Source of the DNA: Acidobacteriota bacterium
Lineage (GTDB): Bacteria; Acidobacteriota; Terriglobia; Bryobacterales; Bryobacteraceae
Reading direction: 5' to 3'
Length of the DNA: 64,000 bases
Assembly: GCA_026393985.1 (NCBI GenBank)
Contig: JAPKZB010000014.1
Location: 899-64,898 of the forward strand
A program made the position numbers and the translations under genes. Below, one piece after another: positions 1 through 64,000 of this stretch. The first letter of the stretch is position 1. Each line of letters opens with the position of its first letter. The notes beneath the pieces are model-generated. The model was not told the origin of the DNA, made no database searches, and saw only the letters and a program-made list of their open reading frames with translations.

Positions 1-194
1 GCTTCGGCGCGGCAGGCGGGACGAGTTCCTCGCCCGTTGGTGCCGGGCCTGCGCGGCCTGTGCGCTCTTTTTGGAACCGCGCACAACGGACTCGCTTCGG
101 CGCGGCAGGCGGGACGAGTTCCTCGCCCGTTGGTGCCGGGCCTGCGCGGCCTGTGCGCTCTTTTTGGAACCGCGCACAACGGACTCGCTTCGGG
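1..194 (+). repeat. Palindromic repeat array R1 (tandem, 93-bp period, cut by the window edge)
   Basis: Two units plus a start of a third, repeating every 93 bp (GCTTCGG recurs at 1, 94 and 187). The complete unit spans 79-158: it opens with GCGCACA and closes with TGTGCGC, its reverse complement. Inside are nested inverted arms (CGGCA/TGCCG and ACGAG/CTCGC type). Units are separated by a linker ending in GGAAC. The third unit stops at the shared string TTCGG (190-194), where sulfatase-derived sequence begins. The unit is open in several reading frames. Related units occur at 20274, 22175, 24805, 25604 and 28787. Confidence 0.9.
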
Positions 195-672
195 GAACGG
201 AGATTCGTAGCGGGCGCGATCGGGAAGATGCGCTTTGTTGACGAGACGCGACGGCACGGGTTTGCGCACCGGCTGCAGGAAGGGGATTTTCTGGCCCGAT
301 TGACGGCGGCGGAGCGCCGGCAGATTCGGGAAGACCCCGGCGAGGCCGGAGGGGTGGCAGACGAGGCGTTGGGGTTACCGCGGGAGTTGTTTTGGGATCA
401 CTGGTTCGCGGAATGGGCGGTGGAGTTTTTGCGAGAACACCAGTGGCGCCGTATTGCTTGTGGGCGTCGTTTTTGCAGCCGCATACGCCGTTTCGTTCGC
501 ACCGGGATTACTTTGCGGAGTACCGGGCGGAGGAATTGACGCTGCCGCCGCGGCCGGCCGGGGACCTGGAGAACGAACTTCCGGGCCACCTGGTCCGGGC
601 GCGGGAGCGGGGATGGGCGCAGCAGAGCGAGGGGGAGGCGCGGCGGTCGTAGGCGGGATACTGTCACGGCAG
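190..672 (+). pseudogene. Sulfatase gene fragment (copy of the gene at 46875)
   Basis: This is an internal piece of an arylsulfatase-type gene, colinear with about 47180-47660 of the full-length sulfatase further along. The encoded string GAIGKMRFVDETRRHGFAHR differs from the intact gene by a single residue, and the match continues through LPRELF and the HTPF and RDYF motifs. The frame shifts near 440 and a TAG at 650-652 replaces a sense codon. The catalytic C-x-P-S-R segment, the start and the C-terminus are all missing, so no enzyme can be made. The upstream edge is fused to palindromic repeat R1 at the shared string TTCGG. Many substitutions relative to the intact copy imply an older duplication than the fragment at 31199. 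Confidence 0.88.
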
Positions 673-1016
673 TGAACCATGCGGACGACGTCACAGGCGC
701 CGGAAAGACTGCGCTCAATCGACCTGTGGGCACGGTTAGAGGTCTACGTAAGGCTGGGAAGAGCGACGGCAATCCTGTGATTCCAGATGCTGCGGTTCGC
801 GATTGTCCCAGGTACACTTTGTCCGAGGCAACGGGTGAGCAACTGCCCGGGCTACTTTCCGCAAGGTGGGAGCGATACGCGAACGAGGTCGTCAGCGAGT
901 GAATGAAGACTTCGACAGCATCCGCGGGGCTGGGGACACCGCCGAGGATTCAGAGAGACAGAGGGGCAGAATGATGGACTATCCAGAAAGGAAAATTCGG
1001 GCGGTCCAGACTGGTC
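673..1016. other. Non-coding stretch between two pseudogenes
   Basis: About 340 bp between the sulfatase scrap and the integrase scrap. Short open frames exist on both strands but none resembles a known family, and no convincing ribosome-binding site was seen. No structured repeat was recognised. Confidence 0.5.
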
Positions 1017-1019
1017 TTG

Positions 1020-1312
1020 CTCACTCAAAAGCAATATCATGCCCTTGCAAACTTAACGGCCCCAGGTCCGGAGCATCTTCAGGCCGAAGATCCCTGGGAC
1101 ACCGCGCCCCGCTATTTGCTCCGGGATCGCGACCGGATCTTCGGGAAACATGTGGTGGATCAGATCAAAGCCATGGGTATCAACCAGGTGCTGTCGGCAC
1201 CGCGTTGTCCCCGGTAACGAGCTTCCTTGGAACGGGTCATCAGCACCATTCGCCGCGAGTGCCTGGACCTCGTGATCGTGTTCCGCGAACATCCCAAAGG
1301 CCGTGGCTCCCG
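1020..1312 (+). pseudogene. Integrase/transposase catalytic-core remnant (rve, IS3-like or retroviral-integrase superfamily)
   Basis: The translation gives PWDTAPRYLLRDRDRIFG, then IKAMGINQVLSAPRCP, an in-frame TAA at 1215-1217, and then ERVISTIRRECLDLVIV. These are the hallmark blocks of the DDE integrase core: the second Asp lies in LLRDRD, the 'L.APR.P' block follows, and the final Glu lies in the 'ERVI.SIRRECLDH.IV' block. The N-terminal region and C-terminus are absent and the stop lies within the catalytic core, so it is dead. It belongs to the cluster of mobile-element debris spanning 1-6.1 kb. Confidence 0.8.
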
Positions 1313-1501
1313 CCCGATCACACCTCACGATGAGGTTTATAAGAACGACAGTATGCCAGGATGAGTTGGTTTTACTGAACACCAAGCCGAGGGCAGTGTG
1401 GTCCGACCCCTTGTTTCGCCCCCGCGTGCATTTGGGCCCCCAAGTGCAAGGACCGATGCGAGACTTGCGCAAGGCCGTAAGAGCTCTCGAGGAGAAACCA
1501 G

Positions 1502-1681
1502 ATGAAACCAAGTACGAAAGACGAAATCAAAGGCACTTTTCACGAGCTGAAAGGCAAAGTGAAGGAGAAGGCCGGACAGGTGACGGACAACCCCAAACTA
1601 GCGAAAGAAGGTCAAGCCGAAAAACTCGCCGGCAAGGTTCAGAAGAAGGTCGGGCAAATTAAAAAGGTGCTGGAGGATTAG
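1502..1681 (+). CDS. CsbD-family stress-response protein
   Basis: A 59-residue, highly charged protein with the CsbD pattern: KDEIKGTFHELKGKVKEKAG followed by a Lys/Gln-rich amphipathic tail. CsbD proteins are small, soluble and usually induced under general stress (sigma-B regulated in Bacillus); their biochemical role is unknown. The ATG start is supported by an AGGAGA ribosome-binding site at 1490-1495. It ends in TAG, which shows that TAG is an ordinary stop codon here. Small envelope proteins follow on the same strand, so this may be part of a stress island. No terminator was seen directly downstream. Confidence 0.9.
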   Translation: MKPSTKDEIKGTFHELKGKVKEKAGQVTDNPKLAKEGQAEKLAGKVQKKVGQIKKVLED

Positions 1682-1800
1682 AACACCGGACCTGGCCCAA
1701 ATCGCATTGCCTTGCCTGACTGTGCACGGGTGTGCTTAGGGCCCAGTCCCCTTTAGCCAAATCCCTTTGGAGCCATCCCAAGGACAACCAGGAGGCGCGT

Positions 1801-2013
1801 GTGAACAAGGTGTTAGGACTCATTCTGATCGTACTTGGTCTGATTGGTCTCGCGTGGGGCGGTTTTACCTACAAGACCAGAGAAAAGGTCGTGGACATAG
1901 GACCAATCCACGCGACGCGGGAAAGGACCCACGAGGTTCCGCTTCCTCCCATCGCAGGCGCGATAGCGGTAGTGGGAGGCGTGGTGCTGTTGCTCGCAGG
2001 AAGGAAGGGATAA
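1801..2013 (+). CDS. Small two-helix membrane protein
   Basis: A 70-residue protein starting at GTG, with a good ribosome-binding site (CAGGAGG at about 1789-1795). Residues 1-22 (VLGLILIVLGLIGLAWGG) form one membrane helix. A polar loop with basic and acidic residues follows (about 24-48), then a second helix (about 49-66, IAGAIAVVGGVVLLLAG) and a short basic tail. It resembles short two-helix proteins often annotated as DUF3185-like or simply hypothetical in soil bacteria. It lies between CsbD and another tiny membrane protein, which suggests an envelope-stress context. Function unknown. Confidence 0.75.
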   Translation: MNKVLGLILIVLGLIGLAWGGFTYKTREKVVDIGPIHATRERTHEVPLPPIAGAIAVVGGVVLLLAGRKG

Positions 2014-2050
2014 CCCGGGCGCAGGGCGCACCGGAAGGAGAGAATTCATC

Positions 2051-2206
2051 GTGCTAATACTGATCATCATTCTGATTCTCCTGTTGGGGGGAGGCGGTGG
2101 ATATTATGGGCATTAGCGGTGGGGTCCCAGCGGCGGCGCCGGTGCAGGATTAGGAACTATTTTGTTGATCCTGCTGATTGCTTACATGTTAGGCCTGTTC
2201 CGTTGA
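2051..2206 (+). pseudogene. DUF3309-like tiny membrane protein interrupted by an in-frame TAG
   Basis: From a GTG at 2051 (AAGGAG at 2035-2040) the frame reads a hydrophobic helix, a Gly-rich turn ending GGGGGYYGH, a TAG at 2114-2116, then RWGPSGGAGAG and a second helix ending at TGA 2204-2206. Helix, Gly/Trp-rich linker and helix is the layout of the roughly 50-residue DUF3309 proteins commonly found beside CsbD. Both halves stay in the same frame, so the only lesion is the amber codon. It could be a recent nonsense mutation, a sequencing error, or a 21-residue peptide that is still made. Confidence 0.6.
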
Positions 2207-2652
2207 GCCTTGATTGGGGGAGGATGGCATCGGGTGGCAAACGGTAGTCCTTGGCAAGAGGCCCGCGCGAGGCAAGCGGGGAGCGGTTGTTCGCCGAGAA
2301 GCGTGAGGCCGTTGCCGGGCTGTACCTGAGCCTACCGGGAGAGGCGCCGAACGGCACGGAGCCCGGCCCGCGGCTGTAGCGCGACCGGGCTCAGTGATCA
2401 AGCCTTTGGCAGCAACGGCGACAGCGCCAAGGGGTGGTTGGAATCGCTGCGACCGATCAACGAAGCGACTGCGCAGGACTGCGATTGGTCGAACGGTTCG
2501 GGCGGGAGTTCCAGGGCAGGCGGCGGCAGAGAGGGTTGTATCAAAGCGTCCGGCAACTGCGCTAGCCCTTCCTCTCGAGTGCGCCAGGGGAGGGCGTTTC
2601 CGTTCGAGCAGAAGCGGCGGGACACGCCCCAAGGACTTCCCTCGGTTCTCGG
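2207..2652. other. Intergenic stretch without a recognised gene
   Basis: About 445 bp between the interrupted DUF3309-like gene and the OmpA gene. Open frames are present on both strands but are typical GC-rich shadows with no recognisable domain. No repeat or terminator with a T-tract was identified. Confidence 0.5.
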
Positions 2653-3498
2653 CTAGCGGGTGGCGATTTCCACCAATTCGACGCGGCGGTTCTTGGCCCG
2701 GCCTTCCTCGGTTTTGTTGGTCGCCACGGGTGCATAGGGCCCGGCGCCAAAAGCGATGAGCCTTGCGCCAGCGATGCCGTTCTGTTTTTCGAGCGCACTC
2801 ACGACAGCCTGCGCCCGGGCCTGCGACAGCTTCACATTGCCGGCAAGATCGGCCACCATGTCGGTGTGCCCGACGACGTATACCTTGAGCGCGGCATCGT
2901 CCTTGAGCAACTTGGCGATTTCGGCGAGCGCTGGCGCGGATTCGGGTTTCAGCTCCGCCTTGCCGGTGTCAAAGAAAATGCCATAGAGGGCTACCCGGCC
3001 GGTCTCAGCCAAGCCGGTCGCCATAGCCTTGGCGTCGATGGTTACATCCTGCTGCATGGCTTTCTTTTCAATGATGTCGAAGAAGATCGGCAGCCCGCTC
3101 GGCCGGTTGCCCGTTTGGACGTAAATCCAGGTTTCGCTCCCCCCCTTGCTGAGGTGGAGAGTAGTGTTTTCGCCGTCATCGAAGACCACTTGCCCGCCCG
3201 CGGCGCGCGCCGCACTTTGGTAGTTACGCAAGACCTGCAGCTGGCTGGGCATCGGGGCATTCTCAGTGAGGTTGTACCGAATGGAGACACGGCGTCCTTC
3301 AACCGCCTGTTCTTTCTGCTGGCCGCGTTCGGTGACCCTGAACTTAAAGGAGTCAAATGAAGACTCCTCATAGTTCGCGACGTAGTAGTTAGGCATGCGA
3401 GAGATACCCGGATAATCCTTTGACCCGGGAACGTCCGCCTGACCGAAGGCAGGCGATGCCATTAGCAGCCCGACCAATCCATAATAAACTCGTTTCAT
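2653..3498 (-). CDS. OmpA-family outer-membrane/periplasmic protein
   Basis: A 281-residue protein with a signal peptide (residues 1-19, ending AFGQA). A middle domain of about 140 residues contains paired 'GSETWIYVQTG' beta-type segments. The C-terminal OmpA/MotB peptidoglycan-binding domain (about 165-281) shows IFFDTGKAEL, VVGHTD, LSQARAQAV and GRAKNRRVEL. Proteins of this architecture tether the outer membrane to peptidoglycan. The ATG is preceded by GAGGAG eight bases upstream. The gene is transcribed alone, divergent from nothing obvious, and ends in TAG. The N-terminal domain is unassigned. Confidence 0.9.
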   Translation of the reverse strand: MKRVYYGLVGLLMASPAFGQADVPGSKDYPGISRMPNYYVANYEESSFDSFKFRVTERGQQKEQAVEGRRVSIRYNLTENAPMPSQLQVLRNYQSAARAAGGQVVFDDGENTTLHLSKGGSETWIYVQTGNRPSGLPIFFDIIEKKAMQQDVTIDAKAMATGLAETGRVALYGIFFDTGKAELKPESAPALAEIAKLLKDDAALKVYVVGHTDMVADLAGNVKLSQARAQAVVSALEKQNGIAGARLIAFGAGPYAPVATNKTEEGRAKNRRVELVEIATR

Positions 3499-3840
3499 TT
3501 AGAGGACTCCTCTATAAGGGCTTAGACAGCGGGATTTCCCTGCCAAACCCGCAGACGTTGTGGTGCCGGTTATTCTTCAGTGAGGGGATGCCTATGGTTC
3601 CCAGACAGAACGGTCTCGGCATGGAGTTGGCGAGCGGCGATCATCGGATTCCTGTCAGCATTGGTATGGTCGCATGCCGCAGGTGGCACTGAAATATTCG
3701 ATCCAACCCGGCGCCGGTCGAGTCCTGGATTCCGGTGCATCCAGAGGTTATCCGCCCTGGCTGGCCGAATCCGCGCTCGAGAGTTCGAGGGAAGAGTCGA
3801 GGGTTTTACCTGCCGCCACGGGAGGCGGATTCCGCTCCTG
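3499..3840. other. Intergenic region between two minus-strand envelope genes
   Basis: About 340 bp containing the OmpA promoter region. A plus-strand frame around 3600-3720 encodes a short hydrophobic stretch (FLSALVWSHAAGG), but it has no clear start signal or homology and is not called as a gene. Confidence 0.4.
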
Positions 3841-3990
3841 CTATATGACCCTTCGCCCCTGGAGCAGCCGAACTATCATCACAGCCAGCGCGATGACCAG
3901 GAGGACATGGATTAGTCCACCCATCGTATATGAGGTCACTAAACCCAGCGCCCACAAGATTAGCAGGATTAAGAAAATGGTCCAGAGCAT
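3841..3990 (-). CDS. lmo0937-family (DUF5670-like) small membrane protein
   Basis: A 49-residue protein that begins MLWTIFLILLILWALGLVTS and continues with a second helix (LIHVLLVIALAVMIVRLLQG) and a basic end. This is the characteristic sequence of the lmo0937 family, tiny two-helix inner-membrane proteins of unknown function often found with CsbD and DUF3309 genes. The start is fixed by an AAGGAGA ribosome-binding site just upstream on the minus strand; a longer open frame reaching 4059 lacks one. The 300 bp between this gene and the SYLF gene shows nothing else convincing. Confidence 0.88.
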   Translation of the reverse strand: MLWTIFLILLILWALGLVTSYTMGGLIHVLLVIALAVMIVRLLQGRRVI

Positions 3991-4290
3991 TGCTTGTCTC
4001 CTTGAGGGAATCTTCCCAACAGTGTGGTTGCAAGGTGGGGTCCAAACCGCCCTCGACACGCAGCGATTGGTTGGGATGGCGATGGCGGTGCGTATTCGGC
4101 GCTGCCGACTTCAGCCGCAGCCTCACCAGTGCGTCAAGACACGCAGTTGATTGTGGCTCAGTGCGCCAGCGCCCCCCCCGTTTAGGCCCAAGTGGAGGAA
4201 TGAGACACCGGAAGAGTTGGCACGGTTCGTGCAGGCAGGAAGGTAGTCGTCCTTGGCGATTCGAACTCGGTCGACGGGAAGAGGTGAAGA

Positions 4291-4986
4291 ATGAAAGTAC
4301 CCATGATTGCGAAATTTGCGTTCGCGGCCAAATTCGCGCTCGTGCCCTTGGTGGCAAAAGACAGCGAGCCGGTCGCGCGGCTTGCGGAAGCAGCGGCTGT
4401 GTTTTCGGAGGTCATGAACGCGCCGGACAAGGGGATACCCCAGGATCTACTTGAGCATGCTCACTGCATCGTCATCGTTCCGGAACTTAAGACGGCAGCG
4501 TTTGTGGTTGGCGGCAAGTATGGCAAAGGCTACCTGTCGTGCCGGAACAAGAGTGGTTCGGGCTGGTCGGCTCCAGGTACGGTGCGCATTGAGGGTGGCA
4601 GCGTGGGCTTCCAGGTCGGCGGCTCAACTACCGACCTGATCCTGTTGGTGATGAGTGAGCGGGGAGCAGACAAACTGCTCGCCAGCAAGTTTACGTTAGG
4701 AGCGGAAGGATCCGTGGCGGCGGGTCCAGTCGGACGCACGGCTACAGCGCAGACCGATGTCCAGATGCATGCCGATATTCTGTCGTGGTCAAGAACGCAG
4801 GGATTATTCGCCGGCATTGCGCTAGAAGGCGCGACGCTGCGGCAGGACCTGGATGACAACGCGACGCTTTACGGCAAGAAGTTGGAGAACAAAGAGATTG
4901 TTACCAGCGGAGTGCGCGCGCCCAAGGCCGCCGCGAAGCTGATGGCGCTGCTGAATCGGTATTCCTTCCGAGAACGTAAGAAGTAA
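4291..4986 (+). CDS. SYLF (Ysc84/DUF500) lipid-binding domain protein
   Basis: A 231-residue exported protein with a short hydrophobic N-terminus (residues 1-22). It then carries the SYLF domain: IVIVPELKTAAFVVGGKYGKG, VRIEGGSVGFQVGGSTTDL, and the signature GPVGRTATAQTDVQMHADIL with SWSRTQGLFAGIALEGATL. Bacterial SYLF proteins are thought to bind membranes or phosphoinositide-like lipids; periplasmic roles are poorly defined. A GAAGAGG motif lies just before the ATG. It sits among other stress/envelope genes (CsbD, OmpA, lmo0937). Length and motifs look complete. Confidence 0.9.
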   Translation: MKVPMIAKFAFAAKFALVPLVAKDSEPVARLAEAAAVFSEVMNAPDKGIPQDLLEHAHCIVIVPELKTAAFVVGGKYGKGYLSCRNKSGSGWSAPGTVRIEGGSVGFQVGGSTTDLILLVMSERGADKLLASKFTLGAEGSVAAGPVGRTATAQTDVQMHADILSWSRTQGLFAGIALEGATLRQDLDDNATLYGKKLENKEIVTSGVRAPKAAAKLMALLNRYSFRERKK

Positions 4987-5350
4987 GACGCAACCAGAGT
5001 AAGACCAGGCGAATGGGGGCCGCGCCTCGCCGTTGCCCCATCCGCATGGGGGGGACGTGGACATGCGATGGCATCGTTTGGGATGGCGTTCAGGCGATTA
5101 TTGAGACCGATGCCCTGCAGGTGGGAGGGCTGGCGTTTGGCATGCGGATGGCCGGAGCACGGAGGATGGCGACAAGCGGGGGCCGCCGGGCCAACCGCAT
5201 CGGGGAGTGTCCGGCATCAACTACTTTTTCCGGCGGTCGCCACTTCTTGCTTTAGCCGCTCGATGTCATGATCGGGAATGCGTGCCATTAGAGGATCTTC
5301 GCGGGACTTTCCGACCCCCAGTTGCCCCCTCCTTCGGCGCTAACCAAGAA
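4987..5350. other. Intergenic stretch before IS21 debris
   Basis: About 360 bp. A short inverted pair (CCCCAT/ATGGGG, about 5036-5051) lies after the SYLF stop but lacks a T-tract. No gene was recognised. Confidence 0.45.
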
Positions 5351-5596
5351 TGACCATTATGTAGTGCGCGACATAGTGGTCAACTTCTCGTTTGCGCAGA
5401 AGCCCCTCCGCGTTGGGTTGTACCAATGCCTAAAGTTGGGGGGATTCCGCTCCACCCCGAACACGATTCCGCTCTGTAGCCGAACACTTTCCGGGCGATT
5501 CCGGCATCGTGTTCGACATGAGCCCGGAATCGAGATTGGGGCGAACCGCGCGGGACATCACCCGGTAAGCGACCCTCTCAAGAAGGGAGAATTCGT
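5351..5596 (+). mobile_element. Left-end debris of an IS21-family element, with a 32-bp palindrome
   Basis: At 5351-5382 is an inverted repeat (TGACCATTATGT / ACATAGTGGTCA, 11 of 12 paired around an 8-nt centre). Downstream, GATTCCG-type motifs recur at about 5445, 5467 and 5499. IS21-family ends carry multiple short terminal repeats and an istA gene close behind, as is seen here. The exact tip of the element cannot be fixed from sequence alone. Confidence 0.55.
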
Positions 5597-5830
5597 TTGC
5601 CAGCCAGGAGGACGTCCAGGCGAAAGAAAAGAGAAGTCCTCCGACTTTGTCACGAATTGAACCTCGGCCAACGCCAGATGGCCCGTAGCTGTTCGATCCT
5701 GGTAAGTACCGTCCATGGGGATCTGAAACGAGCCGCAGCCGCCGGCGTCGGCTGGCCGATCCCCGCCGAATGGAACGACACCCAGTTACGAACGGCCCTC
5801 TGCCTGCCAACCGCTACCCCCGCGCGGCTG
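5597..5830 (+). pseudogene. istA: IS21-family istA transposase N-terminal remnant
   Basis: The translation starts (TTG at 5597, GAAGGGAG ribosome-binding site just upstream) PARRTSRRKKREVLRLCHEL and continues LGQRQMARSCSILVSTVHGD, then AAAAGVGWPIP. This is the helix-turn-helix N-terminus of IstA, which normally recognises the element's terminal repeats. Homology ends around 5830 without a catalytic DDE core, and istB is absent. The element is therefore severely truncated and cannot move. Confidence 0.8.
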
Positions 5831-5936
5831 TGCGTGCAAGGACACCCGCGATTGCGAGATCTTCGAAAGCTGTCGCAAGAAACAAAACGTCGTCATGCGC
5901 CAACAGCACACGCCAGGCGAGAACGCCTTCATCCCG

Positions 5937-6072
5937 CGGCATTCGCTACTTCCGCATCGTCGAGTCCTATCGCAAGAACGGTAAACCGGCCATCGGCGTC
6001 CTCGCTCACCTCGGGCGAGTCGATGACATCCTGCAACTGCACCAGAACCAGCACGCCGTCACCTTGGCTTAA
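5937..6072 (+). pseudogene. IS1634/IS4-superfamily transposase N-terminal scrap
   Basis: The short frame GIRYFRIVESYRKNGKPAIG and VLAHLGRVDDILQL matches the conserved opening of IS1634-type transposases ('Y..VVESYR..GK..QR.L..LG'). The frame ends at 6072, immediately after this block, and no catalytic residues remain. It adjoins the istA remnant, which suggests nested insertions and deletions. Confidence 0.6.
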
Positions 6073-6145
6073 CTGTCTATTGGCCGGTTTCGAAGTGCTC
6101 TTCAATGGCGGGTTTTGCGGTGACCCCCGAGGAAGGGCGATGCCG

Positions 6146-7276
6146 TCAATTCTCCAAGCTGTCTTCGTGTTCCCCGTATGATGCCGCGATTTCCGCGAAG
6201 GAAACCAGCGCTTGAATCTCCTTCAGAAGAGCGGCGGAGAGAGAAACGAGTAGCGGGCCCAATAGGATGCCGAGCGGGCCAAAGGCGTAGGTGCCGCCAA
6301 CTGCCGCGAGCGCGATAAGCATGGGGTGGTGCTTGTCGCGGGTGCCCACCACAAAAGGCCGCAGCAGGTTGTCGACGGAACCCACTACCAAAGAGCCCCA
6401 GAGGCCCAACCCCAGTGCCTTCCCGTACGTGCCTCCCAGAGCAAAGCCAACCACCACGGGCAGCCAGACTATCGGAGCCCCGACTATTGGAATGATCGAG
6501 GCCAACCCTCCGACCGCGCCCCAGAGCCAGGGAGACCGGAGGCCGATAAACCAAAAGCCCAGACCGAGAAGAAGCCCTTGGGCCAAGGCGGTCGCAAACA
6601 GGCCAATCACATTCGCCAGGACAGAGTCGTGTACGGTTCGAACGAGGCTCGCGGTGGTGTGAGCATCAATTGGAGTCAGAACGGATAGTTGGTCGATCCA
6701 CTGTCTCCCATATCGAAGCAGGAAATGCAGGAAGATCGTAACGAGCAGCGCCGTGATCAGTAGGTTGGTCACCCCGCCCACCGCCGCGCCAATATTGGCG
6801 AGCAGATAGCCGCTGGCATCCTTCATCCGATCGATGAGTTCCGCGCGGATCGCATCTTGTTGAAATACACGGTTGAAATACACGTTATTCGACAGATGGT
6901 TAACGGGCAGATGGGTAGATATTGCTTCGATGGCCCGATCAGCAGTGTGCGACACCAGAGCAGGCCAACCGCCTTCTTCCAAGGAGCGTTGGCTAAGCGC
7001 GCTGTAAGCAGCCGTCAATTCGTTTGTGATGGTCAAGCCCACAACAAGCAGGATGGATCCCACGATAAGCACAGTCCCGAGAGTGGTGATCAACGTGGCC
7101 AGTCCCGGCCGACTGATTCTGAGGCTGAGCCATTCTTTGACAGGGTAGATCACGATAGAGAGCACCGCTGCGAGGATGAACGAGTGCAGAAACGGCCAAG
7201 CCACCTGCCACAAGAAGGGCAGAAGTACAACCAGCGCGGCGGCCAGAAAGACGAGGGATCCTCGATGCTGTATCAC
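6146..7276 (-). CDS. AI-2E family transporter (PerM/YdiK-like)
   Basis: A 376-residue polytopic inner-membrane protein with about eight predicted helices: paired helices at residues 8-45, a helix at 58-85, a periplasmic loop at about 90-160, then clustered C-terminal helices. The conserved blocks FLLRYGRQWIDQL, GAVGGLASIIPIVGAPIVWL and DNLLRPFVVG are typical of the family. Family members export small molecules or ions (TqsA for AI-2, others Na+/H+). The GTG start overlaps the stop of the upstream lipoprotein gene by four bases (GTGA), so it is translated as the third gene of the glucan-synthase operon. That context makes a role in export or osmotic physiology of the glucan plausible but unproven. 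Confidence 0.88.
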   Translation of the reverse strand: MIQHRGSLVFLAAALVVLLPFLWQVAWPFLHSFILAAVLSIVIYPVKEWLSLRISRPGLATLITTLGTVLIVGSILLVVGLTITNELTAAYSALSQRSLEEGGWPALVSHTADRAIEAISTHLPVNHLSNNVYFNRVFQQDAIRAELIDRMKDASGYLLANIGAAVGGVTNLLITALLVTIFLHFLLRYGRQWIDQLSVLTPIDAHTTASLVRTVHDSVLANVIGLFATALAQGLLLGLGFWFIGLRSPWLWGAVGGLASIIPIVGAPIVWLPVVVGFALGGTYGKALGLGLWGSLVVGSVDNLLRPFVVGTRDKHHPMLIALAAVGGTYAFGPLGILLGPLLVSLSAALLKEIQALVSFAEIAASYGEHEDSLEN

Positions 7277-8304
7277 CGCTTCTCCTCCAATGTCTTCTTG
7301 ATGCTGAGCAAGGCCTTCTCCTGGGCGGAAAGGGGCTTGCTTGCCGCGGTCTTCCTCCGCGCCGAGCCGGGGAACCCGGTGAGTCCTTCCTGGGTAGAAC
7401 CCTTCAAGGTGATGAGATAGAAGCCCGGCTTACCAGCGCGACTGCTGCCGGAGACGCAAACAGTGAGATCGAGCGCGAGCTGAAAGTAGTGGCTTGCACA
7501 TAGCTGTTTCATCGCGATTACGTGTGCGGTGCCATGCGGACCGACCGTCCGGTAACTCATCCCATGATTGAGGCGGAGCGTCGGCTTCAAACCGAAATCG
7601 ACCCGCTCCCAATAAAGCAGCGACTCGAGGTTCGCGACGACTGCGTTCGGGTAGGCGAGCAGATAGTGGTTCAGTTCGGGAAGGTAGACCGGTAGCGCCT
7701 CCGCCCGGCCCAGCAGCGACCGCAGCTGGGCTTCGACATCAAAGGGCCGGCGCGAATCCCGATAGATTCCCAGAACGCTATTTCCCTCTTTCTGATATCG
7801 CTGCAGGATATCGAGCGCCATGTTTCGTACCCGGGCGTTCACCTGCGCGGCGGCGCCGGGCCGCGACCAATCGAGCGCAGTTTGAATCTCCCGCATTGCT
7901 GCCGACGGTAACTGAACGGTACAGCTACCGGGCTTGCAGTTTTTCAGGTCCCTGATGTCTCCGGGTTCCAGAGTGAAGCCGGCGAGGTCCGAGAGCAAGG
8001 GCGGGTCACTAAACCGGCCGACGCCCAGATAGCCGGGGAGCCGCCGCAGCCGGCTCATGTCGAAGGCGAACTTGACGTACTGGTCCGGATCGGCGTTTAC
8101 AAACACGGCGCCAAAGACGAATATCTCGGCAGGCGTCCGGGAGGGAAGCATCTTTACGATGACCTGGCCGCGAGCAATCCTGTCGATCTGGGCATCGCTT
8201 AAGCCCAGCTTCTCGTGAAAAAATTTGCGCGGTTCAGGCCCCGTCTGCCCGGGGCTCATGAGACACCCGGACAGGATGAGTCCCGCCAGGGTTGCCACTC
8301 TCAT
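7273..8304 (-). CDS. Predicted lipoprotein of unknown function in the glucan-synthase operon
   Basis: A 343-residue protein with a lipoprotein-type leader (LAGLILSGC, lipobox LSGC, Cys about residue 14). It then shows FFHEKLGLSDAQIDRIARGQ and a large globular domain without a family I recognise. Two Cys (CKPGSC, about residue 130) and paired Cys near the C-terminus (about 270-285) may form disulphides. It is coupled on both sides by ATGA/GTGA overlaps: its ATG overlaps the glucan synthase stop, and its stop overlaps the AI-2E transporter start. The fixed position argues for a periplasmic partner of glucan production or release. No catalytic motif was identified. Confidence 0.75.
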   Translation of the reverse strand: MRVATLAGLILSGCLMSPGQTGPEPRKFFHEKLGLSDAQIDRIARGQVIVKMLPSRTPAEIFVFGAVFVNADPDQYVKFAFDMSRLRRLPGYLGVGRFSDPPLLSDLAGFTLEPGDIRDLKNCKPGSCTVQLPSAAMREIQTALDWSRPGAAAQVNARVRNMALDILQRYQKEGNSVLGIYRDSRRPFDVEAQLRSLLGRAEALPVYLPELNHYLLAYPNAVVANLESLLYWERVDFGLKPTLRLNHGMSYRTVGPHGTAHVIAMKQLCASHYFQLALDLTVCVSGSSRAGKPGFYLITLKGSTQEGLTGFPGSARRKTAASKPLSAQEKALLSIKKTLEEKR

Positions 8305-11300
8305 GCAGCGTGCTCCGGTGTCTCGATTCCCGGCTCGCGGTTGGCGGAGGGAGCCTCATCGCCTGAAAACTCGCTAGAAGAACGCACTCGCGGCGGGGCG
8401 CGGCGCGGCCCCGCATTCACCCGAATCGCATGCGTGCCCCCGTCATCCTTCAACTGGATGGCCTGCTCAGAACGCTCGCCACCGTTGGTCACCTCAATGC
8501 GATACACCGTGCGGCCGTAGCGAAACGTTAGAGTAAAGCCGGGCCAGTCGTCGGGTATGACCGGCTGAATGATCAGGCGGTCGTGTCGCAGTTTGAATCC
8601 GAGCACCTCCTCCAACCACACACGATACATCCATCCCGCGGAGCCGGTGTACCAGGTCCACCCCCCGCGACCGGTCTGGCCCTCCAACGAGTAAACATCC
8701 GCGGCGACCACGTACGGCTCGACCTGATACACCGCGCAATCCTGCGGGGTTCGCGCATGTTCGATGGGATTCAGCATCTCGAGGAGTTCCACCGCACGGG
8801 TACCGTCACCCAACCGTGCAAAGGCCATGGCTACCCACAAAGCCGCATGCGTGTATTGCCCCCCGTTCTCTCGCACACCGGGCGGATAGCCCATGATGTA
8901 GCCCGGGTGGGGGCGAGAGTGGTCGAAGGGCGGAGTGAGCAGGAGCACGAGCTTCTCCTTTTCCCGAACCAGATGTTCCTCTACCGAGCGCATGGCCCGC
9001 ACGGAGCGGTCACGGTCGCCGGCGCCACTAATGACGGACCAGGACTGCGCGATGGAATCGATTTGGTCTTCTACGCTGGTTTGGGAACCTAAAGGCGTTC
9101 CATCGTCAAAATACCCGCGCCGATACCATTCGCCATCCCAGCTGGTGGCTTCGACGGTTGCGGTCAGGGTGCGGGCCCGCTCGCGATACTGATCGGCTAA
9201 CTCGATTTCGCGCCGCTCGTCACAGAGCAAGGCGAACTTGTTCAAGACGTCCACCAGGAACCACGCCAGCCAAACGCTTTCCCCCTTGCCTTGATCGCCG
9301 ACGGTACTCATTCCATCGTTCCAGTCGCCGGTGCCGATCAGGGGCAGTCCATGCGGGCCGTGAGTGACCGCTTTGTCGATCGCACGCCGGCAGTGCTCAA
9401 AGATGGTGGCTTCTTCGAGCGATTCGACTGGCCGAATATAGGCCTCGTGCTCCACTTCCTTCAATAGCGGCGCCTCAAGGAAGGTTGTCGTGGCGTCCAG
9501 AACCGCCGCGTCACCGGTTACGGCTACGTAGTGGCAGACCGAGTAAGGAAGCCAGAGCAGATCGTCCGAACAGCGGCTACGAATGCCGGCTCCGGATGGC
9601 TGATGCCACCAATGCTGTACGTCTCCCTCGGCGAACTGCCGCGAAGCGGCCCGCAGAATCATTTCGCGCGTGGTCTGCGGCGAAGAGTAGACCATGGCCA
9701 GGGCATCCTGCAATTGATCCCGGAAGCCGTAGGCTCCGCTCGACTGATACAGCGCCGAACGGCCCCAGATACGGCAGCTCAAGGATTGATAGAGCAGCCA
9801 GCGATTCATCAGGAAGTTGACGGAAAGCACCGGAGTCTCGACCTGAACGGTTCCCAGCAGGGCATCCCACCATTCCCGAGTTTGCTCGATTGCCTGCTGC
9901 ACGTTGCCGGCATCGCGATAGCGCTCCAGCAACTTCCGTGCGTGGCTTGCATCGCTGGCTTGCCCCAAGACGAGAATGACGGACCGCTCTTCACCCGGGC
10001 CGAGATCGAATTTGGTTTGCAGCGCTGCGCAAGGGTCGAGCCCGGGACCGGTGCGTTTGGAAAGGCTGACCCTTCGCATGGCGGCCGGCGCGCCGGTTGA
10101 CCCGCTTCGGCCAAGGAATTCTGTGCGGTCTCCGGTATACGAGATGGTCTCGGGGGACATGGCCGCAAACGTAACTCGGCCGCCATAGTCGGGATGATAC
10201 GAATTGCGTGCGAAGAGGGCCTTGGCGCTGTCATCCCAGGAGGAGATGATGTGCATTTGGGTGGCCTCCCGATCGGTGCCCAGCACAAGCTCTGCGTAGG
10301 AGGTGACCGAAATCCGGCGGCGCCCGCGCGATTTGTTCCGGATGCAGAGGCGCTGTATACGAATCGGATCAGCCAGTTCTTTTTGTACCGGCACAAAGGT
10401 CAGCAGAGTCTGCTCGAGCGCATGGCTGTTGTGCTCGAATTCCGTGTAGCCCTGCCCGTGCCTGACGCGATAAGCGTCCAGTTCGCGCACGGGAGATGGA
10501 GTGGGACTCCAAAAGACGCCGCTGTCTTCATCGCGAATATAGATCGCCTCACTGGAAGTATCGGAGACTGGATCGTTGTGCCAGGGAGTTAGGCGGTTTG
10601 ACTGACTATTGCCGTACCAACAGGCGCCTGTACCCGATTCGCTGACGATGGCTCCAAACGAGGGATTGGCGAGGACGTTAATCCAGGGCAGAGGGGTTGC
10701 GGCTTTCGCCGGGAGGTAGATGGCATACTCCCGGCCATCCGGCGTGAAGCCGCCGAGCCCGTTAAAGTACGGCAAATTGAGGAAGGGCAGCGAAGCGGAC
10801 GGCTGCTCCTCGATTTGCCGGAGTGGCAGCAGCGGGGGGTAGAGGGCTCCTTCAGAAGGAATGGCAAGCTGGCGATTGAGCGGGCCGCGAACGATCCCGA
10901 GCGTTGCCTGGGCAACACACAGAACGAGATTGAGGTCCTCTTCGGGAATCTGATCGACATTCCGCACGAAAACCCCACCAGGACGATCGACACCGGTAAG
11001 CAGAGAGTGCGCCTCGACCAAGCGGAGCAGCTGTTGGTGCAGGGGTTGATCGTAGCTTGCCGGTTCGCGATTGAAGACGACGAGATCGGCCTTGAAGCCC
11101 TGCAACCGCCAGTAAGTGTGAGCCAGCAGTACTTCGCGCACCAGGTCCAAGCCTTGCGAATCGGCGGCGGCCACGACGACGAGGGGGAGATCACCCGAGA
11201 TTCCATAAGCCCACAGCCTGGTTTGCCCGAGCAGGTTCCTCCGCAGCCGCTCCGCCGGTGCGCGCAGGGCGATATTGGGATAGAGCAGATGGCTGGCCAG

Positions 11301-14300
11301 TTCAGCAAACCGAAACGCCGCGTCGCTCTGAATGCCGAGGTACCGATACTGCAATTGGGCGTGGGACCAGGACAACTCGAAGGTACGATGGCACACGTCG
11401 GGGTCCCGGTACTTGGCAATGAGGCGGAGGAGGTCTTCGCGGGTCCCCGCCGCGATAGTGACGAAGTTGACTTGCCTCTGCTGCCTGGGCTCAATGGAGA
11501 AGCGCCGCCGAATCATGAATACAGGGTCAAGCACATAACCTTGTGTTTGATTCATAGTCATGGCGGGATCGCGCCATGTCCGTCCCCGTCCGAGAGCATT
11601 CCGCCGGTTTGTCTCGAACTCAAAGGGCTGTTCGGAAGCGGGGTTTTCTGTCACCAATTGCGCCACCCAGACGGGCTTGTCGTCTGGAGCGCGCAGCCGC
11701 CGCCATGCCAGTAAGGCCTGCAACTCGGGCAGTGCTTCGGTCTGGATGAACAGTTTATTGAAGGCTGGGTGAGCGCGGTCCACATCGTGCGGGGCCAGGC
11801 TCAATTCAACGGCAGAGGTCAACTCCAGTTTCCGTGGGCGCGACCCGTGATTGACTAACGTGATGCGCCGAATTTCGGCAGCGTCATCCGGGGACACGGT
11901 GACTTCCACATGGGATTCAACACCCAGATTTCGGCGGCGAAATTCGGCACGATCCGGGTTGAAGATGGCCATATAGCGGGGATCTTTGCTGTTTAGGGGC
12001 TGATGGGTAGCCGACCATAGCGTGCCGCTGGCTTGTTCGCGCAAGTAGAAAAACATGCCCCAGTTATCGCGGGTCGAATCGGAACGCCACCGTGTGAGTT
12101 CAATATCTCCCCATCTGCTGTAGCCCGCCCCGGAATTCGTGATCATGAGGGAGTACTCGCCATTGCCGAGCAAGTGCGCGCGGGGGATGGGCGTGTCTTC
12201 ATCGAGCAACTGGTAGGAAGGGGCGGAGGGCTGGGACACCGGCCTGATGGCCACATGATCCGACGGGCGGTGCACCAGCATGGAGAGGTGAGGGGGAATG
12301 CGCTCGAACAGCAGCGGCTCGACGGCCTTGATGCGGCGATCCGCATGAAATCGTTGCCGCATGATGCCACGATTCAGGAGGTTATTGATCGCCATCAGGC
12401 TCATGCCCTGGTGATGAGCCATGTAGCAGTAGACGATAACGCCTTTTCCGCCATCGCGTTCCTGCTGACGCGTGAAGTCAAGCGATTCATAAAACGCCAT
12501 TCGCCCATACATGCCGAGCTTTTCGAGGCGCTTGAGGTTCTTAATGGCGGCAGCCGGATCCACCATCAGGGCGAGTGCGGTGGCGTAGGGTGCGACGACC
12601 AGATCCTCTTCCAGCCCGCGCTGTAACCCGAGCGAGGGAACTCCGAAGGCTCGATACTGATAGATCTGATGCGTATCGATCGCGCTGTAGGCAGACTCCG
12701 AGATACCCCATGGCACATCGCGTTCGTCGGCATATTCGATCTGTCGTTTGACGGCAGCTTCGCAGGCGTTATCGAGCAGAGAGTTGCGAAAGCTCAGCGT
12801 AAACAGGCTCGGCATCAGGTACTCAAACATCGTGCCGCTCCAGGACAGCAACACCTGACCCCTCAACGAGGTATACGGACGACCCAACGCCAACCAGTGG
12901 TCTGTTGGCACATCGCCTTTTGCAATGGATACGAAACTACTTAATCGAGATTCGCTAGCCAGCAGGTCGTAATGGGCGCCGAAGGCGATGGGTCCACCGA
13001 CCTGGTAGCCGATCGAAAGAAGACTACGCTCGGCATCATACAAAAACTGCATGTTCATGCTGTCAGCCATAGCCTGGCTCGCCGCGCGCAAGCCTCTGGC
13101 GGCCTCGATGAAAGCTTGCGAGGCCGCCTGCGCCTTGGCAAATTCCACGCGCAATTCCAGGATCCACGCGGACAGCTTCAAGGGGAGTGCTGGTTCGGAA
13201 CTGCGGTCGCGCAAGATATCGCCGAGGGAATCGACCTGGCCACTCGCGACCTGGCTCCAAAGGGGCAGGTTCAGCCGCAAATTGCGACGGGCCGATATGG
13301 CCGCCTCTCCCAGTGGCTTCAGAAAGGCATCCGGAGGAGCGAACAGCACGCTGGCCCACGACAGGTAGTGATCGAAATAATCGACCCAATCCTCAATCTG
13401 GTTTTCCAGCTTGTTAAACCAATAAGCGGGTTCGCCGGTAGTGGCGACATCCCACTTCAAGGACTCTGTCAACTTGCGGGCGGGTTCGGCGGCCAACCGA
13501 ATTCGCTCCACGATTTCGAAGCCCGACGATTTGTCCTGAAAGAGCCCCTGTAAGGTGACCAGAAGGACGCTGGTCGCGCTCTCGGCGGGGAAGCGCCGCA
13601 TCATCACGGCCAGGGTATCCGCCAAGCCCTGCAGCGCGGAGGCGGCCAGTTGGGGCTGCGCCTCGATTTCCTGAGCGGCCTGGGCGAGTACCCATAGGCT
13701 TGCAATCAAGTTTCCGCTGTCGGCGGTGGAAACATACCTCGGAGCCAATGGCTCCAGCGTTTTGGTGTTGTACCAATTGAGAATATGGCCTTCGCAGCGC
13801 TCCAACTTCTCGAGGGTTTCCGCCGTTGCCAGACAACGTTCAATCATCCGGACCGGGGTGATGAATCCGAGGTCCCGAGCCGACACGGCAGACATCAGCC
13901 ACATCCCAATGTTAGTAGGCGAAGTCCGCTCTGCCACTTCAATGCGCAAGGCCTCTTGTGAGTTATCCGGAGGCAGCCAATTGTGGTCCGGACCGACCAG
14001 GTCGTCAAAGAAGCGCCAGGTTTCCCGGGCCACTCGCCGCAAATACTGTTGCTCCTCCAAGCCGACCTGCTCCAACTGCTTCAGGGCTCGGCGCTGGGAA
14101 CCGATCCAATACAGAACCGCCGGGGCCGCGACCCAGAGCAGGAGAAACGGAGCGCAAGCCGCAGTCAAGGGGATGCCCCGGACAGTCAATGCAGCCAGGA
14201 CCAACGCTGCAACGCCCGAGATGATGAAGAATTGGGCGCGGAAGGCGTCCAGATGCGCCGCGGTTGCCAGGATGGTCATCTCGGCGGTCTGCCACTCGAG

Positions 14301-17300
14301 CAAGTGGCGCTTGCTGCCGCAGAGCCGGTAACAGGCGCGGAAAGCAGCGTCGGTGGCCAGGTATGCCTGATGAGGAAGGAAAGTGCCCATGACGACAGCG
14401 CGATTGAGGTCGCTGTTGGCCTCGCGCCATGCACGTTGGTCACCCTGCAGGCGTTGCACCAGGCGGTTCCCCAATTGCACCAGGAGGGGAACGGTGAGAA
14501 CGGCAGCCACGAGTGCGCTGGCTGCCGCCGGAGCGGCATGAAACCCCCAACTGCAGAGCAGCAGCAGCAAAGCGGCGACTGGCAAGAGGCTGCGGCGCAG
14601 GTTGTCGAGGATTTTCCAGCGATTTATGACGGTTAGGGGGTTGGTCGTTCGGGTGGAAGCTTCGGCACCGGGAACGGCCGAAAAGATCCACGCGGCTATC
14701 TGCCAGTCACCCCGTATCCAACGGTGTTGCCGCTTGCTGTAGCTCGTATAGTCGTAGGGGAACTGCTCAAAGAGTTCGATGTCGCTGGCCAGACCGACAC
14801 CCACGTAAGCACCTTCAATCAGATCATGACTGAGCAGTCGCTGTTCGGGAAAGCGGCGGTGAAGGATCTGGTGGAAGGCGCGAACATCGTAGATCGCTTT
14901 GCCATGATAGATTGCCTCGCCGAACAGATCCTGATACACGTCGGACACGGCCTGACAGTAGGGGTCGCTTCCCCGTGCATCGCTGAATAGGCGCGAAAAA
15001 CGCGTGGCCGTGGCGGAGGGCAGCGTAATGCTGACGCGCGGCTGAATGACGGTATAGCCGCGGGCGCGGTTGCGTTGGTCTGCGGTGAGTTCGACGCGAT
15101 TCAGGGGATGGGCAATCGTTTCGATCAGCTTCATGGCGCTGCCATGCGGAAGCTGGGTATCCGCGTCCAGGGTGATGACGTAGCGAATACCCTCGGCCAC
15201 CTTCCCGGAGGCCACCAGAATCCCGCTGGCATCTCCACTTAAGAACGCATTCAGTTCCTCCAGCTTGCCGCGTTTCCGTTCCCAGCCAATCCACCGGCGT
15301 TCGGTTTCGCACCAGGTGCGAACACGGTGAAACAGAATGAATCGGCTGCCGGAGTGACGGGCATTCAGTTGTTCGATCCCCTTGACGGCCAACCCCAGGA
15401 GTCCGTCATCTTCCGGCATCTCAGGTTCCTCGGCGTCGGTGTAGTCCGAGAGCAGGGAGAAGCTGAGGTTGGCCCCCGGGTTGGCGAGGCATCTGACCTC
15501 CAGCTTGTCGATCTCATTGCGGATCGAGTCCGGGGTCAGCAGCATCATCGGGACAACGACGAGCGTCCGGCAGTCGTCCGGTATTCCGTTCTCAAACGAC
15601 ATCTTCGGCAGCACCCGGGGCGGCATTTTCCATGTCACCCGGGTTTGTACGAGGAAGGTGGCGAGCTCGCTGGCCGGAATCAGAGCCAGAATTCCGAGAG
15701 CGGCGAGCATTGGGGTTGTAAGCCCGGCCGAGTGGGCCACCGACAGGAACACGGCAGTAATTGCAAAGCTTACGAGTCCGAGCCCCCCGAGATAAAGGAT
15801 CGCCGGGTGCCGATAGATGAAGCGCAAGCGCCGCTCGCGAAAGGGAACGCGGCACCGGAGTTGGCGCTCGAGTTCCGGCCTGCCGTTATCGAGCAGGTGA
15901 TACGCGACGCTGCTCGGGATGCTTCCGGGCAAAGCTTGACCAGCGACATCGACAACCTGCCGGGCCACGGCGAGTTCGGAGGTATTCGATTGGCGAGCCA
16001 CTTCTTCGACTGCCCGGCGGCAACGGTCCCTTGTGGCGAAGTTGCTGCGAGCGTGGATGCCGGAGGGATCGCTGCGTAGAATTGCCTCCATCCGGCTCAC
16101 TGCCTCCACGATCTTCGGATATTGCAGCTCGGACAACAGCCGCAAGCTTCCAATCGCATCGGAGATCAGCATCAGGTCGTTTGCTTCTTCGGCATGTTCG
16201 CTGCGAACGATATCGGCCAGGGGTTGGCCCGTTCTGGCCTCAATCCACTTTTGAATCGGCCCCAGCAGCGACTCTTCCTTGTGAAGCTGTTCCCCGAAGC
16301 GCGCAATGAAATGGGAGGTGAGACCCTCCCCATCGCGATCGAGTTCAAACACGATTCGTTCAAATTGTCCCGAGCCACGTTCGGCCGCGTTCAGTAGGCG
16401 GTTAGACCAGAAATCGGCGAGCTCTTTCTGGTGTTGGCGCAGGCTGGTCCGGTCCGAGAGGCATCGAAGCTTTTCGAGGAGGACTAACCGTAACATCAAG
16501 GGGAAGACCCAGAGCTCGGCGATGGTCAAGGGGGTCGTAATCTGGTAGGCGTCGAGAAAGCTAACGATTCCCTCGGCGGTGGGCCGGTGGCCGGTGAGTT
16601 CGATCAATTCGACGGCCAGATGATAGACGCGGAACCGGACCGGACGGCTCGTGTCCGTGAGCGCGGGAAGAATCTTGTTGTGGTTGGCCGGCAGATCGTG
16701 GCGGATGTCAGCGATATGCGAACGAATCCGATAGGCATTGTCCAGCAGCCAGTCGGCCGCATGGGTGACGCCGTAGTCCAAGCGCGCGGCCTCCGCCAGA
16801 TCCGCCCGGGCAAGTTCCAGAGCACGCTCACACTCCCGGATCATCGGAAGGAGCTGAGGGGGCCGGGATGAGCTGTCGACTTCGTGCGAAGAGGCGAGAT
16901 GCAGCGCACACTCGGGGAGCTTGGCAAGCGGGACCGGCTCGAGCAACGTGGCGGTGCCGGCCGGTTTTGTAAATCGAAGCCCGGGACGAATGGCGAAGAC
17001 GGCGACATGGGATATCTGGTGCCATAGCGCAATGACATCGGCCGCGCTTTCCTCGGGAGCCTGCACGGCCACCAGACTTTCCCCGGGGAACAGGAAACGC
17101 CCGTAATTGGCGAGAACGGTCCGCGCAATCCCGAAGCCCAGCCAAATGGTGCCGAACCAAGTGATCAGAAAACCGCCCAGCGCCGATAGAGTTAGAGCCC
17201 AAGGCTTCCAACCCAAGGCCCCGGTCACACCGACAGAAAGCAGTGCGATAACGAATCCGAATACCGCACGATGGAAAGGCCCCAGTCCGGCATGGGAGAA

Positions 17301-17438
17301 GGTCAGACGTCCCGGCCCGGCGCAATGAGCGGCGGCAGATCGCCGGACACCATTCTTCCTCGCCTCCCGAAGTGCTTCTTCGGCATGCTCTTCGCTACGG
17401 TAGAAGCCAAGAATTAGTCTGGATTTTTTGGACCTCAT
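8301..17438 (-). CDS. Cyclic beta-1,2-glucan synthase (GT84-glucoamylase-GH94 giant)
   Basis: About 3045 residues, slightly longer than typical NdvB/Cgs proteins (about 2800). Domains run in order. An N-terminal region with two helices (about 60-110) is followed by a helical region and further membrane helices near 545-590. The GT84 glycosyltransferase core comes next, with DADTQLPHGS (about 760) and QHRWIRGDWQ (about 912), then multiple helices (about 970-1120). A glycoamylase-like domain follows (VGGPIAFGAHYD, then YMAHHQGMSLMAINN near 1680). Two GH94 beta-sandwich modules come after that, and the C-terminal GH94 phosphorylase domain has the catalytic Asp block GTGDWNDGM (about 2713). Such enzymes polymerise UDP-glucose on themselves, trim and cyclise the chain, and release cyclic osmoregulatory glucan to the periplasm. 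The ATG at 17438 is chosen over a TTG at 17453; neither has a clear ribosome-binding site. It is the first gene of a three-gene operon. Confidence 0.93.
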   Translation of the reverse strand: MRSKKSRLILGFYRSEEHAEEALREARKNGVRRSAAAHCAGPGRLTFSHAGLGPFHRAVFGFVIALLSVGVTGALGWKPWALTLSALGGFLITWFGTIWLGFGIARTVLANYGRFLFPGESLVAVQAPEESAADVIALWHQISHVAVFAIRPGLRFTKPAGTATLLEPVPLAKLPECALHLASSHEVDSSSRPPQLLPMIRECERALELARADLAEAARLDYGVTHAADWLLDNAYRIRSHIADIRHDLPANHNKILPALTDTSRPVRFRVYHLAVELIELTGHRPTAEGIVSFLDAYQITTPLTIAELWVFPLMLRLVLLEKLRCLSDRTSLRQHQKELADFWSNRLLNAAERGSGQFERIVFELDRDGEGLTSHFIARFGEQLHKEESLLGPIQKWIEARTGQPLADIVRSEHAEEANDLMLISDAIGSLRLLSELQYPKIVEAVSRMEAILRSDPSGIHARSNFATRDRCRRAVEEVARQSNTSELAVARQVVDVAGQALPGSIPSSVAYHLLDNGRPELERQLRCRVPFRERRLRFIYRHPAILYLGGLGLVSFAITAVFLSVAHSAGLTTPMLAALGILALIPASELATFLVQTRVTWKMPPRVLPKMSFENGIPDDCRTLVVVPMMLLTPDSIRNEIDKLEVRCLANPGANLSFSLLSDYTDAEEPEMPEDDGLLGLAVKGIEQLNARHSGSRFILFHRVRTWCETERRWIGWERKRGKLEELNAFLSGDASGILVASGKVAEGIRYVITLDADTQLPHGSAMKLIETIAHPLNRVELTADQRNRARGYTVIQPRVSITLPSATATRFSRLFSDARGSDPYCQAVSDVYQDLFGEAIYHGKAIYDVRAFHQILHRRFPEQRLLSHDLIEGAYVGVGLASDIELFEQFPYDYTSYSKRQHRWIRGDWQIAAWIFSAVPGAEASTRTTNPLTVINRWKILDNLRRSLLPVAALLLLLCSWGFHAAPAAASALVAAVLTVPLLVQLGNRLVQRLQGDQRAWREANSDLNRAVVMGTFLPHQAYLATDAAFRACYRLCGSKRHLLEWQTAEMTILATAAHLDAFRAQFFIISGVAALVLAALTVRGIPLTAACAPFLLLWVAAPAVLYWIGSQRRALKQLEQVGLEEQQYLRRVARETWRFFDDLVGPDHNWLPPDNSQEALRIEVAERTSPTNIGMWLMSAVSARDLGFITPVRMIERCLATAETLEKLERCEGHILNWYNTKTLEPLAPRYVSTADSGNLIASLWVLAQAAQEIEAQPQLAASALQGLADTLAVMMRRFPAESATSVLLVTLQGLFQDKSSGFEIVERIRLAAEPARKLTESLKWDVATTGEPAYWFNKLENQIEDWVDYFDHYLSWASVLFAPPDAFLKPLGEAAISARRNLRLNLPLWSQVASGQVDSLGDILRDRSSEPALPLKLSAWILELRVEFAKAQAASQAFIEAARGLRAASQAMADSMNMQFLYDAERSLLSIGYQVGGPIAFGAHYDLLASESRLSSFVSIAKGDVPTDHWLALGRPYTSLRGQVLLSWSGTMFEYLMPSLFTLSFRNSLLDNACEAAVKRQIEYADERDVPWGISESAYSAIDTHQIYQYRAFGVPSLGLQRGLEEDLVVAPYATALALMVDPAAAIKNLKRLEKLGMYGRMAFYESLDFTRQQERDGGKGVIVYCYMAHHQGMSLMAINNLLNRGIMRQRFHADRRIKAVEPLLFERIPPHLSMLVHRPSDHVAIRPVSQPSAPSYQLLDEDTPIPRAHLLGNGEYSLMITNSGAGYSRWGDIELTRWRSDSTRDNWGMFFYLREQASGTLWSATHQPLNSKDPRYMAIFNPDRAEFRRRNLGVESHVEVTVSPDDAAEIRRITLVNHGSRPRKLELTSAVELSLAPHDVDRAHPAFNKLFIQTEALPELQALLAWRRLRAPDDKPVWVAQLVTENPASEQPFEFETNRRNALGRGRTWRDPAMTMNQTQGYVLDPVFMIRRRFSIEPRQQRQVNFVTIAAGTREDLLRLIAKYRDPDVCHRTFELSWSHAQLQYRYLGIQSDAAFRFAELASHLLYPNIALRAPAERLRRNLLGQTRLWAYGISGDLPLVVVAAADSQGLDLVREVLLAHTYWRLQGFKADLVVFNREPASYDQPLHQQLLRLVEAHSLLTGVDRPGGVFVRNVDQIPEEDLNLVLCVAQATLGIVRGPLNRQLAIPSEGALYPPLLPLRQIEEQPSASLPFLNLPYFNGLGGFTPDGREYAIYLPAKAATPLPWINVLANPSFGAIVSESGTGACWYGNSQSNRLTPWHNDPVSDTSSEAIYIRDEDSGVFWSPTPSPVRELDAYRVRHGQGYTEFEHNSHALEQTLLTFVPVQKELADPIRIQRLCIRNKSRGRRRISVTSYAELVLGTDREATQMHIISSWDDSAKALFARNSYHPDYGGRVTFAAMSPETISYTGDRTEFLGRSGSTGAPAAMRRVSLSKRTGPGLDPCAALQTKFDLGPGEERSVILVLGQASDASHARKLLERYRDAGNVQQAIEQTREWWDALLGTVQVETPVLSVNFLMNRWLLYQSLSCRIWGRSALYQSSGAYGFRDQLQDALAMVYSSPQTTREMILRAASRQFAEGDVQHWWHQPSGAGIRSRCSDDLLWLPYSVCHYVAVTGDAAVLDATTTFLEAPLLKEVEHEAYIRPVESLEEATIFEHCRRAIDKAVTHGPHGLPLIGTGDWNDGMSTVGDQGKGESVWLAWFLVDVLNKFALLCDERREIELADQYRERARTLTATVEATSWDGEWYRRGYFDDGTPLGSQTSVEDQIDSIAQSWSVISGAGDRDRSVRAMRSVEEHLVREKEKLVLLLTPPFDHSRPHPGYIMGYPPGVRENGGQYTHAALWVAMAFARLGDGTRAVELLEMLNPIEHARTPQDCAVYQVEPYVVAADVYSLEGQTGRGGWTWYTGSAGWMYRVWLEEVLGFKLRHDRLIIQPVIPDDWPGFTLTFRYGRTVYRIEVTNGGERSEQAIQLKDDGGTHAIRVNAGPRRAPPRVRSSSEFSGDEAPSANREPGIETPEHAA

Positions 17439-17810
17439 AACAGTCGATGACAAGCCAGCATTAGGAGTAGCCGTTGGCTGGCGTTTGCAATTCCGAAAAG
17501 AGGTCCCTTTTCTTCTCTCGGTTGCCCGTTAGCGGTATCGACCACCGTCCAGCAGTTTCACCATTCGCTCGCAGACAACAGGCTGCTGCGATGAGTGCAA
17601 TTGTCTCGCCACAGGTGGAGACGCCGCGGGGGATCGTAGACTTGCTGGTTGATTCGTGCAAACGGGCCGGCAGGCGCACTGATTCACACCTCTTGGCCTT
17701 CTCTTTGGACCTGCAACCCGTTCCTGGTTGGGCACTGCTACGCAGGAGTCTGAGGCTGTTGGCCCAAGGTGCTGCGTGCGATGGCGCTCACTGCAGGGTG
17801 GATCTAAACA

Positions 17811-17899
17811 TCGGATCCCAGACCTTCGGCACGATTGGCGGCGGCGTCCGTGGCACCACCACGCGCGTTATCCAACTCGGCGCGAAGTTCGTGTTTTAA
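17811..17899 (+). pseudogene. C-terminal scrap of an Oar-like TonB-dependent receptor
   Basis: The last residues of the open frame, SQTFGTIGGGVRGTTTRVIQ then LGAKFVF and a stop, match the terminal strand of Oar-type barrels, where a 'FG.I......R..Q...K..F' end with a C-terminal Phe is the rule. No upstream barrel sequence is detectable. A rho-independent terminator follows directly, as expected for the end of a real former gene. Confidence 0.6.
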
Positions 17900-17923
17900 T
17901 GCATCGGCCGGCTAACCGCACCG

Positions 17924-17954
17924 CGCCCTCCCGTCAGCGGGAGGGCGTTTTTTT
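17924..17954 (+). terminator. Rho-independent terminator
   Basis: A perfect 10-bp GC-rich stem (CGCCCTCCCG / CGGGAGGGCG, 17924-17947) with a 4-nt loop is followed by seven T residues on the plus strand. It lies 25 bp after the stop of the TonB-receptor scrap, so it is probably the surviving terminator of that lost gene. Confidence 0.93.
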
Positions 17955-18185
17955 GCATGGCGCAGCAAAGACAATGAGACCGCCGAAGGTGATCGGTGGC
18001 CTTGCCGGGGCAGAAGGCGGGGGCGACCGGATTGCGGGCGATGAGCCGGAACAAGCCGCCCCGGGGCGGACCGCGCATTCCAGTTGTGTTCGGCAAATTG
18101 AGGAAACGGAGGAGCCGCGCCTGATGCCGATCGCGGTGGCAGGCGGAGTTGAGCTCGATGAGGACTGGAAGGACGGCAGGGAGCG

Positions 18186-18728
18186 TCAACGGCCGCTAAA
18201 TTGACCGGCGAGCGTCTTGCCGTCCCACAACAGGAGTTGGCACCGATGGATGGTAGCGAACCAGTTCTTGCCTTCGTAACCGTTTTGCAGGACGACGGGG
18301 TAGTCCTCTTTGCCGGGCTTCCACTGCCCGCGAATGGTCTTGCCATAGGCTTTCCAGAAATAGGCGCCGTCCAGGGAGATGGTGACCGTGAGCGGCAGAT
18401 TTCCCGTACCCGCGCCCACGTGCAGGGTGCGGGTGCCCTGCGCGGTGTTTTCCGTTACGTAGCTGGCACCACCGATAAATAGACGCCACTCTCGCCCGAA
18501 GACCGACTTGTGCTCGCAGGGCGGCGGCTCCGGTCGCTTGGTCACTTCGGCGACAAATCGGGGGATCGTGCCATCCGGACAGGTACGAACCGTGGAGGGT
18601 ACCTCGCGGCCGTTACAGAAGTAGCTTCCCGCGTGAAGGGGCAGGCCGAATCCACCAAGAAAAGCCGCCAGCGCCAGGATTCGTTTTCCTACCGGTTTGC
18701 CAGAGGGTAGGCATCGGTCAAAGAACAT
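18186..18728 (-). CDS. Secreted hypothetical protein
   Basis: A 180-residue protein with an N-terminal signal (basic start, then ILALAAFLGGFGLPLHAGS). The N-terminal mature part is Cys-containing (YFCNGREVPSTVRTCPDG, then PPCEHKS). The C-terminal domain of about 100 residues is rich in beta-type sequence (LTVTISLDGAYFWKAYGKTI) and contains another Cys (HRCQLLLWDG). Four mature Cys suggest two disulphides. No family recognised. The ATG at 18728 lacks a clear ribosome-binding site. It stands alone on the minus strand, downstream of the esterase gene. Confidence 0.65.
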   Translation of the reverse strand: MFFDRCLPSGKPVGKRILALAAFLGGFGLPLHAGSYFCNGREVPSTVRTCPDGTIPRFVAEVTKRPEPPPCEHKSVFGREWRLFIGGASYVTENTAQGTRTLHVGAGTGNLPLTVTISLDGAYFWKAYGKTIRGQWKPGKEDYPVVLQNGYEGKNWFATIHRCQLLLWDGKTLAGQFSGR

Positions 18729-18785
18729 TTTGGCAATTTAGAGGAGGAGCCGGTGCCGCCGAGCCATCCGCGTGGCGGGTTGCCG

Positions 18786-19955
18786 TTATTGAAAGAGCTG
18801 GGGCGCGAACTCGGCGAGGTAGTCGCGCCAGTTGAGCCAGGTGTGACCGCCAGCGGTCTCCTTGTAGACCACGTCGAAGCGGTGTTTCTTCAACATGTCC
18901 ACGGTGCCCTGGGCCGTCTTGAGCAGGAAGTCGTCCTTGCCGATGCCGAACCAGACGAGCCGCAACCCTTTCTTCCAGGCGGCGTTATCGAGCGAGGCGA
19001 GGTTCTGCGACTCCCAGGACGGGCCCGGGGGCGGCAGGGGGGCGCCGGGGCGCGTCGCGCCGAACTGACCGATGAGCCCGGAGCTGAAGACACCGAGGTA
19101 GGCGAACTGATCGAGGTGCGGCAGGGCGATGACCAGCGTCTGGTTGCCGCCCATTGAGAGGCCGGCAATGGCGCGGGATGCCCGACCCTTCCGGACGCGG
19201 TAGTGGGAGTCGACGTAGGGCATGATGTCCTTCAAAAAGTCGTTGGCGAACTCGTCCCGCTCACCGGGCACGCGGAAGCCGCCGGGGGTGGTGTGGCCGG
19301 CTGGCATCACGAGGATCATGGGCTTGGCCTTGCGGTCGGCGATCAGGTTGTCGAGGATGATGCCCGCGCGACCGACGGTGGACCAGGAGGCGTCGCTATC
19401 GGAGGCGCCGTGGAGGAGATAGAAGACGGGATAGCTGCCCTTGCCGGCCTCGTAGCCGGGGGGCGTATAGATGTGCATGCGGCGGAAGCGGCCAAGCGTG
19501 GAGGAGTAGTAGTTCACCGAGGCGACCGCACCGTGGGGAACCTGGCGGGTGTCGAAGGCAGCGGAGCCGGGGACGACGGCGAGGCTCCAGGTGTTGTTGT
19601 TGGACTCGCTGGTGGCGGGGTTGCGGGGGTCGATGACGGCGAGGCCGCCGACGTTGAAGTGGTAGCGGTAGGCGCCGGGCGGGACGGGTCCGAGGGTGAC
19701 TTCCCAGAGGCCGTTTTCGCCTTTGGTCATGGGGGCGCCCTTGGCGTTGTCGGGGATGTCGCCGCCGACGAGGCGCACTTCGGTAGCGTTGGGGGTAGCG
19801 TTGGGGGTAGCGTTGGGGGCCAGGAGGCGGAAGGTGAGTTTGCGGTCCGCAGTGATTATGGGAGAGACAGGGGGAGGCGGCTGGGGTGGACGCTGTTGCG
19901 CGGCGAGAGAGGTGAGGAGGAGAAGAGCGAGCGGGGCGCGGCGGGCGGTCGACAT
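18786..19955 (-). CDS. Secreted esterase of the enterochelin-esterase/feruloyl-esterase type
   Basis: A protein of about 389 residues. A signal peptide (ARRAPLALLLLTSLAAQQ) is followed by a Pro-rich linker and an early-set/CBM48-like domain (about 25-130; LTFRLLAPNAT to GAYRYHFNVGG). An alpha/beta-hydrolase esterase D domain (about 140-389) follows, with the nucleophile motif GLSMGG, VFYLLHGASDSDASW upstream and GGHTWLNWRDYL carrying the probable catalytic His. Enzymes of this layout cleave ester links such as feruloyl-arabinoxylan or siderophore esters. A 12-bp triplication in the early-set domain encodes PNAT three times. The start at 19955 is preferred over 19994: neither has a Shine-Dalgarno sequence, but a TAAGCT box ends exactly 7 nt before 19955. 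Confidence 0.85.
   Translation of the reverse strand: MSTARRAPLALLLLTSLAAQQRPPQPPPPVSPIITADRKLTFRLLAPNATPNATPNATEVRLVGGDIPDNAKGAPMTKGENGLWEVTLGPVPPGAYRYHFNVGGLAVIDPRNPATSESNNNTWSLAVVPGSAAFDTRQVPHGAVASVNYYSSTLGRFRRMHIYTPPGYEAGKGSYPVFYLLHGASDSDASWSTVGRAGIILDNLIADRKAKPMILVMPAGHTTPGGFRVPGERDEFANDFLKDIMPYVDSHYRVRKGRASRAIAGLSMGGNQTLVIALPHLDQFAYLGVFSSGLIGQFGATRPGAPLPPPGPSWESQNLASLDNAAWKKGLRLVWFGIGKDDFLLKTAQGTVDMLKKHRFDVVYKETAGGHTWLNWRDYLAEFAPQLFQ
19783..19818 (-). repeat. 12-bp tandem triplication inside the esterase gene
   Basis: Three copies of GCGTTGGGGGTA (plus-strand sense) encode PNAT repeats in the esterase early-set domain. Because the period is a multiple of three it preserves the frame. 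It looks like recent slippage. Confidence 0.85.
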
Positions 19956-20089
19956 GAGAGGTAGCTTATCATTGCGGCTGGAACGATTCTTCATGTGAAC
20001 TTTGGACCTGTGAACTTTGGACCAGGGCTGGGTTGGAACCGGGTGGGCGGGTCGCAGGTGTCGCGGAGCGCTGGCCGAGGGCGTTGCCG

Positions 20090-20222
20090 GAGCGGCGCCG
20101 ATGCCACGCTATTGCGGTCGAGGGGATACGCGGCAGTGCCTGCTGGGTTTTACGAGGAGTTTCGGCCAGCGCAGCCGCGGTATGCGTTGGCGACGGGGCG
20201 GGGGGTGGAGGAGGTGCCGTGG
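20090..20222 (+). pseudogene. Scrap of the beta-propeller gene (copy 1)
   Basis: The DNA is colinear with about 29495-29625 of the beta-propeller gene downstream. The encoded FYEEFRPAQPRYALATGRGV corresponds to RYEDFRPALVRYELATGRVV there. Only about 130 bp survive, preceded by a doubled 15-bp string around 19993-20022 and followed closely by palindromic repeat array R2. No function is possible. Confidence 0.75.
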
Positions 20223-20273
20223 GAAGGGAGCCCGGTCACGCTTGCCTGCGGTGCTTTCCCTCTTCTGAGGAAC

Positions 20274-20443
20274 GCGCACAACGGACTCGCTTCGGCCCGG
20301 CAGGATGGGCGCGTTCCTCGCCCTTTGGTGGCGGGCCTGCGCGGCCTGTGCGCTTCTGAGGAACGCGCACAACGGACTCGCTGCGGCCGGCGGGAAGGGC
20401 GCGTTCCTCGCCCTTTGGTGCCGGGCCTCCGCGGCCTGTGCGC
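20274..20443 (+). repeat. Palindromic repeat array R2 (two tandem units)
   Basis: Units at 20274-20353 and 20365-20443, each starting GCGCACA and ending TGTGCGC, separated by CTTCTGAGGAAC-type linkers (period 91, then 90 bp). The arms GCCCGGCA and the later GCGGGC pair imperfectly, and a central hairpin lies around GGGCG/CGCCC. The array abuts the IS110 element on its right and the beta-propeller scrap on its left. Confidence 0.9.
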
Positions 20444-20483
20444 TTCTGAGGAACCGCGTCTCCGAGGCTGTAGAATCAATGAG

Positions 20484-21908
20484 TTACGCGGCTTCCCCCA
20501 ATGGCACCAGTTTGTAGCCCCGCCGGGCGGCCTGTTTGTGTAGGTTGGCCTCGATGCGTTTTTCGCGCAGGAGATCCCGCTCGGCCCAGAGAGTCGCGTT
20601 GTACTCAACTTGGTTCTTCAACATGGTGTAGAAAATGACTGCGATCTTGTGGGCGGTCGCGGTGGTGGCCGCAGACGGACCTAGCTTGGCTTTCATGCGA
20701 CGCAGATACGCGCCCATCGGGGTCGTGTCGCGATGCAACGAATGAGCCGCGAGACGAAATAGGGTGCCCGCTCGATTCTTCACGCGTCGATTCCCTCGCC
20801 ATAGCACCTTGCCGCCGCTGATGTCGTTGTCCGGACAAAGGCCCAGCCAGGAAACAAAATGCGCCGAGCTGGGCCACCGGGACATGTCGCGTCCGACTTC
20901 GCTGAACAAAGGAAAGACCAACGTCATGAGGCCCGGAATCTGAGTAAGATCGACCCCAAACAGTTTGTAGGCCTCCTCGCGCAGGTTGAAGTTGGGATCA
21001 CCGGTCTTCTTTTTGCGCTTGCGCTGCTTCTGCTTGCGGTCGGCCGGCATGGGCTTTTGAGCGGGATCGGTCATCGGCGTGAAGGTGTTCAATAGGTTCT
21101 CGATCGACTTGTCGCATTCCTCGATCTGCTTCTGATAACCGCGGTAGAGCGAAAGCCTTTGCGTCAGCACGAGAATCTGCGCGGGACACCAGTTGCCTTC
21201 GAGCGATTGCCGGATCGTCTCCTCGCTGGCTTTTACATGCGGATCGCGCAGTTTGGCCAGCACCGCCGGGTCTCGCTCGCCAGCGATGATGGCGTCCAGG
21301 ATCGCCAGCCCGGTGAGGCCGGTGATGTCGGAGATGACGTGCTGGAACTGCACGTTCCTCTGCGTCAGAGCCTTGTGTAGATGCTGCACGTGCTGGCTGG
21401 CCATTTCGACCAGATCCGCGCGGTGCCGCATCAGCGTCCGCACCGCTCGCACATCGGCGTCGGGGCGGAAGGCTCCCGCCAGCAAGCCCATCGAGTGCAG
21501 ATACTGAATCCACTGGCATTCATGAAAGTCCGTGCGTTTGCCAGGCACGTTTTTCATGTTCCGGGGATTGACGAGTTGCACGTGGAGGCCGTGTTTCTCG
21601 AACACGTCGTAGACCGGAATCCAGTAAACGCCGGTGGATTCCATCGCTACCGTCTTGATCCCGCAACTTACCATCCATTCCGCCATCGCGTTCAGTTCCC
21701 ACGTGAACGTCCCGCTCTTGCGTACCGGATTCTCGTCGCGATCGGGCGGCACGGCGACAAAGATCTCCCGCGCCCCGATGTCGCAACCCGCGGCGGCGGG
21801 TTGACACAAGCGCGGCTCTAGCTGGGTCTTCTTTCGCTTTCTCCCGGCGACTTTCGGTGCATCTTTCTGCCGTCCATTTTCCGCCGTGGACGAACTCTGC
21901 TTTGACAT
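20484..21908 (-). CDS. IS110-family transposase (DEDD/RuvC-like plus Tnp20)
   Basis: A 474-residue protein with a basic N-terminal extension rich in Lys. The RuvC-like DEDD domain follows: first Asp in AGCDIGAREIFVAV (D43), Glu in AMESTGVYWIPVY (E90), Asp in GKRTDFHECQW (D127). A helical region comes next, with a Lys/Arg/Gln-rich insert (about 285-305). The Tnp20 domain holds IPGLMTLVFPLF, SWLGLCPDNDISGGK and LWRGNRRVKNRAGTLFR, where the catalytic Ser of this family lies. IS110 transposases are guided by a structured 'bridge' RNA from the element's non-coding end. The frame is full length without stops, so the enzyme could be active. Confidence 0.93.
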   Translation of the reverse strand: MSKQSSSTAENGRQKDAPKVAGRKRKKTQLEPRLCQPAAAGCDIGAREIFVAVPPDRDENPVRKSGTFTWELNAMAEWMVSCGIKTVAMESTGVYWIPVYDVFEKHGLHVQLVNPRNMKNVPGKRTDFHECQWIQYLHSMGLLAGAFRPDADVRAVRTLMRHRADLVEMASQHVQHLHKALTQRNVQFQHVISDITGLTGLAILDAIIAGERDPAVLAKLRDPHVKASEETIRQSLEGNWCPAQILVLTQRLSLYRGYQKQIEECDKSIENLLNTFTPMTDPAQKPMPADRKQKQRKRKKKTGDPNFNLREEAYKLFGVDLTQIPGLMTLVFPLFSEVGRDMSRWPSSAHFVSWLGLCPDNDISGGKVLWRGNRRVKNRAGTLFRLAAHSLHRDTTPMGAYLRRMKAKLGPSAATTATAHKIAVIFYTMLKNQVEYNATLWAERDLLREKRIEANLHKQAARRGYKLVPLGEAA

Positions 21909-22162
21909 ATGGCGACCTCGTGTTCGGACAGTTGGCCAAGCCGCGCAAGGAAAGTACTCTTCTGATCGGAATCAACCGGGGTGTTACTCCGGCCGTAACC
22001 ACTGTTTGGTGCACGGAGCTTGGGACCACGCTTCTGAACGGGCTATGCAGCACCACTGAGTATTCGGCCTACTTCCGCTGTCCGAACGTCTCTAGCTTCT
22101 CACCGCATCGCCGGCTCGCGAAAGGTTCCTCCACTTTTGGTCCCGGTCGCCCGGGTGCGGAG
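21909..22162 (-). ncRNA. Candidate IS110 bridge RNA region
   Basis: About 250 bp of non-coding DNA upstream of the transposase, the place where IS110-group elements encode their bridge RNA. It contains a stem-loop at 21993-22016 (CCGT/ACGG outer, ACCA/TGGT inner) and a segment CTTCTGAACG (22031-22040) resembling the flanking target linker CTTCTGAGGAAC. The location and local structure fit. The RNA itself and its loops are inferred, not demonstrated. Confidence 0.45.
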
Positions 22163-22174
22163 CTTCTGAGGAAC

Positions 22175-22253
22175 GCGCACAACGGACTCGCTGCGGCCGG
22201 CGGGAAGGGCGAGTTCCTCGCCCGTTGGTGCCGGGCCTGCGCGGCCTGTGCGC
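22175..22253 (+). repeat. Palindromic repeat unit R3
   Basis: A single 79-bp unit with GCGCACA/TGTGCGC ends, to the right of the IS110 element. Its centre is a clean hairpin, GGGCGAG TTC CTCGCCC. It is preceded by the CTTCTGAGGAAC linker, as in R2. Confidence 0.9.
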
Positions 22254-22300
22254 TTGGGCGGAGCGCGCTTCCGCAACTTGCCGGCAGCATGACCCTGCCG

Positions 22301-22330
22301 GGTTCCGGAGATCTCTCCCGGAACTTTTTA
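22301..22330 (+). terminator. Terminator-like hairpin with T-tract
   Basis: An imperfect stem GTTCCGGAGA / TCTCCCGGAAC (one bulge) is followed by TTTTT on the plus strand. No intact plus-strand gene precedes it, so it may be relic DNA. Confidence 0.5.
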
Positions 22331-22339
22331 TGGAGACGG

Positions 22340-22371
22340 GCAAAACGGAACCGATGCCGGCTCCGTTTTGC
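22340..22371. other. Strong intergenic hairpin downstream of the subtilase
   Basis: A 32-nt inverted repeat with 13-nt arms (GCAAAACGGAACC and GGCTCCGTTTTGC, 12 of 13 paired) around a 6-nt loop, 42 bp beyond the minus-strand subtilase stop. There is no adjacent T-run on the minus strand, so it may stabilise the mRNA 3' end rather than terminate by itself. Confidence 0.65.
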
Positions 22372-22412
22372 GCATTCGCCGAGGGGGCACGCCTCGTTAG
22401 CAGGGTGGTGGG

Positions 22413-24308
22413 TTATTGGTCGCCTAAGCGGAGTACGCTGGAAGGCTGGCCGCTCTGTAGACCCAACTGAGTGTTGTCACCCCAGAGGACGCTATCGCCC
22501 CAGAGCAGACTGTCTCCCCAGAGCAGACTATCTCCCCACAGTAGGCTGTAGCCGCTGGTGGTGGCATCGCTCCAGACCGCGTTCGAGCCCCAGATCGCAC
22601 CATCGCTCAGAATGAGGTTCTTTCCCCAGACGGTTTGATTGCTCCACGGACCGCCGGAGATACCGGTGAACAGAGAGTTGGCGGCGTGGGTGATTTTTAC
22701 GCAGCCGATGCCGCCGTTGGTCCCGCCCTGAGTGGAGTTGCAGGTGTAGAGGGCGGCGGGAGAAAGGGCGGGCTTTCCCGCCGGGGCGACATCGGCGTTG
22801 TTGAGAGCGGCAAGCACGTCAAGATAGCCGGCGCCGACGGTGAAGACATCGTAGACAACCGTCTGGGTGTTGAATGTGCTCAGGACGGGGAAGGTCTTCG
22901 TGGCCGATTTCATCAGTTTCGCCTTAGCGCTGTCTGGCGTGAGGGCTGGGCCCAACTTCTGGGCGAGGAGGGCGGCGGCACCGGCCACCATGGGCGAGGC
23001 CATACTGGTACCGCTGAGGTGCAGGAAGTTGCCGGGCGCCGCGAAGGCCATGGACGAACCGATTTCGCCGTACCAAGTGCGGTTGTCCGGCAAAAGTGCG
23101 CTCATTTGGGTCGCAAAGTTGATAGCGGAGTAGAGTCGGTTGCCCGGCGCGACGAGGTCCGGCTTCAGGAACCGGTCAATTCCGCTGGGACCTTTGGAGC
23201 TAAAGGAGGCCATTACGTCGTCGGAGCGTCCGGGAGTCTGCTTATCGTTCATGGCGCCGACGGTGATGACGTAGGGATCGATGCCGGGTGAACCGATGGT
23301 GCCATACCCGTTGATCCAGTACTTTTTCCCTTTGCTGTCCGTCACGACGTTGACACGGCCCAGGTTCCCAGCAGCGACGACGACCGTGATGCCGGCCCGC
23401 TAAGCCCGTTCGACGGCTTGACAGAGGGGGTCCCTCGTGTACGATTCATAGACGCGGCGGCCCAGCGAGAGGTTCATGACGCGAATGTTGAACTGGGTTC
23501 TAAGTTGAATAGCCCGGTCGATGGCCAGGATGGCACCGGAGTCCGTGCCGGCGCCCACGTTGTTGAGGACGCGGAGGTCGATGAGATGGGACCTCGGGGC
23601 CACGCCGACAAAGCGGGCCTTCGGAGAGGGAACCTTTTCGATGATGGCTTGTCCCTTATTCTCGGCGGTGCATCGTCCGTTACCCGCCACGATGCCGGCG
23701 ACATGGGTGCCGTGGCCCCAGGGGTCATTGGGGGTAGGACGTGCTCCGCTCGAATTGTTCCCATTCATTCCTGGCGTCGCGCCATCTGGCGGAGCGAAGT
23801 TCTGGCGGAAGACGACCCGGCTCTTCATGCAGGTATCATCATTCAGGTCGAGATGGGGGTTGATCCCGCTATCGATGATGGCGATACCGATGCCGCGGCC
23901 ATCGAAGCCTGAGTTTTGGGCCGCATCGGCGCCAACGGCGGGGATGGCGTGGTTGAGGTTGGCGGAGATTTCGCGGTCGGGGGAGATGTATATGACGCGG
24001 GGATCCTTCGCGAGGGAGGCGAGGGCGGCTCCGGTGACGCGGGCGGCGAGGCCGTTGATCAGGCCGAGTTCGCGGACGGGACGTTGGGAGGCGAGGTTGA
24101 CACCGCCGAGAGCAAGGGGGCGCGCAGGGCGCGGGGCGCCGGGGCGCGCAGCGGAAGTTTCTTCGAGTTGGATGATGACGTCGATGGACTCGTTGGGATC
24201 GAGGTTGGCGAGGTCCGGGGCGAGCTTGCCGGGTTGGGCGAAGAGGGGGACAACGGAGGAGAGGAGTACCAGAGCGGCGGTACGCAATCGGATGGTCGGG
24301 TAGAGCAT
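22413..24308 (-). pseudogene. Secreted S8 subtilisin-like protease interrupted by one in-frame TAG
   Basis: From ATG 24308 (AAGGAA ribosome-binding site) the frame encodes a signal peptide (LRTAALVLLSSVVPLFAQ) and an I9-like prodomain (VIIQLEE). The catalytic triad blocks are IAIIDSGINPH (Asp about 143), DPWGHGTHVAGIVAG (His about 199) and LSGTSMASPMVAGAAALLAQ (Ser about 433). A TAG at 23400-23402 (codon 303) lies in QAVERA-stop-RAGITVVVAAGN; subtilases often have Trp at this point, so TGG to TAG is likely. The frame is otherwise continuous to 22413. The C-terminus carries four LLWGDS-type repeats. Either a very recent nonsense allele or a sequence error; the protease would be dead because Ser lies after the stop. 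Confidence 0.85.
22480..22551 (-). repeat. 18-bp tandem repeat encoding WGD hexapeptides
   Basis: Four consecutive 18-bp units (each starting CCCCA on the plus strand) encode LLWGDS-like hexapeptides at the subtilase C-terminus. Similar WGD/WGN repeats in secreted subtilases are thought to form a short surface or wall-associated tail. Copies two and three are almost identical, which suggests recent expansion. Confidence 0.85.
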
Positions 24309-24804
24309 AAGGGTTCCTTCTTGAAATCTGGTTTCTGACGTTCGTGTGAGGCCGGGCGCTTTGAGGGGGAAGCGGGCGCTTGAACGGTACGAATGATTTA
24401 ATCTTGGAGCCTTTTTTTGCGTGGTCGAATGGGAAAGGAGGTTCATTTTGGGGCGGGACCCGGGTACGGGAGTAAGTTCCTTTTTATCGGGGAGTAAGAA
24501 GAATCGGCGCGTGGGTGGAGGGTGGATACAGGTTACTGACTGCGCTTACCGGGGAGGGAGTTTGCACAGGGGGAGTCGAGTCCCGCCGCCCGCTTGGACT
24601 TTCGGCCTGGGTGGAATCTCATCCTAATTGGCGTTCCCCGCGTTTTCGCCACAGTTCGAGTGCCTCCGGTAAAGTGAGTTGGTGCGAAGGCGCCATCGCC
24701 ATCAACCGTGTCTCAATCCGGCATGGGGAGGACGGCTTGGGATGGAGGATCGGCGTTACGGGGCGGCCGGCTTCTCCTTTTCTGCCGATAGCTTCTAAGG
24801 CACC
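24309..24804. other. Subtilase upstream region and unassigned DNA
   Basis: About 500 bp holding the promoter region of the minus-strand subtilase. Open frames on both strands are long but lack recognisable domains. A minus-strand frame near 24620-24700 reads LTLPEALELWRKRGE, which looks protein-like but could not be tied to a family. Confidence 0.45.
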
Positions 24805-24835
24805 GCGTACAACGGACTCGCTGCGGCCTGTGCGC
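24805..24835 (+). repeat. Truncated palindromic repeat unit R4
   Basis: A 31-bp deleted unit: left end GCGTACAACGGACTCGCT joined directly to right end GCGGCCTGTGCGC, preceded by a CTTCTAAGG linker. The central hairpin is lost, as expected from excision of a palindrome. It sits immediately before beta-propeller scrap copy 2. Confidence 0.8.
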
Positions 24836-25390
24836 TTGGTGGGCGCGGGCGGGGCGGGTGGGGCCCTCCCCTTTTCCCTTGGGCCGCAGGAGCCTTGGTG
24901 CCGGGCGAAATCGAAGAAGCTGTTTCGCACCCTGGAGGGGTTTCCGAACGGATTGGCCGCCTCGGCCGAGGGGTTTTGGATGTCCGAACAGTAGCGGTCG
25001 GGAAGCCAGGCGCGGGCCAATGGATTGGCGGAGCGGAGTTCGCTGAGTGAAGCGGCATGTTTGTCCATTGGAGCAGCAAGGTGCGGCAGACGGTGCAGAC
25101 GCCCTCGCAGAATACGGGCGAGTTGGCGTTTGTCAATGACCATCCTTTCGATTTGATGGTCGCCAACATGATGGTCGTCAACGCGCGGCCCAACAGGGTG
25201 TTCAGGGGGACCCGGCAGATTCCGGTTGATCCGGCCGGTCCCGGGGCGTATGCGACGGGGCGCAGTGGGACAAGGGGAGGCTATGCATTGCCGCGCTCCG
25301 GTTACGGGCGGACGCCAGATGGAGACGGCTACGGTCGAGGGGGAGATGCCGTGAAAGATTGGGGGAGACGACGGCCTCAAGTCTTCCGTT
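24836..25390 (+). pseudogene. Degenerate beta-propeller gene (copy 2)
   Basis: Colinear at the DNA level with 28960-29560 of the gene at 28752. It opens with a leader-like stretch (GAGGAGGALPFSLGPQ), then KKLFRTLEGFPNGLAASAEG and FWMSEQ followed by TAG where the other copy has a Lys codon. Later homology (GTGCGGCAGACGGT, GGCGCAGTGGGACAAGG and others) is spread over several frames. It is therefore an older, decayed paralogue. In both copies the palindromic repeat lies just before the leader, so the repeat was probably already there when the gene duplicated. Confidence 0.82.
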
Positions 25391-25565
25391 CGGGACGATA
25401 CTCGCGGATCCGCTGTTGGCCCGGTAGGAGAGGAGATCTAGCCGGGTCCAGGAATTCTCTTCGTGTGAGGCGGGTGGGCGGTTCCCCCGGCCAGCCGCAC
25501 TACGATAGCGCTGACCGGGGGAAATCAGAGCCGTCTCCCTGATCGACAGGGTAGACTTTCTACAG

Positions 25566-28313
25566 GTGACCATGATAGCCCGACTGTCCTTTCTTTTTGG
25601 AACGCGCACAACGGACTCGCTTCGGCCCGGCAGAAGGGGCCGGGCCGAAGCGGCCTGTGCGCTCGTTGTTGCCTTTCTCACGGCACTATGCACGGCAGTA
25701 CCGGGGGCGTGGGGGCAGGAGCCGCCCGCGTTGCGGATTCCCGGGGCGGTTTCGCCCGTTCGCTACGAGGCCACGCTGCGTCTGATCCCCGCCGAGGAGG
25801 AGTTTCGCGGCTCGATCCGGATTGCGGTGCGCGCCGACGAATCGGCGCCAACGATCTGGCTGCACGCGACGAAAGAGATGACCATCGAAAGGGCGACCAT
25901 CCAGAACCCGGCTGGAGGCAAGCGGGCGGCGAAGGTGATCCGGCCCGCCGACACGGACTGGCTCGGACTGGTACCCGCGGGCGGTCCGCTGGCCAAGGGC
26001 ACGACGGCGGAGATCGAGATTGCTTACCGGAGCCGGCTCGACACCAAGAACAGCAGCGGGGTTTTCCGCGGCATGGACGGAGGCACGGCCTATCTCTACA
26101 CGCAGTTCGAACCGATCGACGCCCGCCGCGCCTTTCCCTGCTTCGACGAGCCGCGCTACAAGGTGCCGTGGCAGTTGACGCTCGAGGTGAAGAAAGAGCA
26201 CGAAGCCTTTGCCAACACGGCGCCCGTGCGGGAGACAGCGACCGAAGGCGGCGCCATGAAGCGCATCGAGTTTGCTCCCACCAAGCCGCTGCCCTCCTAT
26301 CTGCTGGCTTTCGCGGTGGGCCCGTTTGAGATCGTGCCCGCCGGGCTGGCCGGGCGCACGAAGGCGCCGGTGCGCATTATCGTGCCCAAAGGGCGCAAGG
26401 CGGAGGCCGCCTACGCGGTGGAGGTGACGCCGAAGATTTTGGCGGCGCTCGAGGAGTATTTCGACATTCCGTATCCGTACGGGAAGCTGGATCAGATTGC
26501 CGTACCGCTATTTGGCGGGGCGATGGAGAATCCGGGACTGGTGACCTACGCCGATACGCTGCTGCTGGGCCGCCGGGAGGCCGATACGATTGGGCGGAAG
26601 CGGAGCTATTTTGAAGTCTGCGCGCATGAGCTGGCGCATCAGTGGTTTGGTGACCTGGTGACGATGCCGTGGTGGAACGACCTGTGGCTGAACGAATCGT
26701 TCGCCACCTGGATGGCGGCCAAGATCACGCAACAGGCGCACCCGGAATGGAACGTGGATGTACAAAGTGTTACCGAAACACTGCAGATCATGGGACAGGA
26801 CGGGCTGTCGAGCGCGCGCCGGATCCGGCAGCCGGTGGAGTCGAACAACGACATCGCCAACGCCTTTGACGGGATCACGTATTTGAAGGGCGGGGCGGTG
26901 GTGCAGATGATTGAGACGTGGATTGGCGAAGGCGACTTCCGCGCGGGCGTGCGGCGCTACATGCGCAAGCACGCCTACGGCAGCGCGCGGGCGGAGGACT
27001 TTTTCGGGGCGCTGACCGCGGTGGCCAAGGGCAAGGACGTGACGGCGACGGCGAGTACGTTTCTCGATCAGGGGGGCGTGCCGGAGGTAAGCCTGTCGCT
27101 GCGGTGCGAGAGGGGCAGGAAACCGGTGGCGACGCTGGCGCAGAGGCGGTTTCTGCCGCTGGGCTCGAAGGCGAAGGCGGATCAGAGCTGGCGGATCCCG
27201 GTGTGTCTGCAGTGGGCGGGCGGGGGGCGGCAGTGTACGATGCTGGCCGGGAGTGAGCCGCAGGAGGTGGAGTTGGCCGCGACGGGGTGCCCGGAGTGGA
27301 TTCTGGGGAATGAGAACATGAGCGGGTACTACCGGACGCGCTACGGGGGCGAGTGGTTCGGTAAGCTGATGGCGGCGGGCTACGATACGCTGCCGCTGCG
27401 GGTGCGCACGGGGCTGCTGGGGGAGGCGACGGCGATGGCGAGCGCGGGACTGCTGCCGCTGCCGGACGCGTTAGCGCTGGTGGCGAAGGCCAAGGACGCC
27501 AAGGAGAGAGAGGTGGTGGGGGGCGGGTTGGGCCTGTTGCGAACCTTTCAATCGCTGACGCCGCCCGAGCTGCGCCCGAACCTGGCGCGGCTGGTGCGGG
27601 GCGCTTTCGGGGCTCGCGCGCGGGAGTTGGGATGGGTGCACCGGCCGGGTGACAGCGACGATACGAAGCTGCTGCGAGCGGCGCTGGTGCCCTATGCGGC
27701 GGTGCGGGGCGACGACCCGGAGCTTCTCGATAAGGCGCGGGAGCTGGCGCTGGCGAGTTTGGGAGACTGGAAGTCGCTGCCGGAGGATATGCGGGATGCG
27801 GTGCTGTCGGCGGCGGCAGCGCGGCGGGGGGACGGGGTATTGTTTGACCGCTACCTGGAGGCGGCGCGGGCGGCGAAGGATGCGCGGGATCGGCGGACGA
27901 TGCTTTCGGCGCTGGCGAGCGTGGAGGAGCCGGGGCTGGTAGCGCGGGCACAGCAGCTGTTTCTGACGGGCGGCTTTGACGCGCGCGAGGCGGTGAGTCT
28001 GCTGTATGCGGGGATGGATTCCGCGGGGCAGCGGCGGGCGGCGTTCGACTTCACGAAGGCGAATCTGGCGGAGGTGGAGAAGCGGATTCCGGCAGATATC
28101 ACGGGGGCGAAGGGTGCGATGGCGATTTTTACGGCATCGCGATTCTGCAGCGCGCCGGAGCGGGCGGAGGCAGAGGCGCTATTTGGCGAGCGAGCGAAGG
28201 CGTACGGCGGGGGGCCGCGGACGATGGCGCAGGTACTGGAGTCGATTGATTTGTGTGCGGCCAGGAAGGCGGCGCAGGAGAGACAGGTGGTAGAGATCCT
28301 GTCGCGCTACTAA
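25566..28313 (+). CDS. M1-family zinc aminopeptidase with a repeat-derived leader
   Basis: A 915-residue secreted aminopeptidase N-like enzyme. An N-terminal beta domain (about 52-235) contains the YLYTQFEPIDARRAFPCFDEP block. The catalytic domain has the exopeptidase motif GGAMENPG (about 317-324), zinc site HELAHQWFGD (H354, E355, H358) and WLNESFA (third ligand Glu about 377). An ERAP1-like helical C-terminal domain (about 580-915) follows. It removes N-terminal residues from peptides outside the cytoplasm. A 59-bp palindromic repeat (25604-25662) lies in frame at about residues 13-33, directly before and into the hydrophobic leader AACALVVAFLTALCTAV. The start is uncertain: GTG 25566 or ATG 25572, without a clear ribosome-binding site. 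It has the strongest GC third-position bias in the region. Confidence 0.92.
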   Translation: MTMIARLSFLFGTRTTDSLRPGRRGRAEAACALVVAFLTALCTAVPGAWGQEPPALRIPGAVSPVRYEATLRLIPAEEEFRGSIRIAVRADESAPTIWLHATKEMTIERATIQNPAGGKRAAKVIRPADTDWLGLVPAGGPLAKGTTAEIEIAYRSRLDTKNSSGVFRGMDGGTAYLYTQFEPIDARRAFPCFDEPRYKVPWQLTLEVKKEHEAFANTAPVRETATEGGAMKRIEFAPTKPLPSYLLAFAVGPFEIVPAGLAGRTKAPVRIIVPKGRKAEAAYAVEVTPKILAALEEYFDIPYPYGKLDQIAVPLFGGAMENPGLVTYADTLLLGRREADTIGRKRSYFEVCAHELAHQWFGDLVTMPWWNDLWLNESFATWMAAKITQQAHPEWNVDVQSVTETLQIMGQDGLSSARRIRQPVESNNDIANAFDGITYLKGGAVVQMIETWIGEGDFRAGVRRYMRKHAYGSARAEDFFGALTAVAKGKDVTATASTFLDQGGVPEVSLSLRCERGRKPVATLAQRRFLPLGSKAKADQSWRIPVCLQWAGGGRQCTMLAGSEPQEVELAATGCPEWILGNENMSGYYRTRYGGEWFGKLMAAGYDTLPLRVRTGLLGEATAMASAGLLPLPDALALVAKAKDAKEREVVGGGLGLLRTFQSLTPPELRPNLARLVRGAFGARARELGWVHRPGDSDDTKLLRAALVPYAAVRGDDPELLDKARELALASLGDWKSLPEDMRDAVLSAAAARRGDGVLFDRYLEAARAAKDARDRRTMLSALASVEEPGLVARAQQLFLTGGFDAREAVSLLYAGMDSAGQRRAAFDFTKANLAEVEKRIPADITGAKGAMAIFTASRFCSAPERAEAEALFGERAKAYGGGPRTMAQVLESIDLCAARKAAQERQVVEILSRY
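25604..25662 (+). repeat. Palindromic repeat unit R5, inside the aminopeptidase reading frame
   Basis: A shortened 59-bp unit with GCGCACA and TGTGCGC ends and a perfect 13-bp inner stem, GCTTCGGCCCGGC / GCCGGGCCGAAGC, around a short loop. It is read in frame as TRTTDSLRPGRRGRAEAACA within the N-terminus of the M1 aminopeptidase. Confidence 0.92.
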
Positions 28314-28751
28314 GCGGGGAAGTGAACTCGCAGGGTAGCTCCCCGGCGGACGCACAGTTCCGCATGCGGCGAGAGGCGGGAGGAACCGGCCCACATGGAA
28401 CAGCGCGCGATACCGCGTTGTTTGGTGGGACCGTTCCCGGTTGACCCGCCGCTTGCCGCTCCGGGAGTTGTTCGTCTATTGATGTCCCGGAGAACAGCCG
28501 GGCCGGGTTTGCAGAGGGGGGCCGCCGGGTTAACGGAGTGGTGGGTGATTGGGCGTTCGAGCCAAGTGCGCTGAGACCATTACCCCGCATGGCGGCATCG
28601 CCCTTGGGGCTGGTGCGGCTTCTGGACGGACCCACGGCGCAGAAGAGGCAGCGGTCGGAGGTGGTTCAAAAGTGTTTGCGGCAGCGGAGCGAAGAACGCA
28701 GAGCAAAGAACGGTAGCTGGGGAGCCGGGATTGCTATATAATCCCTGCGCC
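28314..28751. other. Intergenic region with one inverted repeat and a -10-like box
   Basis: About 440 bp. CTCCGGGA (28459-28466) pairs with TCCCGGAG (28485-28492) over an 18-nt loop. Near the right end, a doubled GCGAAGAACG/GCAAAGAACG precedes a TATAAT at 28737-28742. No gene was recognised. Confidence 0.55.
28737..28742 (+). promoter_or_regulatory. -10 box TATAAT close to a start codon
   Basis: A perfect TATAAT ends 9 nt before the ATG at 28752, which has no Shine-Dalgarno sequence. Transcription would begin at or next to the start codon, giving a leaderless mRNA. Confidence 0.5.
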
Positions 28752-29773
28752 ATGACCAGACGAGATTTGTTGCAATTGAGGAACACGCGCACAACGGACT
28801 CGCTCCGGTCCGGCGGAATGGGCGAGTACCTCGCCAGTTGGGGCCGGGCCTGCGCGGCCTGTGCGCTTGGGGGGAACCGGCGCACAACGGACTCGCTGGG
28901 GCCCGACACGAGGGGCGAGTTCCTTGCCCGTTGGGGCCACGCCTACGCGGCCTGTGCGCTTGGCGCGGGCGCTTCCCTTCCCTTTGCCCTTCGGGCGCAG
29001 GGGGCTCGGCGCCGGGCAAAGACGACCAAGCTGTTTCGGGCTCCGGACGGGTTTCCGAATGGCCTGGCCGCTACGGCCGAGGGGCTTTGGATCGCCGAGC
29101 AGAAGTTGTCGGGCAGTCAGGCGCAGGCGTACGGGTTGCCGGAGCCACGGTCGCTTAGCGAAGCGGCTTGGCTCGTCGATTGGAACGGCAAAGTGCGGCA
29201 GACGGTGACGACTCCTTCGCGGAATACGAGCGGGTTGGCGTTCGGCAATGACCACCTTTGGATGGTCGCCAATGCCCCGCCCTACGGGTGTTCGAGGTGG
29301 ACCGGCAGTCGCGGCTCATGAGCCACCGGCAGATTCCGCTCGGGCCGGCTGACAACGGGGGCGGGTGCCACGGGGCGCAGTGGGACAAAGGGAAGCTGTG
29401 GATTGCCGCGCTGCGGCTGCGGGCGAATGTGCGGGTAGATCCGGCGACGTGGACGCCGGAGTTCGTCATCCCTTTCTACCAGGCGCCGGAGAGGAGCCGG
29501 TACCACGACATTACGGTAGAGGGCGATGCGCTGTGGCAGATTGTGGGGAATGACTGCCGGCGGTATGAGGATTTTCGGCCAGCATTGGTCCGGTATGAGC
29601 TGGCGACGGGGCGCGTGGTGGAGGTGGTGGAGTTTTTGAATCCGTCGTGCGACCCGCACGGGCTGGCGCTATGGGACGGGAAACTGATCAGTTGTGACGC
29701 GGGGATCCATCCGGGGTGGCCGAACCGGGATAGCCCAACGGCGGGTTGGGTTTTTCAGATCGACCTGGTTTAG
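28752..29773 (+). pseudogene. Exported beta-propeller protein (SMP-30/streptogramin-lyase-like), frameshifted
   Basis: The first frame (28752 to about 29280) encodes a repeat-derived N-terminus, a leader (AACALGAGASLPFALRAQG), then KLFRAPDGFPNGLAATAEGL and ending near LWMVANAPP. The second frame (about 29280-29773) continues RVFEVDRQSRLMSHRQIPLG and GCHGAQWDKGKLWIAALRLR to a terminal VFQIDLV. Joined, they give a roughly 340-residue propeller with 'GLW', 'HGLALWDG' and 'YHDITVEGD' blade motifs, resembling SMP-30/Vgb-type lactonases or lyases. A one-base indel in a C-rich run near 29279-29283 breaks it. Two palindromic repeat units lie in frame in the N-terminus. Two older scraps of the same gene lie at 20090 and 24836. 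The stop overlaps the end of the convergent PQQ gene. Confidence 0.8.
28787..28959 (+). repeat. Palindromic repeat array R6 (two units inside a reading frame)
   Basis: Units at 28787-28866 and 28880-28959, both with GCGCACA and TGTGCGC ends, spaced 93 bp apart (a multiple of three). They are translated as RTTDSL...GRACAACALGG and RTTDSL...GHAYAACALGA in the N-terminus of the beta-propeller gene. The repeated AACALG supplies the start of the hydrophobic leader. Confidence 0.9.
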
Positions 29774-31203
29774 CGGGACGGAAGGCGGAAGACGTAGAGC
29801 GCGTTGCCGTTGCCAGGGTGGCGGATTTCGGGGGCGACGACGCGGGGAACATCGCGGGGGCTGCCGCCGCCGAGGCCGGTGGTGACGGCGATGTACTGCA
29901 CGCCGTCGATGGAGAAGGAGACGGGGTGGCCCTGGACGGAGGTACCGAGGCGGGTTTTCCAGAGTTCGGCGCCGGTGCGGACGTCGTAGGCGCGGAAGTA
30001 GCGGTCGAGGTCGCCGGCGAAGGCGAGGTCGCCGGCGGTGGAGAGGACGGCGGTGAGGAAGGGGGCGCGCTGTTCGACGGACCAGAGCTGCTGCATGGTG
30101 TCGACGTCGAAGGCGGCGAGCTTGCCCATTTTGCCCTTGGTGCCGGGCATGTCGTAAAAGCGGCGGTCGGCGGCGCCGCCGCCCGAACCTTCTTTGAACT
30201 CGACCTGGCGGCCGGCCATGTCCATGCAGCTTTGACTCAGGGGAATAATGAGCTGGTGGGTGCCGGGGTGGTAGCTCATCGGCTGCCAGTTGTGGCCGCC
30301 CTGGGTGCTGGGACAGGCCTTGATCCACTCGCCGATCTTCTGTTCGAGAATGTCGGGGCGGTAGGTGGGTTCGCCGGTCTGGGGGTCGATGCGGGAGAAG
30401 ACGTTTTGGAAGACGGTTTCTTTGTGGGAGAGGAACTTCCCGGTGGCGCGGTCGAGCTTCCAGAGGACGCCGGCTTTGCCGATGGTGAACAGGAGCTTTT
30501 GGGAGCCGCGGTTGAGGAGGACGCGTTCAAAGACCTCGTCGAGGTCGAGGGTTTCACCGGGGACGTGCTGGAAGTGCCAGCGGAGTTGGCCGGTGGCGGG
30601 GTTGAGGGCGACGGTGGAGTTGGTGAAGAGGCCTTTGTCGCCAGGTTTGGCGCCGCGGCTGACGCGGAGCCAGGGTTTGGCCTGGGAGATGCCCCAGTAG
30701 GCGGTGTCGAGTTCGGGGTCGTAGCTGCCGGTGATCCAGGTGTCGCCGCCGGCGCGGAGGAGATTGGGGAGGGTGCCCCAGGTATCGCCGCCGGGGGTGC
30801 CTTCGCGGGCGATGGTATAGAACTTCCAGGCGAGCTGGCCGGTTTCGGCGTCAAAGGCGCTGAGGAAGCAGCCTTCGGGCTTATAGGAGGAGCAGCCGGT
30901 GAGGCTTTGGATGACCTTGCCGTGGACGACGAGGGGGCCGGCGGAGTTGGTGTAGCCGCGGCCGGCGGGGCCGACGTCGGCCTGCCAGAGGAGTTTGCCG
31001 GTGCGGCCGTCGAGGGCCTGGACGGTGTTGCTGGTACAGGCTGGTTTGCGCCGCAGTCGTTCATGACCCAGACCCAGGCGAGTTGGAGAGAGGCGACGTT
31101 GGACTGATTGACTTGGGAGAGGGGGCTGTAGCTCGAGACTTCTTAGTTGCGGCGGATTATGAGCCAGTCACCGGGTCGGGCTGGCGGAGCCTGGCGTCGG
31201 TGA
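29770..31203 (-). pseudogene. Broken PQQ-dependent dehydrogenase (quinoprotein)
   Basis: One minus-strand frame runs from the stop at 29770 up to about 31037 and encodes most of an eight-bladed quinoprotein: [57 protein letters not shown], then [20 protein letters not shown] and [20 protein letters not shown]. Upstream, another frame gives [20 protein letters not shown], and a third piece reads [20 protein letters not shown] followed by Asn and TAA (31143-31145). So there is a small deletion with frameshift near 31035 and a nonsense codon. The signal peptide is gone, replaced by an inverted sulfatase scrap joined at about 31199-31203. No active enzyme is expected. Confidence 0.85.
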
Positions 31204-31353
31204 CGGGCGAGGCGTCGGGGTTGCCGAGAGAGCTGTTTCAGGACGACTGGTTTGCAGAGCGGGCGGTGGAGTTTTGCGGGAGCACCGGGGGGCACCGTTT
31301 TGCCTGTGGGCGTCGTTTTTGCAGCCGCATACACCGTTCCGGCCGCGTTCGGA
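31199..31353 (+). pseudogene. Sulfatase gene fragment (second scrap)
   Basis: About 150 bp nearly identical to 47347-47500 of the intact sulfatase: it encodes TGEASGLPRELFQDDWFAER and AVEF, then a one-base deletion shifts the frame before the region encoding CLWASFLQPHTPF. It is much closer to the intact gene than the fragment at 190-672, so it was copied more recently. It is joined head to head with the 5' end of the broken PQQ dehydrogenase at the shared string GGTGACGG. Confidence 0.88.
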
Positions 31354-31747
31354 CACAATCTATGACTAGCCGCCTATCTGAGGGCCTTTCGTCGAGATTC
31401 GCGCGCTGTAACTCAAACGAAGATGGGCCAAGCAGTTGCGGCAGACTCCTGCGAGATCGTACGAGCCATCCAGCGAATTCCGCGAATCAGGACCCGCTAT
31501 TCCCGGCTGGTTGAGAGTGCGGCGTCTGATCAGGAACGGACCGCCCGGGCGGTTGTCCAACCGCAATTGATCGGGCGAGTGAAGTCCGAAGACGCCCGCT
31601 CAAAAGCCAGAAAGGCTACGGAATCCGTGCGGTCCCACGTCAAGATGCGGTTTCCGAGAACGACAGTGTTCGGTGTCAGCTACTTTTCTCTCATTGACAG
31701 CGCCGCGGCTGTACTTGGCGGGCACCGCTCGAACGGGGAGCGGGGGA
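31354..31747. other. Unassigned DNA between sulfatase scrap and phosphoesterase
   Basis: About 390 bp. Short frames exist on both strands, but none has a recognisable domain or start signal. No repeat of the palindromic family was seen here. Confidence 0.45.
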
Positions 31748-34615
31748 TTATTGGCCGAACCAGCTGCGGAGGGCGGAAGGGGCGGGGCGGCCCTGGATGC
31801 CGAGGTAGAGAATGTCATTCATCTCTTCGTCCTCAATGCGATCCGCTTCCGAGAGATCGAGTTTCGCGGAGCGGGCGGCGAGTTTGTTCTGCTCCGGGTT
31901 CCTTTCGGTGAGGGAGACACGGGGAGGCTCAAGCTGGTAGGGCCGTAGGTCCGGTTTGCGCTCGAAGGCCTTCCACATGGGCGTGGCGGCAGCGTCGTAG
32001 TGAGTGAGCGGACGGGTACCGAGGATCAGGCCGATGGTGCGGAGCATTGAGGTGGTGTTGTACATGGTGGAGTCGACGAGGCCGCGGCGGCGGGTGTAAG
32101 GGGAGATGACGAAGGCTATGCTGCGGTGGGAGTCGACGTGATCGGGACCGGACTGGGCGTCGTCTTCGAGGACGAAGATGGCGGTATTTTTCCAGAACTT
32201 TGATTTGGAGACGGCTTCAACGAGTTGGCCGAGGGCGAGGTCGTTATCGGCGAAGTTGGCGGCGGGGGTATAGGCGCCGGCCCGGAAGCCGGAGGTGTGG
32301 TCGTTACCGAGACGCATGACGGTAAGGGCGGGGAAGTTTCCGGTTTTTTCGGCTTCGGCGAGATCGCGGAGGAAGTATTTCATGCGGTCGACGTCGGGGA
32401 AGTTGGTATCGAAGCCGCGGAAGTAGGGATTGGTGACGGCGGCGAGGCGTTCGCTGGCGGCTTCGGACCACTGCTTTTCGCCGTCTTTGGCGGAGGGGAT
32501 GAGGGTGACGAGCCAGCCGTAGTTCCGGACGGAGAGTCCTTTTTCGAAGGCGGCGTCCCAAAGATAGCCGCCGGCCGGGTGGGCGGCTTTCCCGGAGTGA
32601 TTGACGGGGGGGCGGCCGAAGTAGAGGCTGAAGGGACCGCCGCGTCCGGCGTAGATGTTGGGATAGAGCTTTTGGGTATAGTCGGGGGCGATGGCGCCGG
32701 AAGACCAGATGTGGCCGTCGGCGCTGACATCGCCGTTGACGTAGAAGTTATCGAAAAGAACAAACTCGCGGGCGAGTTTATGGTGATTGGGGCCCTCTTT
32801 TTCGCCGAACAGGAGGAGGGAGGGATCACCGTTGCCTTTGGGGAGGCCGCCGAAGACCTGATCGTAGGTGCGGTTTTCCTTGACGATGTAGATGACGTGC
32901 TTGATGGGAGAGGGCTGCCCGGGTTGGGAGGGTACGGGGTTGCCGGAGGGGATGGCGACGCGGTCAAGGAGCTCGTCTTTATAGGGTGTGTTGGCGATGA
33001 CGGTTTGGGAGTAGGCGAGAAGCTGGGGGGGAGTGACGGGGGGGATGAGAGAGAGCGAGCCCTTTTGGAGGCTGGCGACGTAGGAAAAGGTCTTCTTTTC
33101 TTCGGGGGTATTGTTGGGGAAGGAGCGGAGACCTTTGCCATTGAGTACGGCGAGGCGTCCATCGGGGAGGGTTTGGACACTGGTGGGGTACCAGGCGGTG
33201 GGGAGGAAGCCGAGGACGCGGCTGCGTTCGGGGTTGGAGATATCGACGAGGGCGACGGCGTTGGCATCGGAGCAGACGACGTAGAGCGTTTTGCCATCGG
33301 AGCTGAGGGCGAGGGCGGAGGGGGTCATGCCGACGGGTTGGCGGGGGGTGAGGGAGATGTTAATGCGTTCGGCAATAGCGCCGTTTTCCGAGAGCTTGAG
33401 GACGAGGTTGGTATTAGCGGCGGCGGCGAAGTAGTGATTGCCGGCGCGGAGGAGGTCGGAGGAGTGATCGGCGGCGGGGTAGACGTCGACGGCGCCGGTG
33501 TCGAGGCGGTGGCGATGGAGGGCAGCACCGGACCAACTGGAGACGAGGAGTTGGTTGGTTTCGGGGAGGATGCGGTAGGGGAGGGGGCCGGTGGGGAGGG
33601 AGTTGATCTGGCGGCCGGAGGCGGGGTCGAACTCGAGGATGGCGTTGGCGAGGAGGCTGGCGGCGAAGACGCGGCCTTGGTGGTTGATTTGGACGTCGCC
33701 GAGGAAGGCAGAGGGGTCATTGGCTTTCCAGGAGCGAAGGAGTTGGAGTTTCTGGTTGGTCCAGGTGAGTTCGTGGACGGCGTGGGAGGCTCCGCCACCG
33801 ACGAGGAGGCGGTTATCGGAGAGGGCAAGGCCGAGCCAGGCGTCGGGGAGGGAGAGGGAGTCGACGAGTTCGCCGGTGGCGGCGCGATGGGCGCTGACGC
33901 TGGGGCGGGCGTGTCCGGCCTGGAGGATGAAGAGCCACTGGCCATCGGGGGAGAGGCGGGAGGTCATGGGGAGGTTGCTCAGGGGGATCTGTTGGCCGGC
34001 GGGGCGGGTGATCCATCCGGAGATGAGACGATTCCCGCCGCCCGGGAGGGGGCCGGGCTGGACGGGGGGCTGGGCGGAGAGGTTGGCGGCCAGGAGTAAA
34101 AACATTAGCGACGAGCTATGCCTGCTCGGGGCTGTCACCAGCATGCCCCACCGTATCGCGTGTCGGTTGAACAGAAGGGAGATGGCTGTAAAACAGCAGG
34201 AGGCGCTGATGCTAGCCCACAAATTTGGGGTGCCCCGCATCCAATGAACCGCCAATTCCAGGCAATGGCTTACCGTGATCAGCACCACCGTAGCCGTGAG
34301 CATCCCCTTCCACCGGGGTTCCACCGACCGGATCAAAGTCAAGAGTCCCCCCAAGCCTGCCGAAACCAAACTAACGACAAACTCCGCCGCCATCGCTGCA
34401 AGAGCGGCGTGCCAGCTATCTCCGGCGTTAATCGCCAAGAAAAGGAAGGAGCGGAAAAGGGAAGGGTACAGAGCCGACGCCCGGTTCCATTGACCCACGA
34501 CTGGCAGGCCCGGATCCTGGGGCAAGCTAGGAAAAACTGGTTCGACCGTTTTCATAAAATGATTGGCGGGGAATTTCTTTCCATTGACGGTACCTTTGGA
34601 GTCGCACAAACGCAA
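31748..34615 (-). CDS. YncE-type beta-propeller/phosphoesterase, with an N-terminal membrane-protein fusion
   Basis: The frame is 955 residues. Residues 171-955 (from an internal ATG at 34105) form a typical bifunctional protein. A signal peptide (MFLLLAANLSAQ) is followed by a seven-bladed YncE-like propeller (about 200-540; DGKTLYVVCSDANAVALVD) and a phosphoesterase domain (about 575-955; IKHVIYIVKENRTYDQVFGG, VNGDVSADGHIWSSG, AIFVLEDDAQSGPDHVDSHR) related to phospholipase C/acid phosphatase. Residues 1-170 look like a separate small membrane protein (FLFLAINAGDSWHAAL, several helices, FNRHAIRWGMLVTA), a kind I associate with acidobacterial genomes as a stand-alone gene. Its stop codon has been lost, fusing the two frames. 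Either start could be used; 34105 is the functional start of the phosphoesterase. Confidence 0.85.
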   Translation of the reverse strand: MRLCDSKGTVNGKKFPANHFMKTVEPVFPSLPQDPGLPVVGQWNRASALYPSLFRSFLFLAINAGDSWHAALAAMAAEFVVSLVSAGLGGLLTLIRSVEPRWKGMLTATVVLITVSHCLELAVHWMRGTPNLWASISASCCFTAISLLFNRHAIRWGMLVTAPSRHSSSLMFLLLAANLSAQPPVQPGPLPGGGNRLISGWITRPAGQQIPLSNLPMTSRLSPDGQWLFILQAGHARPSVSAHRAATGELVDSLSLPDAWLGLALSDNRLLVGGGASHAVHELTWTNQKLQLLRSWKANDPSAFLGDVQINHQGRVFAASLLANAILEFDPASGRQINSLPTGPLPYRILPETNQLLVSSWSGAALHRHRLDTGAVDVYPAADHSSDLLRAGNHYFAAAANTNLVLKLSENGAIAERINISLTPRQPVGMTPSALALSSDGKTLYVVCSDANAVALVDISNPERSRVLGFLPTAWYPTSVQTLPDGRLAVLNGKGLRSFPNNTPEEKKTFSYVASLQKGSLSLIPPVTPPQLLAYSQTVIANTPYKDELLDRVAIPSGNPVPSQPGQPSPIKHVIYIVKENRTYDQVFGGLPKGNGDPSLLLFGEKEGPNHHKLAREFVLFDNFYVNGDVSADGHIWSSGAIAPDYTQKLYPNIYAGRGGPFSLYFGRPPVNHSGKAAHPAGGYLWDAAFEKGLSVRNYGWLVTLIPSAKDGEKQWSEAASERLAAVTNPYFRGFDTNFPDVDRMKYFLRDLAEAEKTGNFPALTVMRLGNDHTSGFRAGAYTPAANFADNDLALGQLVEAVSKSKFWKNTAIFVLEDDAQSGPDHVDSHRSIAFVISPYTRRRGLVDSTMYNTTSMLRTIGLILGTRPLTHYDAAATPMWKAFERKPDLRPYQLEPPRVSLTERNPEQNKLAARSAKLDLSEADRIEDEEMNDILYLGIQGRPAPSALRSWFGQ

Positions 34616-34875
34616 GAGCGGTTCGGTGAATATTCAATGAAAGCCGGGGTTTCGTGAGGTTCGCCCATCCTGGCGTGAAAACTCATCGACGAGACTGCCA
34701 ACGGGGATGGGCTGCACCCGGCGCCCTCGATGGTATTCTCGCGCCGCACCAAGACGATCTGTCACCGAATAATTAGAAGCTGCTCAACATACATTCACAA
34801 GCGGCTGGTAAGTTCGTCGGGTAGAGATGTCTGGCTGGCCCGCCAGGGCAAGGCCTTCGCGAATCAGGAGTTCCT

Positions 34876-37800
34876 ATGCGCCTTCCCCTAGCCGCCCTTC
34901 TTTTGCCCGCCGCGCTGGTCGCCCAGTTTGATCAGGGCCAAATCGCCGGACTCGTCCGCGACTCCTCGGAAGCCGTCGTCTCGGGGGCGTCCGTCACCGT
35001 CCAGCGGCTCCAGAACCGGGCCAAGCAGGCCATTACCTCCTCCGCCGCAGGCAGTTTCGTGTTCGCCTCCCTTCCGGTGGGCCTGTACGAAATCGCCATT
35101 GAAGCCCCGGGCTTCAAGCGGTACGTCGAAACCGGAATCAAAGTCGACGCCGCCACCCGAACCTCCCTGAATATCACCTTGCAGATCGGCGCCCTGACCG
35201 AGACCGTCTCCGTGACCGCCTCCACCGTACAAATCCAGGAGGAGACCGCCCAGATCGGCCGCGTCGTCGAGGCCAAGCAGATCACGGACCTGGCCCTCAA
35301 CGGGCGAAACCCCATCAACCTGGCTCTGATGAAGGCCGGCGTCGTCGGTGGAAACTTCAACAGTTTCAACCCGGACGACCTCGGCACCGGCGGCTTCTCG
35401 GTGAACGGCGGACGCACCACCGGAAACAACATTACTCTCGACGGCGTCAACGCCGTCCGCACCCGCTCCGGCACCGCTGCGCTCGGCGTCTTTAATGTTG
35501 ACACCATCCAAGAGGTCCAGATTCTTACCGCCACCTATCCCGCCGAGTTCGGACGCGTCTCCGACGGCCAGATCCGCTTCGTCACCAAAAGCGGCGGCTC
35601 GGACTTCCACGGCAGCCTGTACCACTTCCTGCGCAACTCCGCCCTCGACGCCAACTCCTGGACGCGGAACCAAAGCCCCAACCCCGCCGAGAACTCCCGC
35701 CCCGCCCCCTTCCGCTTCAACCAACCCGGCTACACCATCGGCGGGCCAGTCTTCCTGCCCAAGACATTCAACACGGATCGCTCCAGGATTTTCTTCTTCG
35801 TCTCGCAGGAGTGGGTTCGCTTCCGCCGCGAGCAGACCTCTACCGGCAGCACCCCTTCCCTCGCCATGCGCCGCGGCGACTTCAGCGAACTGCTCAGCGC
35901 CACCAACCCCTTTTTCGGCCGCGTCCGCATTATAAACGACCCCCTCTCCGGCCTTCCCTTCCCTGGCAACCTTATCCCCACCAACCGGACTTCCCCCAAC
36001 GGACTCGCCCTGCTCCGCGCCTTCCCGGAACCGACCCCCGGCTTCCAACAGGGCAATATCAACTGGATCACCTCATTGGCGTCGACGTCAACGCCGGACG
36101 CAACCGCGTCACCTTCTCCGGGCAAAACTACAATTACTTCGTCATCAGCCCCTTCCGCGGGAACTTCGACCGCGTGGGCGAAGTTTCCGACCGGCCCAAT
36201 CAAACCGGCTCGCTGAGCGTCACCACCACCGTCTCCCCGAACAGAATCAACGAATTCACCTTCTCCGCGGCCAACGACAAAGTCAAGATCAGCCTCGCAG
36301 GAGACCGCCCCTCTTCGCGCTCCAACTACGGCATCAACTATCCGTACCTGTTCCCGGGCACCAAGGAAAACGATCGCATCCCCACCGTCTCCGTCAACGG
36401 CTTTTCCGTGCTGGATGGCGGCCCCTACCCCGCCATCTCCTCCGGCCCGATGTATACCCTGGCGAACAATTTCACCTGGATCTCCGGCCGGCATACCTTC
36501 AAGTTCGGTGGCAACATCGAACACGCGCAGCAGAACAACTTCGACCAGATCATCATCGGTAACGTCCCTGGCGGCACCAACAACCAGAATGGCCGCTTCG
36601 AATTCCTCGATACCGGAAATCCCCAGTCCAGCGGAGTAGCGATTGCCAACGCCGCGCTCGGCGTCTTCAACTCCTACGGCGAAATCGGCCAGCGCGCCTA
36701 TACGCTGCTGCGGTCCCACGCCTTTGAAGGCTTCTTCCAGGACACTTGGCGCGTCAATCAAAAGCTCACCCTTGAACTCGGCCTCCGCTACTCCTGGTAT
36801 CAACCCTGGTTCGCCGTCTGGAACGACATCGCCAACTTTGACGCCAAAGCCTACGACCCCGCCCGGCGCACCACGGTCAACCCCGTTACCGGCGCCATCA
36901 CCGGTGGCGACCCCTACAATGGCATCGTCCTGCCCGGTACCGGCTTCCCGGAGTCAGCCCGCGGCCGGATCCCCGCCGAACTGGTCCCGAACATCAATCG
37001 CCTTTTTTCAAAGCAGCCCCGTTCCCTGATAAACGACTCGCAGGGCGCCTTTGCCCCCCGCGTGGGCATCGCCTACCGTCTTGCCAAGGGCACCGTCATC
37101 CGCACCGGGTTCGGCGCCTTCTATCACCGCACTCTGTTCCTCTCCTCCTCGCTCTTCGGCAATCCGCCCCATCAGTTGACCCAAGGCGTTACCAACGGTA
37201 GCGTGGACGCGCCGGGCGGAGCCACTCGCCGCGAGTTCCCGTTTCAGGTTCGCGCGCTCGACCGGGTTTACGCCTACCCCACGGCTTACACGTACTCTTT
37301 CTCCCTCCAGCGCCAACTTCCCCTCTCGGTCCTGCTCGACCTGGCCTATGTCGGCAAGAACTCGATCAACCTCCGCCGCTCCCGCAACCTGAATCAGCTC
37401 GCCGCCGGCACCCTGCAGCGCAACCCCGGGATAAACCCGGATGCCCTCCGCCCCTTCCACGGCCTCGGTATCATCGACTGGGCCGAACACACCGGAAGGG
37501 CCAACTACCACTCCTTCCAGCTTTCGGCCGACCGCCGCTTCGCCAACGGGTTAGGCTTCGGACTCTCCTACACCTGGTCGAAAAACATCGACAACACCGC
37601 TGCCGCCTGGGACGCCTACAACATGGAAATCACCCGTGGCCTCTCTTCGCTCGACCGGCCCCATCTGCTCAACCTCAACTTCATCTACGAACTGCCCGTC
37701 TTCCGCTCCAACCGGTACCTGGGCGGCTGGCAGATATCGGGCGTAATCTTTTATCGCTCCGGCACTCCGCTCTCCGTCCTCGATGCGACCGACACCGCCG

Positions 37801-38168
37801 GCGTCGGCCCCGGTTCCGGCGCGCAGCCCTGGAACGTCACAGGCTCGACTGCGGTCAGCGGAGATCGCGGCGTCGGCTTGCCGTGGTTCAATCGCGACGC
37901 CTTCTCCCGGCCCGCGGCTGGCACTTTCGGCAACGCTGGCGTCTCCATCATCCGGGGGCCGTCCTTCCAGAACTGGGACGCCGCGCTGTTTAAGAATTTC
38001 CGCATCACGGAACGGTTCAACGCTCAGTTTCGCGCCGAAGCCTTCAACTTCCCGAACCAGCCGGTGCTCGCCAATCCCGTCGTCGATCCCCGCAACGGGG
38101 CCTTCGGCCGCATCCAGTCGAAGACGAACGAGCGTAACCTCCAACTCGGCCTGAAGCTACTCTTCTGA
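34876..38168 (+). pseudogene. Oar-like TonB-dependent receptor with a frameshift
   Basis: About 1097 codons in two frames. Frame one (34876 to about 36070; AGGAG ribosome-binding site) encodes a signal peptide (PLAALLLPAALVAQ) and a carboxypeptidase-regulatory domain (about 20-100; QIAGLVRDSSEAVVSGASVT). The plug follows (VNGGRTTGNNITLDGVNAVR, IQEVQILTATYPAEFGRVSD) with the first barrel strands. Frame two (about 36070-38168) continues GVDVNAGRNRVTF through the barrel to the last strand ERNLQLGLKLLF, with a C-terminal Phe. A single indel near 36070 breaks it. Such receptors import large substrates, likely oligosaccharides or peptides, using TonB. Three bases separate it from the sulfatase, so the pair was an import-plus-desulfation operon. 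The codon use and coding strand look normal, so the lesion is recent or a sequence error. Confidence 0.85.
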
Positions 38169-38171
38169 CCT

Positions 38172-39530
38172 ATGCCACTCTCCCGCCGCCAGTTCCTCGC
38201 TACCATCGGAGGCGCCGCCTGCGCCCAGCCCGCGGCCTCCCCGCTGAACCTAATCTGCATCATCGCCGACCAACACTCCGGTATCTGTCTCCCCGCGGCC
38301 GGAGATCCCTACATCAAGGTCCCGAACCTCGAACGCCTCGCGCGGTCCGGCGTTACGTTTCTCGACACCTGCACGGCCGGCCTGACCTGCGCGCCCTCCC
38401 GCGCCTCCATGGACACCGGACTCCACGTCAGCTCTCATGGCGTCCGCACCAACGGCCTCGCCATTCCCGCCGATGTTCCGTCCATCCACCGGGAACTCGA
38501 GCGCCACGGCTACATCGTCTCCCAGGATCCCAGAGCCTACGCCGAATGGGCAAAGTCGCTAGGCTACGAGGATATCGACAATCGCATCATCGGCTCCCGC
38601 GCACTGGCCAAACTCATTCCCACGCCCTACCGGTTCGAGACGGGCAGGGCGGGTCTGGCGCCGGAACACACCTACGACGCTTATGTCACCAACGCGGCAC
38701 TCCGCTTTCTCGAAGCCAACCAGCAGCGCCGCTTCTGCTGCTGGGTCCGCCTGCATGGCTCGCATGACCCCTACGTGGTGCCTCGCCCGTACGACACACT
38801 GTACGACCCTGCTAAGCTGGCTTTGCCCGCCTACCGCGCTGGAGAGTACGACGACAAACCGGCCCGTCAAAAGCGCACGTGGTCTACCAACCAACACGCC
38901 GACCAACTCACGGATGAGCACCTGAAAACGATCCTCGCCCACTACTACGGTATGGTTTCCTACACCGACCATCTGGTCGGGCAGATCCTGGACCGCGTGG
39001 AAGCCTTGGGCTTGGCCGGAAACACGGTTATCGTCTATACCGCCGACCACGGTGACACCATGGGCCGCCACCGGATGTTCACGAAGGGCTTCGCCTTCTA
39101 CGAGCCCGCCGTCCGGGTCCCCTGGATCGTCCGCACGCCCCAGCCGCTGCCGCGCGCTAAAGTGGTGCACCAGCCCGCCTCGGGAGTTGACATGTTGCCG
39201 ACGCTCCTCGAACTCATGAACCTCCCGGCGCTGCCCAACCTGCATGGCGAATCGATGGTTCCCCATTGGCGCGAGAATTTGCCCGTCACTGACCGCGCGA
39301 TCTTTGGGGGCCAGGGGTTTGAGGGCGCGGACCGCGCCGTGATGATGCGCACCCAACGCTGGAAGTTGACGCGGTATGACGAGGGAGGTTGGGAGCTCTA
39401 CGACCGCCAGAAGGATCCGGACGAACTCCGCAATCTACACGACGATCCGGCGCACCAGGAAATCGTTGCCGACCTCAAAGCGCGGCTCGCAACCTGGGAT
39501 CGCGGGCACGCGCACCGCCCCCGTCAATAG
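38172..39530 (+). CDS. Exported Cys-type sulfatase, partner of the TonB receptor
   Basis: A 452-residue protein. Tat-like N-terminus (SRRQFLATIGGAACA), metal-binding ADQH near residue 33, and the formylglycine motif C-A-P-S-R at C73 (LTCAPSRASMDTG). The second metal site is IVYTADHGDTMGRH (about 295) and the C-terminal substrate-pocket domain contains ELYDRQKDPDELRNL. It hydrolyses sulfate esters after Cys is converted to formylglycine by an activating enzyme not present in this window. It starts three bases after the receptor stop, so it is translated from the same mRNA. The last seven bases overlap the convergent gene's end. Confidence 0.92.
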   Translation: MPLSRRQFLATIGGAACAQPAASPLNLICIIADQHSGICLPAAGDPYIKVPNLERLARSGVTFLDTCTAGLTCAPSRASMDTGLHVSSHGVRTNGLAIPADVPSIHRELERHGYIVSQDPRAYAEWAKSLGYEDIDNRIIGSRALAKLIPTPYRFETGRAGLAPEHTYDAYVTNAALRFLEANQQRRFCCWVRLHGSHDPYVVPRPYDTLYDPAKLALPAYRAGEYDDKPARQKRTWSTNQHADQLTDEHLKTILAHYYGMVSYTDHLVGQILDRVEALGLAGNTVIVYTADHGDTMGRHRMFTKGFAFYEPAVRVPWIVRTPQPLPRAKVVHQPASGVDMLPTLLELMNLPALPNLHGESMVPHWRENLPVTDRAIFGGQGFEGADRAVMMRTQRWKLTRYDEGGWELYDRQKDPDELRNLHDDPAHQEIVADLKARLATWDRGHAHRPRQ

Positions 39531-40321
39531 GGGCTGGTCGACGCTTGGTCCGCCGCCAAGGTCATCCCCGTGGACACGGTGGTCTGCCCATCTTTTAAGA
39601 GCAGCGCCATCCCCGCCAACGTGCGGTTCTCATAGCGGTCGGCCCCAGGAAACGAAACAAACCAGTGCATGGTCCCTCGAAAGTCCTTTAACTCGGGAAA
39701 GCGTTCGAGCAGATCGACGAAGACCTGGGCCCTATTCTCCATATAGACCTGTTCCCTCCGGACGAGGGCGCCGGATTGATCCCGGAACTCGAGATCCAGG
39801 GTCGTGGTGGTGGTCAGCGTGACCCAGATGATTTCCGCCCTGGCTGCCGGATCGGACAGATCGAGCGGCACCACCGATTTTTTCTCGTGCGCGGCCGTCA
39901 GGGGCACCTGAATCCGTTGGAGAACCTTGTCCCCATCGCGTTGGACTAAGGTGGCAAACGCGCCGAAAGGCTGATCGCCAACCGCATAAAGTTCCACGAA
40001 TCCCCGCGTCAGCCTCTCCGGAGTTCCACTGGTCTCGACGACCGAAACCGCGCCGGGCAGCAGAACAGCGTCCACCGTATTGCGGGACACTGTGCCATTG
40101 GTCGCCCGTAGTCTCAGGGGCCACTCCTCCGCGAAGCCGCCTGGCGAAAGGAACGAGAGAACAATCGTCGCGGGCTTTTCGGAGAGATTGATCACGGTGA
40201 CCTGCGTCGCCCAGCCGGCCCCGTCGTGGATCAATGGAAGGAAGCGGCCGACAGGTCCAACGGTGGCCGCCGGGAGCACACCAGCCAGAAGGAACATCAC
40301 GAGAAAAATAGGCAGCACCAT
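39524..40321 (-). CDS. Secreted hypothetical protein
   Basis: About 265 residues with a signal peptide (VLPIFLVMFLLAGVLPAATV). The mature part begins GRFLPLIHDGAGWATQVTVI followed by NLSEKPATIVLSFLSPGG, a beta-sandwich-like pattern. The second half repeats a similar layout (VPLDLSDPAARAEIIWVTLT, then GMALLLKDGQTTVSTGM). I associate this 'AGW.TQ..LIN...' type with acidobacterial secreted proteins of unknown function. The ATG at 40321 is preferred over an upstream TTG at 40342. It converges on and overlaps the sulfatase gene by seven bases. Confidence 0.65.
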   Translation of the reverse strand: MVLPIFLVMFLLAGVLPAATVGPVGRFLPLIHDGAGWATQVTVINLSEKPATIVLSFLSPGGFAEEWPLRLRATNGTVSRNTVDAVLLPGAVSVVETSGTPERLTRGFVELYAVGDQPFGAFATLVQRDGDKVLQRIQVPLTAAHEKKSVVPLDLSDPAARAEIIWVTLTTTTTLDLEFRDQSGALVRREQVYMENRAQVFVDLLERFPELKDFRGTMHWFVSFPGADRYENRTLAGMALLLKDGQTTVSTGMTLAADQASTSPY

Positions 40322-40893
40322 ACTTCTAGCTACCCGCTGCAAATTACATCAGAGTGACAACGGCATGAAATCGATGAGGTGGAGTCTGCGTACTGGCGAT
40401 ATCCGGAAGCAAGTACCGAAAAATGGTTTCGAAGAGCATTCCTCGATCAGCGTAGCGGCTCGCCGAGGGTTCTTTGCACAGGCACGCAGGATTGGTTGCG
40501 TTTGCAAGCGGTAGGGCGGCTTGACCGGAACGGGCCGGGACTGGTCAAGGCATGGCAGGCGAGGCAGCGCCGAACCGGAGGGATGAGATCGCGGTAGGGG
40601 GTTGTTCCCAGGAAGTCGACGCCAGGAAGCGAGTAACGGTAACGCGGTGACCATCGAGAGGAAGGATTCCCTGGCCGGAGCGGACGCCCCTTTTGCTTGG
40701 GAGCCAAGTTAGCGGCGGGCGATGTGACGAAGGTTCGCAGCCATCGCACCGGGCACGATCACGATATCCGCCTTCAGGAACCACCGGGGAACCGAGGCGG
40801 TGAACGTTCGAGAAAGCTTCGTTTATGCGCGACGATGGCGGGCGCGGAGAGTTCGCTCTGACCGGCCAGACCTATTCGCCGGAGGACTCACCA
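40322..40893. other. Intergenic region without a recognised gene
   Basis: About 570 bp. Frames on both strands are short and lack conserved blocks. The sequence from 40820 to 40893 is open in the plus direction (MRDDGGRGEFALTGQTYSPE) but was not matched to a family. No palindromic repeat unit is present. Confidence 0.45.
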
Positions 40894-42027
40894 TCAAGTT
40901 CTATGCTCCCAGGGGCGCGTGGTGGTGAGGTCCACCGAGGATTCGAGTGGGCCTGACCATTTTCGGCCATAGACGAGGAGGGGCACCTGGGCTTCGTGGA
41001 GGGAGCCATGGGTGCGGACCTGGACGGGGCGGCGGACCTGGTCGAGGGCGCCGAGGGCGGTGATTTTGTCGGCGAGGAGGAAGAGATCGCCGGTACGTTC
41101 GGGCAGGAGGCGGAAGCGCCGGGCTGCCTCAGCACGGGTGAGGACCGCTTCGATGCCGGGCTCGGCGGCGAGGATCTGGCGGGCCTGAGGAAGGTCCTGG
41201 AGATTGCCGAGATCAAGATAGAGGGAACCACCGAGGTCTTTGTGGTGGATTTTGTGTTTGTCGGCGATGGCGGGCACGGCGCGGGTGGAGATACCGTGGA
41301 GGGCGAGCAGGCGTTCGGGGTCGATGGCGCGGGATTTGGCGTTCATGCCGTGGTCGGCGCAGAGGTAGAGTTCGAGTTTGGGGTGGCCGTCGAGGATGCG
41401 GCCGAGGTGGCGGTCGAGGTTGTGGAGATGCTCGAGGGACTCGGGGGTGTTGGGGGCGTGGGTGTGCATGATGTAGTCGCTGGTGGTGAGATAGAGCAGG
41501 TCTACATCGGGACGGCGGAGGGCTTGGAGGCCCTGTTCGAAGACCCAGTAGGTGGTTTCGGCCTCGTACATGGGGATGCCTTGTTTTTCGGCGGAAAGGG
41601 AGGAGTCGGCATCGACGCCGATGAGGGAGCGGATCTTTTCTTTAGCGCCGACGAAGGCGGTTTTCCAGCCTTTTTGCCGGGCGGAGGCGAGCAGGGTGGG
41701 TCGTTTGAGGTACCTGGCATCGGCCATTTCGACCACCTTTTGGAGGTCTGGATCGAAGAAGGTATTGGCGGTGATGCCGTGAGCTTCGGGGTAGGTGCCG
41801 GTGGCGAGGGAGGCGCTGTTGACGTTGGTTAGGGAGGGCATGGCGCCCTGGCCGATTTTGAAGGTGCCAGCGCGGATGGCGCGCTGCAGGTTGGGCATGT
41901 CGCTCTTGGCGAGGTATTCGGGTCCGAATCCGTCGATGAGGCAGACGACGATTTTCGGTCGGACGGGCGCAGCGGCGGCGCGGGTAAGGGCGAGAGAGGC
42001 GGAGGCGCAGAAGAAGCGGCGGTTCAT
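40894..42027 (-). CDS. Phosphonoacetate-hydrolase-like alkaline-phosphatase superfamily enzyme
   Basis: A 377-residue exported protein (leader RRFFCASASLALTRAAAAP). It follows the PhnA layout: IVVCLIDGFGPEYL (first metal Asp), MPSLTNVNSASLATGTYPEA (nucleophile Thr in SLTN), HGITANTFFD, KRPTLLASARQKGWKTAFVG with AKEKIRSLIG, YLTTSDYIMH (Asp/His metal site), CADHGMNAKS, ADKHKIHHKDLGGSLYLDL and THGSLHEAQVPLLV (late His). PhnA cleaves the C-P bond of phosphonoacetate; related enzymes cleave nucleotide or phosphodiester substrates. The specificity is inferred. The ribosome-binding site AAGGAA overlaps the neighbouring stop: the TonB receptor gene ends 8 bp upstream on the same strand, so the two genes form a receptor-hydrolase operon. 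Confidence 0.82.
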   Translation of the reverse strand: MNRRFFCASASLALTRAAAAPVRPKIVVCLIDGFGPEYLAKSDMPNLQRAIRAGTFKIGQGAMPSLTNVNSASLATGTYPEAHGITANTFFDPDLQKVVEMADARYLKRPTLLASARQKGWKTAFVGAKEKIRSLIGVDADSSLSAEKQGIPMYEAETTYWVFEQGLQALRRPDVDLLYLTTSDYIMHTHAPNTPESLEHLHNLDRHLGRILDGHPKLELYLCADHGMNAKSRAIDPERLLALHGISTRAVPAIADKHKIHHKDLGGSLYLDLGNLQDLPQARQILAAEPGIEAVLTRAEAARRFRLLPERTGDLFLLADKITALGALDQVRRPVQVRTHGSLHEAQVPLLVYGRKWSGPLESSVDLTTTRPWEHRT

Positions 42028-42035
42028 GGGTTTCC

Positions 42036-45000
42036 TTAGAATGTCATACGGAAAGTGAACTGGAGGAGCCTGGGGGTGCTGGCGAACTGGGAGACTCTAC
42101 CGAAGTTGGTATCGAGAGGATTGACGCTGGGGTTGCCGAGGACCTGTTTGTTGGGGGCGTTAATGAGATCGCCGCGCAGGGACATTTTGAGGTGTTCGGT
42201 GATCTGGAAATTCTTGAGGATATTGGCGTCCAACTGCAGAAGGGTTTCCGTGCGGAGCCAGTTCATGCGATTGGGAAAGGCGCGGGCGTGGAAGGTGCCC
42301 GGGACTCGCGCGGGGGAGCGTTCGAAGAGTTCTGTCCGGAACCAGCGATCCTGGGTCCGTTCGGAGGGGGGCAGGACGATGTCGCGGTAGTTGGTGCCGA
42401 GAAAGAAGACGTTGCCGAAGTCGATACACTCTCCGCTTTGGCGCTGGGAGGTAACTCCGATTTGCCAGCCACCGGCCAAGCGTTTGGCCCAGCCCTCCCG
42501 CAGCCAGGGTTTGCCGGCGCCGAAGGGGAGTTCGTAGATGGTGGTGACCACCCAGCGATGGGGGCGGGAGCCGTCGCTTTCGCGCCAGATTGGTTTGGTG
42601 TCGTAGGCATTCTCGAACCAGTCGCGGGACATGGTGTGGGCCCATTCGTAGTGAGTGTTGAAGAGGAATCCGTTCCGGAAGCGGCGTTCGAGACGGACGA
42701 TCAGAGAGCTTACCTTGTTTTCGCCGATGGGTTCGAGGGATTGCGTCAAGGCCGTGTACTGCGGGAATGGGCGAAGCAACTGATTTTTCCGGATGACGGG
42801 GGAGGTGAAGAGGGCTAACGTGGATAGGTCGTTGTAGAGGGCGGGGTTGGCAGTGCGTAGTCCGGTGAGATTGGTTAACCGGAAGGGATTGGTGACATTG
42901 CGATTCAACTCGGCATCGACGGCGGCGTTGCGGGAGTTCCCGGTGGCCCAGTAAGGCTGCGGCAGGGCGTTGAGATCTCGCCGGACGCCCAGATTGGGAA
43001 CATAGCCCCAGTTATAGCTCACGCCGAGGAGCATATCCTTCCAGAGTAATCGTTCGAGTTCGAGGCGCATTTTATTGGCCTGAGCCGGGGAGAAGGAGGT
43101 CCCGATGAAGTCATAGCCGCGCCCGAGCAGGCTGTTGCCGCCGAGGGTATTTCCGGCGGGAAGATCGAAGCGGGTACCGTCAGCGCGGACCGGGAAGGGA
43201 TTAGTTAAGGGATTATTCGTGGGCGCCGCGAAGTAGCCATGGTTCCAGGTGGCGCCGGCCTCGTCGGTGATGTTGGTAAGGGTGGCACGGTTATACCCGA
43301 ACTGGTTAGGGAAGGTATGTGTTGTGTTGAGGGTATCGTAGTAGACGCCGAAGCCGCCGCGCAGGACGGTGTTCGCGGTGAGTTGGTAGGCGAAGCCGAA
43401 GCGGGGCATGATGCGGGTGGTGGAATTGGTGAGGGTTCGGGGAGCGTTCTTGCCAAGGTAGTCGGGGGCGCCGGCGACCCGAAAGCTCGCGGGCGAGACT
43501 TCGGCAAGCGGGGCGCGGGCATAGGCGGTCTGGACGGCTTCGCTGATGGCGAGGTTGGCGGAGGGATCGAACCCGCGGAGACCGCGGTTGAAGCGCTCGA
43601 CGATACCGCCTTCGTATTCGAGGCGCAAGCCGAGGTTGACGGACAATCGGGAGTTGACGCGCCAATTGTCCTGGAAGTAGTACCCCTGACGCGGTGTGGT
43701 GCCGTAGTAGGAGTCGTTGGTATCTACCTGGACAACCGAGGGCACGCCGAGCATAAATGCGGCCCATTCGGTGCCGAGCGTGCCGACCCCGACGGCTGCT
43801 GAGGTCTGACGCATCAAATCGTTATTGAAGCGGAAGAGGCCCGAGGTGTAACCGGGATAGCTGAGGCCCGAATCGCCGCCGAGGCTGTAATACATTCTGG
43901 GATCGAAGCCGAGCGTCAGGCTATGGCGACCGATGTACTTCGACAATTGCACGCGAAGCGAACCGACGGAGGTGGGCAGCAGAGCCACGCGCGGGTTGCT
44001 GATCTGCCGGTAGTTGGAAAAGGCAATCGAGGGGAGGGTATTCTGGTTTCCAGCTTTCTGGTCAAGATATTCCGGCAACCCGACCTGGGTTGGTTTGTAG
44101 CTCCATTGGACTTCGTTGAGAGGGCGATTGTCCCAATAGCGATTGTAAGAGAGGTTGATATTCAGCAGAGTAGAGGCGCTGAAGGTGTGCACGTAGTCGA
44201 TGCTGCCGCCGATGTTATTGCGGCGCAGCGCTTCGGAGTGGAGGCCCGGAAAGGTGCTGTAGGACCAATCCTGGCGGTCATTACTGAATTTGTTGTAGCT
44301 CCAACGGAAGAAGAAACGGTCGCGGGCCGTGGCGTTCCAGTCGACGCGATTCTGCAGGGCAAAGTAGTCGTACTTGACCAGAGGATCAGAAAACAGGTTA
44401 TTGTTCCCGTCGAGATCGGCAATGGCGGGGTTATTGGGGAGAGGATAGACCTTGGAGTAGAAGTCATACATTTTGGGATTGGCCACGCGGCTGAGCGGGA
44501 CCTGATTGCCGGGAATGGCGTCGCGCACGAAGAGCCCGGTGGCGGGATTGAGGCGGGTGGTCATGGGGTCATAAATCTGGTAGCGGGCGGCGTTCAGCCG
44601 AAGGAGGCGGGAAAAGTCGCCGCGGCGTTCTTCGGCGGTGGGGACGGTATAGATCTTGCGGGCTGTTTCGAGGTCGAAGAAGCGCTCGGTCTGGCCCGAG
44701 TAGATGAAGAAGAAGAACAGTTTGTTCTTGCCGTTGTAGAGTTTTGGAATGCGGACGGGTCCGCCGAGGGCACCCGAGTAGGTGTTGGACCGGCCGGAGG
44801 GCTGGCGGGGCTGGGCGCGCAGCTCGTTGGCGAGGGCGGTGTTCCCAGCTAGTTCGGCCGCGCGGATGCGTCCCCAATAGACGCCGCTATCGGTGCTGGC
44901 GGTGGCGTTCCAGCGCTGCTGCCAGTGAGTATTGGTGAGCGTTCCGTGATAGTCGTTCGTTCCGGACTTGGTGGTCATCATGACGTAAGCGCCGGTGGAG

Positions 45001-45680
45001 TGGCCGACGGTGGCATCGAAGGTAATGGATTCGACGCGCATCTCCTGAATGGCGTCGGTGATGGGGAGGTAGGCAGCGCGGCGGAACTGTCCGCTGTTGG
45101 GAGATCCATCGATGGACCACTCGTTGCCGCCGACGGCGCCGGTTGCTCCATGGCTGGAGCTGGCGTTGGTGAAACTTAGGTTGGGGTTGCCGAAATTCAG
45201 CTTTTGCATGCCCACGTTCAGGCCGGCCTGCAGGATGAGGCTGTTGCTCAGGGTAGGCAGGTCCATCACGGCCTTGTTATTCATGACCTGTGCCGAGGAT
45301 CCACCTAGGGTGTTGAGGAGGGGAGCTTCTTCGGTGACGGTAATTGCAGAAGCGGCATCACCGACTTCGAGGCGGATGCTGAGGTCGACGCGCGCTCCGA
45401 GCAGAAGCGTGATTCCCGAGCGTCGGTAAGTCTTGAAGCCGGCGGCTTCGGCGGTAAGCTCGTAGGCACCCTGGACGAGAAAGGGTGCCTCGAAGGAGCC
45501 GGCGTCGTTACTGCGAATTCTGGTCGCGACCCCGGTCTCGGTGTTCCCAATGGTGATTTGCGCATTGGGGACGGAGGAGCCAGAAGCGTCCTTGATTTGG
45601 CCGGTAATGGTGGCACGGGTCTCCTGGGCCGACAGCGGAAAAACAAGCGCAAAAAGAGCGATAACCGAGCGGAGAGTCAT
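42036..45680 (-). CDS. Oar-like TonB-dependent outer-membrane receptor (intact)
   Basis: A 1214-residue protein. Signal peptide (RSVIALFALVFPLSAQ), carboxypeptidase-regulatory domain (about 23-105; ATITGQIKDASGSSVPNAQI), plug domain (about 120-240; GGNEWSIDGSPNSG, FDATVGHSTGAYVMMTTKSG) and a long 22-strand-type barrel. It ends ASTPRLLQFTFRMTF with the terminal aromatic Phe. Oar-type receptors take up bulky ligands with TonB energy. It is followed at 8 bp by the phosphonoacetate-hydrolase-like gene, which suggests import or surface handling of a phosphorus- or phosphonate-bearing substrate. A TAACCT box lies 9 nt before the ATG, and there is no Shine-Dalgarno sequence. Confidence 0.92.
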   Translation of the reverse strand: MTLRSVIALFALVFPLSAQETRATITGQIKDASGSSVPNAQITIGNTETGVATRIRSNDAGSFEAPFLVQGAYELTAEAAGFKTYRRSGITLLLGARVDLSIRLEVGDAASAITVTEEAPLLNTLGGSSAQVMNNKAVMDLPTLSNSLILQAGLNVGMQKLNFGNPNLSFTNASSSHGATGAVGGNEWSIDGSPNSGQFRRAAYLPITDAIQEMRVESITFDATVGHSTGAYVMMTTKSGTNDYHGTLTNTHWQQRWNATASTDSGVYWGRIRAAELAGNTALANELRAQPRQPSGRSNTYSGALGGPVRIPKLYNGKNKLFFFFIYSGQTERFFDLETARKIYTVPTAEERRGDFSRLLRLNAARYQIYDPMTTRLNPATGLFVRDAIPGNQVPLSRVANPKMYDFYSKVYPLPNNPAIADLDGNNNLFSDPLVKYDYFALQNRVDWNATARDRFFFRWSYNKFSNDRQDWSYSTFPGLHSEALRRNNIGGSIDYVHTFSASTLLNINLSYNRYWDNRPLNEVQWSYKPTQVGLPEYLDQKAGNQNTLPSIAFSNYRQISNPRVALLPTSVGSLRVQLSKYIGRHSLTLGFDPRMYYSLGGDSGLSYPGYTSGLFRFNNDLMRQTSAAVGVGTLGTEWAAFMLGVPSVVQVDTNDSYYGTTPRQGYYFQDNWRVNSRLSVNLGLRLEYEGGIVERFNRGLRGFDPSANLAISEAVQTAYARAPLAEVSPASFRVAGAPDYLGKNAPRTLTNSTTRIMPRFGFAYQLTANTVLRGGFGVYYDTLNTTHTFPNQFGYNRATLTNITDEAGATWNHGYFAAPTNNPLTNPFPVRADGTRFDLPAGNTLGGNSLLGRGYDFIGTSFSPAQANKMRLELERLLWKDMLLGVSYNWGYVPNLGVRRDLNALPQPYWATGNSRNAAVDAELNRNVTNPFRLTNLTGLRTANPALYNDLSTLALFTSPVIRKNQLLRPFPQYTALTQSLEPIGENKVSSLIVRLERRFRNGFLFNTHYEWAHTMSRDWFENAYDTKPIWRESDGSRPHRWVVTTIYELPFGAGKPWLREGWAKRLAGGWQIGVTSQRQSGECIDFGNVFFLGTNYRDIVLPPSERTQDRWFRTELFERSPARVPGTFHARAFPNRMNWLRTETLLQLDANILKNFQITEHLKMSLRGDLINAPNKQVLGNPSVNPLDTNFGRVSQFASTPRLLQFTFRMTF

Positions 45681-46421
45681 ACCCTAAAGAGGTTAGCCGG
45701 CAAGAGTTACGCGACGATGTGCCCGGTGTGAAAAGGTAGTGACTGGGGCGGGCGGCGTCTGCTGGGCACCGCGCGGGAGGCGGGAGCGTCCGGGAGCCAC
45801 GGGGGAGTTAGGCGTTGGAGTGGATGGGACGGCGACCCAACGTTTAAATTATGTATAGTCGGCACAGCTTGAGCGTCGCGCGCAGTAGAAGCAACGCGTG
45901 GGTGGGCGGGAATCGTTGGTTGGGCACGTGTTTCGGTCTTCGAGAGCGGTACTGACGCTTTCGTCCTTCGCCGTTGTGGGGCAGACCGCTGTGTTCCGGG
46001 ATGTTCCTTCCGCAGGCGCGCCCAGATCCGGTGCGCCGTGTGGCGTTGCTTGCGCGGCGCCTGCCGATCAGCCTCCAGAACCCCATCCACGACGGTCGTC
46101 AGCGGCCCCAGCGCAGGTTCCGCCTTCTTACGCGGCCACTGCACGTGCGGCTTCAGTTCAGTTGTTGTTCAGTCGTTGTCTGCTCAGACATCCGTGCCGA
46201 GATTAACTGACACGAGCCCGAAACGCAAAACCCAGGGCCCGCAACCCATTGATAATGCGGAGAATTGCAACGAAGCAAAACGTCTGACTCGGGTCCGGGC
46301 GCCCAAAAACAGTGCCGCCGCCATGAACCATAAAGAGCAGAAACGACACGATTCTGGTGGTCCCTCGTATGGCTCCCCGATCCCAAAATCGTTGGAACTC
46401 GATTCAGCCGGCAGTATCCTA
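45681..46421. other. Long intergenic region
   Basis: About 740 bp upstream of the minus-strand TonB receptor. Plus-strand open frames (45898-46206 and neighbours) are composition shadows without domains. The right end merges into an IS66 remnant. Confidence 0.45.
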
Positions 46422-46614
46422 GGAAGCACTGGCGCCACGAGGGAAACATGGAGGCCGGGCTGCGGGTGGCGGCGATCCATCAGGTCGTGGAGAGCTGTTG
46501 GCGGCTGGGTATGTCGGTGCGGGAGAATTTGGCCGAGGTGTCGCTGGGATGGGCGTATCGGAAGGCGACGGAGGTAGGAGCCTTGACGCCGATGGCGGGG
46601 AAACGTCGGCGATA
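46422..46614 (+). pseudogene. IS66 transposase (TnpC) C-terminal remnant
   Basis: The frame reads RVAAIHQVVESCWRLGMSVR, then ENLAEVSLGWAYRKATEVGA and LTPMAGK. This resembles the C-terminal end of IS66 TnpC proteins, where 'AAI.S.VESC.RLG..VR.YL..VLP' precedes 'LTP..W'. The catalytic DDE domain is absent and the expected Trp after LTP is missing. It lies between two unrelated genes and marks another former insertion. Confidence 0.6.
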
Positions 46615-46859
46615 AGGGTAGCCTGGGGGGAGCGGACGGGCGCAAGGCTGGGGTTGGCAAGACGGTTTACCTTGAGCATTACCCCTCAAACTCCACGTCT
46701 TCCAGTGCCCCGAGCACATCGTCGCCTGCGGGACCGGTTCCCCCCAGTGGTCCGACCGCCTTTGCGCGCTCTGATCCTGGCGGAGCGTAAGCCCAGGAGC
46801 CACGCGCCCTCTCCGATTCGAACGGGTGCGCGGGGGGTATCGCGGGCGGGGTGAAAGGG

Positions 46860-46867
46860 GATAGGAT
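46860..46867 (+). promoter_or_regulatory. GATAGGAT box before the sulfatase start
   Basis: TAGGAT ends 7 nt before ATGATG at 46875. The same eight bases with the same 7-nt spacing to ATGATG occur at 59958. The spacing fits a -10 element of a leaderless transcript. Confidence 0.5.
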
Positions 46868-46874
46868 GGGCGGG

Positions 46875-48239
46875 ATGATGACGCGTCGAAGCTTGCTGGC
46901 GGCACCGGCGGTGCTGGCGCCGCGCCGGTATAACCTGCTGTTCTTAATGTCGGACCAGCACCAGCGGCGGGCGGCGGGCTGCTACGGGCATACCCGGGTC
47001 CGGACACCGAACATCGACCGGCTGGCCAGCCGGGGGCTGCGGTTTGAAAGCGCGTATTGTCCGGCGCCGGTGTGCGTCCCCTCGCGGGGTTCGCTGATTA
47101 CGGGGCACTATCCGCATACGCACGGGGCGAAAATTCTCGAAGACGCGCTGCCGACCGGCACGCGGACGATTGCCCACTACTTCGGAGAGCGGGGGTACGT
47201 GACGGGTGCGATCGGGAAGATGCACTTTGTGGACGAGACGCGGCGGCATGGCTTCGCGCACCGGCTGCACGAAGGGGATTTTCAGGCGAGCCTGACGGCG
47301 GCGCAGCGGCGGCAGGTGCGGGAGGACCACGGGGAGGCCGGCGGGGTGACGGGCGAGGCGTCGGGGTTGCCGAGAGAGCTGTTTCAGGACCACTGGTTCG
47401 CAGAGCGGGCGGTGGAGTTTTTGCGGGCGCACCGGGGGGCACCGTTTTGCCTGTGGGCGTCGTTTTTGCAGCCGCATACACCGTTCCGGCCGCACCGGGA
47501 TTACTTTGCGCAGTACCAGGCGGAGAAACTGACGCTGCCGGCGCGGCCGACCGGGGACCTCGAGAACGGATTTCCGGGCCATCTGGTGCGGGCGCGGGAG
47601 CGGGGATGGGCGCAGCAGGGCGAGGCGGAGGCGCGGCGGTCCCTGGCGGGCTACTACGGCAATGTGACGCAGATGGATTCCTACGTGGGGCGGGTGTACG
47701 ATGCGCTGTGTGAGTTGGGACTGGACCGAAACACGGTGGTGGTGTACACGTCGGACCACGGGGAGATGGCCGGAGCGCACCGGAGCTGGACGAAGCATAC
47801 GATGTACGAAGAGGCGGTGGGGGTGCCGCTGATTGTGTGCGTACCGGAGGGGCCGACGGGGGTGAGGCGGGAGATGGTGGAGCAGGTGGACCTGTTTCCG
47901 ACATTGACGGAGTTGTGCGGGTTGGGGAGCGTGGCGGTGGCGGGGCGGAGCCAGATGGCGCTGGTGGAGGGGCGGCGGCATACGGCACGGGAGTACGCCT
48001 ACAGTGAGTATTATTTTTGCCGGAAGGTGTTCACGCGGGATGACCGGTACGTGGGGCGGCCGCCGTTGTTGATGGTGCGGACGGCGGAGTATAAGTTGAA
48101 TTATTTGTCGTGGGAGCGGTGTGAGTTATTCGACGTGAGGAGGGATCCGGGGGAGTTTGTGAACCGGATTGATGAGGCGGGGATGGCGGGGGTGGTGCGG
48201 GAGTTGCGGCGGATTGCGGAGCGGCAGTTTCGGGGGTAG
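46875..48239 (+). CDS. Cys-type sulfatase (source of the two fragments)
   Basis: About 454 residues. A short RR-containing leader (TRRSLLAAPAVLAP) precedes LLFLMSDQHQ (first metal site). The formylglycine motif C-V-P-S-R lies at C67 (APVCVPSRGSLITGH), the HGA block follows, GAIGKMHF comes at about 115, HTPF at about 205, and VVVYTSDHGEMAGAHRSWTK carries the second metal site and Lys/His. The C-terminus contains KLNYLSWERCELFDVRRDPG. It hydrolyses sulfate esters of a saccharide or steroid-type substrate. The start at 46875 is chosen over 46866 and 46851 because the GATAGGAT box would overlap the earlier ATG. Parts of this gene recur at 190-672 and 31199-31353, so this locus has been a repeated donor. 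Confidence 0.9.
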   Translation: MMTRRSLLAAPAVLAPRRYNLLFLMSDQHQRRAAGCYGHTRVRTPNIDRLASRGLRFESAYCPAPVCVPSRGSLITGHYPHTHGAKILEDALPTGTRTIAHYFGERGYVTGAIGKMHFVDETRRHGFAHRLHEGDFQASLTAAQRRQVREDHGEAGGVTGEASGLPRELFQDHWFAERAVEFLRAHRGAPFCLWASFLQPHTPFRPHRDYFAQYQAEKLTLPARPTGDLENGFPGHLVRARERGWAQQGEAEARRSLAGYYGNVTQMDSYVGRVYDALCELGLDRNTVVVYTSDHGEMAGAHRSWTKHTMYEEAVGVPLIVCVPEGPTGVRREMVEQVDLFPTLTELCGLGSVAVAGRSQMALVEGRRHTAREYAYSEYYFCRKVFTRDDRYVGRPPLLMVRTAEYKLNYLSWERCELFDVRRDPGEFVNRIDEAGMAGVVRELRRIAERQFRG

Positions 48240-48283
48240 GACTGCGTGACGGCTTTTCCGGCTGCAGGCATCATGCCGGGGAC

Positions 48284-48808
48284 CTACCAGACGTGCAATG
48301 CCCGAAGCTGGGGTGGGCTGGCGCTGGCCCCGATCACCTTGGTCGCAACCACGATCTGCATGTTCTTTGTTTCCCAACCCGGCGGCGCCTGCCGGAGCGC
48401 CTCGCCCATCGCCTCCGGCGAGAGCAGAAACTCTCCGGCCGCGCGCGTTCCCAGGTGCGTGATGCCGCCCATGCTGGTGACCGGATGCCCCGTTGTCTGC
48501 TCAAATACCCGCGTGATCACTGCGTAGTCGACGTACTCAGCCGGAGGCAGCAGGTTCCCATGCGTCCCCTTCCACCGCCGCGACGCCAAGTCGTGACGGT
48601 CCTCTATGTACCGCCAGCCATCGTGGTCGAGCGCTACATGGAACCGCAGGCATCGCTGACACCAGATCATCGCTGACACCAGATCATCGCTGACACCAGA
48701 TTTGGCGAGTGCGCTACCGGCGCGAGGGATCCCGACGCGGCTCATTTGATCCCGTTCAGCGGTGTGCCGTATCGCTCGCAGGTCGCCGGTAACAAGGCCG
48801 GAGCCCAC
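48284..48808 (-). CDS. Hypothetical protein with a tandem-repeat-disrupted N-terminus
   Basis: A 174-residue frame. The C-terminal 110 residues (RYIEDRHDLASRRWKGTHGN, LLPPAEYVDYAVITRVFEQT, SMGGITHLGTRAAGEFLLSP) look like a real, conserved-type protein, but no family is recognised. The N-terminal part contains a 17-bp triplication (48654-48701), which changes the frame with every copy, so the original start is probably lost. The apparent GTG at 48808 has no ribosome-binding site. It may be a pseudogene or may start internally. Confidence 0.5.
   Translation of the reverse strand: MGSGLVTGDLRAIRHTAERDQMSRVGIPRAGSALAKSGVSDDLVSAMIWCQRCLRFHVALDHDGWRYIEDRHDLASRRWKGTHGNLLPPAEYVDYAVITRVFEQTTGHPVTSMGGITHLGTRAAGEFLLSPEAMGEALRQAPPGWETKNMQIVVATKVIGASASPPQLRALHVW
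48654..48701 (+). repeat. 17-bp tandem repeat (2.8 copies)
   Basis: CGCTGACACCAGATCAT occurs twice in full and once as 14 bp, head to tail. The period is not a multiple of three, so it disrupts any frame crossing it, including the minus-strand hypothetical gene. Confidence 0.92.
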
Positions 48809-48937
48809 CGGAAGCAGGTCTTGCGGAGCCGGTCGATTGCCATGGCCGGGGCTCGCCGCGTCAATAGTTCGCTGGGGCCGGACTGGCGCGGAGCTGACGC
48901 GCGCCTAGCGCCAACACCTTCCCTAGGAAGGAGTGCT

Positions 48938-50242
48938 CTACTTTGCGCGCAGGAGATCCCAGCGGTCGGTGGCGTATTTCCGATTCACGATACGCAAGGC
49001 CTTGCCGCCTCGGAGCGCCAGCAAGCCACAATTGAAGACTTCCACCTCACCGTTCGAGCGCCGGAGGATCAGGGTGTTTCCCTCGACCTCAAACGTTCCC
49101 TGACGGCGTTCGCGTCCGACGTTCAGGTTTCCGATCCTGCCGGTTACTGCCTGCACGTCGAGGGTGTAGGTGCCGTTGGCGGAAAAATTGAAGTCAACGT
49201 TGGCCGATGCCACCGCCAGTCCCGCGAAGTTTCCCGTCGAGACGTAGTAGGTCTCCGCCGCGCTACTGAACGAGGACGTCCAGCGTCCCGCCAGTTCCGC
49301 TCGGGAGACGGGGAAGTAATTGAAGCGGCGCATGCGGCGCAGAGATTCGGCATTGGGGAATGCGTTGCGAAGAGAACCTTCATCCGGGGCAATCGAAAGA
49401 AACGGAGTGCCGATGCCGTCGGCGATCTCGGTGGACAAAAACGCGGCGTATCGGCGGCCCGCTTTATCGGCCACCTGGCCCGTTACCGCATAGTTTTTTG
49501 AGTACGAGAAACTCTCTTCCTCCAACGGGGTCTGCGAGAGCACCCGATAGGATCGGGGGACGATCAGGTTCCAAAAGTTGAGGCCCGTATCCCCGGAACG
49601 GAGGCGGTCGTCTAACGGCACGTTGTAGAACTGAAACGCAATGATATTGCCGCGCGTGAAGCGTACCCCTTCGGCCTGGATTTCGACTCGCCAGTCTTCA
49701 ATGTTCGCCGACCTAATGTCGGCCTGGCCGTCAGCAGTACCCATCATCTGCGGCGGCAGGGAGACATTACCCGGCCCGTTCGCCAGTCGCAGGTTTGCCA
49801 AAAACTCGCGAAAGTGCGGGGAGCAGCCAACGTGATTCCCGAGCAACAAGACGGTGGCGACCTGCGACGGAGCGGAATAGGTGTGCATCGTCACATCGAA
49901 ATTGCCGGTTGGAGGGAGCGTGGCATTCACGGTGGCAAACAGGGCTCGCCAGTTCCCGATATCCTGCCCTGGCGAGGGCTGCCGATTGGGGGCCCGATAC
50001 GGTTTTGCAACCAGCGTAGCCCAGTCTTTGTAGAAGTCCTGCTGCGCGTCGCCGGTACCGGCGACGGATTTAATGAGTCCGATCTGGCAAAACCGCGGGC
50101 CGTCGATTTCCCGCAGCTCTACGCTGCCGCCCTGCACAGAACGCTGCCAGCCGATGGGAACCGAGTAGGTGAAAACGTCCCAGTTGAGTGGCTGAGCCTG
50201 GACGATAGACGAAGCTACGGCAACAAAGAAGAGCAAGCGCAT
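48938..50242 (-). CDS. Secreted hypothetical protein
   Basis: A 434-residue protein with a signal peptide (RLLFFVAVASSIVQAQ). The mature N-terminal domain (about 20-160; YSVPIGWQRSVQGGSVELRE, VATVLLLGNHVGCSPHFREF) resembles domains in proteins with a 'P.GW.......L......' start seen in acidobacterial secreted proteins. The C-terminal 110 residues (ELAGRWTSSFSSAAETYYVS, FNFSANGTYTLDV, GTFEVEGNTLILRRSNG) form a lipocalin-like calycin pattern. No catalytic motif is visible. It is monocistronic. Confidence 0.7.
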   Translation of the reverse strand: MRLLFFVAVASSIVQAQPLNWDVFTYSVPIGWQRSVQGGSVELREIDGPRFCQIGLIKSVAGTGDAQQDFYKDWATLVAKPYRAPNRQPSPGQDIGNWRALFATVNATLPPTGNFDVTMHTYSAPSQVATVLLLGNHVGCSPHFREFLANLRLANGPGNVSLPPQMMGTADGQADIRSANIEDWRVEIQAEGVRFTRGNIIAFQFYNVPLDDRLRSGDTGLNFWNLIVPRSYRVLSQTPLEEESFSYSKNYAVTGQVADKAGRRYAAFLSTEIADGIGTPFLSIAPDEGSLRNAFPNAESLRRMRRFNYFPVSRAELAGRWTSSFSSAAETYYVSTGNFAGLAVASANVDFNFSANGTYTLDVQAVTGRIGNLNVGRERRQGTFEVEGNTLILRRSNGEVEVFNCGLLALRGGKALRIVNRKYATDRWDLLRAK

Positions 50243-50661
50243 AGGCGATGACCGGGATCTCTATGCCGGCCCGATACTCGGCGAGTTTACCACGCGAGCA
50301 TCGTGGCGAAGTCCTGCGGGTTGCGATTTCAGGGACAGAAGCTTCGGGGAATCCATTCGGCTCCCAGAAGCCTTGCCGATGCTGCTGTGGCGATTCCGGC
50401 GGATCCGGCCATTCCGCTCGTCCGTATTTGGCAACTGCTCATGAGGTTGGCGCCCGGGGACCTGTTGAGGGAGTTGCGGCGGCTAACCATTCGTGACGGG
50501 GTATTCGATGTCCAAGGGGTTCAGCTGAAACGATGAAGCAGGCCAAGAGCCGGAAGGACCGCACGGCGGGAGAGCTCTTCGTTGCGTGTGATCTGATCGA
50601 AAGTTCTGGTGGGTGGATGCCATTGCTCGGGTGACGCCCCGGACGGGCTGTATGCCGGGCG
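50243..50661. other. Intergenic region with a possible short relic ORF
   Basis: About 420 bp. A plus-strand frame at 50303-50536 ends PLVRIWQLLMRLAPGDLLRE, then LRRLTIRDGVFDVQGVQ, which reads like the C-terminus of a real protein. There is no credible start and I do not recognise the family, so it is noted rather than called. Confidence 0.4.
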
Positions 50662-52665
50662 CTAGGGCTTGACCGGCTGGCCGAGGGCGTCGACGTAGCT
50701 CAATACTGTGACGGGCCGGGGGGCGATCGCCTGGACGAGGTCGGCTACCTCAAAGTGCTGGAGGACGCCGGGGAGAACGTGCTCGTAGACGCGGCGGTGG
50801 AGATTCGAGGCAACTACCGATTGATACGACTGCAGCAGACCGTCCAGTTCGACGCCGGCGATCCGCTGGTCGAAGGCCGTGCGAACAACATCGGCAAGGC
50901 CGCGGTGCCGATTCCAATCGCGTTTACCCGGTTGACGCCGAGACCGGGGCGGGCGTTGAGGAGGTCGATCCCGGCGGTAATGTCGAGGACCCGCAGACCG
51001 AGCATCGTGCGGCCCAGGAGCAGAGCCGCAGTGGTGTTGCGATAGTCGTCGTACCAGGGTTGGGGCCGCGCGGCCCCTTGATCGTCAACTCGCCGCAGCC
51101 GCGAATATCGATGGCCAGCACGATGCCGCCATCGCGGGCCAGGGCGTCCACCCGCTCGGCAGAGGCTGATTTGCCGGCGCAGTTGGCGAGGAGGACGGCG
51201 GGGGAGCCGGTCTTCGGTGTGGCCGGGATGGCCAGGACCGCGGGGATCTGGATGCCGGATTCGGATTCGTCGGTGCGCTTCTCGAGGCGGTAGCCGGGGC
51301 GCGGCAGGAAGCCGTAGGCCGCGACATCGGGAGGGCGGGAGTTCGGCGTATACCGGGCGAGTTCGCGCGCTTTGGCGATGACGCCGGCGGGGGGGAGAGC
51401 TGGCCGGCGCAGGGCGAGAGCGCGGGTCTGATTGAGAGAGTGGACGCTTTCGCCGCCGAGGGAGGTGAGCACCTGGCCGGTGGGGGTGCACCAGAGTTCC
51501 TCTTCGCTGAGGAGCTGGATGGGGGGCTCGATGCCGTCGTCCTCGCGCTGGGCGAGCCAGCGGGAGAACTAGGCGTAGGCAGCTAGGCGGCGGGGTTTGG
51601 TGTAGCCGTGGCCGTCGTCGGCATCGACCATGCTGAGCTTGTTGCCCTGGCCGAATTGGTCATAGACGCGCTTGGCTTCGGCGACGGTGGAGCGGGCGCC
51701 GCCGATGGGGAAGAAGTCGCGAATGGCGGAGAGGACGAGATCGGGCTTGAGGCCGAAGGCGTAGATGAGGTCGGGGAAGTCGAAGCCGGCGGAGAGCCAG
51801 GGGAACAGGTTCCGTTCAGCGTCCTGAGGGCCGAGTTGGGTCATGAGGGACTTCGAGGAGGTGATGTAGCAACTGGGGGCGGCGACTTTGAGGCGATCGT
51901 CGACGGCGGCGAGATAGGCGGTCATCATGCCGCCGCCGGAGTTGCCGGTGACGCCGACGCGATGGGGGTCGACTTCGGGGCGGCTGAGGAGATAGTCGAG
52001 GGCGCGGATGCCATCGTGGATCATATAGCGGGCCATGTGGTCGCCGGCGAGGAGGGTTTGGATGCCGAGGATGGTGTGTTCGGTGGTGGACTGAACGAGC
52101 TTGGAGGCGCGGATGTCGGTGTCCCAGAACTGATAGCGTTCGCCCTGGCCGACGGGGTCCTGGCGAGGGCGACGAAGCCTTTGGAGGCGAAAGAGCCGAG
52201 GACGTACTGCCAGGCGTCGTGGGCCTTGGCGCCGTTCTCATGGCCGAGGGGGAAGAGGATGGCGGGGTAGGGGCCGGGAGCGCCGTTCGGAATATAAAGA
52301 TTGGCGGTGACGTAGAAGCGGGGCTGGCTTTCGAAGATGACCTTTTCGATGCGGTACTTGCCGCGGTCGAGGGTGGCGACGGTGCGGGCGTTGAGAGGCG
52401 TTTTGGCGGGGAGGCCGCCGATGCTGGCGAGGATTTGCTGGCGGACCAGGGCGGCGCGGGCCTGGACCTGGGCCGGGGAGGCGAAGGTGGGACGGTTGGC
52501 GAGGTAGCGGTTGCTTTCGGCGATGAGGGATTGGGTGGTGGCCTGAGGGAGATCGCGGAGTTCGCCGAGGGCGGCGGTGAAGTCGAGTTCGGAGGGGGGC
52601 TGGGCGGAAGCGAGGGCAGCGAGGAGGAGGAAGGTGGCGAGGGAGCGGGGCATACGGGATTTCAT
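50662..52665 (-). pseudogene. Acetyl-xylan-esterase-like alpha/beta-hydrolase with several lesions
   Basis: Reading from 52665 (leader MPRSLATFLLLAALASAQ) one finds VIFESQPRFYVTANLYIPNG and FPLGHENGAKAHDAWQYVLG. A frameshift follows near 52160. The next piece is GIRALDYLLSRPEVDPHRVG, then the nucleophile block VTGNSGGGMMTAYLAAVDDR and KLSMVDADDGHGYTKPRRLA. A TAG follows in AAYA-stop-FSRWLAQ near 51570, then LEKRTDESESGIQIPAVLAI. A second frameshift near 51070 leads to NTTAALLLGRTMLGLRVLDI, and a third near 50890 to RIAGVELDGLLQSYQSVVAS, ending PVTVLSYVDALGQPVKP and TAG 50662-50664. The joined product would be a duplicated alpha/beta-hydrolase of about 665 residues. Catalytic Ser, Asp and His survive, but the gene is dead. 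Confidence 0.82.
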
Positions 52666-52668
52666 GGT

Positions 52669-52815
52669 AGAGCGGTGGATGAGGGGTCTGGTGGTGGGTT
52701 GGGCCTGATTTCGCTGGGCGAGGCCGACGGCAGACTGGGCGGCGGTGAAGGGGCCGGTTTGGGCGTGGGCGGATAGCGAGAGAGTAGCGAGGAGGAGCCG
52801 GCGGGCGATGGGCAT
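52669..52815 (-). pseudogene. Detached signal-peptide remnant
   Basis: The frame starts MPIARRLLLATLSLSAHAQT, a complete export signal, and then runs about 30 residues straight into the start of the hydrolase pseudogene. Two consecutive signal peptides in one frame suggest that the first belonged to a different, deleted gene. Confidence 0.45.
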
Positions 52816-52908
52816 GAGAGCGATATGCTGTAGCAGGCCGGGATGGGAAGAACGCCGGGGAGGCCCCGGGGGGCGAGGCGTCGGTGCGGAAGGGTTACGG
52901 GGGGAGGA

Positions 52909-53135
52909 TTAGCCGACCACGGGGAGGACGACGCCGGTGGGCGGGTCGGTGACGTTGACGGTGATCTGCCGTTCCCAGTCTCCGGGGGGGAAGTCGGCGG
53001 GGACCTGGAAGCCGACGATGGAGAGGCCGGCGAAGCTGGACAGGCCGGTGTCAAGAGCGGGGATGGGGTAGCCGCCAGCGGGCCGAAGTCCATGCCGTAG
53101 GCAACGATGTAGGCCCCGGGGCGGGGCAGGTGCAT
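52909..53135 (-). pseudogene. C-terminal scrap of a TIGR03437-like secreted protein
   Basis: One frame gives RPGAYIVAYGMDFGPLAA; after a one-base slip near 53075 another gives TGLSSFAGLSIVGFQVPADF, then PPGDWERQITVNVTDPPTG and a TAA at 52909-52911. 'Y...G.......G......VGFQVP......G' is reminiscent of the TIGR03437 domain found at the C-termini of many Solibacter-type secreted proteins. The rest of the gene is gone. Confidence 0.5.
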
Positions 53136-53313
53136 CGATGACTTCGATATTTTGCCGACGGCGCCGCGGGTTGGAGTGCCGGTAAGTGGTACTCCCGGCC
53201 GGTGAGATTTTCGGCGCGCAAGTTTTTCAAGACTGGTCGTGGTGAGTGGGGCGGAGGCGGGGGCGGCGGATGGAACGAATACGCCTAGCGGACAGGAAGC
53301 GCCACAGATGTGG

Positions 53314-53319
53314 TAGCAT
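53314..53319 (+). promoter_or_regulatory. TAGCAT box before the kexin-like protease start
   Basis: TAGCAT ends 8 nt before the ATG at 53328 and is followed only by A and T. There is no Shine-Dalgarno sequence, so a leaderless start is likely. Confidence 0.45.
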
Positions 53320-53327
53320 AAAATTTT

Positions 53328-56300
53328 ATGTTTTATTCTTCTTTCGTTCGTTTTTTTTGTTTGCTGGCTCTGTTGGGGTTGACGGAGGGTGTCTGGGGGC
53401 AGAGTGAGTTCCGGTTTACGAACGGTGAGAAGGTGCGGCGGTACCGACTTTCGGCCGATGAGGTGATGGTGCGCCCAGAGCGGGCGGAGTCCGCGCCGGC
53501 GGTGGCGAAACGGCTGGCGGGGCTTACGGCGGTGGAGTCCGTGCGGGCGGTGCAGGGCGGGGCGTACGTGGTGAAGGGGACGGGGCAGCGGCTACGGATC
53601 CTGGCGGGGTTGCAGGCGCCGCGGGGCACAGTGGTCGCTCCGATTTTCTACGACTTGGACGAGTTGCCGGCGGCGGAGCGGTTGGCGGCGATGGTGGGAG
53701 CGGCGCGGGAGAGCCGGCTGCGGTCGGCGATGCGGGTGGTGACGCCCCGGCTGCATGTGCGGCTCGGGAGCGATGCGGAGTGGGAATCGATGCAGCCGAC
53801 GGCGCCGGTAGGGCGCGTTGCGAGCGTGGTGCCAGGATGGACCGTGGTTACCTACGCGGATGAGTTTGCCGCGCTGGCAGCGATTGAATGGCTGGCGGCG
53901 AAAGGCAATGTGGAGTTTGCGCCGGTTTTCTCTCGCTTCTGGAGTAAGAAGCAGGCGCTGGTGCGGCAGGTAAACGATCCACTGTTCCGGAACCAGTGGC
54001 ACCTGGCGACGCAGGGGGTGAACCTGTCGATGGGGAACACGTGGGATACCTACACGGGCCGGGGGATTAACATTGCGGTGGTGGATGATGGGCTGGACGT
54101 AGCGCACGAGGATTTCGCGGGGAACACGTATCCCTTGGACGGTAATTATCATCGGAACTTCCGGGGCGGGCCGCCGAAGGACCCGACGCCGCAGTCGGCG
54201 GACGACAGCCACGGGACGAGTTGCGCGGGGTTGATTGCGGCGCGGGGGTTTAACAATCTGGGGGTGATTGGGGTAGCGCCGTTGGCGCGGCTCATGGGTT
54301 TACGGCTGATTGGCGAGGACGCGGCGGACGATGCGGCGGCCGAGGCGCTGCTGTGGCAGCCAGAGGGGATTGTCACGCACATTTCGAGCAACAGTTGGGG
54401 ACCGGAGGACGATGGCGCGGCGGCAGGACGGATGTCAGAGTTTCAGGCGCAGGCTCTCGAGGCGGGCACCACGCTGGGGCGGAACGGTCGGGGGATTGTG
54501 TATGTGATTTCGGCGGGTAACGGCCGGGGCGAAGATGACAATTCGAGCTATGACGAGTTCTCGAGCTCACGGTACGCGATTCAGGTTTGCGCGGTGAACA
54601 AGAGGGGCAAGCAGAGTTCGTATAGTGAGAGCGGGATGGCACTGGCGCTGTGCGCCCTGGGTGGGGAGATGGCGCCGCCGGACCAGATGTGGACGACGAA
54701 CAATATGGGTCCGGAGGCGCAAGCACATTTAAAAGAGAACGCGCCGACATCGACGGCGCCGATCAATTACACGGACGGGTTCAACGGCACCTCGGCGGCG
54801 GCGCCGCAGGTGAGTGGCGCGGCGGCGCTGTTGCTTGAACGGAATCCGAACCTGGGCTACCGGGATGTGAAGGAGATTCTGATGCGGACCGCGCGGCGGG
54901 ATCAACTAAAAGACGGCGATGAGTTCACGGCTAACTCGGCCGGGTTTTTCTTCAGCCATTCTTTTGGGACGGGGCTGCTGGACGTGAACAGCGCGGTGGA
55001 GTGGGCGGGGGTGTGGAAGAACCTTGGGCCGACTGAGAAGATCGAAGCGACGGCGGAGGGGCCGGTGGAGATCACTGAGGGCGGGGAGAACGGCGCGGTG
55101 TTCGAGTTCGATATGAAGGGCGGCGGGGCGCTGCGGGTGGAGCACGTCGAGATTGTGGTGGATGCCGAGCATCCGGTGCGGGGCGAGGTGAACTTCGAGA
55201 TTGTGAGCCCGTCGGGGATGAGCAGTATGGCGGACCGGCGTCCCAAGGACGAGGGAAGCAACTTTGAGCAGTACCGGTTCACGTCGACGCGGCACTGGGG
55301 TGAGCGGAGCGACGGGGTGTGGAAGGTGACGGTGGCGGACACCGAGGAGAACGGCGTGAGCGGGGTGGCCAAGCAGGTGACCCTGCGGATTATTGGAACG
55401 CGGCTTCCGGCGGCGGTGTCGAATGCGGATTTGTCGATTGAGTCGGTGACGTGGCGGCCGTCAGGGAACCTGTGGCTTTTGTCGGCTATTGTCCGCAACG
55501 TTGGATCGGCAGCGGCGGGAGCGCACCGGGTGGGCCTTTATCTTTCCGGGAATTCGACAATCACGACAGCGGACACACGGTTCGGTGAGGAGTGCAGCTT
55601 CACGAGCCTAGCAGTGGGGAGGACTGCGTTATGCGCCAGGACGTTGGCCATTCCGGCGACGCTGCGGCCGGGTGATTATTATGTGGGCGCTCTGGCTCAT
55701 CACACAGATCAGATTGCCGAGATCAACGAGATCAACAACAGCGCCACGGCCGCGAACCGATTGACCGTGGGGTCGACCCCGGCCGTGGATCTGATTGTTT
55801 CCGATGGCAAGGCGCCGACGAGCGCTTCGCCGGGACAGAGTGTTTCGGTATCGGTGGAGGTAACGAACCAGGGAACGGCAGCGGCCGGGGCGTTCCGGGT
55901 GGGATTCTACATTTCGCCGCGTCCGACGCTGACGACCGCAGACATGCGTTTAGGCACGTGCACGTTTGCCTCTTTGGCCGGCGGCGCCAAAGGTAATTGT
56001 TCGGCAGTGGTGACGATCCCCGCGAACCTGCCGTTGGGACGGTACTACGCCGGGGCCATTGCGGATGATCTGAATCAGGTAACCGAGACTGACGAGACGA
56101 ATAACGAAGGGGTGTCGGAGGCCCCTCTGACGATTGGGCGGCAGACGTTGCCGGACCTGATCATCACCGACGGGAGTGCTCCGGCGACGGGAACCACGGG
56201 ACAACCGGTGCGGCTTTCGGTGGAGGTAAAGAACCAGGGGACGGCATCCGCGGGCGCTTTCCGGGTGGGTTACTACCTATCGGTCGATTCAGTGATCACG

Positions 56301-56873
56301 CGTTCGGATACGCAGATTGGGACCTGTAACTTCTCGAGTTTAGGGATTGACGTGTCGGCCACCTGCAGCGGGAACATCACACTGCCGCTGACCCTGGCCC
56401 CGGGCACCTATTATGTGGGCGCATTTGCGGACGATACCGGGCAGGTGAATGAATCGGACGAAGGTAATAATACGGCGCTGGCGCCCAACCAGATGGTGGT
56501 GACGCGGGCTTCGGTGGATCTGACGGTAACGGCGGTGACCGCGCCGGCCACGGTAACCCTCGGGCAGAGTCCGAACATCACGTCGGCGATCCGCAACCAG
56601 GGGACGGCGGACGCGGGAGCGTTCCGGCTGGGTTACTACCTGTCGACGGATGCGACGATTACGACCGGGGACATCCAACTCGGCACGTGCTCGTATACGG
56701 CGCTGGCGGCGGGGGCGAACAGCGGATGCGCGGGTCCCCTGCTGTTCCCGGCGACGCTAGCGCCGGGGCGTTACTATCTGGGGGTGATCGTAGACGATCA
56801 GAATCAGGTGGCGGAGTCGAACGAGACCAATAACACGCGGGCGACGCCGGGGTTGATCACGCTGCAACGGTAA
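53328..56873 (+). CDS. Kexin/furin-like secreted subtilase with P-domain and four CARDB repeats
   Basis: An 1181-residue protein. Signal peptide (FVRFFCLLALLGLTEGVWGQ) and a long prodomain (about 25-225) precede the S8 catalytic domain: INIAVVDDGLDVAHEDF (Asp about 252), DDSHGTSCAGLIAARG (His about 294), SSNSWGPEDDGAAAG, and FNGTSAAAPQVSGAAALLLE (Ser about 487). A P/Homo-B domain follows (about 560-690; HWGERSDGVWKVTVADTEEN). Four CARDB adhesion modules come last, each opening 'DL....', with 'NQGTA.AGAFR.G.YLS' and ending 'VDETNN'-like. The S8B-type catalytic domain plus P-domain is the proprotein-convertase layout, uncommon in bacteria compared with plain subtilisins. It probably matures other secreted proteins or digests substrates while anchored through the CARDB repeats. 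Confidence 0.93.
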   Translation: MFYSSFVRFFCLLALLGLTEGVWGQSEFRFTNGEKVRRYRLSADEVMVRPERAESAPAVAKRLAGLTAVESVRAVQGGAYVVKGTGQRLRILAGLQAPRGTVVAPIFYDLDELPAAERLAAMVGAARESRLRSAMRVVTPRLHVRLGSDAEWESMQPTAPVGRVASVVPGWTVVTYADEFAALAAIEWLAAKGNVEFAPVFSRFWSKKQALVRQVNDPLFRNQWHLATQGVNLSMGNTWDTYTGRGINIAVVDDGLDVAHEDFAGNTYPLDGNYHRNFRGGPPKDPTPQSADDSHGTSCAGLIAARGFNNLGVIGVAPLARLMGLRLIGEDAADDAAAEALLWQPEGIVTHISSNSWGPEDDGAAAGRMSEFQAQALEAGTTLGRNGRGIVYVISAGNGRGEDDNSSYDEFSSSRYAIQVCAVNKRGKQSSYSESGMALALCALGGEMAPPDQMWTTNNMGPEAQAHLKENAPTSTAPINYTDGFNGTSAAAPQVSGAAALLLERNPNLGYRDVKEILMRTARRDQLKDGDEFTANSAGFFFSHSFGTGLLDVNSAVEWAGVWKNLGPTEKIEATAEGPVEITEGGENGAVFEFDMKGGGALRVEHVEIVVDAEHPVRGEVNFEIVSPSGMSSMADRRPKDEGSNFEQYRFTSTRHWGERSDGVWKVTVADTEENGVSGVAKQVTLRIIGTRLPAAVSNADLSIESVTWRPSGNLWLLSAIVRNVGSAAAGAHRVGLYLSGNSTITTADTRFGEECSFTSLAVGRTALCARTLAIPATLRPGDYYVGALAHHTDQIAEINEINNSATAANRLTVGSTPAVDLIVSDGKAPTSASPGQSVSVSVEVTNQGTAAAGAFRVGFYISPRPTLTTADMRLGTCTFASLAGGAKGNCSAVVTIPANLPLGRYYAGAIADDLNQVTETDETNNEGVSEAPLTIGRQTLPDLIITDGSAPATGTTGQPVRLSVEVKNQGTASAGAFRVGYYLSVDSVITRSDTQIGTCNFSSLGIDVSATCSGNITLPLTLAPGTYYVGAFADDTGQVNESDEGNNTALAPNQMVVTRASVDLTVTAVTAPATVTLGQSPNITSAIRNQGTADAGAFRLGYYLSTDATITTGDIQLGTCSYTALAAGANSGCAGPLLFPATLAPGRYYLGVIVDDQNQVAESNETNNTRATPGLITLQR

Positions 56874-56878
56874 GAGAT

Positions 56879-58447
56879 TTACTTTGATTCGTGGAGGCCG
56901 AAGGCGAGGACGTTCGAGCCGGCGGCGATGGCGATGTACTGTTTGCCTTTGAAGGAGTAGGCGATCGGGGAGGCCTTGATCTGCTGGCCGGTGTTGAAGT
57001 GCCAGAGCGCCTTGCCGGTGACGGCGTCGAGGGCGGTGAGGAAGCCCTGGTCATCACCAGCGAACACGAGGCCGCCGGCGGTGGACAGGAGTCCGGCCCC
57101 GTAACGCTTCGAGCCGATTTGCTTGTACTCCCAGCGGCGCTGGCCGGTGGTGAGATCGAGGGCGCGGACGTAGGCCTGCCAGGGGGCTTCGGGGTCTTCA
57201 CTGTAGCCGGTGGCCATGAAGGGGACGCCGCCGGGGCGGAAGGTGTCGCGGGATTTGTAGTTGATGCCGCAACCTTCGATTACAGTGACGTAAAAGAGGC
57301 CGGTGTCGGGGCTGTAGGCGGGGGAGTGCCAGTTGGTGGCGCCGGCGGTGGCGGGGCAGGTGCGGGTGCCCTGGATAGAGGGGATGACGCCGGGGTTGCG
57401 GATGGGTTTGCCGTCGGCGGTGAGGCCTTTGGCCCAGTTGATGCGGTCGAGGAAAGGGGAGCCGTGGAGGAACTCACCGGTGACGCGGTCGAGGACGTAG
57501 TAGAAGCCGTTGCGGTTGGCCTGGACGAGAAGTTTGCGTTGCTTGCCGCGGAAGGGGGCGTCGACGAGGACGGGGATTTCGACGGCGTCCCAGTCGTGGA
57601 CATCATGAGGGGTGAACTGGAAGTACCACTTGAGTTTGCCGGTATTGGCGTCGAGGGCGACCATGGATTCGGTGTAGAGGTTGTCGCCTTTGCGGACGTC
57701 GCCATCGAAGTCGGGGGCGGGGTTGCCGATGCCCCAGTAGATGAGATTGAGTTCGGGGTCGTAGCTACCGGTGAGCCAGGTGTTACCGCCACCGGTTTTC
57801 CAGCTGTCGCCGGCCCAGGTTTCGTGGCCAGGTTCGCCAGGCCGGGGGATGGCGTGCCATCGCCAGAGGCGTTCGCCGGTGTCGGGGTCGTAGGCGTCGA
57901 GGAAGCCGTTGAGGCCGTGGTCGCCGGGGGCGATGCCGGCGATGATCTTGCCGTTGAGAGCGAGGGGGGCGACGGGGGACCAGTAGCCGTCGGAGGCTTC
58001 GGCGAGTTTGGCTTTCCAGAGGAGACCGCCGGTGCGGGCATCGAGGGCGACGAGGTGGGCATCGGGGGTGCCCATGTAGACTTTGTGGCCGTAGACGGCG
58101 ACGCCGCGGTTGGGCCCTTTTTGGAGGGCGGGCTGGTGTTCGTAGACCCAGAGGCGGCGGCCGGTGCGGGCGTCGAGAGCGTGGACTTCGTTGGGCTGGG
58201 TGAGGTACATGACGCCGTCGACGACGAGGGGGACGGTCTGGAGTTGCGTCGAGTTGGGGACATGGTAGACCCACTTGGGGACGAGGGAGGAGACGTTGGC
58301 TTTGTGGACGTCTTTGAGGAGGCTGTGGCGTTGGGAGTGGAAGGAGCCGTTGTAGCTGAGCCACTGGCGGGGGTCGGCCTGGCGGAGTTGATCGTAGGTG
58401 ACCTGGCCGAGGGCGAGGAGGGGGAGAAAGAAAGCGATGCGTTTCAT
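56879..58447 (-). CDS. PQQ-dependent alcohol/sugar dehydrogenase (quinoprotein)
   Basis: A 522-residue protein. Signal peptide (RIAFFLPLLALGQ), then WLSYNGSFHSQRHSLLKDVH and eight propeller blades with tryptophan-docking motifs such as VHALDARTGRRLWVYEH, LVALDARTGGLLWKAKL, MVALDANTGKLKWYFQF and LTALDAVTGKALWHFNT. PQQ-site residues are seen around GDSWKTGGGNTWLTGSYDPE and HDVHDWDA. It oxidises alcohols or sugars in the periplasm, passing electrons to cytochrome c. Its start overlaps the stop of the cytochrome gene upstream (ATGA), so the two are one operon. It is six bases from the convergent protease gene. Full length, in contrast to the broken paralogue at 29770. Confidence 0.92.
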   Translation of the reverse strand: MKRIAFFLPLLALGQVTYDQLRQADPRQWLSYNGSFHSQRHSLLKDVHKANVSSLVPKWVYHVPNSTQLQTVPLVVDGVMYLTQPNEVHALDARTGRRLWVYEHQPALQKGPNRGVAVYGHKVYMGTPDAHLVALDARTGGLLWKAKLAEASDGYWSPVAPLALNGKIIAGIAPGDHGLNGFLDAYDPDTGERLWRWHAIPRPGEPGHETWAGDSWKTGGGNTWLTGSYDPELNLIYWGIGNPAPDFDGDVRKGDNLYTESMVALDANTGKLKWYFQFTPHDVHDWDAVEIPVLVDAPFRGKQRKLLVQANRNGFYYVLDRVTGEFLHGSPFLDRINWAKGLTADGKPIRNPGVIPSIQGTRTCPATAGATNWHSPAYSPDTGLFYVTVIEGCGINYKSRDTFRPGGVPFMATGYSEDPEAPWQAYVRALDLTTGQRRWEYKQIGSKRYGAGLLSTAGGLVFAGDDQGFLTALDAVTGKALWHFNTGQQIKASPIAYSFKGKQYIAIAAGSNVLAFGLHESK

Positions 58448-59901
58448 GGGCGTCTCCGGTTGGCGCGGGGGGCGTCGGGCTGGCGGGCGAGGCGGCTGAG
58501 ATAGGCGACGACGTTGTCGAATTCGGCGCGAGTGAGCATTTTGTCGAAGTCGGTGGGCATGGGGGAGCGGGTGCCGTAGGTGATGGTGCGGACTTCGTCG
58601 CGGGTGAGCAGATGGAGGGCGCCGGATTGGTCGAGGATTTGGAGAGAGAAGTTGTGTTCGTTTTTGAGGGTGCCGCGGAGGCGCTGGCCGGCGGTGGTGA
58701 CGACGTCGACGGGTTGGAAGCCGGGGGGGATGTGGGGGCGGGGGGTGGTGAGGGCTTCGGTGAGGTAGCGGAGGCTGCGTTCGGCGCCGATGTTCGACAG
58801 ATCGGGGCCGACGAGGCCGCCGCGACCGTTCACCATGTGGCAGGTGGAGCAGCGGCCCTTGCCGAGGAAGACGGATTCGCCGGCGGCGGGGTTGCCCGAG
58901 ACGGGGGTTTCGAAGGCGGTGGCGCGGAGGCTGCGGATGAAGGCGACCATCTTCCAGACGTCGGCTTCGGGAAGGGGGGAAGAGGGCATAAGGGTGCCGG
59001 GGATGCCTTGTTTGATGGCTTCAAAGAGCTGCTGTTCGGTGGTGCGGAGGTAACGGCGGCGGGCGGCAAGGGCGGGTCCGCGGTCGCCGGCGGCGCCGTC
59101 GGGGCCGTGGCACATGGTGCAGGAGCGGTTGTAGATTTCACGGCCGGCGAGGATGGTTTCGGCCGAGGCGGCGTTAGCGGTGGGGGGATGGTGGCGGAAG
59201 AGGACGGGGCGGAAGACTTCCGGGGTGTGAAAGCTGCGGACGCCGGGCGGGAAGGAGGCCCAGGAGCTGAGTTGGGCGTTGGTGCGGCCGCCGAGGCGCT
59301 GGAGGTTGAGGCGCCACTGGTCGCCGTCGTGGGGCGGGGTGTGGGCGGCGTCGCGGGCGAAGTTTTCGAGGGGGATGGCGGCTTCGACGATCCAGCCGTT
59401 GTCGGTGGGGTCTTCGTCTTTTTTGGCGAGGCCGTGGAAGGAGGTGCGGTAGAGCATGCCTTCGGGTTCCCAGGTGGGGGGGCCGGTCCACCAGTCGGCC
59501 CGGTTGCGATTGAGCATGGCGCCGATGGCGTTGATTTCGAAGGTGTAGTAGTTGCGGACCTTATCGGGATTGGGGCTGAGGAAGAGTTCGACGCAATCGT
59601 CTTTGGAGACGGGGCCGTGGCGCTGGGTGACGTAGGCGGAGATGTGTTTATCCTGAGCCTGCCAGGAGACGTAGAGGTAGTTGTCGTCCCAGAGGAGTTT
59701 GGCGACGGTCTGTTCGCGGGTGCCCGATTCGAACCAGGGGAACTGGAAGTCGCCGACGGAAGGGGCTTGCTGCCAGGCGGGTTCGTCGAGTTTGCCGTCG
59801 ATTTGGATGGGCGAGGGGGTGCGGAAGATTTCGTAGGGGCGGGGCTGGGCGGAGAGGAGCAGGGCGCAGTGGGCGGCGATCAGCAGACGGAAGAGGGACA
59901 T
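58444..59901 (-). CDS. CBM9-like domain fused to a di-haem cytochrome c
   Basis: A 485-residue protein. Signal peptide (SLFRLLIAAHCALLLSAQ) and a CBM9-like ligand-binding domain (about 25-235; IQIDGKLDEPAWQQAPSVGD, DDCVELFLSP) are followed by two haem-binding motifs CTMCH (261-265) and CSTCH (351-355) in cytochrome c modules. A C-terminal segment (TAGQRLRGTLKNEHNFSLQI, LLTRDEVRTI) is typical of planctomycete/acidobacterial haem-binding domains. It is the likely electron acceptor for the downstream quinoprotein, with the CBM9 module perhaps docking it to a carbohydrate. The start is fixed by GGAGG 5 nt upstream; the frame extends 61 codons further without support. Confidence 0.9.
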   Translation of the reverse strand: MSLFRLLIAAHCALLLSAQPRPYEIFRTPSPIQIDGKLDEPAWQQAPSVGDFQFPWFESGTREQTVAKLLWDDNYLYVSWQAQDKHISAYVTQRHGPVSKDDCVELFLSPNPDKVRNYYTFEINAIGAMLNRNRADWWTGPPTWEPEGMLYRTSFHGLAKKDEDPTDNGWIVEAAIPLENFARDAAHTPPHDGDQWRLNLQRLGGRTNAQLSSWASFPPGVRSFHTPEVFRPVLFRHHPPTANAASAETILAGREIYNRSCTMCHGPDGAAGDRGPALAARRRYLRTTEQQLFEAIKQGIPGTLMPSSPLPEADVWKMVAFIRSLRATAFETPVSGNPAAGESVFLGKGRCSTCHMVNGRGGLVGPDLSNIGAERSLRYLTEALTTPRPHIPPGFQPVDVVTTAGQRLRGTLKNEHNFSLQILDQSGALHLLTRDEVRTITYGTRSPMPTDFDKMLTRAEFDNVVAYLSRLARQPDAPRANRRRP

Positions 59902-59924
59902 AGGGACCTCCAGAATCATGCAGT

Positions 59925-59932
59925 ATTGTATC
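59925..59932 (-). promoter_or_regulatory. GATACAAT box upstream of the cytochrome operon
   Basis: On the minus strand GATACAAT ends 23 nt before the cytochrome ATG. The identical octamer occurs before the sialidase-like gene (63486). It fits a -10 element with a short leader carrying the GGAGG site. Confidence 0.5.
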
Positions 59933-59957
59933 GGGGTTGGGGGGGCGATGGGAGGGT

Positions 59958-59965
59958 GATAGGAT
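59958..59965 (+). promoter_or_regulatory. GATAGGAT box before the gene at 59973
   Basis: TAGGAT ends 7 nt before ATGATG, the same arrangement as at 46860. It and the divergent GATACAAT box are 25 bp apart, so two promoters face away from each other in this short gap. Confidence 0.5.
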
Positions 59966-59972
59966 CGTGGAC

Positions 59973-61238
59973 ATGATGAATCGGCGGACGATGTTGGGAT
60001 TGAGCGGGCAGGCGGTGCTGGCGGCGGCGCAGGGCGTCGAAAAGCGGCCGCGGATTGCCTGCGTGGTGACTTACTGGGCGGCACCGAGTTCGCACGCCGA
60101 CTGGATTATTACCAAGCTGATGGACGGGTATTGGTGGAAGGGGGCGCACACGCCATCACGGGTGGATGTGGTGTCGGTGTTTATTCATCAGATCGCGGAG
60201 AGTGGGTTAGGCAAGAAGGTTTGCGCGGCGAAGAAGATCCCGATCTTTAATACGGTGCGCGAGGCGCTGACGCTGGGCGGGAGCGAACTGGCCGTCGACG
60301 GGGTGGTGCTGGTGGGTGAGCACGGGATTTATCACACGAATCTGAACGGGCAGACCTACTATCCGCGGTGGTGGCTGTATCAGCAGATTGTGAAGGTCTT
60401 TGAGCAGAGTAAGCGGTCGGTGCCGGTGTTTAATGACAAGCACCTGTCGACGAGTTGGAACGAATCGAAGTGGATGTTTGATAAGTCGCGGGAGCTGAAC
60501 TTTCCTTTGTTTGGAGGTTCGTCGATTCCCTTTTATTTCCGCGAGCCGGAGATTGATATCGACAGGGAGACGCCGATCCGGGCTTCGATTGTGGCGTCGG
60601 GGGGCCGGGAGGAGGGCAGCATTTTCCATAGCATCGACGTGCTGCAGTCGTTTGTCGAACGAAGGAAGGGCGGCGAGGCGGGGGTGGCGGCGGTGCAGTG
60701 TATTCACGGGCCGGATACGTGGCGGTGGACGGAGCGGAATCCGTGGGCGGGGCAGTTGCTGGAGGCGGTGCGGAAGCGCTTTCAATTTGCGTCGGGACAT
60801 TTCGAGAAGACAGTGAAGAGCCCGGGGGTGACGATTGTGGACTACCGCGACGGGACGAAGGGGGCGGTGTACGCCATTCCGGACGTGGGGTGGACGTATG
60901 CGGGGGAGGTAGCGGGACAGCGTGAGCCGACGGTGGTGTCGATGCTGGGTTGGCCGGGGCCATTTGCGCAGTACCACGCGGCGAATGCGTTTGAGCACTG
61001 GATTGTGGAGATGATGCTGACGCGGAAGGAGCCGTGTAACGCGGAGCGGTTGTTACTTTCGAGCGGGATTGTCTCCTATAACATGGAGTCGAACTGGGAG
61101 AACGGCAAGTATTCGGCCGTGGGCCGGCGGATCGAGACGCCATTTATGCATATTGCTTACCGGCCGACCCGGGGATCGCAGTTCGAGACCGGTCCGCGGC
61201 CACCGGTGGTGCCGTATATCCGGGGGTTTGAGCGGTAG
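59973..61238 (+). CDS. Exported protein of unknown function
   Basis: A 421-residue protein with a Tat-like leader (NRRTMLGLSGQAVLAAAQG). The mature domain starts RIACVVTYWAAPSSHADWII, then GYWWKGAHTPSRVDVVSVFI, VDGVVLVGEHGIYHTNLNGQ, KRSVPVFNDKHLSTSWNESK and FPLFGGSSIPFYFREPEIDI. The alternation of hydrophobic beta-type segments and 'GVVLVGEHG' looks like a Rossmann-type fold, reminiscent of Gfo/Idh or ThuA-type periplasmic enzymes, but without a motif that settles it. It starts from a leaderless-type box and lies between two divergent or convergent metabolic genes, ending three bases before the sialidase gene's stop. Function unassigned. Confidence 0.75.
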   Translation: MMNRRTMLGLSGQAVLAAAQGVEKRPRIACVVTYWAAPSSHADWIITKLMDGYWWKGAHTPSRVDVVSVFIHQIAESGLGKKVCAAKKIPIFNTVREALTLGGSELAVDGVVLVGEHGIYHTNLNGQTYYPRWWLYQQIVKVFEQSKRSVPVFNDKHLSTSWNESKWMFDKSRELNFPLFGGSSIPFYFREPEIDIDRETPIRASIVASGGREEGSIFHSIDVLQSFVERRKGGEAGVAAVQCIHGPDTWRWTERNPWAGQLLEAVRKRFQFASGHFEKTVKSPGVTIVDYRDGTKGAVYAIPDVGWTYAGEVAGQREPTVVSMLGWPGPFAQYHAANAFEHWIVEMMLTRKEPCNAERLLLSSGIVSYNMESNWENGKYSAVGRRIETPFMHIAYRPTRGSQFETGPRPPVVPYIRGFER

Positions 61239-61241
61239 GAG

Positions 61242-63470
61242 TTAGTCGAGGCGTCCGAACAGGATGCGTTCTTTGCGACTCTCGGAGGTATCGCCTTGCG
61301 TGACGGTAAAGTAGATGCCTCCGCGGTGTTCGCGGAAGGATGGATACTGGAATGACTTATCGGATGCAAAGCGGTATTTCCGTTCCCAGTGGACGCCATC
61401 GACGGAGATATCGACGTTGAACACGGAGCGGCTGACGCCGTTGACGCGCGTGGCTTCCTGCCAGCCGAGATAGTAGAGGCCGAAGAAGCGGTCGAGGGTG
61501 GGTTTGGAGTTGGTACCGTTGGGGACGGCGGGGCGGGATTCGTTAGGGGTCCAGCGTTTACCGTCGGCGCTGGTGGTGAAGGTGTAGTTTTTGGAGTCCT
61601 CCTCCTGGCGGCAGATGGCGAGCCAGGAGCCGTCGGGGAGGCGCTGGACGGCCGATTCCGTGAGCTTGCGGTGGCCGGGTTCGTTGAAGTGGCCGAGGAG
61701 TTCGAAGGTTTCGAGGTCGGGGTGGACGAGGGCGAGGGCGTTCTGGCCCGCGGCGAAGTTATTGATGACGGTGTAGAGCTGGCCGTCGACGCGTTTGAAG
61801 GCGTCGATCATGTAGAGGCCGTAGTCTTTGGGGGGGCGGGTGAAGCCCTGGGCGCGGGCGTCGTCATAGAAGGGCTGGGGCTGCATGGCGAAGACGCCGG
61901 CGCTGGTTTTGATCTTCGCCGGATGGATGGTGGGGGCGAACTGCATGCGGGTGGTGTCGAAATCGCGATAGTACATCTGCGACTGGCGCTGGCCGGGGGC
62001 TTCGGTGGTGAAGTAGGCGCGGAGGGTGTGCGAGCCCTGGCGGATGATGCGGGGGACGAAACAGGCGCCGGGGGGTAGAGTCTGGTTGTCGAAGACCTGG
62101 CCGCCGCGGGCGAACGGGATGGTCTTCTCTACGGTGTTGGTCTTTAGGTTCAGCACCGATAGGGAGACATAGATGTAGGGCCAGGCGGGGTTCTCGCCGG
62201 CCTGCTGATCATTCATTTCGGCGACGATGTAGGCGCGGTCGTCGAGGATGGCGAAGTCGGAGTCGTGAGCGCCTTTGACCTCGGGGGCGGTGACGCGGGT
62301 GAGGCTCGAGAGGACGCGGTCGCCGGCAGCTTGGGGGTCCCAATCGGGGGGAAGGAGTTTCTTGTCGCCGGAGCGGAGCGGTTTTTCGAGGCGATTGATG
62401 AGTTGTTTCAGACGGACGTCGCCGGAGGCGTTACGGCCCTGGGCGACATCGTTTTCGCGAAACGAAGCCAAGAGGATTTCGCCGGCGCCACCGCGGTCGC
62501 GGTCGTAGACGATGCGGATGAGGCCGGCGGCGTCCTCGACGCCATCGGGGTAGGAGACGCCGGGGCGCTCGTCGAGCAGGAGGCCGTCGTTCCAGGTTTG
62601 GCCATCGTCGGCGGAGAGCCGGGCAGTGAGGTGGCTGCGTCCGGTGAATTTGTGGTGGTTGACGAGGAGGAGGTTGCCGGAGCGGAGGCGGCGGATGAAG
62701 AACCGGGAGCCGGGGTTGGCGATGGTGGAGGCGGTGGCGGGGGTCCAGGTGCGGCCGCGGTCGGAGGAGTAGCTTTGCCAGAGGAAGCCGCTACCGGTGC
62801 GGATGAGCATCCAGAGGCGTTTGTCGCGGAGTTCGACGGTCATACTTTCGAGGGCCCATTCGGGGGCCTGGACGGAGCCGTGGAGAGTCCAGGTTTTGCC
62901 TTTGTCGCGGGAGATGCCGACGCCCTCGCGCTGGCGGGGGCCGGCGAACCAGTCGAAGGTGGGTTCGGCGGCGTGGGTAACGGGGAGGATCCATTCGCCG
63001 GAGGAGAGGACGGTGGGTTTGTTCATGCGGAAGCTGAGGGGGGCTTCGTTGAAGCCGAGGCGGAACTCGTCGCTCCAGACGGGGACGGGGGCGTCGGGTT
63101 TGGCGCAGAGGCGGGCGTAGATGTCATGGACGGCTTTGGTTTTGTTGCCGCGGTTGAAGATGTACCAGAGGCGGCCGCGGGGGTCTCGCCAGAGGGTGGG
63201 ATCGAAGGCGCGGGCGCCGTCGCGGGGGCCGGCCATGGGGGTGGGTGGGGCGAAGGTTTGGCCGCGGTCGTCGCTGTGGGTGAGATAGACGGTGTTTTCG
63301 AGGGAGGGTTCTTTGGGGCCGCCGGAGTACCCGGAGACGTAAATACGTCCTTTGGGGGTGACTTCGAGGCCGGGGATGCCTTGCCAGGTGCGGAGCAGGT
63401 CGGCGGGCGGGGCCGCAAGGAGGGGGGCGGCGAGGGTGAGGAGGAGAAGAAGATGGCAGGGACGAGGCAT
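61242..63470 (-). CDS. Exo-alpha-sialidase-like BNR-repeat protein
   Basis: A 742-residue secreted protein. Signal peptide (PRPCHLLLLLTLAAPLLAAP). Asp-box (S-x-D-x-G-x-T/x-W) motifs recur: SDDRGQTFAPP, SRDKGKTWTLHG, SSDRGRTWTPA and SADDGQTWNDG in the first half, SADGKRWTPN in the second, plus VDISVDGVHWERKY near the end. This is a tandem six-bladed sialidase/neuraminidase fold. The second half (about 370-742) starts SSLTRVTAPEVKGAHDSDFA and looks like a second propeller. It probably trims a terminal sugar from host- or plant-type glycans. The start is chosen at the ATG with the leader; the frame extends 91 codons further without coding character. Confidence 0.85.
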   Translation of the reverse strand: MPRPCHLLLLLTLAAPLLAAPPADLLRTWQGIPGLEVTPKGRIYVSGYSGGPKEPSLENTVYLTHSDDRGQTFAPPTPMAGPRDGARAFDPTLWRDPRGRLWYIFNRGNKTKAVHDIYARLCAKPDAPVPVWSDEFRLGFNEAPLSFRMNKPTVLSSGEWILPVTHAAEPTFDWFAGPRQREGVGISRDKGKTWTLHGSVQAPEWALESMTVELRDKRLWMLIRTGSGFLWQSYSSDRGRTWTPATASTIANPGSRFFIRRLRSGNLLLVNHHKFTGRSHLTARLSADDGQTWNDGLLLDERPGVSYPDGVEDAAGLIRIVYDRDRGGAGEILLASFRENDVAQGRNASGDVRLKQLINRLEKPLRSGDKKLLPPDWDPQAAGDRVLSSLTRVTAPEVKGAHDSDFAILDDRAYIVAEMNDQQAGENPAWPYIYVSLSVLNLKTNTVEKTIPFARGGQVFDNQTLPPGACFVPRIIRQGSHTLRAYFTTEAPGQRQSQMYYRDFDTTRMQFAPTIHPAKIKTSAGVFAMQPQPFYDDARAQGFTRPPKDYGLYMIDAFKRVDGQLYTVINNFAAGQNALALVHPDLETFELLGHFNEPGHRKLTESAVQRLPDGSWLAICRQEEDSKNYTFTTSADGKRWTPNESRPAVPNGTNSKPTLDRFFGLYYLGWQEATRVNGVSRSVFNVDISVDGVHWERKYRFASDKSFQYPSFREHRGGIYFTVTQGDTSESRKERILFGRLD

Positions 63471-63485
63471 AGGAAGATCGCTGTA

Positions 63486-63493
63486 ATTGTATC
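63486..63493 (-). promoter_or_regulatory. GATACAAT box before the sialidase-like gene
   Basis: Identical to the box upstream of the cytochrome operon, ending 15 nt before the ATG at 63470, which has no Shine-Dalgarno sequence. Confidence 0.5.
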
Positions 63494-63565
63494 GTCTCTG
63501 GCGGTAAGCGGAGTTAGCAGGAGGGTTGGCGGGTAAAGGGGGGGTCGCAGCGGGGCGGGTGGCGT

Positions 63566-63573
63566 GATAGGAT
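63566..63573 (+). promoter_or_regulatory. GATAGGAT box before the DUF1501 gene
   Basis: A third GATAGGAT, ending 12 nt before the ATG at 63586. The spacing is slightly longer than at 46860 and 59958. Confidence 0.45.
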
Positions 63574-63585
63574 CTCGGCAGTTGT

Positions 63586-64000
63586 ATGGAGCCGAAGTTA
63601 CTACCCCGAGTATCGCGGCGTAAGCTGCTGGAGAGATCCGGACTGGGCATGGGTGCGGTGGCGCTAGCGGGACTGCTGCGCGGCGAGTCGCGGGTCCCGA
63701 TGGATCTGGCGCCGCGGCCCACGCACTTTGCGCCAAGGGCCAAGGCCGTTATTCAGTTTGTCATGAACGGCGGGCCCAGCCAGATGGACCTGCTCGATCC
63801 GAAACCGCTGTTGACGAAGTACTCGGGTCAGCCGCATCCGGACGGCGTTGAAATCCATCAGCCCAATAACGCGAACATCCTGATGGGAAGCCCGTTTCAG
63901 TTCCGGCGGGCGGGACAGTCCGGCATTGAGATCTCCGAGGCGCTGCCGCAGTTGGCGACCATTGCCGATGATCTGTGCGTGGTACGGTCCATGTACTCGG
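63586..64000 (+). CDS. DUF1501 protein, 5' part (cut by window end)
   Basis: The first 138 codons are visible. A Tat-type leader (SRRKLLERSGLGMGAVALAG) is followed by the DUF1501 opening: AKAVIQFVMNGGPSQMDLLD, then PKPLLTKYSGQPHPDGVEIH and IEISEALPQLATIADDLCVV. DUF1501 proteins are exported alkaline-phosphatase/sulfatase-superfamily members of unknown substrate, usually encoded beside a DUF1549/DUF1553 cytochrome protein that would lie past the window. Typical length is about 450-490 residues. Confidence 0.9.
   Translation, partial: MEPKLLPRVSRRKLLERSGLGMGAVALAGLLRGESRVPMDLAPRPTHFAPRAKAVIQFVMNGGPSQMDLLDPKPLLTKYSGQPHPDGVEIHQPNNANILMGSPFQFRRAGQSGIEISEALPQLATIADDLCVVRSMYS

What the first reader, a model, noticed from the sequence alone, without database searches (positions are those of the whole stretch)
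22175..22253. A new-looking family of palindromic repeats of about 80 bp
Six loci (1-194, 20274-20443, 22175-22253, 24805-24835, 25604-25662, 28787-28959) share a unit with GCGCACA...TGTGCGC ends, nested inner stems and a GGAAC linker. Tandem copies have a 90-93 bp period. Full units are 79-80 bp; shortened ones (59 and 31 bp) have lost the hairpin centre, the expected outcome of palindrome excision. None of the standard REP/BIME consensus sequences I know matches these ends. The family is a candidate non-autonomous or REP-like element.
Basis: seen in the sequence. Interest (0 to 1): 0.85.

Follow-up and report, generated by a model that had tools for sequence, protein, structure and literature searches.

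The report
Mobile hairpin repeats sharing IS110 sites
A 93-base hairpin repeat has spread through genomes of one family of Acidobacteria, landing after stop codons and in frame inside protein genes, and it uses the same insertion motif as a neighbouring IS110-type (RNA-guided) transposon that probably moves it.

Summary
The unit is about 93 bp: TTYTRA-GGAACnC plus an 80-bp palindrome. The home genome gave 124 covariance-model matches; 29 of 150 family genomes, in 20 of 76 genera, match; of 299 class-level genomes 12 match, 11 in the family. Arms covary between genera (0 of 20000 permutations). Three empty sites show precise insertion near CTTYTRA. New: (1) in 21 of 125 arrays the left TRA is a gene's stop codon; 20 of those genes end in Phe. 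(2) Units lie in frame inside genes, including signal peptides. (3) An IS110 transposon (20444-22162) sits in an array linker. Relatives, some in genomes without detected palindromes, share its CTNNNRA|GGAAC end, and two guide-like words match the donor-side flank in 8 of 8 loci and the target-side flank in the 6 loci where it was located. Best reading: a non-autonomous passenger of an IS110 recombinase. Against: 6 of 12 copy-rich genomes gave no close IS110. RAYT dependence is not supported.

The parts
1..194 (+). end of a tandem array: partial unit, one full unit (core 79-158), start of a third unit; the array continues upstream on the contig
20262..20443 (+). two tandem units (cores 20274-20353 and 20365-20443) with linker CTTCTGAGGAAC
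20444..22162 (-). IS110-family transposon in the linker of the array; the transposase 3' (donor-like) end is at the left; exact ends depend on where the core lies
   Evidence: ends compared
20484..21908 (-). IS110 transposase, 474 aa (PF01548, PF02371, NF033542)
21909..22162 (-). non-coding region of the IS110 transposon, proposed bridge-RNA region
   Evidence: no Rfam match
22031..22037 (-). proposed target-loop guide TCAGAAG (matches CTTCTGA at the right joint)
   Evidence: window position converted from the L380 index
21959..21965 (-). proposed donor-loop guide TCAGAAG (matches CTTCTGA at the left joint)
   Evidence: window position converted from the L380 index
22163..22253 (+). one unit (core 22175-22253), right of the IS110
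24799..24835 (+). short unit (31-bp core) beside a degenerate paralogue of the 28752 gene
25598..25662 (+). shortened unit (59-bp core) in frame in the N-terminal (signal-peptide-like) region of an M1 aminopeptidase
25566..28313 (+). M1 aminopeptidase ORF, 915 aa, carrying the in-frame insertion
28775..28959 (+). two tandem units in frame in the Tat-like signal region of the ORF starting at 28752

Best explanation
These are copies of a non-autonomous mobile palindromic element. One unit is TTYTRA-GGAACnC-(80-bp imperfect hairpin). It inserts next to host CTTYTRA, so the host motif stays at the right end and the element's own TTYTRA lies at the left (supported at two empty sites). Inferred step: it moves in trans by an IS110-family recombinase whose bridge RNA recognises CTTYTRA on both donor and target. 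A circle of one unit would have the junction TTYTRA|GGAAC, which is itself a target; that would build the head-to-tail 93-bp arrays and make the linkers landing sites for the IS110. Copies survive where they do little harm: between genes, directly behind a Phe-stop codon (the element restores TTYTRA), or in frame in genes, where 93 bp adds 31 sense codons.
For: Family and structure. Exact TTYTRA in 41 of 89 left and 26 of 89 right flanks of single copies against 0.00037 per position in fetched genome DNA. Empty sites: 3 of 3 filled/empty pairs collapse by 6 bp; in two of these the right copy matches the empty site (TTCTGA; TTTTCGA) and the left does not. Array size change: 3 units against 1 at two orthologous sites. 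Stop codons: 21 of 125 arrays, 20 ending in Phe. In-frame insertions: 17 of 142 non-edge arrays; window genes against relatives; a reverse transcriptase aligning to PDB 8ub7 on both sides of the insert. IS110 link: left end CTNNNRA|GGAAC in IS110 loci of genomes with and without detected palindromes; guide-flank agreement 8 of 8 (donor) and 6 of 6 located (target), reached by 12 of 40320 and 4 of 720 permutations; IS110 joints at palindrome linkers. Bridge RNA of IS621 was also expressed in trans in a recombination assay (passages of PMC11208160).
Against: 6 of the 12 genomes with 12 or more listed copies (G041, G088, G092, G103, G116, G124) gave no homologue of this IS110 at E <= 1e-60; more distant IS110s were not examined. 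The IS110 could simply use the repeats as targets. The shared right end is short (C before TTYTRA). Flanks left of CTTYTRA show no consensus, while a bipartite target would be expected for IS110. Left-right identity of the hexamers is slightly above chance (7 of 89 against 3.9, p 0.08; in 40 copies near the consensus 6 against 2.0, p 0.0055, with the Y position concordant in 24 against 16.3, p 0.004), which also fits a weak target duplication. The test for guide-like words in this one IS110 is modest (both lengths reached in 41 of 2000 shuffles). The eight IS110 loci were chosen because a CTNNNRAGGAAC-like end was recognisable, they are related, and the right joint of G108 was located by the guide word itself. 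The third empty site (L069) differs from both copies. No expression or transposition data exist.
Confidence: 0.55

Rival explanations
1. The palindromes are moved by some other, unidentified enzyme; the IS110 has only adapted its guides to their abundant linkers, as IS621 and ISPpu9/10 do with REPs.
For: IS110 elements are known to target REPs (passages of PMC1525189 and PMC11208160). The four IS110 left joints seen in the own genome follow palindromes. 6 of 12 copy-rich genomes lack a close IS110.
Against: Related IS110s in G093, G053, G108, G120 and G046, genomes without a palindrome match, have the same kind of end, CTNNNRA|GGAAC, so the motif belongs to the transposon as well. No other linked enzyme was found, but only Y1_Tnp and this IS110 were searched for.
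Confidence: 0.27
2. A REP/REPIN moved by a RAYT or other Y1 (HUH) transposase.
For: Hairpin form, arrays, intergenic bias; a RAYT-like ORF is present in the genus. All 12 genomes with 12 or more listed copies have a Y1_Tnp hit (my count), but so do 116 of 150 overall.
Against: No GTAG/CGTC tag. G150, rich in copies, has no Y1_Tnp match at E <= 0.01. No element lies in 34 Y1 loci (84.7 kb, E <= 1). RAYT-rich genomes G032, G066, G100, G111 and G145 have no element match (RAYT hits). The genus RAYT-like protein lacks one HUH histidine (my reading).
Confidence: 0.07
3. A functional hairpin (terminator or mRNA-stabilising element) kept by selection behind genes; mobility is incidental.
For: 27 of 125 arrays follow a gene end on the same strand, against 12 found in a mirror test on the other side. 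At one receptor-like gene the element sits where two relatives have a hairpin followed by a T-run. Arms covary.
Against: The units are not scored as terminators by the simple scan. The target motif itself explains the stop-codon placement. Most copies are not directly behind a gene and some are inside genes.
Confidence: 0.09
4. Segmental duplication or assembly artefact.
For: Several copies lie at contig ends or beside N runs.
Against: Many unrelated sites in many separately assembled genomes, precise empty sites, covariation.
Confidence: 0.02

Closest known systems
Rickettsia palindromic elements (RPE)
   Same: Palindromic, non-autonomous, found in frame inside unrelated protein genes
   Different: RPEs are about 150 bp in ten families (review PMC10969869, passages). 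Here one 93-bp unit in Acidobacteria, all six frames often open, insertion at CTTYTRA, tandem arrays, many after stop codons. No sequence comparison with RPEs was run.
REP/REPIN elements (GTAG and CGTC families)
   Same: Hairpins, clusters, some intragenic copies, ends that can supply a stop codon, targets of IS110 elements (PMC3733652, PMC1525189, passages)
   Different: No GTAG/CGTC tag, 80-bp stem region, no RAYT link
IS110-family transposons with bridge RNA (IS621)
   Same: Junction logic, guide loops for donor and target, preference for repeats (PMC11208160, passages)
   Different: The palindrome has no recombinase gene and is too short for a bridge RNA; it would have to act as a trans passenger
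Enterobacterial RU-1, RU-2, RU-3 (MITE-like)
   Same: Small mobile repeats with open frames fused to genes, some predicted to form signal peptides (PMC2759123, passages)
   Different: Different length (127, 168 and 103 bp) and host; no sequence comparison was run

Membership tests
REP (GTAG/CGTC) | GTAG or CGTC tag at one end of the hairpin | tested here: not met
   Left flank consensus CTTYTRA-GGAACnC, right flank TTYTRA in 128 arrays
REP (GTAG/CGTC) | association with a RAYT gene (GTAG families) | tested here: not met
RPE-like in-frame palindromic element | palindrome inserted in frame in unrelated protein genes | tested here: met
   17 of 142 non-edge arrays by gene finder; relatives with shorter N-termini for both window genes
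RPE (Rickettsia) | sequence homology to RPE families | not tested
   no RPE sequence was fetched
MITE | short, no transposase gene, precise insertion | tested here: met
   3 of 3 filled/empty pairs
MITE | exact target-site duplication | tested here: inconclusive
   left and right hexamers identical in 7 of 89 (null 3.9); 6 of 40 near-consensus copies (null 2.0)
IS110-mobilised passenger | shares donor end and target motif with an IS110 | tested here: met
   CTTYTRA|GGAAC and C|TTYTRA
IS110-mobilised passenger | IS110 of this clade present wherever the element is abundant | tested here: not met
   absent at E <= 1e-60 from 6 of 12 copy-rich genomes; weaker homologues not examined
IS110-mobilised passenger | mobilisation in trans by the recombinase and its RNA | not testable with these tools
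   needs a transposition assay
bridge-RNA IS110 (for the window transposon) | guides covarying with donor and target flanks | tested here: met
   8 of 8 donor, 6 of 6 located target flanks; permutations 12 of 40320 and 4 of 720, on 8 of 22 loci chosen for a recognisable end

The most novel reading that the evidence does not exclude
A miniature passenger of a bridge-RNA (IS110) recombinase: a 31-codon hairpin element guided by RNA to CTTYTRA, hence to Phe-stop codons of outer-membrane protein genes and Leu-Leu codons of signal peptides. In signal peptides it is read in one frame ending ..ACAACALL, which would extend the N-region and restore the hydrophobic core, so export may continue.
Probability: 0.45. 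Interest if true: 0.86.

Novelty: new variant of a known kind. Interest (0 to 1): 0.72.

Why it matters
If right, bridge-RNA transposons have small parasites of their own, which would be natural substrates for studying donor recognition in trans. The element would also be another natural experiment, beside Rickettsia, on repeats that insert peptides into working proteins, with signal peptides and outer-membrane protein ends among the places used. The IS110 clade with covarying guides could be used directly to test bridge-RNA rules outside IS621. My literature searches (open PMC papers, listings of 10-20 papers each) showed no report of such an IS110 passenger or of this repeat family.

Tried and rejected
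RAYT/Y1 transposase as the mobiliser: searched in the own genome, 150 family genomes and 10 chosen genomes; no link. Viral carriage: 0 matches of an exact IUPAC pattern in viral contigs. Known RNA family: none in Rfam. Terminator: the simple scan does not score the units. Covariation within one genome: too little variation; RNAalifold found 1 of 23 pairs with a double change, so I compared genera instead. Exact target-site duplication: weak signal only. More empty sites: fetching about 2 Mb more of the own genome added no new site (one further relative for the L125 site, L226, differs by -5 by my arithmetic); two further DNA searches gave one useful comparison. The Pfam scan of the 17 in-frame proteins gave hits for 7 of 17, and only the terminase hit spans its insert. 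Some of the 17 may be gene-finder errors; its frame self-check was 289 of 300 on windows from its own training ORFs, not on held-out genes, and it called both window N-terminal insertions intergenic, so N-terminal cases were sought separately. Signal peptides were judged by eye; no predictor was available. Six-frame openness (52 of 91 cores against 24.7% of shuffles) is partly explained by the palindromic symmetry, so I do not use it as proof of selection. Rows dropped: 200 arrays found, 190 after removing duplicates, 142 away from contig edges, 128 with clean ends, 125 with 200 nt on the left. Of 22 IS110 loci listed, 8 were used for donor guides; L405 and L406 also showed an end but are fragments and L388 is cut by the contig end, so these were not tested; the other 11 showed no recognisable end. 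Target flanks were located in 6 of the 8 (not in G120 and G046).

Full report
WHAT IS THERE. The six loci hold nine copies of one repeat. Sequence and folds show an imperfect 79-80 bp hairpin with ends GCGCACA/TGTGCGC. Aligning 40 units of the own genome and single copies elsewhere shows that the conserved unit starts earlier, with CTTYTRA-GGAACnC, and that TTYTRA also follows the hairpin. The unit is therefore about 93 bp, equal to the usual tandem period. The own genome (5.93 Mb) has 74 BLAST matches and 124 covariance-model matches at E <= 0.1, including about 45-bp short units. Only 40 and 150 candidates were scored, so both are lower bounds.

DISTRIBUTION. 29 of 150 genomes of the family, in 20 of 76 genera, have matches at E <= 0.001; at most 28 places per genome were scored. 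In a class-wide sample, 12 of 299 match at E <= 1e-6, 11 of them in the family. The pattern is absent from viral contigs. Copies in G364, another genus, score higher against the model than those of G113 in the same genus: 74 of 80 positions match the home consensus for the one G364 copy compared, 59 for a G113 copy and 71 for the single copy of G078, also in the genus. This hints at transfer between genera, or at a mixed assembly; it was not tested further.

STRUCTURE IS CONSERVED. Within one genome there is almost no covariation. Between 21 genomes, own arms pair better than swapped arms (mean -35.4 against -29.3 kcal/mol; 0 of 20000 permutations), also for the inner arm alone (0 of 20000). 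So the hairpin, not only the sequence, is kept, although in a few genomes (G092, G083, G061, G088, G011) more than half of the swapped arms pair as well as the own arm.

INSERTION. Exact TTYTRA is present in 41 of 89 left and 26 of 89 right flanks of single copies; the background in fetched genome DNA is 0.00037 per position. Three filled/empty pairs were found (L125/L140, L132/L180 with its duplicate loci, L161/L069); each loses the unit plus 6 bp. In the first two the right copy matches the empty site and the left does not; the third is undecided. The aminopeptidase and Tat-gene comparisons are compatible with a host-derived right flank. Left and right hexamers are identical in only 7 of 89 (null 3.9), and in 6 of 40 copies close to the consensus (null 2.0, p 0.0055). 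Two orthologous sites differ in unit number, 3 against 1.

WHERE COPIES SIT. A home-made gene finder put 82 of 142 non-edge arrays between genes, 30 beside one gene, 17 inside an ORF in frame and 13 between two different frames. 27 of 125 arrays follow a coding ORF directly on the same strand, against 12 in the mirror test; in 21 the TRA of the left TTYTRA is the stop codon, and 20 of these genes end in Phe. The largest neighbour family (44 genes) has 15 arrays within 100 nt of the 3' end on the same strand; I read it as TonB-dependent receptor-like from its sequence, it was not scanned. At one such gene two relatives (G078, G004) have AACTTCTAG or AATTTCTAG followed by a hairpin and T-run, while G000, G135 and G150 have AACTTCTGA followed by the element.

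INSIDE GENES. The window's M1 aminopeptidase starts MIARLSFLF-[GTRTTDSLRPGRRGRAEAACAL]-VVAFLTALCTAVPGAWGQ; G135 has MTRRLSFLLLGSLTALITSAPDAWGQ, and the G150 relative has a full unit there. The Tat-like ORF at 28752 carries two units; G149 has MTKREFLTAGLAAGVGMNTSFAQ and G135 has a short version that still contains GCGGCCTGTGCGC, perhaps a remnant. Of the 26 candidate frames, counting orthologues once, I read eight genes as signal-peptide insertions (window M1, window Tat, L037, L083/L187, L089, L093, L134, L155), all in the frame ..R(T/K)TDS...AA(C/F)A(L/I) with small changes; L190 is a weaker ninth. L083 has three units and L187 one, both open. Internal insertions include a terminase-like protein whose Pfam match spans the insert (L065) and a reverse transcriptase that aligns to PDB 8ub7 at residues 4-67 and 103-372, leaving out the insert (L100). 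Length changes at orthologous coding sites (30 against 23 extra codons in M1 by my count; 3 against 1 units) keep the frame.

THE IS110 TRANSPOSON. Between the arrays at 20262 and 22163 lies an IS110 transposon (transposase 20484-21908, minus strand; NF033542 222 bits). Its left joint reads CTTCTGAGGAACCGCGTCTCCGAGG here and, with small variants, at six further sites in G000, G135 and G150; the four G000 joints seen directly follow a palindrome. Of the right joints of this IS110 printed, three run into a palindrome and one does not. Homologues in G143, G093, G053, G108, G120 and G046 have the same kind of end, CTNNNRA|GGAAC; of these only G143 has palindromes. Their non-coding region holds two guide-like words in similar contexts. 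The one nearer the transposase is the exact reverse complement of the left flank in 8 of 8 loci (five different words). The other matches the right flank in the 6 loci where that flank was located (four different words; in G108 the joint was found by the word itself, and in G120 and G046 none was found). Permuting labels reaches this in 12 of 40320 and 4 of 720 cases; crossing the two loops gives only 3 of 6 either way. This fits the donor and target loops of bridge RNAs (PMC11208160, passages read). The sample is small, related, and was chosen for a recognisable end (8 of 22 loci).

MECHANISM. Shown: family, hairpin conservation, target motif, precise insertion at three sites, array size changes, gene-end and in-frame placement, a motif shared with the IS110, and guide-flank agreement in that IS110 clade. 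Inferred: movement in trans by the IS110 system, circle-based array growth, tolerance because stop codon or frame is kept, and export despite the insert. Main result against it: 6 of 12 copy-rich genomes have no close IS110. RAYT dependence is not supported.

PRIOR WORK SEEN. Passages only: PMC3733652 (REP tags, intragenic REPs, REP ends giving stop codons), PMC10969869 (RPE), PMC1525189 (IS110 in REPs), PMC11208160 (bridge RNA), PMC2759123 (RU elements in genes), PMC3174227 (Solibacter genome, many short repeats, not this family in the passages shown). Others were seen in search listings only.

Noticed in passing
L034:1414-1989 (own genome C79:7792-8364): RAYT-like ORF of 191 aa with one HUH histidine apparently missing, conserved at 78-84% identity in G135, G004 and G078 regardless of repeat copy number; may be domesticated.
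   Followed up: partly
window 24851-25310 and 28962-29425: Paralogous gene segments, 76-85% alike, the first degenerate; both have a repeat copy at the N-terminal end.
   Followed up: partly
window 22413-24446: Subtilisin-like gene present as two ORFs here and as one 628-aa ORF in L141; repeated WGDSLLWGDS motif near its C-terminus.
   Followed up: no
L380-L390 non-coding regions: Acidobacterial IS110 clade whose two guide-like words agree with donor and target flanks; useful as a bridge-RNA test set.
   Followed up: yes
own genome, e.g. C79:18671-18760, C55:106637-106905, C78:226576-226846: Short 44-45 nt units form their own tandem arrays, as if the deleted form amplifies separately.
   Followed up: no
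contig ends C94, C24, C72, C90, C33, C55 of the own genome: Repeat arrays lie at contig ends or N gaps, so the arrays probably broke the assembly and unit numbers are underestimated.
   Followed up: no
L138 and L170, flanks of the repeat: The repeat is flanked by a direct repeat of about 16 bp (TTAACGCACCCAGTCC) in L138, partly decayed in L170; longer than the usual 6 bp and unexplained.
   Followed up: no
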